Assembly: GCA_027604185.1 (NCBI GenBank)
Contig: JADGKB010000061.1
Span: forward strand, 1-64,000
DNA: 64,000 nucleotides
Reading direction: 5' to 3'
DNA from: Boothiomyces macroporosus
Lineage: Eukaryota; Chytridiomycota; Chytridiomycetes; Rhizophydiales; Terramycetaceae
In this document: one piece after another, positions 1-64,000 of the stretch
How positions within the stretch are numbered: the stretch's first letter is position 1
How the letters are laid out: the number at the start of each line of letters is the position of its first letter
Made by a program: the position numbers and the translations under genes
The notes under the pieces: generated by a model
Told to the model about the DNA's origin: nothing
The model's database searches: none
What the model saw: only the letters and a program-made list of their open reading frames with translations

Positions 1-388
1 CAGCAGTTTCCAGTGGAGCAAGTGTATCCATTGGCACCTCCACAGCTTCCATCAGGTGAGATTTTGACGACTGGAGTGGTTGAGCATTGACCGAGAGTGA
101 ATTTCTGTTGGCATCCGTTAGCAACATTGCAGAATGCTTCGGTGTTTCCACAGTATCCAGAAGCGGAGCAGCAGTTTCCAGTTGAGCAAGTGTATCCATT
201 GACACCTCCGCAGCTTCCATCAGGTGAGATTTTGACGACTGGAGTGGTTGAGCATTGACCGAGAGTGAATTTCTGTTGGCATCCGTTAGCAACATTGCAG
301 AATGCTTCGGTGTTTCCACAGTATCCAGAAGCGGAGCAGCAGTTTCCAGTTGAGCAAGTGTATCCATTGACACCTCCGCAGCTTCCAT
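1..388. repeat. 168-bp in-frame tandem repeats encoding CBM18 modules
   Basis: The block at 218-385 recurs at 50-217 and again, truncated by the window edge, at 1-49. The shift is exactly 168 bp (56 codons), and only a few bases differ between copies. Near identity at synonymous sites implies recent duplication or gene conversion. Confidence 0.9.
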
Positions 389-635
389 CTGGGGAAAGAG
401 GAACGCCTGATGGTTTTGATGCAACTGTGGTGGTGACAGTTGGAGTCGATCCAGCACAATTACCAAATCCTGATTGACAGCCAGCTCCACAGTATTGATC
501 TCCAGTGCCGCAAAGACCAAATGCAGCACAGCATTTAGAATCAGGGCAAATGGTGTTGTAAGTTGGACCACAGAATCCGTTGGTTGAAACGGTTTGAGAA
601 AATACGTATTGCAAGAGCAAAGTCACGAAGAGCAT
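1..635 (-). CDS. Secreted chitin-binding protein with tandem CBM18 (hevein-like) modules, 3' end missing
   Basis: Starts at 635 and runs off the left edge. The first 17 or so residues form a signal peptide (MLFVTLLLQYVFSQ). A divergent CBM18 module follows, with the pattern CGxxxxxCPxxxCCxxxxxCG, then a short Thr/Val/Ser linker, then at least two near-identical 56-residue CBM18 modules containing CCSASGYCG and ending CNVANGCQQKFTLGQCS. CBM18 binds chitin through aromatic residues in this Cys knot; no catalytic domain is seen in the part present. The protein probably coats chitin or anchors something to it outside the cell. A TATA element lies just upstream. No intron is needed in the visible part. 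Another catalytic domain could lie beyond the window. Confidence 0.85.
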   Translation of the reverse strand, partial: MLFVTLLLQYVFSQTVSTNGFCGPTYNTICPDSKCCAAFGLCGTGDQYCGAGCQSGFGNCAGSTPTVTTTVASKPSGVPLSPDGSCGGVNGYTCSTGNCCSASGYCGNTEAFCNVANGCQQKFTLGQCSTTPVVKISPDGSCGGVNGYTCSTGNCCSASGYCGNTEAFCNVANGCQQKFTLGQCSTTPVVKISPDGSCGGANGYTCSTGNC

Positions 636-660
636 TAGTGACGCAAACGCAATCGCAGTC

Positions 661-670
661 TTTATATAAT
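661..670 (-). promoter_or_regulatory. TATA box of the CBM18 gene
   Basis: ATTATATAAA read on the minus strand, 27-35 bp upstream of the start codon at 635. At normal TATA-to-start spacing this predicts a 5' leader of only a few bases. Confidence 0.5.
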
Positions 671-1156
671 CCCGTCCGTTTTGTACTCTTTGGCCGTTTT
701 CACCTGATTGCTTGCTTGAGTCAAACTTTTTTGTTTTCGCTGATTTCTTCCAACTTTGGTCACCAGCCAATGCGGCAATGAATCACAATAGATATTATAT
801 CGGAAAAGAGTCTCGATTGAGCTTGAAATTGATTTTTTCGTTAAATCTTTTGTATCTCATTTTCCAAAAAAAGCCTTGTGGAACATATCCGCACCAAAGT
901 CCCCGATCCAAAATGCTTTTTTTCGGGACGCACCATATTTAAAATTGTATTTTCCAATAGCTTGGAGCAATGCCAGCAAACGAAATGACACTGAAACAAA
1001 TTTCATTTTTAAATTAGTAATATCGGGTCTTCCGTGGATCCCAGTCTATAAAGTTATGTTTTTTCTCCAAATCACTCCACAGCCGAGATGGATTATTTCC
1101 AAATTGGGACTGTAAAATATGCTTTTAAAGAACCACAAAAGGCTATAGATTAAAAA

Positions 1157-4100
1157 ATGATTTTGCAAATACTGGTTTTATCAATGTATGTTCAAGCTTG
1201 CAATTACGCAGGTTTAGCATGGTAAGTGTAATTAATGTAGGTGTATGGTTAAGCCTTGGATTGTGTTTGGTGATTAATTTCTCACATATAGATCCATTAC
1301 CGCACCCTGTTTTCATTGGCCAGAGAGTATCGACCTGCTTGAGCGAAAATGACTGTGTCCCAGCTTTTTGTCATGATATTGTAGGATTTGGGGATTGTTA
1401 TATCGATCCATCCAAAATTTTTGAGAATGTTTTGGACAGATTCAACCAGTGCAGTCAACAATATTGTCAAGCACCAACCCCTCCTCCTTCTGCATGTAAC
1501 CCTCAGGGTATCCTTTGTCCTAATTATAGATTGTACACCTGGGGCATGTCCTGCTAACCAGAGATGTTTAACACAAGCTTCATCAATTCAAAATGGACAA
1601 TGTACCCTTATTCCAATTTGTGAAGACTTACCTCAATGTCCAGCGCTAGATTGTAACGGAAAGTGTCCTGCAAACAGCAACTGTGTGGTTCATCCGCACA
1701 ATACTCTGCAAGGTCAATGTGACGGTTATATTGAATGCCAAAAACCTGCATGTCCTCCACCACAATGTAATTGTCAGCCAAATCAAAGATGTCAAATTAC
1801 ACAGCAAGGTGATTGCTCAGTTGGAATTTGTATTGATCCATGCGTATTCAAAACAAATGGATTAGATGCCGATGGATGTCTAGGACTTGCTCAATCTTTA
1901 AATATTCAACCATCGGATCTTTTGGCTTTTAATCCAGGTCTAGATTGTAATAATCTAAAACCAGGGCAAAGAGTATGTGGCAACAAAGGTTATGTCCCAG
2001 ATCCGCTACCAAAGCCAAGTATGAACATAGATGGAAGTTGTTTCTCTGTCGCTGCCATCCCGTCTTTTGGAACCTGCATTGCTTTTGGTCGGGATTATGC
2101 AATGACTAGAGCTGAAATTGAATCGTTCAATCAAAACACTTGGCAATGGGGTGGTTGTGCAAGCCAAATCTTTTTTGGTCAAAAAGTCTGTCTTTCTCCA
2201 GGAGTTCCACCTCGACCTGATATTGACCCTAAAGCAGAGTGTGGTTTAACTAACATCAACAACTCGACTTGTCCTTTGAATGCCTGTTGCTCCAGATGGG
2301 GATACTGCGGAAATGGGCCTGATTTTTGCACTTTTAAAACTGGTCCACCGGGCTTGGGTTGTCAAAGTAATTGTGGTGGTGCTCCTCCACCAGTTTGCAC
2401 AAATACAATGCAATATAAAGTCGGATATTACGCTTCGTGGTCAACTAACCGTCCTGCTGGGTGTCCTCGTAGTGGTATGTTATTTTTGACATAGGTCCTG
2501 CCAGCTTTGCGAATTCACCGTTCACACATCTTCATTTTGCTTTTGGAGGAATTGATGGAAATGGTCAATTGTCAGTAACCAGCCCTCAATTCGCCGAATT
2601 TGCGTCCATCAAAACGATTAATCCTTCCATGAAATTGATAATATCTGTAGGAGGATGGGCATTTAACGATGTTCCTGTAACCAACAATCAGCCAGATACT
2701 TCAGGTTATTATTCCAGAATGGTTTCAAGCAGCTCTTCCCGTTCTGTTTTCATCAACTCTGTCAAATCCTTTTTGTCTCAATACAATTTGGATGGAATAG
2801 ACTTCGATTGGGAATATCCAACTGCGCCAGATAGACACGGTACAAGCGCGGATGGTCAAAATTATGTCAGCCTTTTAAGGGAACTACGACAAGCTGTTGG
2901 TAACTCTTACTCTATTTCTATCGCTGCTCCAGCTTCTTTTTGGTACTTGAAAGGATTCGATATAGCTGGTATGTCCCAGTATTTGGATTATATTGTTTAC
3001 ATGACATACGATATGCATGGTAATTGGGATTATGCAAACCAATTTGTTGGTCCATCATTAAATGTTCACAACAACTTTACCGAGATAGTTCAAGCAATTA
3101 GTATGATTGAAAAAGCAGGTGTTCCTAGTAACAAATTGCTGTTGGGTCTGGGCTATTACGGCCGATCATTCAAACTTCAGTCGTCATCTTGTACTACTCC
3201 AGGTATCCAAAGTTTAAATTAGGTGTTTGTCAATTTGAAGATCCTGGAACTATGGTTGTGATTGGTAACGAACTGCAATATCCAAACACTGCCTTGGCAG
3301 GACGCTGCACCAACACAGGTGGTTATTTGGCCAATTTCGAAATCAAAGACATCATCGCTCGCCAAGGAGTAGTTCCTAGATTTGACGGCCCTTCACTATC
3401 TAATATTTTAGTGTATAATAATGGCAGGGATTGGATTGGTTACGATGACGCTCAATCTATGAGTATTAAGGTAGCAACTACTTAATCAGACTAATATTGC
3501 GTCGAATATCTGCTTAGGTGGCACTGCAGTTTGGTCCATTGACCAAAGCTGGGATTTGAATATAGTTTCAGCGCCGGCTTGTGGTAAACATTCAACACTG
3601 GACTTGAACAATCAATGTGCATGTGATGCAGATTTTGCATTTATCAACGGATATTGCTATTACACAAAATGTCAACAAAACTCTGTATGGAATTCTGATC
3701 AAGATGCTTGTGTTTGCAACGTTGGATTCCAAGGTTCTAATTGTACACCAATTCCACCGCCAACTTGTCCAGAACATGCTTCTGTTAACTTATTTAACGT
3801 CTGTGTTTGTGATCACGATTTTGAATTCCAAAATGGTGTATGCGTTTATACAAAGTGCCGGCCAAACTCTCAATGGGTTAATGACCAATGTGTGTGTTTG
3901 AACGGTTTTGAAGGGTCTGATTGTCACCCAGTTTGTCAAAGTGGATTTGCTTGGAATGGAAAACAATGTTCCTTGATTATGATTCTCGATCCAATTTGTA
4001 TTCCTGGGCACAGTTGTGTACCAGTTACGCCTGGTCCATTCCCAATATCGATTACATTACCATTCAGTTTTCCTGGTGTACCGATCCCTTTAGTGATTCC

Positions 4101-5413
4101 ATCACTTCCATTTAGCCTTAATTTACCTGGTATATCAGCTCCTGTGGACGTTACTGGGGAATCCCAACAAGATAAGGACAAGGATAATGAACAGCCTAGC
4201 AAGTGGGATACACCAACATTCGTTTCGTGTATCTACAATGATCCAATTTTCGACTTTGGAGTGCAAGTATCGGCAAAGTTGCTTAATCCGCCAAAAGATA
4301 AAGGTAGATGGATCAATATTTGCAAATCTTTACCATTAACCGTCTCCGATGAACAACTATATGCAACTACCTGCACAGTATCATCAGATACAGTCACTGG
4401 AACTTTCGCTGTAGATTTCGTGGATACATATGATTTCCCAGAAGCTATTTCTTGCTACAAACCAGATGATTTCGGCTCTTATGTATCTTCTTGTCCACTT
4501 AAAACGGGAATGGTAAGTTGATTTTAATTGTTAGAACAAAAGAGCACCGCAGTGTGATATTAAAAGTATTCTTGGAACTGATATTACTCCTGATTATTGG
4601 ACTATCCAAAATATTTTGGCAGAAATGAAAGAAATGAATACTTATGTTTATGTTCCTCCAGCAGAAAAAGAAGATATAGATATGTATGGAAAGGCTTTGC
4701 CAGACTATGATTTTGTTGAAGCTTATAACAACCGGTATCCAGATACGGCAGTTACAGTTGAGCAAGTACCTAACAAATTGCCTGTTACTACATTTGCCAG
4801 CAGAAATTATGTGTTTAGAGCGTTAAATAAGCAGGATATTAAAACCTTGATAAATAACAATAACAATATGGTGCCAAAAGATCAAAGCAAAAAGGCCAAA
4901 TATAAATATCTACCGTTGGATCACGTTGCCAAATTCGCCGGCAACTCCGATAACTTTATTTCAACGACATATGATATGGATGCTGCTCGTAGATACGCGA
5001 TAAATCCACTACTAGACGGAGCGAATTATAATTATTTCGTCATGATATCACTAAATAGTCCAAAACTGGTTGGAGGTGGTTTTATTGACTTGACTGTTCC
5101 AGCTGTTATAAATCAATGCAAACTAGATTATCGAACGGCAATTAACGTTAGAAATAGGGGAAAGAGAGTCAATAAAAAAGAAACAACTAGCCCAGAAATA
5201 CAAAATGACTGGGATCTTTTCCATCGTTGGGTCACCCAAGTTTCTGAAGTTTTGGTAGAAACTCAAATTCCAAAAGAAAATATTGTTTTTCAAGTAAAAG
5301 TTTATAGGCAATCTGGTGCGGTTTACTTTATTCCAAAATTCATCGAAACTCACCCATGGAATGCTGGCTGTAAAGCTCGAGGGGAAGATTACCTTTGCAA
5401 TTATTCTCAATAA
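1157..5413 (+). CDS. Modular secreted chitinase: LysM, CBM18, GH18, EGF-like modules and C-terminal ADP-ribosyltransferase-like domain
   Basis: Predicted 1370 residues. Introns: 1222-1240, 1270-1291, 1508-1529, 2475-2494, 3203-3222, 3471-3489, 4513-4534. Order: signal peptide; Cys-rich region; two LysM-like segments (about 200-330); CBM18 (about 340-390, CCSRWGYCG); GH18 barrel (about 400-758) with SVGGW and an intact DGIDFDWEYP at about 515-524, the catalytic Glu being near 523; two or more EGF-like Cys modules (about 765-890); a Pro-rich linker; an uncharacterised region; and from about 1165 a domain with YVFRALN, FISTTYD and SEVLVETQIPKENI, spaced like the R, S-T-S/T and E motifs of ADP-ribosyltransferases. 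LysM-CBM18-GH18 order is known from fungal subgroup C chitinases and yeast killer-toxin alpha subunits. The ART call is inference. Start: 1219 in unspliced DNA is an alternative, since it also gives a hydrophobic N terminus in frame. Confidence 0.85.
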
Positions 5414-5683
5414 ACTAGGCAAGAAAGACTATGACGTGTACTTTTCAAGGCCCAAGATTACATGTCCAGGGAGCTCTCTCATCTCAATGATGATTATTTG
5501 CAATTTTACGCGCGTATATAAGATTCAAATTTCATTCAGAAAGAAATTTACTGTTCATGATGAATTGTTTGTATGTATGCTGATGCACACATTTGTGACA
5601 AATACCTCAGCAATATGAGGTTAAAGATTTAGGAAAAAAGGATTATAATCGCAAGAGTCACACTAGAATATATCAATCTAGAA

Positions 5684-7090
5684 TTAAATTTTATATTGAG
5701 AAATTTTAAACTCATACCCATTTTCACCACGGAACCCTTTTGGCCCTGTGTGGTTAATTTTCAAATTTAATTTTTCTACTTGATTGTAAAATAATTCCCA
5801 GTCAGTGCTTTTTAAAACTCTGGTGTGACCATAAAATGATTTGACTGGTAATTTAGGCAAATATTCGGCGAGTATTTGGCACGATTTAAAGGTTAATTCC
5901 GCTATTTTCAATTTCTTCAATTTAGATTTTGCAACTGCTTGAAAGAATGGCTCTATCAGTTCTTCTTCCATTTCATTAACCTCTATTTCTGTGAAATAAT
6001 GTCTCTCCAGTATATTTGTAACTGCATCAAGTGCTTTTTGATTGAAGATAGCAAACCTTGTGATATTATTCACCCTAATGAATAGTGATTGTTCATATAA
6101 AAGATACCAAAGTTCTGGATCAATATTGCCGTCAAAATCAAAGCATTCCAATTTGGATTTTGGTAAAGCTTGAAATAAACTTTTGTATCCCTCAAAAGGA
6201 ATGTGACTGCAAGTTAGAACCAAACGTCGCAATTTAGTATTCGGCAACATTTGCGCAATTGCTTTTGCACCAATTTCACTAATTGTTCCTGCAAATTCTA
6301 GTTGTGTAATTGAACTATTTGGCAAACTTCTCGCCAATGAAGTAATAATATCATCGGTTAATTCGTCACTAATATATAACTTTTTCAATTTTGTTTTGTG
6401 TAAAATTGAAATTAAATCATCTATTGAAGAGTTTTCTAAATACTTGATGTCGAGCAAGAGTAATTCATGAATTTGATAATCTATAATAGCTTGTGCAAGT
6501 AATTTGCAGTTAATATCATTGTCCGAAATTCTTAGTTTTCTTGTAATATTCTTGTTGCGTAATTGACAGTTTTGTAGTTCAGAAATAGATGAATATATAC
6601 AAAGAATATCTAGTTTGCAGAATTCCTCATCTCCAATAATATCACTGAATACTCCAAACCCATCATAAATCATTAATTGGTGAGCAATTCTTCTTAAGTG
6701 AATACCTTTGAATTCCATGTACTTTCTTGCATTTATTTTGATTTTTTGAATTTTGTATGGTACTTTTTCAAATAATGCGATATATTTCAATACATCCTGT
6801 TGATTACAGCATGCAAACTTCAAACAAGGCCATTTGCCCGATACTTTCCGATCAGTAAAAAGTATGCGAATAGGCGAAAGAAATTCATAGAAATATTTGT
6901 TGGCTATTCCTAGAAAGAGTATATCCTTTTCATCCATTAATTCGATTATCTTTGCTTGTAATTCTTGTGGAAGCAATTGGAGTTGGAATTCCTGTCCATC
7001 GTTTACAGCGTGTTTTGCTTCTTCAGTTTTCTTTGTTCCTTCTTGCTTCTCTTGTCCAAATTGCGATTTGTTCAATGAGATTTCAAACAT
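5684..7090 (-). CDS. F-box/LRR-like protein
   Basis: 468 residues from the first in-frame ATG at 7090. An open stretch extends upstream to 7168 without an ATG, so a 5' exon is possible. An F-box-like segment (LLPQELQAKIIELMDEKDILFLGIANK) is followed by degenerate leucine-rich repeats of about 25-28 residues with patterns such as LRRLVLTCSHI and LKKLYISDEL. F-box proteins bring substrates to SCF ubiquitin ligases through Skp1; the LRRs would bind the substrate. The neighbour at 7793-9283 has the same architecture and strand, so this is a local duplication, although the two have diverged strongly. No introns are required. The function is unknown beyond this family level. Confidence 0.65.
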   Translation of the reverse strand: MFEISLNKSQFGQEKQEGTKKTEEAKHAVNDGQEFQLQLLPQELQAKIIELMDEKDILFLGIANKYFYEFLSPIRILFTDRKVSGKWPCLKFACCNQQDVLKYIALFEKVPYKIQKIKINARKYMEFKGIHLRRIAHQLMIYDGFGVFSDIIGDEEFCKLDILCIYSSISELQNCQLRNKNITRKLRISDNDINCKLLAQAIIDYQIHELLLLDIKYLENSSIDDLISILHKTKLKKLYISDELTDDIITSLARSLPNSSITQLEFAGTISEIGAKAIAQMLPNTKLRRLVLTCSHIPFEGYKSLFQALPKSKLECFDFDGNIDPELWYLLYEQSLFIRVNNITRFAIFNQKALDAVTNILERHYFTEIEVNEMEEELIEPFFQAVAKSKLKKLKIAELTFKSCQILAEYLPKLPVKSFYGHTRVLKSTDWELFYNQVEKLNLKINHTGPKGFRGENGYEFKISQYKI

Positions 7091-7358
7091 TTTGGACAAG
7101 ATTTTTTCTTTCCAAATCCTCAGTTTATAAGCCACAACCTTGTCTAGCTTAAGAAAATTCTTGTCCAAGATGTTGGAATCTGACTAAGCAAATCGCAATT
7201 TTATCAAAATATGAAGTGTCAAGTTAAATGACATGTCTTTTTTTGATTGATAAATCAAATAAATATTATGTTCATTGCAAATATAAATAGCCTGATTTTG
7301 ATAGGTGAGGAGAGGTTGATAATAACTAAACAATTAAAAACCAAATTACAAAAAAGAC

Positions 7359-7524
7359 TTTATTGAAAATCAACTTTAACCCTCGTCCTCATAATCCGAT
7401 ACGTGTATTTCTTTGGAATATGTTTTTTGGGAGACACTTCATCTGTTACATAGGGAATTTTGAAAACCAGCCATCCTTCATTTGCACCATCAATGTTCAA
7501 GATTTCATATCCACGATTACAAAT
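7359..7524 (-). pseudogene. Possible 3' relic of a third F-box/LRR paralogue
   Basis: An open stretch of about 54 codons, without a start, ends at a stop at 7359-7361. It reads like a protein C terminus (NRGYEILNIDGANEGWLVF, then a Lys/Arg-rich tail). It lies between the two F-box/LRR genes and faintly resembles the end of the 5684-7090 product (GFRGENGYEFKI). No upstream exon could be joined to it. It is either a relic or the last exon of an unrecognised gene. Confidence 0.3.
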
Positions 7525-7792
7525 TCACTTTAGATTCTATCAAATAATGCCCTCAAGTAAGAATGAAAATTTGCAATCTACAAATGTAAGTTAGTTACTT
7601 AACTAAATTGAGTTTTCTAACCATATTATCGTAAATTTCCTAGACAAAGTTGTTATTATTGCTTCAAATTTATTTGTGGCTTTGAGACACAAAAATTTTT
7701 TGTGTGCTGGCCAACAATTTTCTGACTCTAATAACAAATAATTTGTTGTTTTGAAACTCCCAAATACTTGAAAAAGCAATTATTTCAAACAC

Positions 7793-9283
7793 TTAATCAT
7801 TGAACAGTTTTGGCTTCCAACATTCACAATAATCTACGGGAACTACTGTTGCCAATTTTTCTTTGTGTATAAAGGCATCCTTTTCACCTGAATGTAGAGA
7901 TATTTTGAGATGCCATAAATGAGCTACAGAAGAAATAAATTCGTCATACTTTGTCAGTGAGCCAATTTCAAACTGCACCAGCGTACCTTTTGAAACATAT
8001 TGCAAATAATGAAAGTTGCCGTCATTTACTTTTCCGATCAGAGTTAGTTTAGGCACATTGATCTTTAAATATGGTATTCCCCAAACCGGAATAATCAGTT
8101 CTTTGAGTTTAATTTCCGCTAATCGACCAAGGAGTGCTTTATATGTGTCAAATTGGATCAATGAACCTATTCCCAGAGTGTCTACTTTTAGGTACCCCAG
8201 ATTATCTGCAATAAGCTGATAGTAGGAGCTTTTGAACCCTTTATAACTAAACCCAAACTCCAAATGCTTTACCTTTGATTTTGATAGACTTTCAAGAAAT
8301 GAAACTACAAATTCTTCAGCAATTTCAATCTGTAACCGTTCAATTTGTGAGGATGGCAGGCACCTGATCAATGCCATTGTTGAATCTGGACCGAGTACTT
8401 TTTGAAACTTTAGATTCTGTAATTTTAATTTTGGTAACTCTTCAATTAGCGGTAAAAAATCCTCTTCCTGCAACTGCAAATTATCGATATGTAATTCACG
8501 AATATTTGATCCTACCATGCCACGCGCCAAGAATTCAATATGCTGCTTTAGAATGACATCTGGATCAATATACACCCTTCCTGGTAGATTATACTGCAGA
8601 TTTTCCAATTTTGGATCAATTAATGTTAACCTCTCTATCATGGTTTCAGCAAGCACTTTAGATAAAGGTTCAACTGCCAGATTTACGTTCATACTTTCTA
8701 GGTGCAGCGCTTTGATTTTTGTTTCAGAAAGCACACCCATCAGGTTGGGTATGATATGTGTCAATACCCCTGTCAACTTTAATTCTCTTAAATTAGAGTA
8801 TTTCAGCATGGTAAAATCAACAGTGTCGTGAATTTGACAGTTCAATTGCTGTAGTTTCTTGAGACGCGGTAAACAGTTGAACAACAAATCATGTCCTGAT
8901 CCACTTATGATTATTGAATCAACTACATCCGCTAGAAGAGCTTGCTCAAGGTTTCTTGAAAGCCGTTCATATAAAAACAGTCGCTTTGTAGTTGCATTTG
9001 GTATCCGATTGTAAATATAAGGAAAAATGATACTATCCATCAGAACAGTTCTGTATATCAAGCCATTGGTTCTGCATTTTGCTATAAATTGGTCATATTC
9101 AGATTTCTTGACTTTGTTGAAAAGCAGCTCAAGGTCTGGCCAATATTCCATCATTTGAGGTTGAGTGTTTAATCGATTGTATAAATTTTTGTTGGCGAGC
9201 GATAGCTTGCATAAATCCTTGCTGGAAATATAGCATACAATATTGCGTTCCAAAATGTCGGTTGGGAGATTGTAAATTTCCAT
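7793..9283 (-). CDS. F-box/LRR-like protein
   Basis: 496 residues, intronless, with a clear ATG at 9283. The N terminus MEIYNLPTDILERNIVCYIS followed by KDLCKLSLANKNLYNRL is a typical F-box, which binds Skp1. The rest is a run of irregular leucine-rich repeats (LRELKLTGVL, IKALHLESMN, IERLTLIDPK). It is probably an SCF substrate receptor. It is the second member of a local same-strand pair; the pair share domain order but little sequence, so the duplication is old or the genes evolve fast. Confidence 0.7.
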   Translation of the reverse strand: MEIYNLPTDILERNIVCYISSKDLCKLSLANKNLYNRLNTQPQMMEYWPDLELLFNKVKKSEYDQFIAKCRTNGLIYRTVLMDSIIFPYIYNRIPNATTKRLFLYERLSRNLEQALLADVVDSIIISGSGHDLLFNCLPRLKKLQQLNCQIHDTVDFTMLKYSNLRELKLTGVLTHIIPNLMGVLSETKIKALHLESMNVNLAVEPLSKVLAETMIERLTLIDPKLENLQYNLPGRVYIDPDVILKQHIEFLARGMVGSNIRELHIDNLQLQEEDFLPLIEELPKLKLQNLKFQKVLGPDSTMALIRCLPSSQIERLQIEIAEEFVVSFLESLSKSKVKHLEFGFSYKGFKSSYYQLIADNLGYLKVDTLGIGSLIQFDTYKALLGRLAEIKLKELIIPVWGIPYLKINVPKLTLIGKVNDGNFHYLQYVSKGTLVQFEIGSLTKYDEFISSVAHLWHLKISLHSGEKDAFIHKEKLATVVPVDYCECWKPKLFND

Positions 9284-9530
9284 AAAACTATTGTACCTGT
9301 GGCTTTCTCTTGTGATCTACAGTGTGGTTACTCAATCGCAGTTGCTTGCAATAGGGGACAAATACCTGGTTTATATCCAACATTATCACTTTAACTTTGC
9401 TAAGTTGATCTTGGCCAATAAACGCGTGAAATTGAAATCAGTGATTTGAGTTTCAGTACATAAAAGAAATCAATTTTGTCGGTTATATTGTAAAGAATAG
9501 TCAAAAAGAATAAAAATGCTTTATAAAGAC

Positions 9531-10411
9531 TCAGCTCTTTTGAGTGTCATCCTCCTTATTCATTGGTTTCTTTTTCACCTCCATATTATTCGGTTTTCTA
9601 CCATGAAACAATAATTTTTTGATATGGAGAAAGACTAGTATCATCAAGGAAGCGTGAATATTCGTCGAGCAAGTATTTAGCAAGTAGAGTGTCTGCTCTG
9701 GGCTGTAAATGATATTGTACAGATAGATACCCACAGATATCCAATCAGCGACCACTAGCACCAAGCACATTATTACTGCTTTTCTCATTGGTGTAGTTAT
9801 TGGCACTGCTGTCTTTTCTTTCTTGAAATTGTACACGATACTCGTCAAATAAAATGCTTGCAGGTCTAACTTAGTTTAAATTACTGTCGTATACAACTGC
9901 AATTAGCGTATATGCCAACATTCCCAGTTCAGCATACTGAATTAGTAATAAATACTATTGAAACAGGTCTTGGATTTTTGTCATATGCAAGCTGAATAAA
10001 CAATCCTCCACAAAGAACAAAAAACAGGACTGAAACTGCGATTTTTGCTTTCCTTATTTTTGGATTGGTTATTTTCTCATTCAATACTTTGAATAGATTC
10101 AGTGTCTGATATTAGAATCACGTTACTTCTAGATTTAAAATATTCATAGTGTAGACTAAAACCGCACTAAAGAGAGCTGCTATATTGAACCATATCCGCA
10201 CTTTGGTTATAAAGTAGTAGCTGCAGTACAATAGCAAATGAAAGATTGTAATTATTTGAAATGCCAGCAGCGTGTATTTTAAAAAAGAGTTTGCTATCGA
10301 ATCTCTCTTTAATATTATCCTGATTACAATTCCATTTAAAACTAGTGTTAATGCAGATGTCGTTAGTGACACTATCCCTGTAGTTGTGTATGGGTCGAGT
10401 GTAGTTGACAT
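9531..10411 (-). CDS. Seven-transmembrane protein, family I, copy a
   Basis: 273 residues. Exons 10411-10127, 10105-9956, 9936-9885, 9865-9531; introns of 21, 19 and 19 nt. Seven hydrophobic segments are visible: TM1 near TTGIVSLTTSALTLV, TM2 ending in LLLYCSYYF, TM3 ending in NILNLE, TM4 after the basic ITNPKIRKAK loop, TM5, TM6 with ADWISVGIYLYN, and TM7 with NTCSTNIHASLMI. The tail is short and Lys-rich. The topology resembles a small GPCR, but I recognise no named family. Paralogues at 10724-11601 and 11819-12643 share the NLE, SIVYNFKK, DWI and Cys/Asn motifs. Confidence 0.75.
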
Positions 10412-10723
10412 TGAGTGATGTAAGCAGAAATTTTAAACTGTTTTAATGGGCCATTCGTAATTCTCAATCTATTGGATCTTGACCAAATTCTGCCTGATTG
10501 TGATTTGGTAGTGGATTTTTACTTTTATGAAATCATAACATAGTCACTCGTGGATGGCTATAGAGGTAAAAGGGATATTGCACGCAAAGAACAAGTACTG
10601 ACTGGTATAAATTTGGAAATTATTCATGCAATGTCTTTACAGGGAAAGGGATATTAAAACAGTCGAGTTCAAAGAGATAAAAAATTGAATATCATTAATA
10701 TTACAAAGCAATCAAACATTCAT

Positions 10724-11601
10724 TTATGTAGGAACATTCAACTTTACCGCAGTTTCATCCAATTTCGGCCCATAAATAGTCTTTTGTCTACCATGGAATA
10801 GCAAATCTTTGATGTGAATAAACAATATAATCATAAATGAGGCATGAATATTTGTAGAGCAAGTGTTGATAAGATAAAGTGTGTTTGGCGGGTAATACAC
10901 GATATTGTATATATACAGTCCAATGGATATCCAGTCAGCAAGGACTAGAACCAACCACATCAAGATTGCGTTTTGCATCGGCTTGGTTATTGGCAATTTA
11001 GACTTTACTTTTTTAAAATTGTATACTATGCTAGTCAGGTAAATGGCTTGACAATCTACATTAAACACTACCTTACTGTCATATAGAATTGTGAATAGAA
11101 TGTGAACTAGCATTCCTAATTGAGCATACTAGATTAGTTAAAGGTACCAAGGCGGCAAATGGCGGTATCACAGTATAAAACATTTGCAACACAAGTCCGC
11201 CAGAACAAACAATCAATAATATAATTATTCCCAACCGCGCTTTCCAAATCTTTGTTTCAGTTATGCGATCATCAAGAGCTTTAAACAAGGACAAGATCTC
11301 GTAAACATAAGCTTACCTCTAAATTCAGAGAATTGACTGTATACAAGATGATTGCCGTAAACAAAGTCCCGATTTCAAACCAAATTATTTCCTTGAATAT
11401 GAAATAAAAAGCGCAATACAAGAGCAAGTGTAATACAGTTACTATTTGGAAAAACAAGAGTTTGTATTTTAGTTTGTAATTGGATATCACGTTTTTGCCC
11501 AGAATCTTTTTGATTACATATCCATTCACTACTACTGCGAGTGAAGCTAGAGTGATGGATACTATTCCTGTATAAGATTTGGGATCTAGGGTTGTTGACA
11601 T
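10724..11601 (-). CDS. Seven-transmembrane protein, family I, copy b
   Basis: 272 residues. Exons 11601-11317 (285 nt), 11297-11148 (150), 11128-11077 (52), 11055-10724; introns of 19, 19 and 21 nt. The first three exons match copy a in length to the base, and all three intron positions are shared. Seven hydrophobic segments occur in the same order, beginning MSTTLDPKSYTGIVSIT and including ADWISIGLYIYNIVY and LINTCSTNIHASFMI. The function is unknown; receptor-like topology is an inference. Copies a and b are the closest pair, so this is a recent tandem duplication. Confidence 0.75.
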
Positions 11602-11655
11602 TTTCTAAAGTAGAAATATTCTTGCGCTTGACGTCACTTTGACAAGTATTATATA

Positions 11656-11738
11656 TAAATTAATAGTGAGAATCGTTTATATAATTAATAGTGAGAATCG
11701 TTTATATAATTAATAGTGAGAATCGTTTATATAATTAA
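11656..11738. repeat. 25-bp tandem repeat, about 3.3 copies
   Basis: TTAATAGTGAGAATCG recurs at exact 25-bp spacing, separated by TTTATATAA, between family I copies b and c. It lies 55-140 bp upstream of the copy b start codon, so it may include promoter sequence. Confidence 0.9.
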
Positions 11739-11818
11739 TGTAACTTTGGGTTTGTGTGATTCTCAGCGGAATGTTTTGCATAATAGTAGCAAAAGAGCTT
11801 TTGACAGTTGCTTTAAAT

Positions 11819-12643
11819 TCATACCTTTTTATTAACAGCAGTAGTAGATGTGGTTCTTTCAAAAGTAATCTGCTTCAATCGATACAGTATAAATGGAATC
11901 AACGAACTATTGAAACCAATAAAACACTGAGTAAGGAGGTAAAAGCTTTGTGGCGGCTGTAAAATTGCTGTATACGCGTAAAGACAAAGTCCTGAATCAA
12001 GGTAAATTACCTATCCAGTCAAATATAACCAATCCGAAATTCATTATTATTGTATTGTATAGTCGTGCCATTAGTTGCGCAGATGTCTTTCTTTTAGATT
12101 TATAAATTATATATGGCAAATAGAATCCTTGAACTGTAGAATGAGTGATGGTAACTACGGTATACAATATAATGCTGTATATCGTAACCTTGATTTAAAT
12201 CTATTTACCTTGTCCAGTATAGCGTTTGATTTTATGAATTTCAAGAATATCTGTGCAGTCAAGAAACATCCAATTATAATAGCCCAAAGTAAATACACTG
12301 TTATTGCTATATTGACTCTTGCATTGGTTATTCTTTCGTTCAATACTGAAAATATCCGCAGTATTTCCAGATTTACGACATTTGATGTAAAAATGGTAAA
12401 TATTCCTATAATAGCAGAGGTATTAAAGATAATATAGTTCATGAATACAATATAGTATATTGCGCATAGTGATATTTGCAGTATGTTTAGTAGTTGTGAT
12501 AAAATCAAGAATAATCTTAATCTGCGATTGTTGCGCTCAGTAAACAGGAAATACAGAGTTCCAAAACTTGTCAGTGTTGATAATACACATGCTGCCAGTG
12601 TTATTATTCCAGTTGTACTTTTTAGATTGATAAAAGTAACCAT
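11819..12643 (-). CDS. Seven-transmembrane protein, family I, copy c (divergent)
   Basis: 261 residues. Exons 12643-12209 (435 nt), 12188-12011, 11991-11819; introns of 20 and 19 nt. The first exon equals exons 1+2 of copies a and b exactly (285+150), so the first intron is absent here and the second is conserved. The third intron of a and b is also absent, and a different intron interrupts TM6 after FDWIG. Shared anchors are VNLE, NERITNARV and, in TM7, QSFYLLTQCFIGFNSSL. It is the most diverged copy. The start at 12643 is the first ATG that fits the paralogues. Confidence 0.7.
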
Positions 12644-12720
12644 TTGTAGAGCAACCTTTTTCGTCTGACGTAAGCCATAGTAATGTAAATTGTCCGATAG
12701 TGATATGGATCCATAAAGAT

Positions 12721-13386
12721 TTATTGAATAATGTAGTAAAACAATGCACCAGAGCAGAAGCCAACTAAATGGCAAGTATTGAAATAGACCAAGTCTGCCA
12801 TTAACTGTACCGTTTTGAAAATTCCCAAATACATTAGTTGAGCGAGATCGTTTTCTTTTTTCAATTTGTATTCTTTTCTATACCGACTTGCATAAATATC
12901 TGTGATTCGAGAGTATATATGGACCATTTCTGCTCCCATGAATCCATAAGCAGCACAGCTGCTCCCCACGAGTGAATATTTGGTCTTGAATTGGGTTTTC
13001 CAATCTGTGAAGGCATCTGTCCAAACAAACGATGTAGAGTTGTCAAAGTAATTAGTGAGCTTGGATATATCACTCTTTATGATTTCAATCAGTTGATGGT
13101 CGTTGTGAAAAGCAACAAATCCAAGGCTTCCTGAAATCACACTGGTTAAATAGAGACATGATGAGCCAATGAACCCTAAATCCAGCAATAGAGCTGACGA
13201 AGTAATCGACAAGAAATTGGTAATCAAATGGTAGGGATCGACGTGGTTGAATGAATGGGTAACGAGTGATTTCCAACTGATGCTCTTGTCATGGACAACA
13301 AAGTAATTGTACTCTGATTTTGTGTTGTAAAACAGTACATCCAGCCCTCCAATTAACCCTATGAAAACTGCGGTTCCAAACTGCAT
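12721..13386 (-). CDS. Rhomboid-family intramembrane serine protease
   Basis: 221 residues, intronless, several hydrophobic segments. It carries the rhomboid H-x3-H-x4-HL-x2-N signature at His44, His48, His53 and Asn57 (HSFNHVDPYHLITN), a GSS motif with the likely nucleophile Ser142 (VGSSCAAYG), and the partner His205 in CHLVGFCSG. Rhomboids cleave single-pass membrane proteins within the bilayer. Both dyad residues are present, so it is predicted active. The compartment cannot be assigned; no clear mitochondrial presequence is seen. A long hydrophilic loop (about 90-135) separates the two motif regions. Confidence 0.8.
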   Translation of the reverse strand: MQFGTAVFIGLIGGLDVLFYNTKSEYNYFVVHDKSISWKSLVTHSFNHVDPYHLITNFLSITSSALLLDLGFIGSSCLYLTSVISGSLGFVAFHNDHQLIEIIKSDISKLTNYFDNSTSFVWTDAFTDWKTQFKTKYSLVGSSCAAYGFMGAEMVHIYSRITDIYASRYRKEYKLKKENDLAQLMYLGIFKTVQLMADLVYFNTCHLVGFCSGALFYYIIQ

Positions 13387-13443
13387 TTTAGATTTGCAAG
13401 AAATTGAAAAACACTGGTATTTCTTTTTTAAAAGTAAACACTT

Positions 13444-13768
13444 TTAAATTTCTTTTATTGACATTTTAGGAAGCGGTTCAGCTTTGATTTCATTCCAATC
13501 TATTTCATTATCAACTTCATCATCTACCTGTCCGACCATCATTATCGAGTCGCCTGTATTAGAAACTATTACCTCTTAATAGAAATAATCCCAATTCGTC
13601 TTCTATCGTTCCATCAAGCGAGAAAATTCTTTCTTTTGTTCCAGACAAGATTAAATTTGTGGTTTGATCGAATCCTAGTAGAGTTCCGATTAGTATTTTG
13701 CCGTCGTTTGTAAGTACTGATACTTTGGTATTGACTAGTGACTGAAGCTGTAATTCAGACTTTTGCAT
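13444..13768 (-). CDS. LSM8: U6 snRNA-associated Sm-like protein LSm8
   Basis: 101 residues. Exons 13768-13573 and 13553-13444, with a 19-nt intron. Sm1 is in VNTKVSVLTNDGKILIGTLLGFD and Sm2 in GLFLLRGDSIMMVGQVD; the second motif appears only after splicing. LSm8 defines the nuclear LSm2-8 ring that binds the 3' end of U6 snRNA. Its start codon is 18 bp from that of the divergent acidic-repeat gene at 13787, so the two promoters must overlap. Confidence 0.92.
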
Positions 13769-13786
13769 TTGATCTGAAAAAAAATA

Positions 13787-14470
13787 ATGGACAGGGAAAC
13801 AGTCAGCGAGAGATTTGATTCACCAGATGATAGGAAACAATACCTTGAAAATAAAAGAACAGAATATACAGATGATGACAGGGAATTGTTTGGATCAGAC
13901 TCTGATGATGACAGGGAATTGTTTGGATCAGACTCTGATGATGACAGGGAATTGTTTGGATCAGACTCTGATGATGAATATGAAAACCTAAAAGAAAACA
14001 GTTGCCAAACACAATGTAATATTAAGGGAATGACTATACTTGAAAAAGAAATCAAAGAAATAGAACTAGAGAAATTAATAGAATACATTAAACCAAGACT
14101 AGTCAATAACCAGACAATGCATTTCGGTGATTTGCCATCTGAACTAAATGTACTTTTTAAATACGGGAATTTCAACCAAATGATTGCAAATTACTACAAG
14201 ATTGGAGATGGAATCATTGATCACGTGGATTTAGAAAGGTTTGAAGACAAAGTACTGATTTGCTCTTTGTATGGTTTGGAATTACTAACAAGGAACGTGT
14301 ATAATAGAGTTCAAGCACTTGTATTCGGATTATATTTACCATGCATTCTTGAAACCTGGCGATATAGTTGTACTGGAAGGAGAAGCAAGGTATTTTTTAC
14401 TAAGATAGATGGGACTATACACATGGAATACCTTTCAGGACATTTGATTATTTTAATGGAAAGAGAATAG
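13787..14470 (+). CDS. Unknown protein with acidic DDDRELFGSDS repeats
   Basis: 227 residues, intronless. Residues 29-61 are three perfect copies of an 11-residue unit (DDDRELFGSDS). The remainder, about 80-227, looks globular: helical and acidic first, then an aromatic-rich part ending in GTIHMEYLSGHLIILMERE. Asp/Ser-rich casein-kinase-2-like sites suggest phosphorylation and a nuclear role, but that is only a guess. I do not recognise the family. It is divergent from LSM8. Confidence 0.7.
   Translation: MDRETVSERFDSPDDRKQYLENKRTEYTDDDRELFGSDSDDDRELFGSDSDDDRELFGSDSDDEYENLKENSCQTQCNIKGMTILEKEIKEIELEKLIEYIKPRLVNNQTMHFGDLPSELNVLFKYGNFNQMIANYYKIGDGIIDHVDLERFEDKVLICSLYGLELLTRNVYNRVQALVFGLYLPCILETWRYSCTGRRSKVFFTKIDGTIHMEYLSGHLIILMERE
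13871..13969. repeat. 33-bp in-frame tandem repeat, three copies
   Basis: Three essentially identical 33-bp units, each encoding 11 residues, within the acidic protein gene. The identity at silent positions indicates recent expansion. Confidence 0.95.
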
Positions 14471-14647
14471 ACCGAACAGAGCGGATCTCAATTACACTAA
14501 GAAGCTTACCTAGAGATGATTAGAAAGGGTATAGACATGGAGCTAGCCAATAGCTTGAATCTACTAGAGCCTCCATCGACAACAAATGCCAATATTCTGG
14601 ACTTTACCCATCCCTAGACTTTAACCAAGACAGAATATAAATCCAAT

Positions 14648-15221
14648 TTATTCTTGCATTTTTTTCAGATATGCCATTCGCTGCTTGATCAAATCAATCC
14701 CTTCAGTGTCTTTCCAAGTACCTTTAACCAAATCTTTCAAAACCATTTCCCGTTCATTTTCATAATGGTTCTTTAAATATTCCAAAGAGTTGTTGTCTAA
14801 TTAGCAATAACTTACTTGATATAGGATTAGCCAACACTTTTTGAATATACGAATTCATGTTTTCATAAGTAACAAATGAGACTGAATTGTTGAGCAAGTA
14901 GACTAGAGAGTTCATTCGCTTGTCGGAAATCTTTTTCTGGTTCGATAGGTAATTAGCAAGTCGCTCCTTTTTGCGCTTGTCAATAAACTCTTTCCATTCG
15001 CTATAAGATTCTCCTTTTAGCAAATCCATCTTTTCTTGCTTGTATTTCTTTATATCCAAATCCTTGAACTCTCTGATTTCAGTCTGCTGTTGCTCAATCT
15101 GCTGTTGCTTTTCTTTCAAGGATTTCTGGTTCTGTAAATGCTCGTTTAAATACTTTTTCCTTAGTTCAGTCATTTGCTTGTTGAAAATCGTTTTGGGATG
15201 AATTGGTCTTGCTCTCTGCAT
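14648..15221 (-). CDS. Basic coiled-coil protein, possibly mitochondrial small-subunit ribosomal protein mS26-like
   Basis: 184 residues. Exons 15221-14816 and 14796-14648, with a 19-nt intron. It starts MQRARPIHPKTIFNKQM, then a Gln/Lys/Glu-rich helix (QQQIEQQQTEIREFK), a basic stretch (EFIDKRKKERLANYLSNQKK), and ends IDLIKQRMAYLKKMQE. Short basic all-helical proteins of this kind occur among fungal mitoribosomal proteins (mS26/Pet123), and the next gene is mitochondrial STOML2. The family match is by general character only. Confidence 0.55.
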
Positions 15222-15361
15222 TTTTTTGATTTGGAAAAAAAAAAGTAAAAACAGCTATTAAAAATAAGGTTAAGGTTATCTTTAATCATGTGATTATGAC
15301 TGTGATGATCAATCTAATATATATACTCTAGTTTTTTCAATTCAAAAAAAAAAGTAATCTC

Positions 15362-16328
15362 ATGCAGCGACTCGTTAAAACTGTTCCAAAACTCAGACAT
15401 GTTCGATTCTACCAGCAATTACCAATGAACACGGTTGTTAAATTTGTTCCGCAACAGGAGGCATGGATCGTTGAACGAATGGGAAAGTTTCACTCGATTT
15501 TATCTCCAGGACTGGCTATTTTGTTGCCATTCCTTGATACAATTAAATATGTAAAGAATCTAAAAGAAGTCGCTGTTGCTATTCCTTCGCAATCAGCGAT
15601 CACCCAGGATAACGTTACCCTCGCTCTTGATGGAGTACTTTATTACAAAATCTTTGATGCTTACAAGGCTTCTTATGGAATTGATGACTGTGAATACGCT
15701 ATTACTCAGCTAGCTCAAACTACAATGCGAGCTGAAATTGGTCAAATGACTTTGGATAAAACTTTGGCAGAAAGAAGCCATTTAAATCAACGAATTGTTC
15801 AATCAATGAACCAAGCAGCTTCAGAGTGGGGTATCCAATGTCTAAGGTAATCTTTTATTTACTAGATATGAAATCAAGGATATTCATCCTCCTGAAAATG
15901 TAGTTGCCTCCATGCACCAACAAGTATCTGCTGAAAGAAGAAAAAGAGCAGAGATTCTGGAATCTGAAGGTCAAAGACAAGCTGCTATTAACGTTGCTGA
16001 AGGACAAAAACAGTCGCAAATCTTGGAATCTGAAGCCTACAAAGCAAGACAAATCAATGCAGCCGAAGGTGAAGCTCAATCTATTCTTTTAAAAGGTTAT
16101 AGTTGATTAACAACAGCTCAAGCTAATGCTGAAGCTATTGCTAGAATTAGCAAAGCTTTGCTCGATGAAAAGAGCAAGGAAGCTGTTCAATTGAATATCG
16201 CCGAAAAGTATATTGAATCATTTGGTAATATTGCAAAGGAAAGTACTACTGTTGTTGTACCGCAAAATGTTAGTGATGCGGCTGGAATGGTTACTCAATT
16301 AATGGCCGTAATGAAGGCAAATAAATAA
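15362..16328 (+). CDS. STOML2: Stomatin-like protein 2 (mitochondrial SPFH scaffold)
   Basis: 308 residues. Exons 15362-15846, 15866-16095, 16117-16328; introns of 19 and 21 nt, the second with a rare GTTATA donor. A basic N terminus ([19 protein letters not shown]) fits a mitochondrial presequence. The SPFH domain begins [19 protein letters not shown] and includes [19 protein letters not shown] heptad-rich Ala/Glu/Gln coil follows ([14 protein letters not shown]), then a conserved C terminus. The family organises cardiolipin-rich inner-membrane domains and supports respiratory complexes. Confidence 0.92.
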
Positions 16329-16362
16329 CATGGTTTTTGTTACTGGAAAAAGTTTCACAAAA

Positions 16363-16938
16363 ATGTTTCTTTTTCAGCTGTTACAGTTTGTAAATACACA
16401 GGCTTTTGGGTCAGAAGGACCGTGTACAAAAACTAGCGACTGCAGTGTTGTACCAGGTAATTTTAGATGCTTGAATGGGATATGTTATAGTGTATTTTTC
16501 ATGGAAGAAGCTTGTGGTGAATGTGCTTTTGGACATGAATGTCTAAACAATTTCTGTACGCCTTCACCAGCAATCTGTCCAAAGAATTCTTGTAACTCGG
16601 GATTTGGGTGTGTGAATAGTCTATGTGTTGCCCAATACGATTCTTGTGCCAACTTCACTGGGGCTTGTGGATCAACCCAATACTGCAGTCAGACCAAAAA
16701 CACCTGTGTAAATTATAGTGAAGATTATTGCAAATTTGATGGTGATTGTTCGAAAGGTGAGAGTTGTCATCAAGGTAAATGTAAAACGAATTTCATTCTC
16801 ACTTGGTACAACTTTTATATTCCTGTTGGTATTGGGTTTTTTAGTATTGGAAACGTCTTGCAAAAAGTGTTTGAAAATGCCAAACTGAGGCAGAAGTGGA
16901 GGAATAAGCGAAAATCGTTAAAGAGCGCAAATAAATGA
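16363..16938 (+). CDS. Cys-rich single-pass membrane protein, short paralogue
   Basis: 191 residues from the ATG at 16363, chosen because the paralogue at 17000 starts at the matching place (both MxLFQLxQxVNxQAFGSEG). Signal peptide, then about 16 Cys in repeated C-x5-6-C-x-C modules such as CLNGICYS and CVNSLCVAQYDSC. Then one membrane segment (FILTWYNFYIPVGIGFF) and a short basic cytoplasmic tail rich in Lys/Arg. The function is unknown; the layout fits a disulfide-bonded surface protein. It begins 34 bp after the STOML2 stop. Confidence 0.7.
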   Translation: MFLFQLLQFVNTQAFGSEGPCTKTSDCSVVPGNFRCLNGICYSVFFMEEACGECAFGHECLNNFCTPSPAICPKNSCNSGFGCVNSLCVAQYDSCANFTGACGSTQYCSQTKNTCVNYSEDYCKFDGDCSKGESCHQGKCKTNFILTWYNFYIPVGIGFFSIGNVLQKVFENAKLRQKWRNKRKSLKSANK

Positions 16939-16999
16939 ATTACCTGTCAGTTTTTCTATTTGAAAGCAATGGTACAAAGCTGAAACTTGACTTTTTTTC

Positions 17000-17989
17000 A
17001 TGTTGCTTTTTCAGCTATTTCAGTTAGTTAATTCACAGGCATTTGGGTCTGAAGGAAACTGTGATACAAATGCGGATTGTAATGCTATTACCGAATGTTT
17101 AAATGGTGTCTGTTATCCTACAAATTTCATGTATTCACCATGTGGTATTGCATGTGATGATGGATATCAATGTGTCAATAACCGTTGCCAACCTACTGCT
17201 GCCTTATGTAGCAAGTGTAAACCAAACTTTTACTGTGTCGCTGATGTTTGTGCTGCAAAAGTAGACCGATGTTCTTCATTTCAAGGTATTTGTGGGGATA
17301 AAATGTATTGTGGACATTTGACTGATGTGTGTACAAAATACGATAGCAACCATTGCAAGTATGATAGTGATTGCGTTTACTCTAACATGGCGTGTACAAA
17401 CAATACATGCATTGACAAGACAACTAATTGCAACCAATTTTCAAATGCCTGTGGTGATAGTCAGTTTTGCAATACCACTACCAGCAAGTGTCAAGATTAT
17501 GGAAAGGATCATTGTGGCAAAGATTCAGATTGTCAGCATTGCGATTTCGGATGTGACAGTTACAACCCTTATGGATGCCTGAACAATACCTGTTTGCTAA
17601 AGAACGAAAGCTGCACGTTGTTTACAAATGTATGTGGCCAAGGATTTGGATGTGTGAATCAAACAAACCAATGTACAGCATTCAGTGACAGCTTTTGTAT
17701 AGAGAGCGCCAATTGCGCTTCTGGAAAAGGTTGCCATCGTGGAAAATGCTTTTCTCTACAAGACAACTGCAATTTGTTTACCGATGCTTGTGGACCTGGA
17801 GCAAAGTGTGTCATCGGGAAATGTGCGAATCTATTTATCCTCACTTGGTACAACTTTTATATTCCTGTTGGTATTGGATTCTTTGGTATTGGAAACGTCT
17901 TGCAAAAAGTGTTTGAAAATGCCAAACTAAAACAGAAATGGAAACGAAAACGAGATGAACTCAAAAAAAAGACTAAAGATAATAAATAA
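17000..17989 (+). CDS. Cys-rich single-pass membrane protein, long paralogue
   Basis: 329 residues, intronless. Signal peptide (MLLFQLFQLVNSQA), then five or more Cys modules of about 40-45 residues, each with a C-x-x-F-x-x-x-CG pattern (for example CNQFSNACGDSQFCN, CTLFTNVCGQGFGCV, CNLFTDACGPGAKCV). Then one membrane segment (FILTWYNFYIPVGIGFF) and a basic tail. It has several more modules than its neighbour at 16363. The membrane segment and tail are nearly identical between the two, even at silent sites, while the ectodomains differ. Confidence 0.75.
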   Translation: MLLFQLFQLVNSQAFGSEGNCDTNADCNAITECLNGVCYPTNFMYSPCGIACDDGYQCVNNRCQPTAALCSKCKPNFYCVADVCAAKVDRCSSFQGICGDKMYCGHLTDVCTKYDSNHCKYDSDCVYSNMACTNNTCIDKTTNCNQFSNACGDSQFCNTTTSKCQDYGKDHCGKDSDCQHCDFGCDSYNPYGCLNNTCLLKNESCTLFTNVCGQGFGCVNQTNQCTAFSDSFCIESANCASGKGCHRGKCFSLQDNCNLFTDACGPGAKCVIGKCANLFILTWYNFYIPVGIGFFGIGNVLQKVFENAKLKQKWKRKRDELKKKTKDNK

Positions 17990-18032
17990 GGCTTGGGTAT
18001 ACCAGTAAAACAATTGCAAATTCTTTATTCAG

Positions 18033-18167
18033 TTAACAGATTTCTCTTCCAAAATAATCACGGCAGCAATCGTCAAGGTTATTACTTCCACAGTATCCAT
18101 TTCTTGGGAGAGCAGCAACAACATTGAAAGCGGTAAGAGCAGTAAAGATGAGAGAGATGATTTGCAT
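18033..18167 (-). CDS. 44-residue secreted cysteine-rich peptide
   Basis: Too short for ordinary gene finders. Signal peptide MQIISLIFTALTAFNVVAA, then a mature part of about 25 residues with five Cys, including an adjacent CC pair (NLDDCCRDYFGREIC). A TATA element is correctly placed upstream (18197-18206). It could be an effector, antimicrobial or wall peptide; the role is unknown. It resembles the 69-residue peptide at 20349-20558 only in design. Confidence 0.6.
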   Translation of the reverse strand: MQIISLIFTALTAFNVVAALPRNGYCGSNNLDDCCRDYFGREIC

Positions 18168-18196
18168 TTTTAGTCATTGGATAGTGATAACTGGGC

Positions 18197-18206
18197 TTAT
18201 TTATAT
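18197..18206 (-). promoter_or_regulatory. TATA box of the 44-residue secreted peptide gene
   Basis: ATATAAATAA on the minus strand, about 30-39 bp upstream of the ATG at 18167. Confidence 0.5.
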
Positions 18207-18256
18207 TCAAATAGCACAGATATTTCGGCTTAGTTTAAGGAAGAAACCGAGGTTCT

Positions 18257-18481
18257 TTAGAGTCCATCCTCAATCATAGTAACAGACCTTTTTAAATTTT
18301 CCAATTTTACTTTGACTCTTACAACGTTATCCAAGGCAAATACCATTCGGAACGCGTCAATTCTGAATGCATTCATTATGCGGGAGTGTACAGATTTAAT
18401 GTTTGCTATTAACCACTTTTGAATTGACAGTTCTCTATGATTCTTTGGTATTATTCTAGTTGCTCGGCATACCCAAGTTGG
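18257..18481 (-). other. Open 75-codon fragment without a start in a 700-bp gene-poor stretch
   Basis: The minus strand stays open from 18481 to a stop at 18257-18259 and reads protein-like, for example NAFRIDAFRMVFALDNVVRV. No start codon or upstream exon could be assigned. The rest of 18200-18897 holds no convincing gene; short open stretches on the plus strand around 18490-18660 could not be joined. Possibly an exon or a decayed gene. Confidence 0.2.
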
Positions 18482-18897
18482 TCATTGTCAAAAGTTCAAG
18501 TCACGCTTTGCTGGACACAGATTCAAGCATACACAGATATCTCGTGGTAAGCCTATGATAGAGGAAAGCACCGAAATTAAAATTTCCACAGAATGCTCAA
18601 TTAGGAAAGTCTTCATCTGGATTTACTTGCAGTTTTCAAGAATACCTGTTCACCTTAACACTTGAAGGAAACACTCTTCCAGTCGTTTCTCTAGAATTAG
18701 CTATTAGGATTCCAAATATGTTTATCTTGAACAGTACGAGGGTGATTTTGTCTGTAAAATTCTGTTGTTCGTTCCCACATTGGAATTAAGCTGTTTTCAA
18801 CCACTAAACCCTTCAAAATGTATTCCTAATCAAGTGGGAATTTCTATACGATGGTTAACAACATTACTACAAATAGAATCAATAGTTATTTACAAAT

Positions 18898-19221
18898 TTA
18901 ATCCTTTATTTTCTGCAACTCATCAATCTCCTTGTAGTTCATTTTTATACAATACTTGAGCAACTGTTTAATAGTACCGCTGATATGGACTACTCGCAGA
19001 TTGCAGAAAAACAATCCATGCCAGCATTCACGAAAGTTTTCCCTAGGCACCCGCAGTATTAAAATATTGGTTGCTGGCGAATAGTATTTTATAGTAATTG
19101 GCAAGTGCAGCTGGTATAGGTCTTCGATTGATTCCTTGATTGCAGATAATATTTGGTGTTTATCCTTGCGATCCTCTTGGTTTGCTTTGATCAAAAAGTA
19201 TCTGTTTTTAAACCTCACCAT
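18898..19221 (-). CDS. POP5: RNase P/MRP protein subunit Pop5
   Basis: 107 residues from the ATG at 19221, giving the family-typical start MVRFKNRYFLIK. Pop5 is a ferredoxin-like RNA-binding subunit of RNase P and RNase MRP, which process tRNA and rRNA precursors. Visible family features are the N-terminal VRFKNRYFL strand, the helix with ILSAIKESIEDLYQ, and the strand NILILRVPRENFRECWHGL. An in-frame upstream ATG would add ten residues. The C terminus is shorter than in yeast. Confidence 0.85.
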   Translation of the reverse strand: MVRFKNRYFLIKANQEDRKDKHQILSAIKESIEDLYQLHLPITIKYYSPATNILILRVPRENFRECWHGLFFCNLRVVHISGTIKQLLKYCIKMNYKEIDELQKIKD

Positions 19222-19491
19222 TTTTTTTGATTTGGAAAATTCAAATCCCATAGAACCTCCTAATGGGTGGGACTATGGGTTGAATAGGAGATCTTTCATA
19301 AGAATCTATTGTCGAGTGGGATATGAATGTCTTTAATGCGATTTACTGTAGGAAGGTTAATCAAGCAGACTCTAATGAGCGTTAGTTTATTTCTGATTAG
19401 TGTATATTCTAGTGATTTACTTGCACCAATAAAGAGGGATTCACACCCAACTATTTCGCATTTGAAATCATTGTGAAACAGTTAATTTTTT

Positions 19492-20232
19492 ATGACAAAA
19501 GTGCAATTCAAAGTACGGAATGAAATAATTACACTCAATGAAACGGTTTTGACAAACTTGCCAAAGGATTCGCTGCTGTACAATCTCATCTATAATGACG
19601 CATTCGCAAAAGAACAAGATCAGGATGGAAACTTTGTTTTGCTGAACCAGGAAATTACTCCAGAGATATTTCAAATGATAGCCGAATACGTTGAATCCAA
19701 GGATATTGCGACACTGATGATTAAATCTTATTCCTGTAGAATTGCTCTATTGGATGCAATAAACTACCTTGGACTTCTAATTCCCAATGAATTACAAAAA
19801 AAGAAGGATTTACAAGATTTATTGGATGTTGTGAATACAAAGGATATAGTATGGTATGAGCAATTCCGTGAAAAAATATTTAGAGATAACTATCAAGTAA
19901 TTTCCACCATTGCTGATTCGCTAATATCTAAAATAATGACAATAGCCAAAGAAATGAACGAATTACCATTTGTAAGCACTACCGAACGCGTTGGATTTAA
20001 AATTAGATATAATTTCATGGAGGAATTTGAGATATATCTCTCATACAAATCATTTTCTGTTGAAACCAAATTCAAACTAAATCCCTCCAAATACCAGAGC
20101 CACACCAGATTATGTCTATTATTAACTGATATATTTCTTAATGTGATTTGGGGGTTGGGATTATCTTACAAAGAAATTGAGGAAATTAACTCTGATAGCG
20201 CATTTCTCACTGCTTCTCAGATCCTCAAATAA
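19492..20232 (+). CDS. BTB/T1-like (KCTD-type) domain protein
   Basis: 246 residues, intronless. The N terminus reads as a BTB/T1 fold: VQFKVRNEIITLNETVLTNL, then SLLYNLI, then ITPEIFQMIAEYVES. KCTD-type proteins use this domain to oligomerise, often as Cullin-3 adaptors. The rest of the chain (about 90-246) has no domain I recognise; it includes aromatic amphipathic strands such as EEFEIYLSYKSFSVE. Confidence 0.55.
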   Translation: MTKVQFKVRNEIITLNETVLTNLPKDSLLYNLIYNDAFAKEQDQDGNFVLLNQEITPEIFQMIAEYVESKDIATLMIKSYSCRIALLDAINYLGLLIPNELQKKKDLQDLLDVVNTKDIVWYEQFREKIFRDNYQVISTIADSLISKIMTIAKEMNELPFVSTTERVGFKIRYNFMEEFEIYLSYKSFSVETKFKLNPSKYQSHTRLCLLLTDIFLNVIWGLGLSYKEIEEINSDSAFLTASQILK

Positions 20233-20348
20233 GTAATAAATCACGAATTTGGTAAAGTTTTGTTGCTTCTGTTTGTGATACCAAGACTCTAAAGAATTGA
20301 ACTTTCAAGTAGATGAAACTGTGTTTATTCAAAGATGAAATTCCCTGG

Positions 20349-20558
20349 TTAACAGTCGTAGTGGCCATCACTATTTTTGCAGCAGTCACTGCAGTCACCC
20401 CATCCATCGCAGCAGAAAGTGCATTGTCCAGTAACACGGCATCCTCTCCATCCAATCAATTCTTTAGGCTTTCCTGGAGTGGTGTCAGCAGGATTTGGAT
20501 GAGCAGCAGCGAGAGAACTGGTGATAAGAGCAAATGAAATGATGAGAGACTTGAACAT
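20349..20558 (-). CDS. 69-residue secreted cysteine-rich protein
   Basis: Signal peptide MFKSLIISFALITSSLAA, a short Pro-rich spacer, then about 32 residues with eight Cys in GCRVTGQCTFCCDGWGDCSD-type spacing and a terminal Cys. Two CC pairs suggest a tight disulfide knot. A TATA box sits directly upstream. The function is unknown; small secreted Cys-rich proteins in fungi include effectors and antimicrobial peptides. Confidence 0.7.
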   Translation of the reverse strand: MFKSLIISFALITSSLAAAHPNPADTTPGKPKELIGWRGCRVTGQCTFCCDGWGDCSDCCKNSDGHYDC

Positions 20559-20584
20559 TTTTGTGATCAGTATGAAAATGTGGG

Positions 20585-20594
20585 CTATTTATAG
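20585..20594 (-). promoter_or_regulatory. TATA box of the 69-residue secreted protein gene
   Basis: CTATAAATAG on the minus strand, about 27-36 bp upstream of the start codon at 20558, an excellent match to the TATA consensus. Confidence 0.6.
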
Positions 20595-20599
20595 CTGCA

Positions 20600-21398
20600 T
20601 TTGAAACAAGGCTGGTGGTTGCTCACAGATCCCATATGGTCTTTTAACATCGAATAATTAATTTAGCTTTATCAGAAATGATACATTGTCCTTTGATGGA
20701 GCGACAAGTTGGCTTTGAGCATATTTCTGATCGTGCCTACAAATATGTATATAACTTGAGCTGGATATGATACATTTCAACCAATAAGTCTAACGCACAA
20801 GGGCACAATGGGGACGTGATCTCTTGTACGCTTATCGAGTATTTTCACAAAATCTTTTTGTTGGATGACAAATGAAAAACAGAGCGTTTAACGATATTGC
20901 ATCTATTATACCACGAGCCCGAATATATCCAGCACCAAATAGCTGTTTTAGAACGGATATTTGATTCCCTAGTTTACTTAAGCATAGAAACTCATTTGAC
21001 ATTTGTGTGACTGAATAACCAAATGTGACTTTGATGAAAACCTGATTTGTGCAAATTCACCGATATATGAAAGGTTTTAAAATAGAAGAAGAGTGAATAA
21101 AAGATTACTCAGATCCAATTATTTGAGCCCCTTTCAGAATATACTATAACGTACAACGGAGATTGAATTTTGTGTTCCCAGTTCACCTATTTGGCTTCAA
21201 ACGAAAAAAGCGTTCACTGACCCATACGATGACTGAGATTGTGATTCATTTCTAAATTGTAAATCAAGGTAATTTTGAAACAATTTTTTGAATATAAAGT
21301 AATGGAATAGAGCAGAATTTATTGATTCCATGAATCAATGGAGACAACATTCTGGCGATAGCTCTAAATAAGGATTTGATGGTTAACGATTCAAGGAT
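20600..21398. other. Intergenic stretch, no gene recognised
   Basis: About 800 bp between the secreted peptide gene and the GH76 gene. Both strands are broken by frequent stops and I see no signal peptide, RNA gene or repeat. Confidence 0.5.
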
Positions 21399-22796
21399 CT
21401 AATTTATTAATGTAGCAAGCAATACAAAGACAGAAACTATATAAAAACTATTTTGAGCAGCACCTCCTGTTGGATTTGCATCAATGTCCGCGACTGGTGC
21501 AGCAGGTGGAGGTTGAGTTGGCGGAGCAAGTTTATCATCGTTTACTCCATTCAAGATGATTGAGAGTGTATTGAGCAACTCCAAATTATTCATTGCCACG
21601 TGAATATTGTTTTCAAGTATTTGGGGTTTAGCCCAGCTAGCACTATTACACTTCATGTTGCTATCACAGGTATTCAACATTGCTGTAGTGCTTTTTTGCA
21701 CCGTATTTTTAATCAAGTCTTTAAGCTTTTGGTCCTGTGTCTTTTGGTATAAGATTCCCAAACCACGGAGATAAGTTCCTTTTGGATTCACAGATGTAAC
21801 ATCACAATTAGGGTCGCAATAATCAGTTATGATACCATTAGTTTGAAATTGGTTTAGGGCTTTCTTTGCAATATTTTCTGCAAGCGACAGATGTGTAGTA
21901 TTTTTTGAGACTCCATAAAATGTAGCCATAGCGCCGACAATAGTTCCTGGGATGTAGGAATGTGAAGTAAATACTCCTGGTTTCCCTTCTTTGGGGATAC
22001 TTATAGTGCAATCACCCAATTTACTTTTAACGCTGATTCCATCAGCAGTCATATAGTCAGACAGTACCAACTTTTGCGCAATCCAGTCAAACATCTTGTA
22101 TGAATTTGCCAAAAACGTCTTGTCACCTGTCAAGCTGTACAAGACAGACCCCGAGTACAAGTGCTGTGCATTTGTAATTGCTGATTTTGAATATCTGATA
22201 AGCAAAGTATTACCTTTCATTATCCTTTGGACTATTTCTATATCTTGACCAATAAATTCCTCCGTCACATTCATCAGTCCAAAGCTGAAAGACTTCATTG
22301 TATGTGTTTTTAGCAAGTTGAAAGTAACCGATTCCTCCAGGCATAGTTTGGTCAATTCCAAATCTTCTTGCACCAGCGAGAGGTACTAGTGACCACCACC
22401 TACCGTTAGTTTAGTTTACATAATATCATCATTCCATACTCCATGTAGTACTTCAGACACTGTCTTGTCTGGTCCAAGAAAAGACCCAACTTTGCCATAA
22501 GATGCCAATGTAACCGAGTTTGTAATTGTATTCAGAAACTGTGTATCACCAGAAATCTCAGAGTAATCCATCAACGCACCCCAAAAGACTCCGCATTCGT
22601 ACCAATTAAAAGAAGTTGGGTCATTATCTGCTCTATGCTGCCTTAAACACCCTTTCCCATCCGCTGTTCTGCCTTCACCTGAAGTAGTGTAAAATGAATT
22701 CAATCGTTGAGCTGCTAGCTTGTTGAGCTGCTTGACGGCAGCTTTATCATTCACATTAACTGTGATGGCAGTAACCAATGTGATGAAAATCCACAT
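21399..22796 (-). CDS. GH76-family alpha-1,6-mannanase-like wall protein with GPI signal
   Basis: 452 residues. Exons 22796-22420, 22399-22214, 22194-21399; introns of 20 and 19 nt. Signal peptide MWIFITLVTAITV. GH76 hallmarks: the catalytic Asp pair in WNDDIMWWSLVPLA (its end formed by splicing), CDGGIYWSR, YSKSAITNAQHLYSG, and FTSHSYIPGTIVGAMATFYG. A Pro/Ala-rich spacer and a terminal hydrophobic run indicate a GPI anchor. DFG5/DCW1-type GH76 proteins transfer GPI glycans to wall glucan in yeasts; bacterial members cut alpha-1,6-mannan. Both catalytic Asp are kept. Confidence 0.88.
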
Positions 22797-23145
22797 TATG
22801 CTTCTTGTTCCTGTGACGCCTTTTAAAACCTTGGGCTCATCACTCTTTTTGTGTTCCGTCCAGGTTCCGCTTGGATGATCAATAACGCAAAATATCAGTT
22901 TTATAAAATGCTTTTACAGTAGCAATATAATAATAGTCTAGCGAATAGTTAATGGTGTTGTACCAAACTTTAAACCCATTCTATTGACGTGTGTTTCTGT
23001 GAGCGGCATTACACGATGAGCCTCCCGGAGGGTTGTGATTGGTCCCAATCCCGTTCACCATTCCTTACTTTTTCCCTATTAGAATCAGCATTGCATGTTA
23101 GTGTCTAGGAGTCCGTGTTAGGCTCGAATTTAAAAATGGTTCAAC

Positions 23146-23459
23146 AACGAAAATTAATCGTATTTTGTATCAGAAACGGCTTGGAAACTTGCCCGATCTG
23201 ATGCTTATAAGAATCTTTCAAAGTATTGGATTGGTTATCACTCTCAGAGATCTGTTATCATTGATAAATACAGAGGTAAAGGCTTGGATTTACAACTTGT
23301 ATCAGATTGGCTTGATGGTCAAGACGTTGAAGTTCCAAAGAAAGGTATCATTAGAGCCAGAACCTTCAGTTGTTGCAAAAGTAATTTACATTACTGCTGT
23401 GCTCCATCCCAAAGATTGGCGATTAAGAAATAATAGGGAAATCTTACAAAAACTGAAAG
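23146..23459 (+). pseudogene. Broken fragment of a CRESS-DNA-type Rep superfamily 3 helicase
   Basis: Two overlapping reading frames each match part of a Rep helicase. The first, about 23170-23364, carries WIGYHSQRSVIIDKYRG (the W-GY and Walker B region), LVSDWLDG and a KKG element, then a stop at 23431. The second, a different frame from about 23372 to 23457, carries VIYITAVLHPKDWRLRNN, the motif that follows in Rep proteins. The frames are not joined by a plausible short intron. The expected Walker A GxxGxGKS and the N-terminal HUH nuclease are not found upstream. It therefore looks like a decayed insertion from a CRESS-DNA virus or related plasmid. It lies just upstream of cyclin Q on the same strand. 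Confidence 0.65.
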
Positions 23460-23501
23460 TGATAGAGTTGCCAAGTGAATACATTTTTTTTTCTGAATCA
23501 A

Positions 23502-24050
23502 ATGAACATCCTTGTAGAGGCAATAGAAATGCTTGAGCTGGATCTCCAAACATCCGCCACAGCAATACTATACACTTACAGATACCAGAAATTCCAAACA
23601 AAGGAAGAAATCAAAGTTCCCCTCAATCTAATATCCGCAGCCGCAATTTTTTTGGCTTGTAAACAGACTGGAAGTAAAAGAAAGCTTCGAGATATTGTTA
23701 ATGTATTCTATTATATTGTTAGTAATCAGCTGTTGGAGATTGACGAATTGTTTTGGAAGCTAAGGGACTCTGTTGTGTATGCAGAGTATCTCTTGTTGCG
23801 TGTGCTAGGATTTGATCTGCTACCAGACGATCTGATTAGAGAATTTGTTTACACAATTGAACGGAAGCGGATTGAAAGAACAAAGGTTCAGATGATGCAT
23901 TATTACTTGACAAAGTTAATAGTGCTGCAAGATATATCAGAGTTACGACTGAAGAAAGATTACAATACGATTATAGATACTTGTTTATATTTAGTGCATG
24001 AAAGGGAACAGAATGACAAGATATTGAAACTAGTGTCGCAAATTCAATAA
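23502..24050 (+). CDS. CCNQ: Cyclin Q (FAM58-type cyclin)
   Basis: 182 residues from the ATG at 23502. Cyclin-box features: ATAILYTYRYQKF, ISAAAIFLACKQTG, KLRDIVNVFYYIV, and the diagnostic LEIDELFWKLRDSVVYAEYLLLRVLGFDL, very like metazoan cyclin Q, which activates CDK10. The N terminus is shorter than usual and abuts the Rep fragment, so an upstream exon may be missing or the gene may have been reshaped there. The second cyclin fold (about 110-182) is present but short. Confidence 0.8.
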   Translation: MNILVEAIEMLELDLQTSATAILYTYRYQKFQTKEEIKVPLNLISAAAIFLACKQTGSKRKLRDIVNVFYYIVSNQLLEIDELFWKLRDSVVYAEYLLLRVLGFDLLPDDLIREFVYTIERKRIERTKVQMMHYYLTKLIVLQDISELRLKKDYNTIIDTCLYLVHEREQNDKILKLVSQIQ

Positions 24051-24298
24051 ATAATATCAAATACAAGGCTTTTGTAATTCAAGATTGCACAGTCAGGGAT
24101 TTTAATACCGCAAACCGTTCAACTATTGAAAGGCTTGTAATTCAAGATTGATTGGATATTTCAATAAAAGCCATATTTTAAATGAGTATTTAGAGATGGA
24201 GCTCCAAGATTCATGAGTATTTCATATTCGCAATTCTTTGGACAATCTAAATAATTAAACAAAGACTAAAAACAGTTTGTACTAGCAAACAATTAAAC

Positions 24299-24848
24299 TT
24301 AGACGGTTTTTATAAAGGTAACAGCATTTTCAACAGTTACACGATCGGTAACCATGAACCCAACCCAAGGAATAATCTGAAACTGCAGAGTAAGGTTGGC
24401 GGTAGTTCCTTGTAATTTATCAGTCAAATCATGAATAGGATACTCGCCTCTTTTTTTCTTGTACTTGATTAACGCATCTTCCTTATTCCTAGATTAATGA
24501 TACTTACCAAATAACATCATCCCATACTACCGCATGGTTCAAGTGATACTGGTCGTTGCTAAATTCACAAATTACAGATACAAACAACATCTTGGTATTC
24601 CAATTGAAATAATTACGCAGATCCGCATCGATATCAAAGTGCAGTCTTCCCAGAGTTGGTTTATTCTTCCAGTCGTTTGGGATTCTTCCTTTTGTAAGTG
24701 CGATTTTTGCTGGCTTGAGTGTCTTTAAAGTTGGCTTTTCGAATTGAATGTAGTACAAGTGAGATAAGGCGCAAAAGAATAGAAAGAACATTGATGCGGT
24801 AGAGTACATGCTCGAGACTGTGGAGAGTCTGTTTTGGAAATTGTTCAT
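24299..24848 (-). CDS. SPC3: Signal peptidase complex subunit 3
   Basis: 176 residues. Exons 24848-24510 and 24490-24299, with a 19-nt intron. Single N-terminal membrane anchor (SMYSTASMFFLFFCALSHLYY), then the lumenal domain with LGRLHFDIDADLRNYFNWNTKMLFV and VVWDDVIW, matching the family's FDITADL..IFDWN and VVLWDKIV motifs. The C-terminal strand region (LTLQFQIIPWVGFM) follows the intron. The subunit is needed for ER signal-peptide cleavage. Confidence 0.9.
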
Positions 24849-25458
24849 TTTGAGATTTCAAAAAGATTTTCAAAATGCTTTTCTGACGTGGAACTTTTCG
24901 AGTTGGTGGTGACAGCTTCTCACTCACTGCTGGTCAAGAGTACAGGTTTGGGTATTTCCTAGTAACAGTGTTTGGTTGTTTGCTCATCGATATGACTTTG
25001 GAACAGAGATTAATGAGCTGCACAGATTCATCCAAGGCAAGAAGGATTACCAGTCAGTAGGTGTATAGATTCATTCAACACAGTATCCTAGAAAAGTGCT
25101 AGGACAAATATATTGCATCGCAAGACTTGCAATCAGAATTAGCAGCTACCTGAATCAAACTTAACACCAATTAAACCCTAACTTTGCAGCTCATGATTTC
25201 CGTATTCAGCAATCTTAATGCACCCATTCTTTCTATGGTGTTTCAAAGATGGCGTTATCAAGATGGAAAATGGTGTGCAAAAAACTGAAATCCAAAATAC
25301 AACTATTAATGTACAGAAAACAAGATCGGTACAAATATATTTTAATCGGATTACGGATCTTTTTCATTATCCTTTAAATCCCTTCAATTTTGATGTGGAT
25401 TTCTAAATCTCCTTCAAGCTTGTTTTGGCTCGATTTCACCAAAATACTTTTACCAAAA
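24849..25458. other. Intergenic stretch, no gene recognised
   Basis: About 600 bp between divergent SPC3 and cysteine synthase. One 62-codon open frame (25218-25406, plus) has no family resemblance or signal peptide and is probably chance. Confidence 0.5.
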
Positions 25459-26439
25459 ATGCCGATTTATCAAAACGTACTTTTTGTTAATTGTAGATCC
25501 TTGAAACCATTGGGAGAACTCCTATTGTCAAAATCAACAAATTGGCTCCAAAGGGCATTGATATGTACGTTAAAGTCGAATCATTCAACCCAATGGCTTC
25601 AGTCAAAGATCGTTTAGCAATCGCCATCATTGAAGATGCTGAAAGGAGGGGTGTTTTGAAACCTGGCATGACTGTTGTTGAAGCTACTTCTGGGAACACT
25701 GGCATTGCATTGGCAATGGTGTGTGCTGCCAAGGGTTATCCATTCGTTGCTACCATGGTATGTATGATTAATGCAGGTTGAAACTTTCTCTATCGAAAGA
25801 AGAAAGTTGATGAAGTACTTGGGTGCCAAAGTCATTTTGACACCAAAGGAATTAAAAGGGTCTGGGATGGTTGCAAAAGCCAAAGAGCTTGCCCAAGAAC
25901 ACGGATGGTTCCTTACTTCTCAATTCGCCAACCCTGCCAACCCTGCTTATCATCGTCAAACTACTGCTTCAGAAATTTTGAGTGATTTTGCAGGAAAGAA
26001 ACTGGATTACTTTGTTTCCGGATGGGGTACTGGTGGAACTATCACTGGTGTCTCAAAGATGCTTCGTGAAGCTAGACCTGATACTAAAATTGTTGCAGTT
26101 GAACCTGAAAAAGCCAGTTTATTGAGTGGAAAGCCATGGCAACCTCATATGATTCAAGGTTGGACTCCTGATTTTCTTCCTGAAGTATTGGACAGAAACT
26201 GCTATGATCAGTTATTGACTACTAAGGATGAAGATGCGATTGCTACTGCCAAGCTATTGGCTCAAAAGGAAGGTATCTTTGTAGGCATCTCTGCTGGTGC
26301 CACTTTCAATGCTGCATTGCAAATTGCTCAAAAGGCACCACAAGGAAGTTCTATTTTGGCAATGCTACCAGACACTGCTGAGCGCTACTTGTCTACTCCA
26401 TTGTTTGCTGATATCTCTGAGGAATCAGATGTCATTTAA
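25459..26439 (+). CDS. Cysteine synthase (O-acetylserine sulfhydrylase)
   Basis: 313 residues. Exons 25459-25476 (only 18 nt, six codons), 25497-25757 and 25777-26439; introns of 20 and 19 nt. A PLP enzyme of fold type II: Lys43 in [11 protein letters not shown] binds [14 protein letters not shown] (about 67-77) holds the substrate loop, and [10 protein letters not shown] cradles the phosphate. The [12 protein letters not shown] strand at the N terminus is typical. It makes cysteine from O-acetylserine and sulfide. The length matches bacterial-type CysK without extra domains. A cystathionine beta-synthase is unlikely for lack of its extra regions. Confidence 0.93.
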
Positions 26440-26466
26440 TATAATTAAACACAAACTTTATTATCT

Positions 26467-27410
26467 TTAACCAATCTTGTGCCAATAAGCCGCCATAAAT
26501 GATGCACCTATCCACACTAGTAAATCACTGATACATTTAACAACAATCATTGCTACACCATTGTTTTGAATGAAAAAGAGCTCAAATCCAAGCACCAGCA
26601 ACAAATTATTGATAATAGTTTGAACATACAACAGCCCGATTATAAGATTAATAACAAGCCGGAAATTCTCTACATTCGCTTGCCTCTTTTTCATATCAGC
26701 CTTCCGTCTATTCGACGTTTGCATAAGCACTCTATTAGAGAAAAACCAGACTATCGGCAGTGTAAGGAACGATACAGAGAATACAAACAACAAGTAAGCG
26801 CATCTCCTATACAAAATGTAGTTTTCTATTGTCGTTGTTGTTCCTACTGCTGCCCAGCAAACAAAAAATGACAAGGCTAGTAAGAATAGAAGCAGCCTAA
26901 CTACCCCTAAAACTTTATCTGTTGCTATCTGAACATGAAATATGCTTATATCAGTGTACATGGAAACTCCAAAATACGCAGTTACGACAGTTGCCTGGAT
27001 CAATGTAAGAGTACCACAAACAAATTCGAAGCAATCACACCAGAGCCGAAATACATAAAGTCAAATATGATTGAAGCTTGAGCGTACCGTTGCATCTCTG
27101 TTGCCTCCATCACATCGGTGTCTCTATATACTATTGATCGAACTATAGCAAGCTGTATAATCCGAAACAGCGCACAAAGGCTGCAAACAACACCTATACT
27201 ATCAATTGACGACCATCTTTTACTTCCTCTATGTAATATTTTTGATGTAATACTTTGTTTTACTTTGACAAGGTATACAATCAATGTTATTCCAGTAAGA
27301 ATGATGCTAATTAAATCAATTAGTGCAAATATTTGCTTAATGTTTGCGGTACATCCCAGATAATTGGCTCTGTAGTCACAAATATCCAGTAAAAATGTTG
27401 TGCTTGACAT
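26467..27410 (-). CDS. Seven-transmembrane protein, family II (CDYRANYLGC), isolated member
   Basis: 307 residues. Exons 27410-27015 and 26994-26467, with a 20-nt intron. It starts MSSTTFLLDICDYRANYLGC, the near-invariant N-terminal motif of the array at 35406-41152. Seven hydrophobic segments occur in the same order, and the intron sits at the equivalent place (after NLFV in TM3). It differs in lacking most of the long TM5-TM6 loop. It is on the opposite strand and 8 kb from the main array. Receptor function is an inference from topology. Confidence 0.75.
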
Positions 27411-27726
27411 TGAGAAGGAACACGTCACAAGCATGATGGCATTTTTATAATATTGGGGTATGCTTATGTTTGAAAAGCAGAATATTCAAGTTTTTTATCA
27501 TTTGAACTGTTAATATCTACTATGCTGGCGTCCTCATTTCTCTTTGAACAAGTCGCCAAAACTCTCAATTCAATAGTATCTCTTTAGTGTGATTAATGGG
27601 CAAGTGTAGCCAAGAGAATGGTTCTACGACTGATGGTTCTATCAAAACCATAATCCCGTTAATACTTTTGTGATTCAATCAAACAACCTTTTTGAAACAT
27701 CTCTGAAAAATTCTTTCGCGTTTCGA

Positions 27727-28778
27727 ATGGAAGAAATCAACGACACAGAAATTGAAGACCAAAATATTCAAGATGAACAGCAAGACAAGAAAGAGCAGGA
27801 AGAAGAAGATGCCATTCCAGTTACAGCTGAAACTCTCCCATTAACTACAGAATTAATTTCACAGAATCTGTCTTTAATTGCGCGTACAGCTGTCGGACTC
27901 TCACACGCTTATACAAGATTAGAGCTTCATGAAAAAGAAATTACGAATTTGAACGCAATCAGTTCGTTTCCTCACCTTCGATACATTGTAAAACTGATTA
28001 ATACAGGATTGTTCAGACAACAACTTAGTAAACATTGAAGGTTTGTCCAGTTTGGAATACTTGCTCTCCCTCAACTTGCAAAGTAATTTCATTTCGCAAC
28101 TACCAGCAAGTTTGGATAAGCTAAAGTATCTTCAGCATGTAAACCTTGCCAAAAACAAACTCAAAGAGTTTACAATTACTCATTGGCCAATGCTCTCATT
28201 CTTGAACTTGAACGGTAATTTATAGTAACAAAGACAACAAGCTGACTGAAAATGTTGTTTTTGAAGATTTCCCAGAGCTGTTGCATTTGGAATTGAGAGG
28301 AAACAAGTTAAAGTCCAATCCTAAAATGTCGCTACCAAAGCTGCAAAGATTGTATTTGGTAATTGAGATTAATTCAGGCAGCAAACGAAATCGAGACTTT
28401 GAAATTCCCTGATTTGCCACACCTACAAGTATTGAATTTACGTCAAAATAAGATTAGTAGTCTTGACGGGCTAGACAGGCTCATCCACCTCACTTATCTA
28501 AACTTGCGGTAAGGTTTTGCTTACTAGTCAAAACAAGATTGAAACCGTTGACCAAATAGAGAAACTACAACGAATGCATTCACTAAGAATTCTAATCCTC
28601 ATTGGTACTTTCTCTTTAATTAGAAAACCCAATTGAGCAGATTGAAAATTATAGACTTGAAATCTTGAATAGGTTGACTAAGTTGGATCGGCTGGACAAA
28701 GAACAAGTGTCGCAGGAAGAGAGAGAAGAGGCAGCTATTTACAACCCAAAGCCGATTGAAACCCAACCAGCTGTATAA
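27727..28778 (+). CDS. LRRC23: Leucine-rich repeat protein LRRC23 (radial spoke RS3 component)
   Basis: 318 residues from six exons: 27727-27987, 28007-28214, 28234-28358, 28378-28508, 28528-28604, 28624-28778; all five introns are 19 nt. An acidic N terminus is followed by the family segment GLSHAYTRLELHEKEITNLNAI, about seven SDS22-type LRRs (for example LEYLLSLNLQSNFISQL, LLHLELRGNKL, LQVLNLRQNKI) and the LRR cap with ENPIEQIENYR and LTKLDRLDKE. LRRC23 belongs to the radial spoke of motile 9+2 axonemes. It is strong evidence for a motile flagellum. Confidence 0.9.
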
Positions 28779-28929
28779 GTAGTTGGTCGTTTGTAATAAA
28801 GGCTTTCGGTTTATAATCATGTCAAATACTTTTTCAGATTGGACCAATTAACACTTTAGAAATATTTAATCAAAGTTCGTAAGCATGGAACTAAATATCA
28901 ATAATAAAAAATTCAAATTCAAAATCTGT

Positions 28930-29964
28930 TTAGTGAGCTTTAAGTCCCAATTTAGCCAAGTCTTCGGCTTCAGGTGCAACAGCGACTTTAGGTTGTTGGT
29001 TAAAGTGATGGAAATCTGGTGGAGATGGAATGTTCCATTCTAAACTTGGAGTGGCAATAGTAACAGGTTGTTTGTTTGAGCCATAGGTAACTTTGGTGAA
29101 GAATGGTGGGAGCAAATATTCTGACCAGTAATCGTTAGATAGATGGTGTCCTGGGGCTTCGAAATCTGGATGTGGAGCTTCATATGCTCTAATTCTGGCT
29201 GGGACGCTTTCTGCAACATCATAAGCACCACCTATAATTAAAAATATTAGTACGGAGTTCTACAGCAGTGAATTCTAATCCAAATTCAGATTCATGTTTG
29301 CGCAGACGGGTCAATACTTTTTCAGCTAATGACTCTCTTGCAGATGCGGATAATCCAGCCTTTGCCTCTACATTTGCAATTTCATTTTCCAATGCTTCGC
29401 GAACAATTCTTGCAGCTGATCTTTCAGAATCTGGTTTGTTGGTTTGTGGGTCGCGGTAATAAGTAGACTAGATTTAATATTGAATTACAGCTTGAGCATC
29501 GATAACTTTGAAATATGTAACAGCGTAAACATCTACTAGTCCATCTACGTTAATAAAAAATACTCTTTGAAGAAACGCCTGCAGAGAATACACCCATTGA
29601 AACTGGAATGGTAGGTTTTACGGCTTTGATTTGATCAATTAGTGGCAGTAAAACATGGGTTCCGGATTGTAAGACTTGAGAGAATTTTCCAAAACGTTCA
29701 ACAACCCAGGATTCTCCAGCTGGTACGGTTACTAATCCCTACATTAAAAATATTTACTCTAGTAATTGGCTTGCGTTCATAGAATGAAGTGGAGGTAGTC
29801 CAAAAGTCCCACTTCTTTTCGTATTCAGTCAATTCTCTGACTTGTTCTGCTGGAACTCCGTTGACAAACTTTACAAGTGGGTTGTGGGAGTATGGAACAA
29901 TCAAAGAGTGGCTAGAGCGAGTTGATGGTCTGGCAATTCTTGGTACTCGTAGCAAGCGATTCAT
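28930..29964 (-). CDS. Second mitochondrial SPFH (stomatin/prohibitin-like) protein with C-terminal extension
   Basis: 317 residues. Exons 29964-29758, 29738-29564, 29544-29489, 29467-29254, 29231-28930; introns of 19, 19, 21 and 22 nt. Basic presequence MNRLLRVPRIARPSTRSS. The SPFH domain starts LVTVPAGESWVVERFGKFSQ and runs through DVYAVTYFKVIDAQA. Then an Ala/Glu helix (ESLAEKVLTRLRKHE) and an unusual Pro/His-rich C-terminal part (PPFFTKVTYGSNKQP, PSPPDFHHFNQQP) not found in classic STOML2. It is distinct from the STOML2 gene at 15362. The role of the extension is unknown. Confidence 0.8.
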
Positions 29965-30035
29965 TTGGTGATGAAAAAAAATAGTTGAGAAATCTTGAGT
30001 AACGTTTTTGCGCTATTTTTGCGGAAAGCAGCCTT

Positions 30036-30168
30036 GTGAAGACTTTTAGGATAACATGTGAAGAGACTATTAAGGATAACATTTGAAGAGACTATTAAGG
30101 ATAACATTTGAAGAGACTATTAAGGATAACATTTGAAGAGACTATTAAGGATAATATTTGAAGAGAGT
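30036..30168. repeat. 25-bp tandem repeat, about five copies
   Basis: Unit AGACTATTAAGGATAACATT plus TGAAG recurs every 25 bp at 30061-30160, with a degenerate copy before and a partial one after. It lies between the SPFH gene's start and the 3' end of the SH3 gene. Confidence 0.95.
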
Positions 30169-30234
30169 TTTAGACAATAGAATTAAGGACAAGTTAGTTG
30201 ATTCTGTAAACAACTAAATACCAATCGAAATACT

Positions 30235-30531
30235 TTATTCCGCAGATATATAAGAAAGCGGTACAAGCCCAGTCTTTCTACTGCTGAAATTGACTGCTTG
30301 AACCCAATTTTCATCAATAGTCCCTATCACTTGTAAAAAGTCGCCTTCTACGATAGACAGCTCGTCGCTTTCTGCGGCCTCATAATCGTACTTGGCAATA
30401 AAAGTAGGAAGCTGAGACTTCACTAATTGCATCGCTTCTTGGTACTGCTTTGCGCTAATCAGTTTTTGTTTATTCAGGTAATCTAGCTCTGTGATGATGT
30501 TTTCATATAGTCTGCTGCGAAAGGTTGCCAT
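30235..30531 (-). CDS. SH3-domain protein of the Lsb1/Pin3 type
   Basis: 98 residues from the ATG at 30531. A short N-terminal helix (RLYENIITELDYLNKQKLIS) like the LSB1/PIN3 start is followed by one SH3 domain (about 40-97) with ALYDY-equivalent AKYDYEAAESDELS, EGDFLQVIG, NWVQAV, and the terminal GLVPLSYIS. In yeast these small proteins bind the actin nucleation promoter Las17. The central Gln/Pro region of yeast Lsb1 is missing. It is divergent from the AVT gene, 77 bp away. Confidence 0.75.
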   Translation of the reverse strand: MATFRSRLYENIITELDYLNKQKLISAKQYQEAMQLVKSQLPTFIAKYDYEAAESDELSIVEGDFLQVIGTIDENWVQAVNFSSRKTGLVPLSYISAE

Positions 30532-30608
30532 ACGCGAAGATAAAAAAACACTAAAGTCGCCATCTTGCAAATACTAGAGAATTAACGAGACGCAAGTAGT
30601 TTATTATT

Positions 30609-32203
30609 ATGCCAATGGATAAGCTTTCTCCTTTGCCAGAAACAAAAAATCTCGCGTTCCATTTTATGGAAACGGAAATTCAACTTTACAAGAGAAATTC
30701 AGTAGTCAAGACGAAATACGATATCAAGAAATCCATCTTTCATCCAACAATTGATGAAGATTATTCTGTCCCTTCTTTGGAACCATCCATTTCAGATTTG
30801 GAACTGATGATTGACAAGAAAAAGAGTTCGGTATTGCATTCTACGATTGATTTGTGTAATACTATACTCGGGACGGGTATTGTGTCTTTGCCTTTTGCTT
30901 TTTCAGTTGTTGGGTTGGTTCAAGGTATCTGCTGGTTCACGTAGGATTCTTTATTACTTTGTTTGCGATTGCATCTACTTGGTTTTCATTGCGGCTACTT
31001 GTATTCTCTGCCGAGTTAGCGCATGGACAACAGCGACCAAGACCATTTATTCTCGTTACAACCGATGGAGAGCCTTCGTTTTCATCAATTGGACAAGCAG
31101 TTCTTCCAAAGCGGTTAACTATAGTATGCGATATATCAGTTATACTAGGATGCTTGGGGTTCGCTGTCAGTTATCTGATTTCCATAGGAGAAGGAATGCC
31201 AGAAATATTTCAGTATTTGACGAGCCAGGATTCAATCTTATATCCAATACTAACAAACAGATACTTTTGGATGCTTGCATTTCTAGCTGTAATTATGCCG
31301 CTCAACTATGCAAAGTCAGTGGATGACTTTTGGTGGTTCTCTGGACTAGCTTTATTTTGCGCTTGTTATCTGGCTGTACTCATCCCATACCTAGCAGTAT
31401 TTGTCAAATCAAAAGGAGACTATGAATTGTTTGTATTTGATTGGTCAACTTTTCAAAGCATCCCCATTTTCATCTTTGCTTTTACCTGTCACCAAAATGT
31501 AAACTGTTTCTAACTAGATCTTTTCAATCTATAATCTCATTGATGCGAATTATATACAAGGGCACAGTCTAGAGCCGAAGCAATTGATTCATATCTTTTC
31601 TGTTATAGATCTGTCTGTAATTTTGGTGGGTGTAACTTACATGTCAATAGGAATTATAGGTTATATGACATTTGGGTCAGGCACTAAAATTATTGTTCTA
31701 GATAATTGTAATACTTTTTAATTATAGTTGAAACTGGGATCTTGATACTAATTGGAAAGTTTTTTTACTCTTTGCTGGCAGCGCTATCCTTTCCAATTCA
31801 AGCACATCCATGCCGACTAGCAATGGAATCGCTTTATAATTACTTTAAAGATGAAATGTTTATCGGATATTCAGAAATACCAGGTGACGAGAATTCAAGC
31901 TTTTCGCCAAACTATATGGAAGAAGAAATTCTGCTCACCAGAGAATCACGAAGACTTGCTCTATCGACATTGATACTTGTGCTTTCGTATGCCACCGCAT
32001 TTGTTATACCAAACCTTGATTTTTACCTTGCATTTGTGGGTGCTACTGGGGGAGTGTTCATGTGTTACGTGTTGCCGACATTATATTATTGCCAAGTGAC
32101 AAAAGACGAAGAGTGGGGCTTCAAACAGATAATAGGCGTAATACTATCAGGATTTGGTATCCTGTTTGGCGGGTTGCAAGTAATATCTTTGTTTTTCGAA
32201 TAA
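30609..32203 (+). CDS. Amino acid transporter of the AVT/SLC38 group
   Basis: 511 residues. Exons 30609-30924, 30945-31498, 31518-31707, 31728-32203; introns of 20, 19 and 20 nt. A cytosolic N terminus of about 75 residues precedes about eleven membrane segments. The AAAP signature is in STIDLCNTILGTGIVSLPFA (TM1), and others include FTCHQNIFSIYNL and FPIQAHPCR. In yeast, AVT proteins move amino acids across the vacuolar membrane; this one's membrane is not determinable. The stop is 16 bp before CLUAP1. Confidence 0.88.
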
Positions 32204-32219
32204 AAATCTTCGCGTCAAA

Positions 32220-33542
32220 ATGTCGTTTAGAGAAATGAGAGGTATTCAATACTAATGAAGCGTTTACAGAGCAGCTAAGGGGGCTAGGCTACCCGCAACC
32301 AGTATCTATGGAAAGCTTTCGGACACCCAATTTCGAAACGATGGGAAATATTCTATCTTGGCTTGTAAACAAGTACTTTAATATTAACGAGTTACGATCC
32401 ATCATTTGAAGTTTCCCTTGATTTTAGTTCAGAAAGCAGCAGAGTTCAATTTGTAAAAGCTATTGCAGCATACATTGCTCCTAAAGCGCAGATAAGATTG
32501 AACACTAGAAATCTGTACAAAGCCGATGGATTCGCTGTTAGGGAGTTGATGAAAATATCAGAATTGCTATCAAAAGCCAGAAACACTGGCAAAGAAGAAG
32601 ACTCTATCATCCTGCCACCGCTTGATATTTCAAACAAGCTCAGCAAACTAAAAGCATGCAGGGCATTAGCAAGCGGAATCACAGAGAAAGGAGCTGAGCT
32701 GTTTGATTTACTAGGAAAAGAACTAGAATTACGGAACGTGCGTACAAATGTAATCTCTAAACCATTTGAATTGATGGCAATGGAAAAAGCAGTTACGGAA
32801 GCTATAAACAAACTGCGAGAAAAACTCGCATCAACTCAGAACGCATTCGAAAGTTTGCAAGCTGATGAATACAATTTACTTGCCAAAATTGAAAAGAAGA
32901 AGGGTGAATTAGAACGCGCTGAAAAACGACTCAAATCGCTTCAAGGAGTGCGGTAATCAGTTATTTACGTAGCCCTGCTTATATGGACGAATATGAAAAG
33001 ATTGAAGTTGATCTTGTAAGAGTGTACAATATATATATGGAAAAATTTAGGAATCTTACATTTTTAGAGCAACAGCTGGATGAGTATCATAGAGAAGAAC
33101 AGGATAAATTTGAAGAGACAGAGTCTTCATTGAAACGTATGCAGAATAGGCTCCGCGAGGAAGAGTTGGAGTTATTGCGCGGGGAAAGCGAAGGAAATAA
33201 ATCAGCAAGACCAAACAGACCTGCTGGTAACTGAAACTAATGTAGCTGCTGGGTCAAGAAGTAGACTGAACAAGCAACAAGACTCTGATTCAAACGAGGA
33301 CGAATTTGAAGTAACTATCGTTAATTTAGGAGGATGGGGTGTCTATGGATTCCGACATGTCCAGTGGAGAGTTTGTTGATGAGGATATGGATTCTGGCAA
33401 AGCACCTGCACAGCAGCAAAGACCATCGGAAGCAAAGAGAGGAGCACGACCTCAAAGGCAAGAGGAAGAAGAGGAGGAAGATGAATCTAGTATTGACATT
33501 GGGGACGATGGAGAGGATGACATGGATGACACAGACTTTTAA
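32220..33542 (+). CDS. CLUAP1: Intraflagellar transport protein IFT38/CLUAP1
   Basis: 408 residues. Exons 32220-32241, 32261-32372, 32392-32952, 32973-33226, 33246-33310, 33330-33542; introns of 19, 19, 20, 19 and 19 nt. The N-terminal calponin-homology-like domain matches the family: MSFREMR, LRGLGYPQPVSMESFRTPNF, IRLNTRNLYKADGFAVREL. A central coiled coil (about 180-310) and a highly acidic tail (EEEEEEDESS, ending DDMDDTDF) follow, as in animal CLUAP1. It is an IFT-B peripheral subunit needed to build cilia. The upstream neighbour ends 16 bp away. Confidence 0.94.
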
Positions 33543-33574
33543 ATAAAAGCACTAGTAAATAACGAATAGTTTAT

Positions 33575-35012
33575 TTAGAGGTCGTGCTTTAATCGGTAAT
33601 TAACCAAGTCATTAATAGTGATTAATTTCAAATTCCATCTCTTGCAGAATATAATCAAATCATCTCTTCTTGCCATCTTTCCATTGTCTAGACAAATTTC
33701 AGAAATAGCAGCTACCGGTGCTTTTCCTGACAAACGACATAAATCGATAGAGGCTTCAGTGTGACCAACTCTTTTGAGGACACCTCCGTCGACTGCTCTT
33801 AATGGGAACACATGTCCGGGTCTATTAAATGATTCAGGTTGGCAATCTGGAGAAGCCAATAGCCTGATCGTGGTGGATCTGTCTGAAGCGGATATTCCAG
33901 TAGTAGTTCCTTTTGCAGCGTCGATTGAAATAGTGTAAGCTGTTTTTAGCGAATCAGTATTGTTTTCAACCATCAAAGGCAATTTAAGTCTATCAAAGAT
34001 AGAGCCAACTGCAGGTGCACAAATAACACCGCTACATCAACAATTATTTACCTAGTATATCTAATCATGAATGCTGCTTTTTCTGGTGTGAAATCTTCCC
34101 CAGAAATAATCAAATCTCCTTCATTCTCGCGATCTTCATTATCTACAACTACAACAAAGTTTCCTTTTTCTACATTAACAAAAAGTACTGAATTCTTCCA
34201 ACGCGGATTCAATAGAATCAAACTCATACTTGTTGCTTCCGTTTACAGCAGTAGGGTCATTAGCTTGATCATAATACATTGATAGAGAAGCTGCTTGATA
34301 AATATCGGTAAATTCATCTTGGGCAAATAGCATTGCTCCGTTCTTGAATGCGGCAGCGACTTTGTTTTCGTTTCCTCCATATAAAAATATTGACTTTAAA
34401 ATTGATTCTTGATTAGTATTTTCATACCAGTAGAAGTGGTGTTCCAATTTGAATGGATTTTAAATAGAATTACGTTCGAGTTTGCTCTGGAATCATTAAT
34501 GTGAAGGTCTCCCAATCCAAATAATTCTGCAGGATAAGTAGTCAACTGGGCAAGCAATTCCTTGTGGTTGGGTTTTCTAGTTTAATGAAAAGGTACTTTG
34601 CTGCATTCGCCAAGAGCAATGGCCATACATTAGAAGCATGATGTTCAAGATTTCCGGAACCGTAAATGTCCAAATCAAGACTGGAGATAGTCTTTCTAGT
34701 CCCATTCTTTACCAAGGAGTATTCAAAGTCATTCAACTTGGTAATATTCCATCCGCTTGCTTTTAAATCAACCGCTGTTGGATCTTGGTTTTCTGTAAGA
34801 GTGACATTGTATGTAAATCCTTGTTGAATCAATGATTTGGTAAATGTTTCTGCGCATGAATTTACAAAGGCAGGTAGAGCAATGTAGCCCTGACAGTCAG
34901 CTACAATTTGAGTGACAGCAGGTCCATCGTTCAAAACCAAATTTCCTTTCTTCAATTCAAAGTCCTTTCCATTCAGATAATAAACGTTTTCCAATACTAC
35001 TCTTCTAGACAT
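33575..35012 (-). CDS. RIB3: Fusion of a degenerate amidohydrolase-like domain with 3,4-dihydroxy-2-butanone 4-phosphate synthase (RIB3)
   Basis: 452 residues. Exons 35012-34597, 34576-34428, 34407-34189, 34169-34052, 34031-33575; introns of 20, 20, 19 and 20 nt. Residues about 260-452 are a complete RIB3 domain: [17 protein letters not shown], the D-x-S region, [10 protein letters not shown] (about 370-379) and GHTEASIDL (about 389-397). It makes DHBP from ribulose 5-phosphate for riboflavin. Residues 1 to about 245 resemble amidohydrolase ends: a beta-rich N terminus, [16 protein letters not shown] where a metal HxH motif is expected but absent, and [20 protein letters not shown]. No stop separates the parts. 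Internal Met codons near residues 208 and 225 could start a RIB3-only product. Confidence 0.85.
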
Positions 35013-35405
35013 TTTTTGTTTTTTTCAAGCAATTTTTCCCTGTGACTGAAACGATATTTTTTCATGTGATTTCCAGTCACTTCTTTTTTTTGTAACTGGA
35101 TATTTGATTCGATGGGCGGCTATTGCTCCAGACGAACTGCTTCGCATCCAGTGGTTCATTGATATTATTTTAATGCGACTGATTTGTATTGAAAACTTTT
35201 TTTCGTGGGTACTCACATGCCATTAAGATATTCAAGACTATTGAAAAATGCTTGAGTACGCGATTCTTGGCTGCCTTTGATATTACTATGGAAGTAGTTC
35301 CTGTAGAGTTCAGAGCATTAATAATTCATCTGTTCTGTTGTAATCAACTGAACGCATTGTCAAAGAAACAAGTTGGTACAATGGGCAATTTTCCAACTTT
35401 GGTGA

Positions 35406-36543
35406 ATGTCATCAAATACATACACAAGCACTTCATACCTACTCGGCATATGCGACTATAGGGCAAATTATTTAGGCTGCGGCTCTTTGATTCCATATTT
35501 TGCAACTATCGACTTGGTCATAATACTGCTGTTTGCATTCTCACTAATATTCTATATATGGAAGATCATTCAGAGTTTAGTTACAAAAGTATTTAGGAAT
35601 GGCGATTTGAAATGGAGTCCTTTAGACACTACGTGTGTCTTGTGCTTCCTGTCAATTATATTCCGCATAGTGCAACTGGTAAACATTCGCTCTATTAATT
35701 TCAAAAACATTAACGAAATGACAGATGGGGATATCATACAGTACGTTAGCGTAAATATAATAATGGATTTTGTTTATTACGGAACTGGAGTGGCAGGAGC
35801 TACCGTCTTTGTAGTAAGTCTATTTAATATAGTCCAGTGTAGTAGGAGCCGCTGCAGGAGTGAATCTGTACTCTGATATTAAGATTGGCGATACTGTGAT
35901 ATCGACTAGTAAAGTATTTGCAATATTCAGAGTAATCGTCCTGATTGTATTGCTGACCTTTAATATTTCATGGGCTACTTTGGGTACTTCAACCACAATC
36001 GATAACTATCTATTATATAGGCGAGCAGGCTATATATTTTCTCTTTGCGTAGTAGTATTTGTTACTGTACCTTTACTCGTGTATTTCTCCAACAATGTCT
36101 TGCGGTTAATGATGGATGCGAGTCGTGCGGAAAGAGGAACTGGAGAATTGACAAAGACTACAATCAAGGAAACAAACTATGCAAGTAACTTTGCCAGTGA
36201 AATCGAAATTGTGCCAAATTCTCATCCACCATCGGGAATTGATGTTCGATCACCAAGTACAAGAACTAGAAAAACTAAAGTGCCTCGCATATCAATTAAA
36301 CCTCTAAAAACTGCAAAGCGGGCTACTATTGCGGAAAAGATTGCTAATTTCAGGTTCGCAATCAACACAGTAATATGGCTATTGTATTTCATGACTTTCT
36401 GCAACCTGATCTTGCTTATTGTTGGATTCGAACTGCCGTTCTTTCAGGCAAATCATGTTGCAATTCTAGTTTTAAAATCTTGTAGCGACTTTTCAGTTTG
36501 GATAAGCTGTAGCTTTATGCTTCTGTATTTGTATTTGTGCTAA
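35406..36543 (+). CDS. Seven-transmembrane protein, family II, array member 1
   Basis: 372 residues. Exons 35406-35813 and 35833-36543, with a 19-nt intron in TM3. N-terminal YLLGICDYRANYLGC, then TM1 (DLVIILLFAFSLIFYIW), TM2 (VLCFLSIIFRIVQL), TM3 (MDFVYYGTGVAGATVFV), a VVGAAAGVNLYSDIKIG loop, TM4 (VLIVLLTFNISWATLG), TM5, a basic variable loop of about 85 residues, TM6 (FRFAINTVIWLLYFM) and TM7 (SDFSVWISCSFMLLYLYLC). The long basic TM5-TM6 loop is GPCR-like, and such a loop couples to G proteins in known receptors. No named family is recognised. Confidence 0.78.
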
Positions 36544-36698
36544 TAATAACACTCGATTAATGCTGTCAGTTTCCGTTATATTTCTCAATTTAATCATTAG
36601 CAGGGGAGGAAAAGTGATATAAAAACAATCGGCCATTGTCCCGATTTACAGCATTTTACGAGTTCTATTGTACTTTGTGTCAGGCTTTAAAAAAGATT

Positions 36699-37812
36699 AT
36701 GGCCAATTCACCAAACTACTTGCTTGACATATGCGACTATAGAGCCAATTATCTCGGGTGCGGGTCATTGATTAACCAATTCGCGCTAATTGACTTGATT
36801 ATGATACTGCTAGCAACAGGCACTACGGCACTTTACATTGCTAAAATTATACAGAATGTAATGACTAAAGTTTGGAGCAAACATGAAGGAAAGAAATGGA
36901 GTCCGCTCGACACTACGCTAGTGCTATGCTTCTCATCAAACATCTTTCGAATAATTCAGTTGGCAAATGCCAGGTCGCTATCCTACAGAAACATTAGTCA
37001 AATGTCGGATGAGGAAATAATTCGATATGTACAAATCAACATCATTATGGATTTTGTGTATTACTCTATGGGAGTATTTGGGTCTACCGTATTTGTGGTA
37101 ATAATTATCTTAGAAATAGAGCAGTGTGGTCGGAGCAGCTGCCGGTGTAAATCTATATTCAGATGTAAAGATTGGACAGACGGTTATTCCCACAAACAAA
37201 GTGTTTGCGGTTCTTAGAGTAATTATTTTGGTGCTGCTATTGACATTCAACATTCTCTGGGCAACTTTGGGGACAACCACTTCAAGAGATGCGTATATTA
37301 CTTATCGACGAGCTGGCTTTCTGATATCGCTCCTTGTCATTGTATTCATTACCTCCCCGCTATTAATTTATTTTTCAAATAGGGTGATAGACATACTGAG
37401 AAACTCGAGTGCTAGCGACAAGGGGACGAAAAGCTCTCGAAAGGCTTCAAAAAGTGCACCAAATAACACATTTAAAATGGACGAAGCAGATTTCCCAATG
37501 AGTGTAGTGGAAGACACTCCGCCAGTCAAAATAGAGAACCCAAAGCTGTCTGTAAAAACGGTAGTACGAAAATCGAATGTGCAAATCAGAAATAATTTGG
37601 AAACAAAGATATTCAATTTCAGATTCGCAATCAACACTACCATTTGGCTCTTGTATTTTCTCACTGCATGCAATCTTGTTCTGCTAATAGTGGGGGGAGA
37701 AGTGTCATATTTTCTGCAAAACCCAACTGCCTTGTTGTATTTTAAAGGATTAAGTGATTTCAGTGTATGGGTAAGCTGCTCGTTTATGCTGTTGTACTTG
37801 TATATTTGTTGA
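36699..37812 (+). CDS. Seven-transmembrane protein, family II, array member 2
   Basis: 363 residues. Exons 36699-37097 and 37120-37812, with a 22-nt intron at the conserved TM3 site. The start ATG was chosen because it gives MANSPNYLLDICDYRANYLGC, aligned with the other members. Loop motif VVGAAAGVNLYSDVKIG, TM4 end WATLGTTTS, variable Ser/Lys-rich loop (about 245-315), TM7 DFSVWVSCSFMLLYLYIC. Membrane parts are conserved among members while the loop is not, which fits a common fold with changing cytoplasmic partners. Confidence 0.78.
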
Positions 37813-38169
37813 TATCTAAATATATTCACGGGATTAGGCATTCTATCCCTCGTCTTTAATGTTTTATTTCAAAGATTGTTTCTATGACAGTCTGTAATTT
37901 TGAAATCGCTTAGTAATCTGTAGTAGCGGATCTGAATAGGACAATATCTTAAATGTAACCCTAATTGCGAAGCTATTATATAGAGTCTTTGCCAGGTTAT
38001 ATGAATTTTGGAATTGCGTAATTGGAAATCAAGTCCCTCAAAGAATCATACCCGCCTCTCCGTGTATGTGAATCAGATTCCCCCGATTTGTTGTTTTGCA
38101 ATCTTGATGATCTCATTATTGTTTATTGTGTAAAGGGTACAAATTCATTGTTTTTTTGCTATCTTGTAA

Positions 38170-39337
38170 ATGTCAACTGGGAATATTACTGGAGGAAATT
38201 ATACCTATTTCCTCAGAGATATTTGTGATTACAGAGCAAATTACATGGGATGCGATCCCCAACTTACTCAATATTTTGCTACTATCGATTTGGTTATAAT
38301 CCTACTGACAGGGTTTTCACTTGTTGGTTTTTGTGGTAAGATTGTACAGAACATACTGGCAAAGGTAGTCAAAGATACTGAAGGGAAAAAGAAATGGAAT
38401 GCCATCGATACCACTTGCATACTGTGTTGTCTGTGCAATGTATTCCGACTAGTCCAGTTGGCTAACGTGCGATCGGTAGCTTCAAAGGAAAAGTTGTTGA
38501 TGACCGATACAAACGTCGCACAGTATGTACAATTCAATATTATAATGGACTATGTATACTATGGAACAGGAGTTCTTTCGGCAACCGTGTTTGTGGTAAC
38601 TAAAGGATTAAGACTAGTCTAGTGTTGTTGGAGCAACTGCAGGTGTAAATCTCTACTCTGATATTAAAATTGGAAGTACTGTTCTATCACCAAACAAGTT
38701 CTTTAGGGTTTTTCGTGTGGTGGTGCTAGTTTTAACGCTAACACTAAATATTCTATGGGCTACTCTGGGGACAATGGCAGATGCTGAAAGCTATACCAAA
38801 TACAGAAGAGCATGTTACATTGTGTCAATGTGCTCAATTGCATTGGTAACTCTGCCAATGATGGTTTTCTTTTCCGGAAAAGTTTTGGAAGTGCTAAAGC
38901 AAGCAAGAGGGTCAGATAGAGGCACAAAAGAAGTTTCCCAGGGCCCTCGAGAGTCTGTGCAGAGCACCAAAGTGAATGAAAACTCTCCAAGCAAAATCAA
39001 ACACAGTGACAGTCAAAGAGCTGACCTAAAGTCTCTCGATAAAAAATCATTGATAAATCATGGCCAATCAATCACAGATGATAAACGAAAGACTATGGTG
39101 CTTTCCAAGAAAAATGCACATGAAGCTAAGCTCGCTAGTTTCAAATTTGCCATCAACTCTGTTATTTGGCTGTTATACGTAGCCACATTCTGCAACTTGA
39201 CTCTTCTAATCGTAGGATTCGAAGTTCCATTTTTCCAACAGAACTTTGCCGCTATAGTTACTCTCAAAATTGTTAGTGATTTGTCAGTATGGGTTAGTTG
39301 CGGATTCATGCTTCTGTATCTGTATCTGTACCAATAA
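38170..39337 (+). CDS. Seven-transmembrane protein, family II, array member 3
   Basis: 381 residues. Exons 38170-38595 and 38618-39337, with a 22-nt intron at the conserved place. Before the core motif (RDICDYRANYMGC) there is a short N terminus with two N-glycosylation sites (NIT, NYT), consistent with an extracellular end. It shares KKWNAIDTTC, MDYVYYGTG and GVNLYSDIKIG. The TM5-TM6 loop is long and charged (about 240-325). TM7 reads SDLSVWVSCGFMLLYLYLY. Confidence 0.78.
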
Positions 39338-39469
39338 ATATTTGCAGAGCCAACCTCACTTAACGATAGATTTCTTGGGTGGATGCACTATATTGTCTGA
39401 ATTAATGTTTCCAAACATAGTTTGTATTTAAGCGGTAGTTTATTTTTGATAATACCGCCATTGTGTGCC

Positions 39470-39863
39470 ATTATTAAATTAGAGGACTATGTTTACTCTG
39501 GTACCGGGTTACTTGCTGCAACCGTTTTTGTTGTAAACCCAAACTAACATAGACAAGTGTAGTAGGAGCTGCTGCTGGCGTAAACTTGTATTCTGATATC
39601 AAATTTCGAGATAGAGTTGTTTCTCCCAGAAAATTCTTCAAAGAGTAATGCTCAACAGAAAATAGCTACTTTTAGATTCGCGATCAATTCTGTTATCTGG
39701 TTACTCTACATGATGACATTTGGTAGCTTGATACTGCTACTGGCAGGTTACGAATTGCCTTTTTTTCAAAATAACATGCCTGCCATTCTTGTCCTAAATG
39801 TACCAGTGACTTGTCTGTATGGATTAGCAGCGGGTTTATGCTGTTGTGCTTGTATTTGTGGTA
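39470..39863 (+). pseudogene. Truncated family II seven-transmembrane pseudogene
   Basis: Recognisable pieces of a family II gene occur in order but broken. A TM3-like piece (DYVYSGTGLLAATVFV) has a following intron-like stretch, then VVGAAAGVNLYSDIKF, then a stop soon after, then TM6-like FRFAINSVIWLLYMM and a TM7 piece whose frame shifts at about 39800. The N-terminal motif with TM1-2, and TM4-5, are deleted. It lies between array members 3 and 4. Confidence 0.8.
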
Positions 39864-40025
39864 GGGCGGAATTATTAAATAAAGAAACAACATGATAAAG
39901 GCTTTGGTTGATTGAGTTTCGATAATATGGGAGCAGAATCTATGTACAAGATTCCACTCCGCCCGAAATAGCCGACGTGCTCCAAAGTGACGTCAAAGAG
40001 CTGTTCAGACAATCTTTACTCTCTA

Positions 40026-41152
40026 ATGGCGGCCACAAATACAAGTGCCAACTACCTGTCAACTATATGTGATTATCGGGCCAATTACCTGGGATGCGAT
40101 CAAAGCCTTCGCGAATCATTTGCAACCATAGACCTGATAATGATAGTCCTCGCAATCTTTTCGATTATCGTTTACTCTGGAAAGATTGCTCAGAACTTTA
40201 TCACCAAAGTAATCAAAGACAAGGAATCTAAAAAGAAATGGAACGCTGTAGATACAACTTGCCTATTGTGCTGTCTCTCTAATGTATTTCGTATAATTCA
40301 GCTGGTAAACGTCAGGTCTGTAGCGTTTCAAAATGTAGACTTGTTAAACGACTTTCAGATTCGGCAGTACTTGCAAGTGACAATAGTGATGGATTTCATT
40401 TATTACGGAACTGGAGTAGCGGCTTCAAGCGTTTTTGTGGTAGTCGTTATATAATCTAGGCTAGCGTTGTATCTGCCACAGCCGGCGTTAGTTTGTATTC
40501 TGATATCAAGATTGGAAGTAAAACTATTTCTGCTGAACGAATATTACGCGTTTTCCGCTTGGTTGTACTAGTTTTGACATTGACTTTCAATATATGCTGG
40601 GCTACAATAGGAACATCTTCAGGCGTGTACTATTACATTCTCTATAGAAGGGCTGGTTACATTTTGTCTATATCCACAATTGCTATAGTAACACTGCCTG
40701 TGATGGTATTCTTTTCAAACAAGGTTTTGCAAGTCATTATCCAGGGAAGCTCTCATTCAAACAGCAGAAACAAGGACCAATCCCACGACGCTCGCAATTC
40801 TCACCTAGCGAACAAGACAATTGAAAACTCTGCGGTAGAGAAACCCAAGAGCGATCTTGACTCAAAGACACCGTCTGTTTCCAGTAAAATAAGCAAAAGT
40901 ACAAATATAGGAAAGAAATCCACAGTAGGAAAAAGGGAATCACGAATAGCGACATTTAGATTGGCAATCAACATGGTTATATATCTTCTTTATGTGATGA
41001 CAATTTGCAATCTCATACTTTTGATTGTCGGCCTTGAAGTCGATTACTTTCAACAGAACGACATTGCGATTTTGATTCTAAAATCTGTCAGTGATTTTTC
41101 GGTGTGGATTAGTTGTAGTTTTATGGCAGTTTATTTGTACAAGGCTAGTTGA
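40026..41152 (+). CDS. Seven-transmembrane protein, family II, array member 4
   Basis: 368 residues. Exons 40026-40439 and 40460-41152, with a 20-nt intron at the conserved TM3 site. N terminus MAATNTSANYLSTICDYRANYLGC with one glycosylation site (NTS). It shares KKKWNAVDTTCLLCCLSNVFR with member 3, making these two the closest pair. The Ser/Lys-rich TM5-TM6 loop holds many possible phosphorylation sites. TM7 ends SDFSVWISCSFMAVYLYKAS. Function unknown; receptor-like topology. Confidence 0.78.
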
Positions 41153-41315
41153 ACAATAAAGTAGTTGTAACTGAACAAAATATTTACAAATGGGATTCTT
41201 TCTACTTTAGCACAAAGATAAAGCCGCTTTCTTATCTTTAAAACCACTACGTCACACCTTTCGCTGTTGTTTTTTCCGTCCAACTGTTGTTAGTTTACGC
41301 GTAGAGTTGACAAAA

Positions 41316-43163
41316 ATGGCGTCTGAAGAACCAAAAAAGATTGTCATCATAGGAGCTGGAATAACCGGCTTATCACTGGCGCTAGCACTCGAGAGATTGA
41401 AAAAGGAAATCAATATTGAAGTGGTAGTTTATGAAAAGGAAGTGGCATTTTCGGAATTGCAAACACCACATCATATTCTTTGGAAATCGGGAATAGAAGG
41501 ATTCTTGGAATTAGGCCTAGCGAAACGATTAGGAAAGATTTGTTGGCCGATTGCAAAATTGACGACTATTAATGCCGAGAGTGGAGAATCTATTTTACAT
41601 TGGTCATGGCCACCAGAAGACATGAATGAAGAAGAGGAAGTGGATTTATCCTATCTGCCACCTATGGTTGGTGTTAGAAAAGCGGATCTTGTTAGAATGC
41701 TGATGACCGCACTTGCTGGGAGAGAAGATTTGGTGAGTGGATTGCAATTGGGTGTTACTTTTGCAAATAATATGAGGGAAGACGGAGTGAAAGGAATAGA
41801 AGGTGACCTAGCAAAGGAAGACTGGTTCAATAACGATGGGTTCGAAGAGCTTCTGCCAAACATTAAATTTGGACACGAATTGGTGTCAATGTCAATGTCT
41901 GACAATTACGGTAAGACCCCAATTAATATAGGCAAGGTAACTCTTCAATTCAAGAACGGCCACGAAGAAGAATGCTTTATGGTGCTAGGTAACGTTGGAA
42001 TAACAAAAGGTTGCGATGGCTTAAACTCCAAAGTCCGCTCTTTACTATTAAACAACAAAGTCAACCAACAGGAAGTTAATCAGCTAATTATTCACGGTAT
42101 AACTCATCTAGATTCCAAAAACAATGAAAACACCTTTGACAATATTGAAAAGCTCGATCGCGAACAGCTTTTGGCATTTTGTCCCGATGGTACTTGCAGC
42201 ACTTGGGTAGACCAATCGTTTTCGTTTGGAGTTACAAACATTGGAAATGATATGCTTGGATGGAATTTAATTTTACCACAAAAGTATCCTGGACAGCACG
42301 CAAATGACTTTACAATGCCACAAAGACGCAAAGAGATTGGCAGTTTAGCTTCAATCAATCTTTTGGCCCCTCCACAACAGGAATTAGTAAGGTCTAGATC
42401 TGGCGGGTCCGCAGAAGATTGGATTCTGCCATCTGAATCTCAACGAGGAAGTTTGAATTCCGTAGAAAAACCTGCGGCATTCAAACCAAACATGGAATTT
42501 ATTCCTCCGCCTACCATTCTACCAGAAATTGCTTTTATGCCTGTAGGTTCTGAATCCCTAACTGGCCCCCAATCAATTGAACTGGCAATCAAATTGGCGA
42601 GTGATTGTGTAGGAATTCCACATCCAGCATTGTCTCTTATTGCGTCTGCCGATATCCATCTGACAGCTTGCGTAGACAATACAGATTTACTCTCTGAACC
42701 CGCATTGAAATCTTTAACATCACCACAATTTCATCCTGGAAGAGTAATTCTGGTTGGAGATGCAGCACATGGACAAGCTACTTCTGCTCATGGCAGCCAC
42801 GGAGCCAGTTTTGGAATCTGGGATGCAATAACACTCGCAAAGTTGATTGGCTACTACTTTACTTCGCAAGGCAAAAGTTATGTTTTAGCACAATCGCCAG
42901 AAGTCCGTCCAAATTCAAGTAGTCTGGACAGTATTATATTGGAACATATCGCGGCAGAGTTTACTAAAATGAGGCTTGGGTTGGGAATTGAAGGTATGCA
43001 GCACGCAAGGTCCCAAGCAACGTGGGTAAAGAGAGAACCAGGGTTCTGGAAATCTTTGCTTGGCATTAACTCTCAAAAGAACGGATGGTCGTTTGCCGAA
43101 ACAACCAAGTTTGGGAAAACGGAGTTGAACAAAGAAATTGTGTGGCCTTCTTTGCATGCTTGA
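41316..43163 (+). CDS. FAD-dependent monooxygenase (aromatic hydroxylase type)
   Basis: 615 residues, intronless, from the ATG at 41316. FAD-binding GAGITGLSLALAL at 13-25, the NAD(P)H/FAD DG motif in KGCDGLNSKVR, and the GD motif in GRVILVGDAAHGQATSAHGSHG. These three define the class A flavin monooxygenases (para-hydroxybenzoate or salicylate hydroxylase fold). The chain is about 200 residues longer than typical, with an insert around 330-430 (rich in Pro/Ser, PPQQELVRSRSG). The substrate cannot be inferred. No signal peptide is seen, so it is probably cytosolic. Confidence 0.85.
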   Translation: MASEEPKKIVIIGAGITGLSLALALERLKKEINIEVVVYEKEVAFSELQTPHHILWKSGIEGFLELGLAKRLGKICWPIAKLTTINAESGESILHWSWPPEDMNEEEEVDLSYLPPMVGVRKADLVRMLMTALAGREDLVSGLQLGVTFANNMREDGVKGIEGDLAKEDWFNNDGFEELLPNIKFGHELVSMSMSDNYGKTPINIGKVTLQFKNGHEEECFMVLGNVGITKGCDGLNSKVRSLLLNNKVNQQEVNQLIIHGITHLDSKNNENTFDNIEKLDREQLLAFCPDGTCSTWVDQSFSFGVTNIGNDMLGWNLILPQKYPGQHANDFTMPQRRKEIGSLASINLLAPPQQELVRSRSGGSAEDWILPSESQRGSLNSVEKPAAFKPNMEFIPPPTILPEIAFMPVGSESLTGPQSIELAIKLASDCVGIPHPALSLIASADIHLTACVDNTDLLSEPALKSLTSPQFHPGRVILVGDAAHGQATSAHGSHGASFGIWDAITLAKLIGYYFTSQGKSYVLAQSPEVRPNSSSLDSIILEHIAAEFTKMRLGLGIEGMQHARSQATWVKREPGFWKSLLGINSQKNGWSFAETTKFGKTELNKEIVWPSLHA

Positions 43164-43236
43164 AAATAAACATAAACTTTTGATTGAACGTCGGATAGGC
43201 ACATCAACTGGCTGTTTATAGTACAGCAAAGAATCT

Positions 43237-44870
43237 TTATTTTTTCTCAAGAAACTCTGATCGCACTTGCATGTACTGCAATCTGGCTTCCAGGTTCTTT
43301 ACAGTTTTTTCCAATTCTCTGATTCGCTCTTTATCACCCTTCTTTTTCTTCAAGGTCATGCCAAACTGAGCAAGCAGCTCTTCATGGTCTTCTGTTGGTT
43401 CAGGGGAATCTACATCATCAAGATGGAATATTCCACTATCAGCTGGCATTTTAAATTTTGGCCGTGGAGTGAGTTCAGAAAGATTAATTTTTGGTATCGA
43501 TGGTTTGTACATTTGTATAGGCGATATTTGTATAGCTTTTTTGAATGAGGCAGAGAACAAATCCACTTCATTCGAGTAAATGTGTTGAATGCCGCCACCA
43601 GATAGAGCATTGTTGAATATATGGTGTGTCATGATTTCTTGGCCGCTTGGTCTCTTTTCAGCATCTTTATGGGTCAGTTGCGCAACTAAATCACATACAA
43701 CTGGGTATTTGATTTCCATCTCTTTTGGAAATCTGCCGTTCTTCAAGTCATTCAGCACAACTGACCTTTCCATTCCGGTTTTGAAAATCATAAACAATTC
43801 GAATAATAAAATGCCGAGAGAGTATATATCAGATTTGGTAATACACTTTGACTCTTCAGTTATTTCTGGCGCGATATAAAAGAATGTACCAAGATCAGAG
43901 GACGCTTCGGTGGCAAATTCCTTTTGATTCACAATGTGATCAGTAATGTTCTTTGCTAATCCGAAATCCCCAACATGCACTTGCCCATTTTCCATAAAGA
44001 TATTGTCTGGCTTAAAATCTCTGTGAATGACACCCTGAGAATGAATGTGGCATAATGCAGTGACCAGCTGCATAAAGATTGATAAATTCAGATCAAAGTT
44101 GATTTCTTTACGATTATCTAGCCATTCGCGCAAGTTTTCACACTTGTACAGTTGCATCTGAATGTACAGCGTAGCATAGTGAGGTGATTGGTCACTATCT
44201 ACAGATTCAGCATCATCGTTATCGCATGAAATACATTCAGAGTGAGTCTCTATCCAGGATGTGTAATATCGGACAATATTGGTATGATGCGAAACGGAAG
44301 CCAGAGTAATTACTTCTCGCAGCACCCTGTGGTCTTGAATAGATAGTCTGCGGGTATGGCTATCCATCCAAGAGTTAGGCCCATTTAGTAAAGTTTGCGT
44401 AGGGGATAACTGAACAGGAGAGTCAAATTCATCTTGTATATCTTCAGGAAAGCAGTTGAGCAATACTTTTTTGATTGCGTATTCTTGCCCATCCAGCCTA
44501 TTTCTAGCCCGGAACACTTGTCCGAACCCTCCCTTTCCCAAAGGTTCAATTTCTACATTAATTGATACCAACCTTCGAATTCCGTTTCATATCTTCCAGT
44601 CACTTCATCGTCGCATATTTTCAAAACAAGCACATGCACATATTCGAATTCAGTGCCTTGCTTGAGTATCCCGCAAGATATTTCAGTCTTCTTGTTCCGA
44701 AATACAGTAGTGATTTTGCCTTGGGGAACAATATTGAAATAGTAGCTTAATTTTTTCAATTTAAAGTATGGCCTCGCAAGCTCGTTTCTATATACAATCA
44801 CAAGGTCCGGCGATACTAGCAGTACTGGTTGTTGGATGGATTCGAAACATGAGATTGCAACTGGATTCAT
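43237..44870 (-). CDS. eIF2-alpha kinase (HRI-like) with N-terminal PAS-like domain
   Basis: 537 residues. Exons 44870-44573 and 44552-43237, with a 20-nt intron with a GTTGGT donor. Residues 1-95 look like a PAS fold (FESIQQPVLLVSPDLVIVYR). The kinase begins EFEEIEPLGKGGFG (P-loop 105-110), with AIKK, an acidic insert, the family-diagnostic NIVRYYTSWIE and LYIQMQLYKCENLREWL, HRDFKPDN (276-283, Phe for the usual Leu), DFGLAKN and a C-terminal coiled coil. eIF2-alpha kinases phosphorylate Ser51 under stress to slow translation. A PAS-like sensor could bind haem or another ligand; that part is inference. Confidence 0.85.
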
Positions 44871-45203
44871 TTTGGCAAAGTTTAATGCGCCCCCAATTTG
44901 AAACAGAGCAATGCGTGCTAGCTAAAGGAGGCTGGCAGGAATAGAAACGAGGAAGCGGAACGGGTCGGAAATGGATAACAGCAATGCGGTACTATATTAT
45001 TGCATGGTTGGATTATGTTACCAGGAGTGCTCACGATCTCGATAGCTAATTGTTTATTGGCTTGCAGGGCTTGATTTTCATTCACAAATAATCATGCGGA
45101 ATATCCAATCAAAGTCGTCCACAGATTATCATGCATACCAAGATAGCGTGATTTGACAACAAACACTAAACAAACTTGAATTAAGATTAAGTATATTAGT
45201 AAC

Positions 45204-46108
45204 TTATTCTTGCTCATCAGCATAAGCTTGCTTTACAGCCATGATACGTTCGTTAGCCTTTGCGCCATTATATTCTTCAATGGCTTTTAATAGCGATTCC
45301 TTATCATAGAATTCAACAAATCCGAATCCTTTGCTTCTTCCAGTAGAGTTAAAAACAACGCGCGAGCTTTTAATCTTGAAATCGGAAAAGATTTCACCAA
45401 GGCTACGATCATCTACAACAAAAGGCAAGTTTCCTACATAAGCGATAGTGTCTGAACGAGGTGCGTCAGGGCTTCTTGGTTTTCTAGGAGCGCGCTTTGG
45501 TTTCTTGGTCCTTTCAGCCTGTGCCACCTTTTCAGTCTTTTCACCTTCTGGTTTCTCTTTGTTTTCAGCTTCTGGCTTCTCTTTGCCTTCGGCTTTTTCC
45601 TTCTTTTTAGGCTTTTGCTTTTCTTGTGCTTCTTCCTTTCCCTCTTCCTTTTCTTCCTTCTTCTTGGCACTCTTTGGCTTTCGCTTGTTCTTTTTTGGCT
45701 TTTCAGGGGCTGGAGTTTCCTTTTCTTCGTTGGTTTCTTCCTTTTCATCGTCAACCCTCTATCGTTAACTTGAGGTACCTTTGCCTTCTTTGGAGCCTTT
45801 TGAGATGGTTCTCTGACTTTCTTGGCAACAGCTATTTGTACTTTAAGAACTCGGCCTTCGATTTCCTTTTGATCGAAAGATTGAACTGCAGATTCAGCTT
45901 CAGCCTGGGTACTGAAGGACACAAATCCAAATCCCTTTGGCTTGTTAAAGCGAGTGATGAGTCTAACGTCTTGGACTGGAGCGACTGGAGCAAACAAGGA
46001 TTTAAGGGCATCAGCATCGGTGCTATAGCTGAGGTTTCCTACAAATACAGTGAATAATTCTTGTTTGGTTTCGTTAGTGGTCATTGGTTCAGCAGGGGAA
46101 GCAAGCAT
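45204..46108 (-). CDS. Two-RRM RNA-binding protein with Lys/Glu-rich linker
   Basis: 294 residues. Exons 46108-45779 and 45758-45204, with a 20-nt intron between the RRMs; splicing selects the acidic frame of the linker, not the Arg/Lys-rich alternative. RRM1: RNP2 VFVGNL and RNP1 KGFGFVSF. RRM2: RNP2 AYVGNL and RNP1 KGFGFVEF. The linker (about 115-200) is charged (KPKKKEKAEGKEKPEAENKE). The layout resembles yeast Sbp1 or nucleolin-type proteins, which bind mRNA or pre-rRNA. The exact orthologue is unclear. Start at 46108; Met9 is also possible. Confidence 0.82.
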
Positions 46109-46355
46109 TTATTGTTTGTTGATCAGCGTTTTAAATTCTGCAAAGATTCGCCTTCTCGCTTTGAAGGTGGCGTTTCAGGTCACACAAATGAAGGGAAAAA
46201 TTCCATCAATTTCATCTTGATATAATTCACCAAGATGGAAACGAATGTGTTTGAAATCAACCAAATTGACCCGCATCTGATTATGAAACAGAGCGGCGGT
46301 ATTTTCAACTGCCCAAGTAACAAGTGTTAAAAAATCTCTTTGAAATAGAAAATGT

Positions 46356-47184
46356 TTATTGCGGTTTTCTGTAGACAGTAGTTGCAGCAGATTGGTTCGT
46401 TGGGAATACAACCATACTTGCGATTTGGACATGAGGTGGTCTGCTGGTAGCAAACACGACAGTTTCAGCAATATCTTGACCAGTCAAAGGCTCTAATCCC
46501 TTGTAGACATTATCAGCCTTTTCTTTGTCGCCGCCAAATCTAATAACACTGAATTCAGTCTCGACCATTCCTGGTTCAATGCTGATGACCTGTGGTTAAT
46601 CTGTTTCGAGTTTTACGGTATTTGAACAAAAAACTTACATTGATGGGAGTAGCAACCAATTCATGTCTCAATGATTTGGTCATTGCACAAACAGCATGTT
46701 TAGTTGCGCAATAGATTGATCCATTTGGATAGGCTTCAGTACCAGCAATACTAGAAATATTGACAATTGCACCGCGTTGTCTTTCCTTCATTCCTGGTAG
46801 AACGGCTTGAGTGACATAGACCAACCCTTTAACGTTAGTATCAAACATGGTATTAATTGCTTCTTCAGAAACAGTTTCCAAAGGATCTACACCAATGACT
46901 AGTCCAGCATTGTTTACCAGAATATCAATATCTTTAAACTCTTTAGGGAGTGATTTGATAGCATCGAATACTAGGTCCTTGTTGCGAACATCCAACTTGA
47001 GTGCATGCACTTTTACGGATGGATAATCCTTTGCAAAGGTAGATTTCAAGGAATCTAATCTTTCAAGTCTTCTTGCAGCGAGAATCAAGTGAGAGCCGTG
47101 CTTTGCGTATTCCACAGCGCATGCTTGACCGATTCCTGAACTAGCACCAGTAATCAACACAATCTTTCCAGCCAAGCGAGACAT
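46356..47184 (-). CDS. Short-chain dehydrogenase/reductase (NADP 3-hydroxy acid dehydrogenase type)
   Basis: 259 residues from the ATG at 47184. Exons 47184-46639 and 46589-46356; the intron is 49 nt, far longer than its neighbours. Motifs: TGASSGIG (NADP loop), NNAG, the catalytic Ser in VNISSIAG and YCATK (Tyr/Lys), then [13 protein letters not shown] after the intron. ARRLERL after strand 2 suggests NADP preference. It resembles yeast YMR226C/bacterial YdfG enzymes acting on serine and other 3-hydroxy acids. Confidence 0.88.
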
Positions 47185-47361
47185 TTTCAGAGGGAAAAAA
47201 ACTAACGGCCGGATATCCATATGACCAGTAATCTAACGAGTACATATGAGCAAAATAATCTACCCCACTATAAATTTTCCTAGCATTGTGTTTTTGATTT
47301 ATGCGATCTGTTTCGGGACTCTCAAAAACAACTATTCAGATATTAACCATAAACTATTTAT

Positions 47362-47782
47362 TTAAAGTTTAGCTTTGCCGCCTAGATCTTTCAACACGCC
47401 GTCGAGTTCTAAATTAGTTTTCAATTACTGGTTGCCAACATCATGTTTCCCTTGATCTTGATTTTTCCAGTCATGAATGCCTTTTGTCCTTGTAGTTTGC
47501 CGGAAGCAAGGTTTACAAAGTCGGAATCTGAAACAGCAATGATAATATCAGCCTTTGGGGAAGCTGGACCAGTCTTGACGGTTCCATTGGTCTTCAAGTC
47601 CAAAGTCCATTGTTGAACTTTGCCTTCCTTGTTCTTGACATCAAACTAGGGTTAGAAAAAAGTACTTGGAAGACAGCTTTGGTCTTTTTGATGGCGGCAT
47701 CCTTGTCAGCAGGGGAGGAGCTTAGTCCCTTTTCGATTTGTTGAAAGATTGCAGAGGAATCGTAACCAGCAACAGCGACCAT
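47362..47782 (-). CDS. Sterol carrier protein 2 domain protein with splice-dependent peroxisomal signal
   Basis: 126 residues. Exons 47782-47666, 47645-47429, 47408-47362; two introns of 20 nt. A single SCP2 domain: [57 protein letters not shown]. The last exon adds the C-terminal tripeptide AKL, a PTS1-type peroxisome signal. SCP2 proteins carry lipids or fatty acyl-CoA. If the last intron were retained, translation would stop after ATSN and lose AKL. Confidence 0.9.
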
Positions 47783-48184
47783 TATTTTATAAAGATTTTT
47801 TGACCTTCAGTGCACTTTTATATACGTGGTCACGCGATTTTCAACATGTGAATTTGCCAACCAAATTTCTCTTGTGGACTGGTGATGAATGTCCGACTGG
47901 CGTCTCATTTGTCTTGGTGAATTTATCTTGAAAACCACTTGCAATATGGCTGCTGTTGTTTAGATAGGACACCAAGCTGACAGTTAACAAATGGAAATCA
48001 CCAAAAATAACCGCAAGTAGATTATATCCAACGCATGCTCATTATGTAAACAATAGCAATGGAAAGAACAGTATTCAAGCAATAGTTTGAAAAACTCGAA
48101 TTTCTGTCCGCCCGACCTTCGCCACCTTGAAAAAAATGAAACAGAAACGTTTGTGTAGGTTTGGCAAAAAAGAAAATCCCAGCA

Positions 48185-48403
48185 ATGCATAGATCAGCTC
48201 TAAAGCTAAAGCTTAGCCAGTGGATATCACTGTTCAAACCAAAAACCCACATATACAAATCCTCATACATTCTTATACCTGACGACCGTTCATCAATGGA
48301 CGGAGATACCAACAAGGAATTCAGCGACAACCGGCTTCTAAGATACTTTGGTTTGGATTTCTTGCTTTCAGACGTCTATGATATCTGCAACTTTGAGCTT
48401 TAA
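48185..48403 (+). CDS. Hypothetical short protein
   Basis: 72 residues (MHRSALKLKLSQWIS to NFEL). The frame stays open a little further upstream without an earlier ATG. Basic first half, acidic second half, one predicted helix near the end. No family is recognised. The gene ends 19 bp before the converging dynein-docking gene, consistent with a real gene, but an open frame on the other strand (48022-48330) is an equally unsupported rival. Confidence 0.3.
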   Translation: MHRSALKLKLSQWISLFKPKTHIYKSSYILIPDDRSSMDGDTNKEFSDNRLLRYFGLDFLLSDVYDICNFEL

Positions 48404-48422
48404 GTTATAAAATAAAATCAGT

Positions 48423-50414
48423 TTATTCTTTCTTTTGTCCGACTTTTCTCTTGGATTTAGTTACAGTCAGTTTGTTTTGGGCGTTTGCTGTTTTTTCTCG
48501 TTTAATGAGCTAGTGTTAGTTTAGCTTACTCCTCTCAAAGTTCTTTGCTTTAGCTCTTCTCTGGTTAGTGGACGGTCGTCTTCATCAGATGCGTTATCCC
48601 CTGAATCATGGTCATCACTATGTTAGTTATATTTACAGCGTGCTTGGTGCCACGATTGTTATATTGCCCACATGAGCAGTCGGGCCTTGTCCTAGCAATC
48701 CAGCTACTCCTCCAGCTGGCATTATCTGTAATCCTTCTTGGTCTCCTGTCAATTGAACGGCTTTCTTTGGAGAATTTACCAAATAGTTTAGGGTCAATAG
48801 ATCATTTGCTTTTTGTTCAATCAATCCCAAAAACTGAATCAAGTTGCTTTCTGTAACACCCTGAGGGCCCAAGCTATCAGTTGGAAGTGGGAAATCAATC
48901 ATTGCACGTACTTTTTCTGACCGCTTCATTGCGGATGGCGTATGGACTGGTCTTTCTCCTTCAGTCTCTTCTTCCCCTAATTCTTTCTGTGGAGCAGCAG
49001 ACGCAGGTCTTTGTCTCGCAATCTGCTGAAGAACACTGATAATACTCTCTACTCCCTTGGTAAGATCGCTCAGAATGACACTAATTTCATTGTATTGTTT
49101 GTCGTAATGCTGGCATTTTTCATTAGTAGTCTTCAAGCTATGCTAATATTAGGGTAGATTACCTCTAACTGCTTCAAGGTCTTTTTGCGCTCTTCCTCAA
49201 CCGCAACAGCCTCTACTTTCATTGCGTTTAATTTGGATTGCAATTCAACTATTTCTTCAGCGTGCAATTCAATCTCATTGTTGATTTCATTTACATAATT
49301 GAAGAGCGAAAAGTTTTGGTCTTCCACAGCTGTAAATCTTTGAACTAATTCACCGATATCTGAAATACCGGTAACTTTGCGTATTTCTGAAAAGACGCTT
49401 TCATAGGTATTAAGGGGAATATAAAGCTGTTCTTGAGACGGGAATTTGTTGTTTCCGAGAATATCCTTTTTACCTGACATTAGACTGAATTACCATTGCT
49501 CTGTTTGTTCTTGTTGTCAAACTTTTCGGTTCTGTTTGCAGCTTTGGTTGCCATAAATTCCTTTAATCTGCGATCCTGCTCTAAAATTCTGTCCAACTCC
49601 TTCATTTCCTGGATGTAGGATTGATATTCCTTTTCCGCTTTTTCACGCAACACAATAATCTTTGACTGGGCTTCATCTCTATTGTCAAGTTACTGCAACC
49701 TTGCTTCGTAAGCCGCATTACTGGTTTCGATAATATCAGCCATCTGCTTCTTTTGCTCCATCAATTCTTTTTCGAATTTGTGATAGATATTATCAAACAC
49801 CAGTCTTTCTCTTCGAAGATTGTCTATTACACCCCGAAGCTTCTTGTTTACCGCCAGAGCTTTGTTGAATTTAATTAACGCTTTTTCCAATCTATTTTCC
49901 AAAACTCTCACTTGTTTATCAATCGCGGCGTTATTAATCTGAGCTGCATTCACACCTCCCAATTTAGCCCGGTGTATGTCAACTTCGTGAGCAATGCGAG
50001 CAGTTTCCTTGTCTAAATTTGCAATTTCTTCGAGAATCTGTCTGATTCTTTTCTGCAGTAAATCTTGATTAGTTTCGTATACCAGCTTGCTCCGCCATCG
50101 CCTCAGCTTTTTTACTTTGAATTCCATTCTTTCTTCGATCCTCATTCCTCTGCTCTAATAGCCGAAGTTCGTCTTGCAAATGCTCGTTATCAACTCTTAA
50201 TTTCTCAATAGAAGCCCTACTATTATCTAAAAGTACCTTTGTTTTCCAATTAATAGGCGAGACTCTTCAGAATACGCTTTCCTGTCTCCCTCCATAATTC
50301 TATATTGCCTTTGCAGTTTCTGGAGCTCAATCTCGGCTGAAATTAAATCATATTACCCATTCCATCATTCATATCATTCTCAATGGATAATGCTGCTGCT
50401 GCCTTTGTGCCCAT
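48423..50414 (-). CDS. Outer dynein arm docking complex subunit (CCDC63/CCDC114/ODA-DC1 family)
   Basis: 610 residues from nine exons: 50414-50357, 50336-50237, 50216-50083, 50063-49700, 49678-49494, 49473-49163, 49142-48637, 48617-48530, 48509-48423; eight introns of 19-21 nt. Almost entirely coiled coil. Family landmarks: AEIELQKLQRQYRIMEGDRKAY, RVLENRLEKALIKFNKALAVNKKLR, LRRERLVFDNIYHKFEKEL, EARDEAQSK and VTESNLIQFLGLIEQK. These proteins attach outer dynein arms to axonemal doublets. The basic C terminus ends KRKVGQKKE. Intron 4 has a GTTGCA donor; an inner GTAACT would give only 15 nt and break the family match. Confidence 0.92.
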
Positions 50415-50506
50415 TTTAGTAGTAGAGATTTTTGCGTGTCAAGATAATGATGTCACTCTAAAAAGCACAATGCTCAACGACTATGAAAGGAATAGAAAGT
50501 TAAATT

Positions 50507-51850
50507 TCATATATTTGCTTCTTTGTATACAAATGGTTCTTGTCCAAGATTGAACTTTAAATTCCAATTCAGAGAGGCTGCAGCGGCAATATATACATGT
50601 CCGTCTATAAAGAACTCTTTAGATTGACGAGCACCATCATGGCAAAAGAATGCCATTCTACTTTCAGGATTGTACCCTACACCTACCACATTTTGTTCAC
50701 TGTAACCAACATTCAATTGGACACCATCTGAATGACTTCCAGCATATACACGGCCATCATCAGAATGATATCCTACCGAATTACAATCCCAGCCGATATG
50801 GTGATAAGCAGCATATGGTCTTGTAGCCAATCCAATAGACACAAATGAACTGACAACGGCAGGTTGGATAAACTTTACTTCAAAGTATGCATATCCTCTT
50901 TTCCCCCATTTCTGGCAGTTAATGAATGGAACTGTTGATAGCACAGACCGATTGAATCTTGGAGAACTGGAAAAGGTTACGTCCCACAGATTCTCAATCC
51001 TTAAATCATCCTCTTCATCTGAAATATGCGGAAATGATTTTACCATTTGAGGGATTAATGTCAAATCGGGAGTGTCTCGTTCAACAAGGAAGGGTACAGT
51101 ATTGTCCTTCCCCATCTGGTATTTGAATGGGCTTGATCCGAAATTAAAGATTACATGGCCAGGACCTGATGAGCTGAATGCTGCGTACCATCTTTTAGAG
51201 TAATTTGAGACCAAATCTCCAATTTTGATTGGTGCTTCTCCTACCCACTTACCATTCAGTGTAAAAAACACATTTCCGTTAGATTTAGTGTAGCCACACC
51301 CTACGATATCTCCTTTGTCAAATGAAGGACCAAACATGTACCTTGAATCATATATATCCCCTATACTAATGTATCCGTCCACACTGCAATAGCCTACACT
51401 GTTTGGTAAAGAGCCTGGTGGTCTTTTCATATCCCAGTCATCACTAACCAACCCTATGCGAAATGGCAGCCCATTACCAGATATAATTTCTACTTCAAAA
51501 TAAATAGCTTGATACTCGTTCGCAGTTGACCATGCAGAAGACTGGATTCCTAAAGGAAGACGAGAAACGATACATCGATCACCTTTAGTTCGCAATCCAA
51601 CCATCCTTCCTTGCGGATAATCTGGCGCAGGTGGAAGTATTTCATCAACAAGAGGTAGGTGTAAGCCAGGCCCATTCTGAATATAATTGATGGCAGTCTT
51701 TTTGATTAACACATTGTCTGGATATTGTAATTTAGGAATGGATTTAGTTAGCTTTCTATAGGTTGAACAAGTAGACAGAAATTTATACAAGTCTACACCT
51801 TGCAGCCAAAGTGCTATTTCAAGGACTAGCTCCACAGGCAGCGTATTCAT
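50507..51850 (-). CDS. F-box protein with two SPRY domains
   Basis: 447 residues, intronless. N-terminal F-box-like segment (MNTLPVELVLEIALWLQGVD, then LYKFLSTCSTYRKL). SPRY 1 (about 90-250): YFEVEIISGNGLPFRIGLVSDD, VGYCSVDGYI, GDIVGCGYTKSNGNVFFTLNG. SPRY 2 (about 285-445): YAYFEVKFIQPAVVSSFVSIGLA, GWDCNSVGYHSDDGRVYAG, QNVVGVGYNPESRMAFFCHDG. SPRY folds bind peptide degrons, so this is probably an SCF adaptor. A double SPRY behind an F-box is unusual to my knowledge. Confidence 0.82.
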   Translation of the reverse strand: MNTLPVELVLEIALWLQGVDLYKFLSTCSTYRKLTKSIPKLQYPDNVLIKKTAINYIQNGPGLHLPLVDEILPPAPDYPQGRMVGLRTKGDRCIVSRLPLGIQSSAWSTANEYQAIYFEVEIISGNGLPFRIGLVSDDWDMKRPPGSLPNSVGYCSVDGYISIGDIYDSRYMFGPSFDKGDIVGCGYTKSNGNVFFTLNGKWVGEAPIKIGDLVSNYSKRWYAAFSSSGPGHVIFNFGSSPFKYQMGKDNTVPFLVERDTPDLTLIPQMVKSFPHISDEEDDLRIENLWDVTFSSSPRFNRSVLSTVPFINCQKWGKRGYAYFEVKFIQPAVVSSFVSIGLATRPYAAYHHIGWDCNSVGYHSDDGRVYAGSHSDGVQLNVGYSEQNVVGVGYNPESRMAFFCHDGARQSKEFFIDGHVYIAAAASLNWNLKFNLGQEPFVYKEANI

Positions 51851-52014
51851 TAGGATTTCAGACTTGAAGCTCCCTTTTATATCGGCGCCTTCTTACACTG
51901 TTTCACTTTGACAGGTAAAATGTTTCATGTGCAAGTGACATCTTTGCAAAGCACCCAATCCTATACCAGCAAAATTAAAATATTTTATAACGAAAACTGT
52001 ATTTATTACGGGAT

Positions 52015-52624
52015 TTAATTGGCTTGCTTTACATTATCTTTGGAAAACATTCTAGTCAACTACTATTAGAAAAACTTACTCTTCTAAATATTGGACCTTT
52101 TTCTCCTTTTTCAAGGACGACTTTCTTTTCTTTCTTTTCCTTCTTGAACATGTCAAAGAACGACTTTTTCTTCTTGTTACCATCAACTGTGACTTCAGAT
52201 TTGGCTTCGGCAAGTGAAGGAATTGCCTCCTTCTTCACGCTCTCGACACTCCCTACAACGGAAGCAATTACCTTTTCGGCCTCTTGCGCAATTGGTTCTA
52301 AGACTTCTTTGGCTGGTGCGGCTTTTGGTTCTTCAACTACAGGAGCTTTTTCGATAACATCTGGCTTAAGATCTGCTGGTTCTTCTGGTCTGAGAATATT
52401 ATTTTGGTTTCCTTGTTCGTCAGTGACAACTTCGTAATCCTGGCTGACTTTCCATTCCCCATCAACTACAAATTTAAAAACACCTGCCGGGATTTCAGCT
52501 TCAAACACTCCATCTACAGGCACAAGTTCAACGGACTGACTCCAGTTATCGAAATCTCCAGTGACAATTACCTACATTAACCCAAAGGTACTTTTTGAGC
52601 GGTCTCTTTGAAAGTTACTTTCAT
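52015..52624 (-). CDS. CBM48/AMPK-beta-type glycogen-binding domain protein (Crp1/Mdg1-like)
   Basis: 189 residues. Exons 52624-52592, 52571-52080, 52059-52015; two introns of 20 nt. The N-terminal 80 residues form a CBM48 fold: VIVTGDFDNWSQSVELVPVD, VFKFVVDGEWKVSQDYEVV, NQNNIL. The rest is a disordered Glu/Ala/Pro/Lys-rich tail with a basic KKKKSFFDMFKKEKKEKK cluster. Yeast Crp1 and Mdg1 share this design. The strong Lys cluster could bind membrane or nucleic acid. The start is 19 bp from the divergent ATG at 52644. Confidence 0.82.
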
Positions 52625-52643
52625 TAAAATTTAGCAAAAAATT

Positions 52644-52965
52644 ATGGCTGGTGGCGAGAGATCATTTTGGAAAAAGTTTTAGGAGGGGGCCAATTAGAAC
52701 AAGGATTGGTTTCAAGATGAATCATCTCCGCATGAATTTAAGCGGACTTCCATTACAGGAAAGCTTATTAAAACTAGAATTGGTGATTATCAACAAGGAA
52801 AAGCTGCAGATCTATTCTACTACTTTAACAGCGACCTTCAATGTTAGATCACATTCGTTGAGGCGCATTGCCAACCCCCTATGGTACATGCATGGAACAA
52901 TACTTTATATTTCACAGGCTCTGAGATTAAAGAACAAGGCATTGCCCAAGTTGGGCAATCATTAA
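52644..52965 (+). CDS. Unresolved short gene, probably with micro-introns
   Basis: From the ATG at 52644 (MAGGERSFWKK), a 22-nt intron-like stretch at 52675-52696 leads into a frame open to 52965. Two other frames in 52697-53070 also look protein-like (KRTSITGKLIKTRIGDYQQG; MVHAWNNTLYFTGSEI), but I could not join them with consistent phases. It may extend past 52965 into the 3' end of the opposing CNNM gene. No family recognised. Confidence 0.3.
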
Positions 52966-52983
52966 ATATTACAAAACTCTTTA

Positions 52984-54567
52984 CTAGAAATCTTCATCTT
53001 CGGCAACGTTCACCAGGTTTGAACTCTTTCTCCCCGCGTCAGACTGCATGTTCCCCGCTAGCTCTGTAGCATCGTACAGCTTCTTTCTTTTACGCTTCTC
53101 TGAAGACAGTTTACGTTCGTGTATACTGGTGGGCAGTGTCAATTTTTCATAGTATAAGGCAGAGTTCTTGTTTACATGCTGCAGTAACGGTCTGCGCTCC
53201 AAATCTTCGTCAGTTACATCATCAATATTCAAATCTGGGACTTCTAGTGTAGAAGGTGCAACTGTTGAATTTGAAGACTGGATTTTCTTTCTGTGGACTT
53301 TGATTTTGGACTGCATGTCTATATAGACATCTGTCTCATCGATAATCTAAATTAAAGAGATAATACTTCTTCGCCAATAAGTTCTTCAATTACATCTTCC
53401 AATGTAACAATGCCCAGAGTGAGATATGGCCTTTCTTCTGGAGCAGGATTCTTTAGCGTCCATCTTGGACTAGAGGTAACATGGACCTGGCCAATAGCTT
53501 CTTGTCCACTAGCACTACTTGGCTCTACTTCTTGGACTACTAGCGCCATATGAGATGCTCCATTTTCAAAAATATGGAGCATTTCAAATAGGGGTGTATC
53601 TGATCGAACTTTTGGCAATTTACGGAGTTTCAAAGTTGCAATCGGAGTTTCCTCGTCTGGATCATTTAAAACAAGTTGTTTTACAAGCAGTGTTCCTACA
53701 ATTTTGTGTCTGTCAGCTCCAACATACACTGGAACCCTGGAATGGCCGGCCTTTACCATCTAGATTAATATAATTTACTAATTGCAAGGTAGTTCGATCC
53801 AGTTTTTGATTCATTGACAGCATAAACACATCTTGGATCCTTGTCATTACATCTTCCACTGTTTTCGATCTCAAATCTAAAACCGCGCGTAAAATGGATA
53901 CCTCATCCTTTGACAGCGGCCCCTCCTGATCTTCGCCATGTAAAGCAACAAGTTCCTTTAACCCAGCATGCAAATAAACCGTTCCATCTTTATGTCCCAA
54001 AATATAATCCAGCAATGCAGCTATTGGATATGCGATGATATAGAGTGCATAAATCATTCCCTGAACCAACCATGAAAAATATGCTCCAATTTGCAATCCA
54101 TACCTTGAGCAAATAGCTTGCGGTAAAATTCTACATTAGCAACTCTGTACTCTCCGAAAACCACAATCAGCACTGTTGAAGACAAGACTGCTTTCCATCC
54201 AGTGTAATGGATCGTATCAAATAAAATAGGAAGCGTTTCATTCACCACTGTATTTACCAGTAACAGCGTAACTAGCAACAAATGGCCCTTCTTGCGTAAT
54301 GGCTCAATCTTTTCCGCACATTTCTTTTCGAATGGAGTCCCAGACACTTTCAGTATTGCTAGATTTGTTGCGTCAAGGGACATTACTCCAATAGTTAAAC
54401 CTGCGTTAAATTCAATTACCCGCAACCAGGCCACCAATAAGGACTAGTGCAACTATGGCAAACACCAGAGTTAAAAATTCCCATTCTGGAAGCGGTTCTT
54501 CAGGTATTTTTTTTCTTATTGGTGTTGCATATATTATTGCGATAAGGATGTATTGCCGCAGGTCCAT
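52984..54567 (-). CDS. CNNM/Mam3-type membrane protein (DUF21 plus CBS pair)
   Basis: 501 residues. Exons 54567-54420, 54400-54151, 54130-53779, 53759-53367, 53346-52984; introns of 19, 20, 19 and 20 nt. Short hydrophobic N terminus, then the DUF21 domain (about 30-190) with GLTIGVMSLD, LLVTLLLVNTVVNETLP, FGEILPQAICSRYGLQIGA and LDYILGHKDG. Then a CBS pair with RTTLQLMVKAGHSRVPVYVG and LGIVTLEDVIEELIGEEIIDETD, the last part formed by splicing. CNNM proteins transport or sense magnesium; yeast Mam3 affects manganese at the vacuole. The tail is basic and disordered. Confidence 0.92.
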
Positions 54568-54611
54568 ATGAAATTATTTTAACTTTTTTTCATATCTCTC
54601 AGTTGAAAATA

Positions 54612-54691
54612 GGAGCTGCATCTAAACAGAGCCGCTTCCAAACATAAGCCGCTTCCAAACACAGAGCTGCATCTAAACACAGAGCCGCTTC
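54612..54691. repeat. Imperfect short repeats in the CNNM/phosphate permease promoter region
   Basis: AGCTGCATCTAAACA and GCCGCTTCCAAACA alternate about five times with variable joints, in the 287-bp divergent intergenic region. Confidence 0.7.
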
Positions 54692-54854
54692 AAAATATTC
54701 CAAGGAATATCCGCCTATCATAGGCGGTGAGGGTTGTTTGATCAATGTTCTTAAATTTCTGCAATGAGTAATCTGCGAGCATTTGAATTTTGAAATAAAT
54801 CAAGTTGTGCTTGCAGGGAATTCCTTGTAAGTTGGGTTTCATTTTTTGCCAAAA

Positions 54855-56311
54855 ATGAAGGAAACAACAGAGGACAAACTGCTGGCAAACGAACAGGATA
54901 TCGAAAATTTGCATGAAACAAGCAGTTTAAAAGAAGGATTTGATATTCCCACTGTGTTACTCGCTGGAACTGGGTTTATGATTGACGCTTACGATATATT
55001 TGTAATTTCGATATTGCTACCGCTGATTTACCAAACTTATTATCCTTCCGAAACCAGGCCATACATTTCTACATTTGCTTCCGATTATCCTGTGGTTGAC
55101 GGTTTATTAAAGGTATGCACACATGTGGGAAATATCATTGGGCAAATCGGGTTTGGGATTGCCGGAGATGTTTTTGGGAGAAACAAAGTATACGGAATCG
55201 AAATGATGATTGTACTGGTTTCTACAATTGGCTGTACTTTGGCGGCATCTAGTGTTCGAACCTTTTCCATTTTGCCGGTCTTGGGTTTTTGGAGAGTTTT
55301 AATGGGAATAGGTTGGTAAAGCTAACTCTAGGTATGGGAGGAGACTATCCACAATCAGCAACCATCACGGCAGAAAGAGCAGGACCAAAATACAGAGGAA
55401 TGATGGTGTCTGCTGTTTTTTCAATGCAGGGAATTGGAATCTTGCTCGGATCAATAGTTACAATAACAACAATGCTATTCCTTAGAGACGACATCATAAA
55501 GGACTTTTATAACCTTGATTATGTATGGAGAATAGTGCTATTGTTTTCCATAATTCCTTCAGCAATAGTATTATATTTCAGGCTTACCTTAAAAGAATCA
55601 AAAGCATACACTAGAATCAAAAGAGCAGACTCTAATGATACCTGTCACAAAATTATAGATTTTAGAGAATGGATTTCAGATAAAAGGAATTCTATTCGAC
55701 TATTCAGCTGTGCTTATTGTTGGTTTGCACTGGATATTGCATGGTACGGATTGTCTCTTAATCAACCTCTAATATTATCATTAATAGGATTTGGTGGCCA
55801 TGATGGGTATCGATCAGCATTTGATAAATACTATGAATTGGCATTAGGTGGTCTAATTATATCCCTACTTGGAACTGTTCCAGGATACTGGATGACAGTG
55901 GCACTGATAGAGAAAATGGGCCGCAAGTACATTCAATGTTTAGGATTCATTGTAATTGGAACGTGTTTGACTATCTTGGCCTTATTTTGGAATATCATCA
56001 AGGAGAGTGCTGCTCTGTTTGTTCTTGTATTTACTATTTCGCAGTTCTTTTTCAATTTCGGACCAAATGTAACAACATTTGTCATACCCAGTGAACTGTT
56101 TCCAACAAGATTCAGATCCAGATGCCATGGGATATCTGCTGCATCGGGAAAAGTTGGTGCTATAGTTGGTGTAGCATTAGTCAACCCATATTTCGAACAC
56201 TATCCATCCCTAGTGCTTGCTTTGTATGCCCTGATAATGTTTAGTGGGTTTTTTGTTACTTTGTTGCTTCCAGAAACCAAAGGGGAATTCATAGATGAAT
56301 ACGACCAATAA
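54855..56311 (+). CDS. Phosphate:H+ symporter (Pho84-type MFS)
   Basis: 478 residues from the ATG at 54855. Exons 54855-55311 and 55332-56311, with a 20-nt intron with a GTTGGT donor. Twelve membrane segments. PHS-family marks: TGFMIDAYDIFVISILLPLIY (TM1 with the conserved Asp), GFGIAGDVFGRNKVYG (MFS loop 2-3), GIGMGGDYPQSATI created by the splice, WYGLSLNQPLIL, and FGPNVTTFVIPSELFPTRFRS (TM10-11). It lacks the usual long central loop. High-affinity phosphate uptake at the plasma membrane is the likely role. Confidence 0.92.
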
Positions 56312-56391
56312 ATTAATTTATAAGCTTGATTTATTTATATGGACGTAATTTCAATTTGTATAAGCAAGCCTTTCCTTAGAATTAACGATCC

Positions 56392-56894
56392 TTTATAGCT
56401 TTTGTTGAATTTGTTTTGGTTGGTGGTAATTTTCGTTTTGTATTTGGTTCAGTGTTTTTGACATCTTTAGTTTCCTTGATAGAGAGGAATTTGCTGTCTT
56501 GAATGGAACCAATATCTTTCTGTAGATGGTGAATCGCTATCAATTGCTATTGGGGTTTCATCAAGACTGGGTTGATACCTGGATTCAGGAACAGAGGCAT
56601 TTTCCTCAATGTATATGCTAGAAATAGAAGATTCTGATTGGTCGCAATCACTATAACAACCTGCAAAAAGTAAATTTACTCTTTTGTAATTGATTCAAAC
56701 TCCTTGAATTTAAATGCTTCAGAGTCATGCCAAAAATGACATTGACAACTAGAGTTTATAATTCTCACTGACATCGATAATGCACAGCATTTGCTGTAAT
56801 ATATACATTGATAGCTGGTTTCAAATCGAACAGTGGGCTCTCCAATTACACTCCAAACCAGAAAGGTGCAAATTAATAACGCGACTACTGTCAA
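56392..56894 (-). CDS. Putative secreted Cys-containing protein, gene model uncertain
   Basis: A signal-peptide-like start (TVVALLICTFLVWSVIG) is followed by a short Cys domain (YYSKCCALSM, SCQCHFWH), then a Ser/Asp/Thr/Lys-rich tail ending TKTNSTKAIKDR. No in-frame ATG precedes 56894, so the start lies in an unseen exon or is TTG. Staying open requires two unusual introns: about 29 nt near 56660 (which splits as 19+10 GT-AG units) and about 31 nt near 56550. Treat the boundaries as provisional. Confidence 0.4.
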
Positions 56895-57023
56895 ACTTGC
56901 CTAAAACTCATTTAACTGGAAGGTATGTTGATGATCTTGTTTCATCACAAATCAAATCCTGATCCTCTCAATGGCTAAAAACGTTCGTCTTGGCTTGCAA
57001 GGTGGCTGTGGAAAAGCCGTCGC

Positions 57024-57033
57024 CATATATATC
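57024..57033 (+). promoter_or_regulatory. TATA box of chitin deacetylase copy 1
   Basis: CATATATATC, about 34-43 bp upstream of the start codon at 57067. Confidence 0.45.
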
Positions 57034-57066
57034 ACATTTCCACAAAGCATTTTTCCAACTAAATAG

Positions 57067-58017
57067 ATGCTTAGAAATTTCGTTTTCATATATGGAGTGT
57101 TTGGCCAGTTCAAGTTTTCAATGAATTACCCAGACACGCAAGTTGGGACCCCTGTTCCAGTTTCTCCAGCCTTTTCCGCGCAGTACAAATCGGTTCTAGG
57201 AGTTACCACTGGTCCAAAATCCAGTTGGGAGAAGACTGGGTGTATTGGAAAGACGGACTGGGCATTGACCTACGACGACGGCCCTTCTCCAAATACTCCC
57301 ATGGTATTGGCTGAATTAGCAAAGCACAATTACAAGAGCACTTTTTTTGTTGTTGGGTCTCAGGTTAAGAAATATCCTGAAATACTACTTCAAGCATATC
57401 AAGCGGGAATGGAAATTGGTGTACACACTTGGACTCACCCGTTTCTCACCCATTTAACGAATGAGCAAATAGTTTCAGAAATCATGTACACTTTTCATAT
57501 CATTAAAGATGTCCTGGGCATTGATTGCCGATACGTTCGAGCACCCTATGGCGATACAAATGATAGAGTTCGAGGAGTAATACAAGCACTTGGGTTTGTT
57601 TTGATCAGATGGAATAGGGATACAGATGATGCGCTAACCAACGGAAAATCAGTAGTGGCAAAATTTGATGCATTCATGAACCAAACAGTATTTGGAACTA
57701 TTTCACTAGAGCATGATTTAAATTTGTCCACTGCACAACAAACACCCTATGGAATGAACAAACTAGCAAAGAGCCCCTATACCGAAAGAACCATCAGTCA
57801 ATGTACTGGCGAGGCTGCTTATGGAAGAAAAGAGCCTTTTCCATCAAACACTTCTTTATCACAGACCACTGTCAGTGCTCAAACCGCAATTCAAACAAGT
57901 GCATCAAGTATCCCCAGCACCATTAGCTCGCTTCCAAGAGTAAGCACTACAAAGTCAGCTGATAAACGTATGCAATATCCCTTATTTGGTCTAGCCATTT
58001 TACTGTTCACAATATAA
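57067..58017 (+). CDS. Chitin deacetylase (CE4/NodB), GPI-anchored, copy 1
   Basis: 316 residues, intronless. Short signal peptide (MLRNFVFIYGVFG). The CE4 motifs are intact: TYDDGP (68-73, catalytic base and metal Asp), HTWTHP (120-125, metal His pair), RAPYG (158-162), WNRDTDDA and LEHDL (catalytic His). A Ser/Thr-rich stalk (about 250-300) and a terminal hydrophobic run indicate a GPI anchor. It turns wall chitin into chitosan, or modifies exposed chitin. Tandem with copy 2 at 58412. Confidence 0.93.
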   Translation: MLRNFVFIYGVFGQFKFSMNYPDTQVGTPVPVSPAFSAQYKSVLGVTTGPKSSWEKTGCIGKTDWALTYDDGPSPNTPMVLAELAKHNYKSTFFVVGSQVKKYPEILLQAYQAGMEIGVHTWTHPFLTHLTNEQIVSEIMYTFHIIKDVLGIDCRYVRAPYGDTNDRVRGVIQALGFVLIRWNRDTDDALTNGKSVVAKFDAFMNQTVFGTISLEHDLNLSTAQQTPYGMNKLAKSPYTERTISQCTGEAAYGRKEPFPSNTSLSQTTVSAQTAIQTSASSIPSTISSLPRVSTTKSADKRMQYPLFGLAILLFTI

Positions 58018-58411
58018 GAACGTTCTTGATTGTTTCAACAGCATTCTATTTTTTTGAGACTAAACCAGATAATGGCTTCCAAGGCAAACATTGATTAAAA
58101 ACAGCCAAATGGAGTTTGTGTAATGAGGGCTTGCAAAGCAATTTTTACAATCAAATTTCAAAGGAGCAGAAAAGAGATTGCAAAACGAAATCGATAGAAA
58201 CAAGGTAAATATCTACATTAACCACCAGTTCCGTTCAAGTTTAAGCAGTTCCCTTTAATCATTACCTCTATCCTAACAGTTTGGTTGAAAACCCTTTTTT
58301 GGTTCAATCCGCGTGATTTCTTTGACAGAAAACGGTTAGTTGTGCGGCATTGTTACAGTGGCACAGTCACACGGTACATAAATAGAAACCAAAATTAAAA
58401 CCGAAATAGAA

Positions 58412-59410
58412 ATGATTAGACTGATTGTACTTTTTGGTCATGTATTCTGCCAGTTCAAGTTTTCAATGACCTATCCAGACAATGAAGTTGGCAAGCCAGT
58501 TTCACCAAATCCAGCGTTTAATGACCTGTATCAATCTGTGCTGAATATTAAAACTGGTCCTGGTCTTGATTGGGAAAAGTCTTTTTGCAAAGTAAAAACT
58601 GATTGGGCATTGACGTATGATGATGGGCCTTCACAGTACACTCCAGATGTAGTTGAACAGTTGACTAAACGTAATTTCAAGGGCACTTTTTTTGTTGTTG
58701 GTTCACAAGTAAAGAAACACCCTGAAATACTGCTGAAAGCTTACCAAGCAGGGATGGAAATAGGAATCCACACTTGGACACATCCTGTCATGACAACACT
58801 CTCCAACGAACAAATAGTGGCAGAGCTGATGTATACATACCATATCATCAAAGATATAATTGGGGTAGAGTGTCGGTATTTCAGGGCACCTTATGGGACA
58901 ACCGATGGAAGACTGCGTGGTGTTGCACAGGCTCTTGGATTTGTAATGATTAGATGGAACAGGGACACTGGCGATGCAACTACAAATGGACGGTCGCTTA
59001 AACCACAATTTGATGCCTTTATGAAACAACCAATTGTTGGTACCATTTCTCTTGAGCATGATCTGCATTTAGAAACTGCCCAGTTGGCATCGTATGGTAT
59101 GGATAAGCTTAGTAAAAGCCCATACTCTGAAAAGACTGTTAGCGAATGTATAGGAGAACAGCCATACAGAAAAGTTGAAAAGGTTCCTACAACCACCTTA
59201 TTATCAAAGGTTCCTACAACCACCGTATTATCAACTATTTCAATTCAACCCTCTTCTACCTCCATCCCACATCCACTTACATCTGTCACTCCAGCAACAT
59301 TCAGTTCCATTCCAGCTTCATCCATGCACACGCAACCAACTACCAGACCAGCACAATCTAGTTCTACAAAACTTTGTTTTTCTGCCTGGATCCTTTTATT
59401 AATGATTTAA
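58412..59410 (+). CDS. Chitin deacetylase (CE4/NodB), GPI-anchored, copy 2
   Basis: 332 residues, intronless. Co-linear with copy 1: TYDDGP at the same positions (68-73), HTWTHP, RAPYG, WNRDTGDA (Gly where copy 1 has Asp) and LEHDL. The Ser/Thr/Pro stalk is longer and holds short repeats (KVPTTTLLS, KVPTTTVLS). A C-terminal hydrophobic run gives a GPI signal. A TATA-like TACATAAATAG at 58375-58385 is well placed. Loss of identity in the stalk but not in the catalytic core suggests both copies are active. Confidence 0.93.
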   Translation: MIRLIVLFGHVFCQFKFSMTYPDNEVGKPVSPNPAFNDLYQSVLNIKTGPGLDWEKSFCKVKTDWALTYDDGPSQYTPDVVEQLTKRNFKGTFFVVGSQVKKHPEILLKAYQAGMEIGIHTWTHPVMTTLSNEQIVAELMYTYHIIKDIIGVECRYFRAPYGTTDGRLRGVAQALGFVMIRWNRDTGDATTNGRSLKPQFDAFMKQPIVGTISLEHDLHLETAQLASYGMDKLSKSPYSEKTVSECIGEQPYRKVEKVPTTTLLSKVPTTTVLSTISIQPSSTSIPHPLTSVTPATFSSIPASSMHTQPTTRPAQSSSTKLCFSAWILLLMI

Positions 59411-59418
59411 ATAAACAA

Positions 59419-59955
59419 CTACATTTCCCCACACTCAGAAATAATAATTGGAAGCTTTGGCTGGTTATTAGCACCTTGAGTAGGTACGTTTTCAATCTTG
59501 CGCAAAGTAAGAAGCCCATCAACCACTCTTCCAAACACCACATGCTTGCCATCTAGAAACTCGCTCTTTTGACAAGTAATAAAGAACTGACATCCGTTAG
59601 TATTAGGACCAGTATTAGCCATTGACAGCAACCCAGCACTCGAATGCTTCAAATCAAAATTTTCATCATCAAACTTGTCCCCATAGATTGACTTGCATCC
59701 AGTCCCATCGTTATTAATAAAATCACCGCCTCGTTAGAACCAACTACCTTGAACCATAAAATCCTTGATCACTCTGTGAAAATGGCATCCCTTGTATCCC
59801 TGCGGCAATCCTTTCACTCTATATTCCCCGGTACACAATTGCCGAAAGTTCTCTGCTGTCTTGGGGACGATATTACTAAACAGCTCCATCTTTATCCTTC
59901 CAGCTGGTTGTCCGCCAATAGTGATATCAAAAAATACAATTGGGAGATCAGCCAT
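59419..59955 (-). CDS. PPIH: Cyclophilin H (U4/U6 snRNP peptidyl-prolyl isomerase)
   Basis: 172 residues. Exons 59955-59748 and 59729-59419; the 18-nt intron is the shortest I found. Motifs [15 protein letters not shown] (splice within QGGDF), [33 protein letters not shown], ending ISECGEM, all specific to cyclophilin H rather than CypA. It acts in the spliceosomal U4/U6.U5 particle with Prp4/Prp3. Its start codon lies 4 bp from the divergent RIB7 start. Confidence 0.94.
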
Positions 59956-59959
59956 TTTT

Positions 59960-60601
59960 ATGGAATTTTTAGAGAAAAAGGAAATCGGGAGAACAAGAGT
60001 AACATTGACTTTTGCTCAGTCTATCGACGGATATATTTCTAAACCTAATACGCAGATTATTCTGTCCTGTCCAGAATCAATGCGTGTCACTCATACCATT
60101 AGGAATAATTCTGATGGGATACTTGTGGGTTCAAATACGGTACTGACAGATAAACCTTCGCTTACTACGAGGTACGTTGAGAACCCTACCAACCCCACTC
60201 CAATCATCCTAGACACTAAACTAAAATGTCCGCCAATGTTCCTGGATCGTTCGCCAATTATTTTCACCAGCACAGAATACGACAATGCCAAATTAGACAG
60301 AAAAAAGGAATTGGGGCACGCAAGGGTATTTGAAATACCCTCAACAGATGGCGGTCTTGATTTGCAAGTCATTTTAAAGAAATTGTATGAATTGGGGATA
60401 AAGAGACTCATGGTTGAGGGTGGTGCTACAGTGATATCAAACTTTTTAAAGTATGATTTGTATGACTCGCTTATTATTACAATCTGCCCTACACTAATGA
60501 ATGGAGGCGTAAAATATGTCAATAATAGTGATCAAGTGCTGCTGAATGGTAAATGGCAAACAGTAGGGAAAGACATGATATTCTACTATCATAAAGAATA
60601 A
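59960..60601 (+). CDS. RIB7: 2,5-diamino-6-ribosylamino-pyrimidinone 5'-phosphate reductase
   Basis: 213 residues, intronless. Motifs of the RibD-C/Rib7 fold: [71 protein letters not shown] and [10 protein letters not shown]. It catalyses the NADPH-dependent side-chain reduction in fungal riboflavin synthesis. The stand-alone fungal enzyme is about this length. It starts 4 bp from divergent PPIH and ends 11 bp from convergent PRMT1. Confidence 0.93.
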
Positions 60602-60612
60602 ACGATTTATAT

Positions 60613-61681
<1,069 letters not shown>

Positions 61682-61861
61682 TTAGACCGTGATTGGAAAT
61701 AGTTAACTTTGTATACTGAGTTTGGGTGTATTTCACGCGGCATTACAGGTGATGGAAACATTTAATCCGCCATTGCGAAGAGCTCTCGCTAATGATCAGA
61801 TTAGCTGTATTAAATACAGAAACCAAATAGTTTAAATGATCAAGAGTTAATTTTTGCGAAA

Positions 61862-62320
61862 ATGAATCTGTTTCAACAAAAGCACTTGGAAAAAGAACAG
61901 CAGAAATTAGGTCAAAATTCACTAACGTAGGTATCTATTCATTTACGCATAGGTAATGCGAAGCTAACTATCTGGTTTCTTTTGTTAATTTCCAGGTATG
62001 CTCCAACTAACCAGATTACCTCCAAAAATCAATGGAAAAGAATTCCTTAAAATTCACAAAGGACTTGAACCAGCAGCATACTAAAGAGTATTTCTAAACT
62101 AAACAGAATCAAAGTGTTGTTTGATCTTGAAAAGCAAATTGAGAAAGAGTCTCTTGCGTTGTTTGATCAGTTGCAGGAATACAAGGAAAATACGAGGAAA
62201 TATCTCAAGTTGAAACAGGAATTGAATAGCAAAATCAAAGAGTTTGGGGATTTACAGAATATTCAGAGTGTGATTGAACGGGATCTGTTGGAAGCTACAT
62301 TAGTGATGAAGAAATTGTAA
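61862..62320 (+). CDS. Small coiled-coil protein with a composite intron
   Basis: 111 residues. Exons 61862-61910, 62015-62087, 62107-62320. Intron 2 is an ordinary 19 nt; intron 1 spans 104 nt and consists of abutting GT...AG units. The product is charged and almost all helix (FDLEKQIEKESLALFDQLQ, YLKLKQELNSKIKEF). No family is recognised; it could be a subunit of a tethering, kinetochore or ciliary complex. Reading frames between the abutting units hit stops, so the whole block must be removed. Confidence 0.6.
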
Positions 62321-62930
62321 TATAATTTAAAACTTGAAGTTATTCTTGTTTCTGGAGCTGTTACCAGTGAGATTTATCTGTTTTCAATTCATGAGAATTT
62401 TCATATGATGAAATGACAGGTGTTCAATAAATGTTCAACTAGAATGGAAGGAGGGGTGTGAAGCCCAACCTTTCGTGTGGTCAACATGCTGGAAATGGTC
62501 ACGTTTTGCATGGTGATGACAGTTCCGCATAGATACGAGATTACTTTATCAAACGGGAAATATTATACCACGCAACTACGGTCTTTTGGAACCGATTCAA
62601 GCGGAAATTCTCATTGGTAAATATTAATTAGATTTTTGTACCGTGCACTGCGGATATTGTGAACGTACAAAAAAGGCGAGTGAAACACCCAACTAAAGTG
62701 GGCGTCGAGTGGGCCTTGAAACACCAAAGCACACGAAAAATGGAATATTATGCATTGTACGAGCAGTTAAAGAGCATCAGCAGGGAAATCATTTCCCTCA
62801 CGAGATTCTGTGCCATCCAAGGGAAAAATCTATTCAATCGTCCTTATTCGCACAAATCAAAAAGATTATTTTGCAACTCGGGGCATTAATTCAGGAACTT
62901 TTGAAACCGCAGAATTTTCTTTCAAAATTA
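62321..62930 (+). other. Unresolved 600-bp stretch upstream of the GPCR gene
   Basis: A 44-codon frame with a hydrophobic start (MLEMVTFCMVMTV, 62486-62620) and later open frames in all three plus-strand phases to 62930 look partly protein-like, but I could not connect them with consistent intron phases. They may be 5' exons encoding an extracellular domain of the GPCR, or a separate small gene. Confidence 0.25.
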
Positions 62931-64000
62931 ATGAAATTCACTTCAATGTTATTATTATCACTATGTTCGTTTATAGGGATAAGCGGGTCATTATGGATAA
63001 TATTGGTATTCGACTGTTAACATAGAAAAAATTACCAAAGAATGGATTCTTTTATCTTATTAATATCCTGGCAATTATAGAGTTACTTTTAGGAGTAGCA
63101 AAGATTGGAGATTTTATTCTTATAACCGTGGCATCAAATTGGAAGTATTCTGGAATATGCAGAGACTTGACGTTTTTCTTTCAGTCAGTGTCGTTTTACT
63201 ATGTATTTGCAATCGCATTCATTGCACACTATATTGTGAATTATGGAGGCTCCAACTCTAAAATATCTTACCCATTGGTCTCAGCTCTATGCTTTATTCC
63301 ACCAATAATCTGCAGTTCATTCTATCTCTATTTTGAATATTTTGATCCGCAAAACAACAATATTAATATTTTGGACATTGTTAATGTATTGCTGGCTCAT
63401 GCATTAATACTGATGGCCGTTTGCAGTATTCTTATACTGATGGAACTAAAGCAGCAAAGAAGAAAGAGACAAAAGATGGTTTCCAACAACTTTTTCAAAC
63501 AGGGTGAAGAATCAGTGCATCAAGCGAGTAACATTATGTACCACTTTATTCTGTTGTTTATGGCTGTTACTGTTGTAGTTTGGACCCCATATGTCCTGCA
63601 TGGGCTGGCGGTGGTATTCAGCCATACGGTAATCCCCAATCTCAATTTAAACAATTGGATATTCCAAATGCTTGACGCGCTGCAGTTAATATTGATACCA
63701 TCCATAGGATTCTTTCATGCATTGGCAATTCATTTTGGATTAAGAAGGAAAGGAGAACGAGTAGAAATACCAATAGACTTTATCACTACTCAACTGGACT
63801 CTGTAAAATCTAAACCAAAGCCAAAAGAAAAAGTAGTTAAACAAGAACGAACAGTTTTTAAAGACATTGAACAGTTTTACGGAATAGAACATAGACCTAG
63901 ACAACGAAATGACGACAAGACTATCCTGGATGTCAAACCAACATTAGATACTAGTATACCCACAACCAGTGATAACCCAATAGTAGCGGTTCCCCCAAAT
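62931..64000 (+). CDS. Seven-transmembrane GPCR-like receptor, 3' end missing
   Basis: Exons 62931-63005 and 63026 onward, with a 20-nt intron in the TM1-TM2 loop; about 350 residues visible. TM1 (SMLLLSLCSFIGISGSLWII), TM2 (YLINILAIIELLLGVAKIGD), a Cys at the start of TM3 (YSGICRDLTFFFQSVSFYYV), TM4 (SALCFIPPIICSSFYLY), TM5 (LLAHALILMAVCSILIL), a basic loop (MELKQQRRKRQKM), TM6 (FILLFMAVTVVVWTPYVLHG), TM7 (LDALQLILIPSIGFFHAL), then a long charged C-terminal tail. Topology, the TM3 Cys and the W-P in TM6 fit a cAMP-receptor/Git3-like GPCR. It is unrelated by sequence to families I and II. Confidence 0.75.

What the first reader, a model, noticed from the sequence alone, without database searches (positions are those of the whole stretch)
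1157..5413. Chitinase carrying a C-terminal ADP-ribosyltransferase-like domain: a killer-toxin-like delivery protein
LysM, CBM18 and an intact GH18 module are followed by EGF-like modules and, at the very end, a domain whose YVFRAL / FISTTYD / EVLV..IPKENI motifs are spaced like the R-S-E triad of ADP-ribosylating toxins. Yeast killer toxins (zymocin type) use LysM-CBM18-GH18 chitinase parts to breach a wall and deliver a toxic subunit. Here wall recognition, wall digestion and a possible effector would sit on one chain. It could act on competing fungi, on host walls, or in self/non-self interaction. No immunity partner is evident nearby.
Basis: partly seen in the sequence, partly recalled or inferred. 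Interest (0 to 1): 0.85.

Follow-up and report, generated by a model that had tools for sequence, protein, structure and literature searches.

The report
Fungal chitinase with ADP-ribosylating toxin tail
A soil chytrid fungus encodes a single protein that can bind and cut chitin and ends in a domain related to a bacterial ADP-ribosylating toxin, which suggests a wall-breaching killer protein but has not been tested in the laboratory.

Summary
Window 1157-5413 reads as eight exons and seven 19-22 nt introns giving 1370 residues: LysM, CBM18, intact GH18, EGF-like repeats, a hydrophobic linker and a C-terminal domain. The window matches Boothiomyces macroporosus (Chytridiomycota); the public model HK103_006070 also splices the last exon onto the chitinase but lacks the first 294 residues. 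A profile of the last exon and its paralogues has 9zdm_B as best solved structure (E 7.8e-4): RhsF-CT of Chromobacterium violaceum, an RNA-modifying ADP-ribosyltransferase (ART) (PMC13324451). Its R1403, S1445 and E1497 align with R1173, S1221 and E1316 here. It scores 22.0 bits; the best shuffle scored 9.2. New here: a Lys-Arg site between two cysteines lies at the chitinase/ART junction and recurs in a paralogue whose ART is about 40% identical, which suggests a nicked, disulfide-held toxin. The chitinase part is 77-81% identical between copies, the ART 39-42%. Other copies are damaged or partial. ART homology is well supported; catalysis, delivery and target are inferred. I call it a new variant: a zymocin-like wall-breaching protein with an ART payload. 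No structure prediction was available.

The parts
1157..5413 (+). Whole gene, 8 exons: 1157-1221, 1241-1269, 1292-1507, 1530-2474, 2495-3202, 3223-3470, 3490-4512, 4535-5413; 1370 aa
   Evidence: Splice model gives one open frame; N-terminal exons supported by the C107 paralogue, which lacks the first intron (by eye); public model P0004 covers residues 295-1370 apart from 12 residues at one intron (by eye)
1157..1221 (+). Exon 1: short hydrophobic N-terminus, possible signal peptide
   Evidence: Sequence inspection only; no signal-peptide program was available
1883..1978 (+). LysM domain, residues 222-253
   Evidence: PF01476, 22.7 bits, cut-off 20.9
2237..2374 (+). CBM18 chitin-binding domain, residues 340-385
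   Evidence: PF00187, 38.2 bits; same place in genome search
2420..3546 (+). GH18 chitinase domain, residues 401-756, DGIDFDWE motif intact (spans introns)
   Evidence: PF00704, 207.5 bits
3559..3945 (+). EGF-like cysteine-rich repeats, residues 761-889
   Evidence: PF25024 23.9 bits, under its cut-off of 65
3970..4134 (+). Proline-rich hydrophobic linker, residues 898-952: holds the eight most hydrophobic 19-residue stretches of the protein
   Evidence: Kyte-Doolittle scan, peak 1.52 at residues 922-941
4234..4512 (+). Cysteine-containing stretch before the ART, residues 986-1078, no Pfam match
   Evidence: 51% identical to the C107 copy over the 87 of 93 residues aligned
4513..4534 (+). 22-nt intron joining chitinase and ART exon
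   Evidence: also spliced in the public model; a 21-nt intron in the C107 copy at the same place
4492..4555 (+). Cys1072 ... Lys1080-Arg1081 (4538-4543) ... Cys1085: candidate Kex2-type cleavage site inside a possible disulfide loop
   Evidence: One of only three KR/RR pairs in 1370 residues; the paralogue also has Cys...KR-Cys at this place
4781..5305 (+). ART-related core, residues about 1161-1335
   Evidence: Profile match to 9zdm_B, E 7.8e-4; shuffle control; weak DUF7587
4817..4819 (+). Arg1173, aligned with RhsF R1403
4961..4963 (+). Ser1221 of FISTT, aligned with RhsF S1445
4994..4996 (+). Tyr1232, 11 residues after the serine like RhsF Y1456; not conserved in the paralogue, alignment uncertain
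   Evidence: paralogue has Ala; MAFFT does not pair the two tyrosines
5246..5248 (+). Glu1316, aligned with RhsF E1497
1..661 (-). Divergently transcribed CBM18-repeat protein gene, cut off by the contig start
   Evidence: PF00187, 3 stretches, 67.5 bits; 168-bp tandem repeats

Best explanation
A secreted, modular killer-type protein of the chytrid Boothiomyces macroporosus. LysM and CBM18 hold it to chitin, GH18 loosens a chitin wall, EGF-like repeats and a hydrophobic linker act as stalk and possible membrane-contact part, and the C-terminal ART domain is the payload. [quoted passage not shown] Shown here: gene structure, carrier domains, ART homology with aligned active-site residues, and the dibasic/cysteine junction conserved in a paralogue. 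Inferred: secretion, cleavage, disulfide, uptake, catalysis, target, and that the victims are other chitin-walled organisms.
For: Domains. Profile match to RhsF-CT, E 7.8e-4 over 177,635 sequences; 22.0 bits against a best of 9.2 in the shuffle control. RhsF-CT resembles ARTs by crystal structure and modifies RNA in vitro; R1403, Y1456 and E1497 are needed for toxicity (passages of PMC13324451). R, S and E are kept in a paralogue whose ART is about 40% identical. Junction splice conserved in the C107 copy and in the public model. Dibasic site between cysteines conserved. Payload diverges faster than carrier: dN 0.58 against 0.12-0.14, with omega 0.31 for the ART, so it is constrained (dS is near saturation, so omega is rough). 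5 of 57 chitinase relatives are named killer toxin subunits alpha/beta. Zymocin pairs a chitin-binding chitinase subunit with a hydrophobic subunit and a toxic subunit released by breaking disulfides (passages of PMC11119588).
Against: A single-sequence search of the PDB found no ART. The two stretches matched in 9zdm_B have E-values of 0.14 and 84 taken alone. Profile-profile comparison aligned only one block, probability 37.5%. DUF7587 stays below its cut-off, 21.7 against 27. S-to-E spacing is 95 against 52 in RhsF. The tyrosine essential in RhsF is alanine in the paralogue if aligned without a gap. No structure prediction could be run. No other chitinase-ART fusion was found outside Boothiomyces, so there is no independent lineage to confirm the design. 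No expression data. Four of the five copies found are damaged or partial, so the system may be in decline.
Confidence: 0.55

Rival explanations
1. The ART is active, but the protein works outside cells or against small animals rather than fungi: it would modify surface proteins or NAD of grazers such as nematodes or rotifers, the chitin parts binding eggs or cuticle.
For: Beauveria bassiana has a predicted cluster of 17 secreted proteins with an ADP-ribosylation fold whose orthologues are reported only from insect-killing fungi (PMC12099005, passages). Nothing in the sequence fixes the victim.
Against: The carrier resembles fungal killer-toxin-like chitinases, and the dibasic/cysteine junction suggests a payload meant to be released.
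Confidence: 0.2
2. The terminal domain is an ART relative that has lost catalysis and serves as a binding or structural module of an ordinary chitinase.
For: Fast divergence, long S-to-E distance, no tyrosine at +11 in the paralogue, weak family scores.
Against: Arg, Ser and Glu all kept in both divergent paralogues; omega about 0.3; a dibasic site at the junction has no evident purpose in a plain binding module.
Confidence: 0.17
3. The last exon belongs to a separate transcript and the fusion is an annotation artefact.
For: No RNA evidence was available here.
Against: A short intron at the same place in both paralogues (22 and 21 nt), the public model joins it, and the first ATG of the exon lies about 30 residues in, with no evident signal sequence after it (translation).
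Confidence: 0.04
4. The gene is a decaying relic whose product is no longer made, like the other copies.
For: C107 has frame-disrupting differences, C199 lacks the 5' part, C88 holds two 3' remnants.
Against: The window copy is open over 1370 residues, GH18 and ART motifs are intact, and divergence shows constraint.
Confidence: 0.04

Closest known systems
RhsF-CT (9zdm_B), ART toxin domain of a Chromobacterium violaceum T6SS Rhs effector (PMC13324451)
   Same: VYRAL/VFRAL, FISTT and EVL..IPK motifs in the same order; R1403, S1445, E1497 align with R1173, S1221, E1316; both are C-terminal payloads on a large carrier.
   Different: Bacterial, carried by an Rhs protein and T6SS with immunity protein RhsFi; 42 and 52 residues between R-S and S-E against 48 and 95 here; overall identity 21% in the alignment.
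Zymocin of Kluyveromyces lactis (alpha/beta/gamma killer toxin)
   Same: Chitin-binding and chitinase part, a hydrophobic part, a separable toxic part, disulfides (PMC11119588, passages).
   Different: Zymocin is encoded by a plasmid (linear: PMC3482391 passage) that also carries its immunity factor, and its payload degrades tRNA; here the gene lies on a contig of 82,671 bp, the payload is an ART relative on the same chain, and no immunity gene was recognised.
LysM-CBM18-GH18 chitinases of fungi, some annotated as killer toxin subunits alpha/beta
   Same: GH18 in 56 of 56 relatives scanned, CBM18 in 47, LysM in 45; the order LysM-CBM18-GH18 was seen in the two whose positions were printed.
   Different: None of those 56 matches the ART profile at E 10 and none showed DUF7587 or another ART family in Pfam at E 0.01.
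DUF7587 (PF24494)
   Same: Matches residues 1185-1334 over positions 30-143 of 146.
   Different: Score 17.0 for the whole protein and 21.7 for the exon, under the cut-off of 27; no paper in the library holds the name.
Bacterial polymorphic toxins, Tox-ART-RSE class
   Same: Conserved carrier with a faster-diverging C-terminal ART; at least 13 toxin domains of such systems reported as transferred to fungi (PMC3482391, passages).
   Different: No adjacent immunity gene recognised; the payload sequences here belong to one family, so divergence rather than swapping is seen.

Membership tests
ADP-ribosyltransferase superfamily (R-S/Y-E type) | Sequence homology to a proven member | tested here: met
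   9zdm_B, E 7.8e-4 by profile; 22.0 bits against at most 9.2 in 15,923 scored of 20,000 shuffles; not seen with the single sequence
ADP-ribosyltransferase superfamily (R-S/Y-E type) | Arg, Ser (or Tyr) and Glu in register and conserved | tested here: met
   R1173, S1221, E1316, kept in the paralogue; Tyr only in the window copy
ADP-ribosyltransferase superfamily (R-S/Y-E type) | Split beta-sheet ART fold | not testable with these tools
ADP-ribosyltransferase superfamily (R-S/Y-E type) | NAD-dependent transfer or hydrolysis | not testable with these tools
   Needs an enzyme assay
Fungal LysM-CBM18-GH18 (killer-toxin-like) chitinases | LysM, CBM18 and GH18 in order with intact GH18 motif | tested here: met
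   DGIDFDWE present
Fungal LysM-CBM18-GH18 (killer-toxin-like) chitinases | Secretion signal | tested here: inconclusive
   Hydrophobic N-terminus by eye only
Zymocin-type killer toxin | Chitinase carrier, hydrophobic part, separable toxic part | tested here: inconclusive
   Anatomy present; cleavage and disulfide inferred
Zymocin-type killer toxin | tRNA-degrading gamma payload | tested here: not met
   The payload is ART-related and shows no nuclease family in Pfam; no direct comparison with gamma toxin was made
Zymocin-type killer toxin | Encoded by a killer plasmid | tested here: not met
   Contig of 82,671 bp carrying kinase, methyltransferase, transporter and deacetylase genes
Polymorphic toxin | Adjacent immunity gene | tested here: inconclusive
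   No ADP-ribosylhydrolase or macro domain match in the window; other immunity families not searched; the neighbouring CBM18 gene is only a candidate

The most novel reading that the evidence does not exclude
An all-in-one eukaryotic AB-type killer toxin: chitin binding, chitin cutting, translocation segment and a Kex2-nicked, disulfide-held RNA-ADP-ribosylating payload on one gene, in which an ART related to bacterial T6SS toxins fills the place that the tRNase fills in zymocin, with the divergent CBM18 gene shielding the producer's wall.
Probability: 0.2. Interest if true: 0.85.

Novelty: new variant of a known kind. Interest (0 to 1): 0.62.

Why it matters
Fungi hold many killer-toxin-like chitinases, and in the 56 relatives scanned here Pfam named no ART in them. 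Here one tail can be named, and its nearest solved relative is an enzyme with a known active site. This makes a clear test possible of whether such chitinases are delivery machines for toxic enzymes, in an early-branching fungal lineage, and offers an antifungal mode of action to look for elsewhere.

Tried and rejected
A 70-nt first intron was tried and rejected because it broke the frame; two introns of 19 and 22 nt fit instead, and the C107 copy, which lacks the first, reads similar residues there (by eye). A 47-nt intron at 3471 was replaced by 19 nt because it broke the frame.

The PfEMP1 and RNF8 matches were dropped as weak (E 0.11 to 0.21). NCBIfam and PHROGs gave only weak, unrelated matches (best E 0.0065 and 0.036). 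Plasmid and phage searches gave nothing useful: no match, and one tailspike match at E 6. The genome-collection scan with the ART alignment found no relative among 60 pattern matches; the scan with the RhsF-CT piece found 3 of 100, of which L028 does not read through the whole domain in one frame and was not used. A DUF7587 search of the own genome was uninformative because no control rang either. Ribosomal RNA typing of the genome never returned an answer; the organism rests on P0004 and its contig length. Tne5, another Rhs toxin with an ART fold, was considered (PMC13285283, passages) but the structure hit fits RhsF. Fold search was not used, having no model.
Full report
What is there. The window is 64 kb of a contig of 82,671 bp in a 15.2 Mb assembly of 216 contigs. 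A database search with the gene's own protein returns P0004, HK103_006070 of Boothiomyces macroporosus, 99% identical over 79% of the query and from a contig of the same length. The taxonomy places it in Chytridiomycota, Rhizophydiales, Terramycetaceae. The gene runs from 1157 to 5413 in eight exons with introns of 19, 22, 22, 20, 20, 19 and 22 nt and encodes 1370 residues. The public model starts at residue 295 of this model, so it lacks the N-terminal region with the LysM domain; it also omits 12 residues at one intron (compared by eye). Pfam finds LysM, CBM18 and GH18 above their cut-offs and EGF-like repeats below theirs.

The last exon. It holds 292 residues. Without splicing, both the window copy and the C107 copy stop within a few codons after the preceding exon. 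Both have a short intron there, 22 and 21 nt. Six of the seven window introns have a counterpart of 21-23 nt at the same place in C107, although one of the six lacks a standard 3' end there; the seventh is absent. The public annotators also joined this exon. I therefore take the fusion as real, without RNA proof.

Is it an ART? A profile of the exon, two paralogue copies and one remnant (A1) was compared with 177,635 PDB sequences. Three matched at E up to 10; the best was 9zdm_B, E 7.8e-4, and the other two are RNF8 chains at 0.15 and 0.21. I take 9zdm_B to be RhsF-CT of Chromobacterium violaceum: '9zdm' is counted once in PMC13324451, in a passage I was not shown; the sequence recurs in two Chromobacterium genomes; and the paper's four numbered residues fall on the right letters of it. 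I read passages, not the whole, of that paper: crystal structure at 1.85 A, similarity to ART toxins, transfer of ADP-ribose to RNA in vitro, loss of toxicity on replacing R1403, Y1456 or E1497, and partial reduction for S1445. Counting by hand along the sequence printed, these residues are the R of VYRAL, the Y eleven residues after the serine, the E of QEVLIRN and the S of FISTT. The window has R1173, S1221 and E1316 in the matching motifs, and Y1232 at the same offset. Against 20,000 shuffles of RhsF-CT, of which the program returned scores for 15,923, the best was 9.2 bits against 22.0 for the real sequence; with the A3 profile, 16,878 scores, best 10.7 against 19.6.

Results that weaken this: the single exon finds no ART in the PDB; the two separate stretches have E-values of 0.14 and 84 on their own; hhalign gave a probability of 37.5% and aligned only the stretch around FISTT; adding RhsF to the profile found no second ART; the RhsF-CT piece itself matches no Pfam family; S to E is 95 residues against 52; the paralogue has Ala instead of Tyr, and MAFFT does not pair the two tyrosines. 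DUF7587 matches below its cut-off. I put the ART homology at about 0.9 and retained activity lower.

Paralogues. C107 and C199 hold copies 99.3% identical to each other over 2706 aligned bases, and both fetched stretches run to the contig end. C107 covers the whole protein but has frame-disrupting differences (by eye and from the frames of the matches); C199 is similar to the window protein only from about residue 505 on. C88 has two 3' remnants. Only the window copy is intact. A 138-residue protein of Boothiomyces sp. JEL0838 looks close to the C199 ART by eye, so the ART exists in a second isolate; whether it is fused to a chitinase there is unknown. Identity of the window protein to C107 falls from 81% (GH18), 79% (EGF) and 77% (LysM/CBM18) to 64% (linker), 51% before the ART and 39-42% within it; the N-terminal 210 residues are 60% identical and the C-terminal tail 50% over 18 residues. 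With C199 and C107 pieces, dN is 0.12-0.14 for GH18 and EGF parts, 0.32 for linker and pre-ART and 0.58 for the ART, with omega 0.31 for the ART; dS is about 1.8 to 2.3 or saturated, so omega is rough. Against one C88 remnant omega is 0.35. The payload changes faster but is still constrained.

Only three KR or RR pairs occur in the 1370 residues. One, K1080-R1081, lies one residue into the last exon, between C1072 and C1085. The paralogue has the same order: a cysteine, a longer stretch, then KR followed at once by a cysteine. Between copies only about 40% identical here, this is a notable conservation, though it rests on two sequences. Together with the hydrophobic linker at 898-952 it resembles toxins that are nicked and held by a disulfide (recalled comparison). 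That Kex2-like enzymes cut after Lys-Arg is recalled; no cleavage was shown.

How special. One search found 57 proteins at E up to 0.001 among 3756 candidates. The 56 besides P0004 were scanned with Pfam: GH18 in 56 of 56, CBM18 in 47 of 56, LysM in 45 of 56, no ART family at E 0.01. The precomputed list also gives PF26794, whose nature I did not establish, for 11 of 57. The ART profile at E up to 10 hit 3 of the 60 proteins held: P0004, P0001 and P0003. A search of 5.77 billion proteins with the ART alignment returned one protein at E up to 1 among 2010 candidates, from Boothiomyces; with the exon alone, none of 333 candidates at E 0.001. That search needs shared short words, so distant fusions could be missed. 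In the paper library, the combinations GH18, ADP-ribosyltransferase, LysM and fungi, killer toxin, ADP-ribosyltransferase, fungal and chitinase, and killer toxin, chytrid and chitinase listed 2, 2 and 8 papers; none had a title or abstract start describing such a fusion. I did not read those papers.

Neighbours. Upstream and divergent is a CBM18-repeat gene cut by the contig start. A CBM18 frame also stands beside the C107 copy, where it breaks off, and beside one C88 remnant; C199 lacks the 5' part. CBM18 matches are common in this genome (34), and the pairing was probably copied with the gene. Chitin-binding proteins such as Avr4 shield fungal walls from chitinases (PMC3569864, passages), so self-protection is a possible role. 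The genome has one ADP-ribosylhydrolase match and two macro-domain matches, none in the window.

Verdict. A real, intact chitinase-ART fusion, best read as a zymocin-like wall-breaching protein with a different payload. Membership in the ART superfamily is supported by sequence; membership in the zymocin family is not claimed.

Noticed in passing
window 1-661 (-): CBM18-repeat gene with 168-bp tandem units runs off the contig start; the repeats may have ended the assembly there.
   Followed up: partly
L002/L021 (contig C88): Remnants of the ART 3' end, one beside a CBM18 gene with upstream DNA 97% identical to the window's over 112 bases; long neighbouring reading frames, present twice, look like crinkler-type NTPase proteins (recalled resemblance).
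   Followed up: no
L019 and L004, ART part: A 21-nt stretch in the paralogue ART looks like an extra short intron absent from the window copy, suggesting gain or loss of very small introns.
   Followed up: partly
window 1157-5413; L019: All introns recognised in these copies are 19-24 nt, extremely short for a fungus (recalled comparison).
   Followed up: partly
window 5684-7183 (-) and 7793-9316 (-): Two long leucine-rich, F-box-like proteins (by eye) without a Pfam match at E 0.01.
   Followed up: no
window 9531-11604 (-): Neighbouring frames that look like repeated multi-helix membrane proteins of one family (by eye).
   Followed up: no
window 57067-59407 (+): Two neighbouring polysaccharide deacetylase genes, possibly chitin deacetylases, on the same contig.
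   Followed up: no
contig C92:33443-38158: An open frame of 2209 residues with four GH18 matches and a CBM18 match: a repeated-module chitinase.
   Followed up: no
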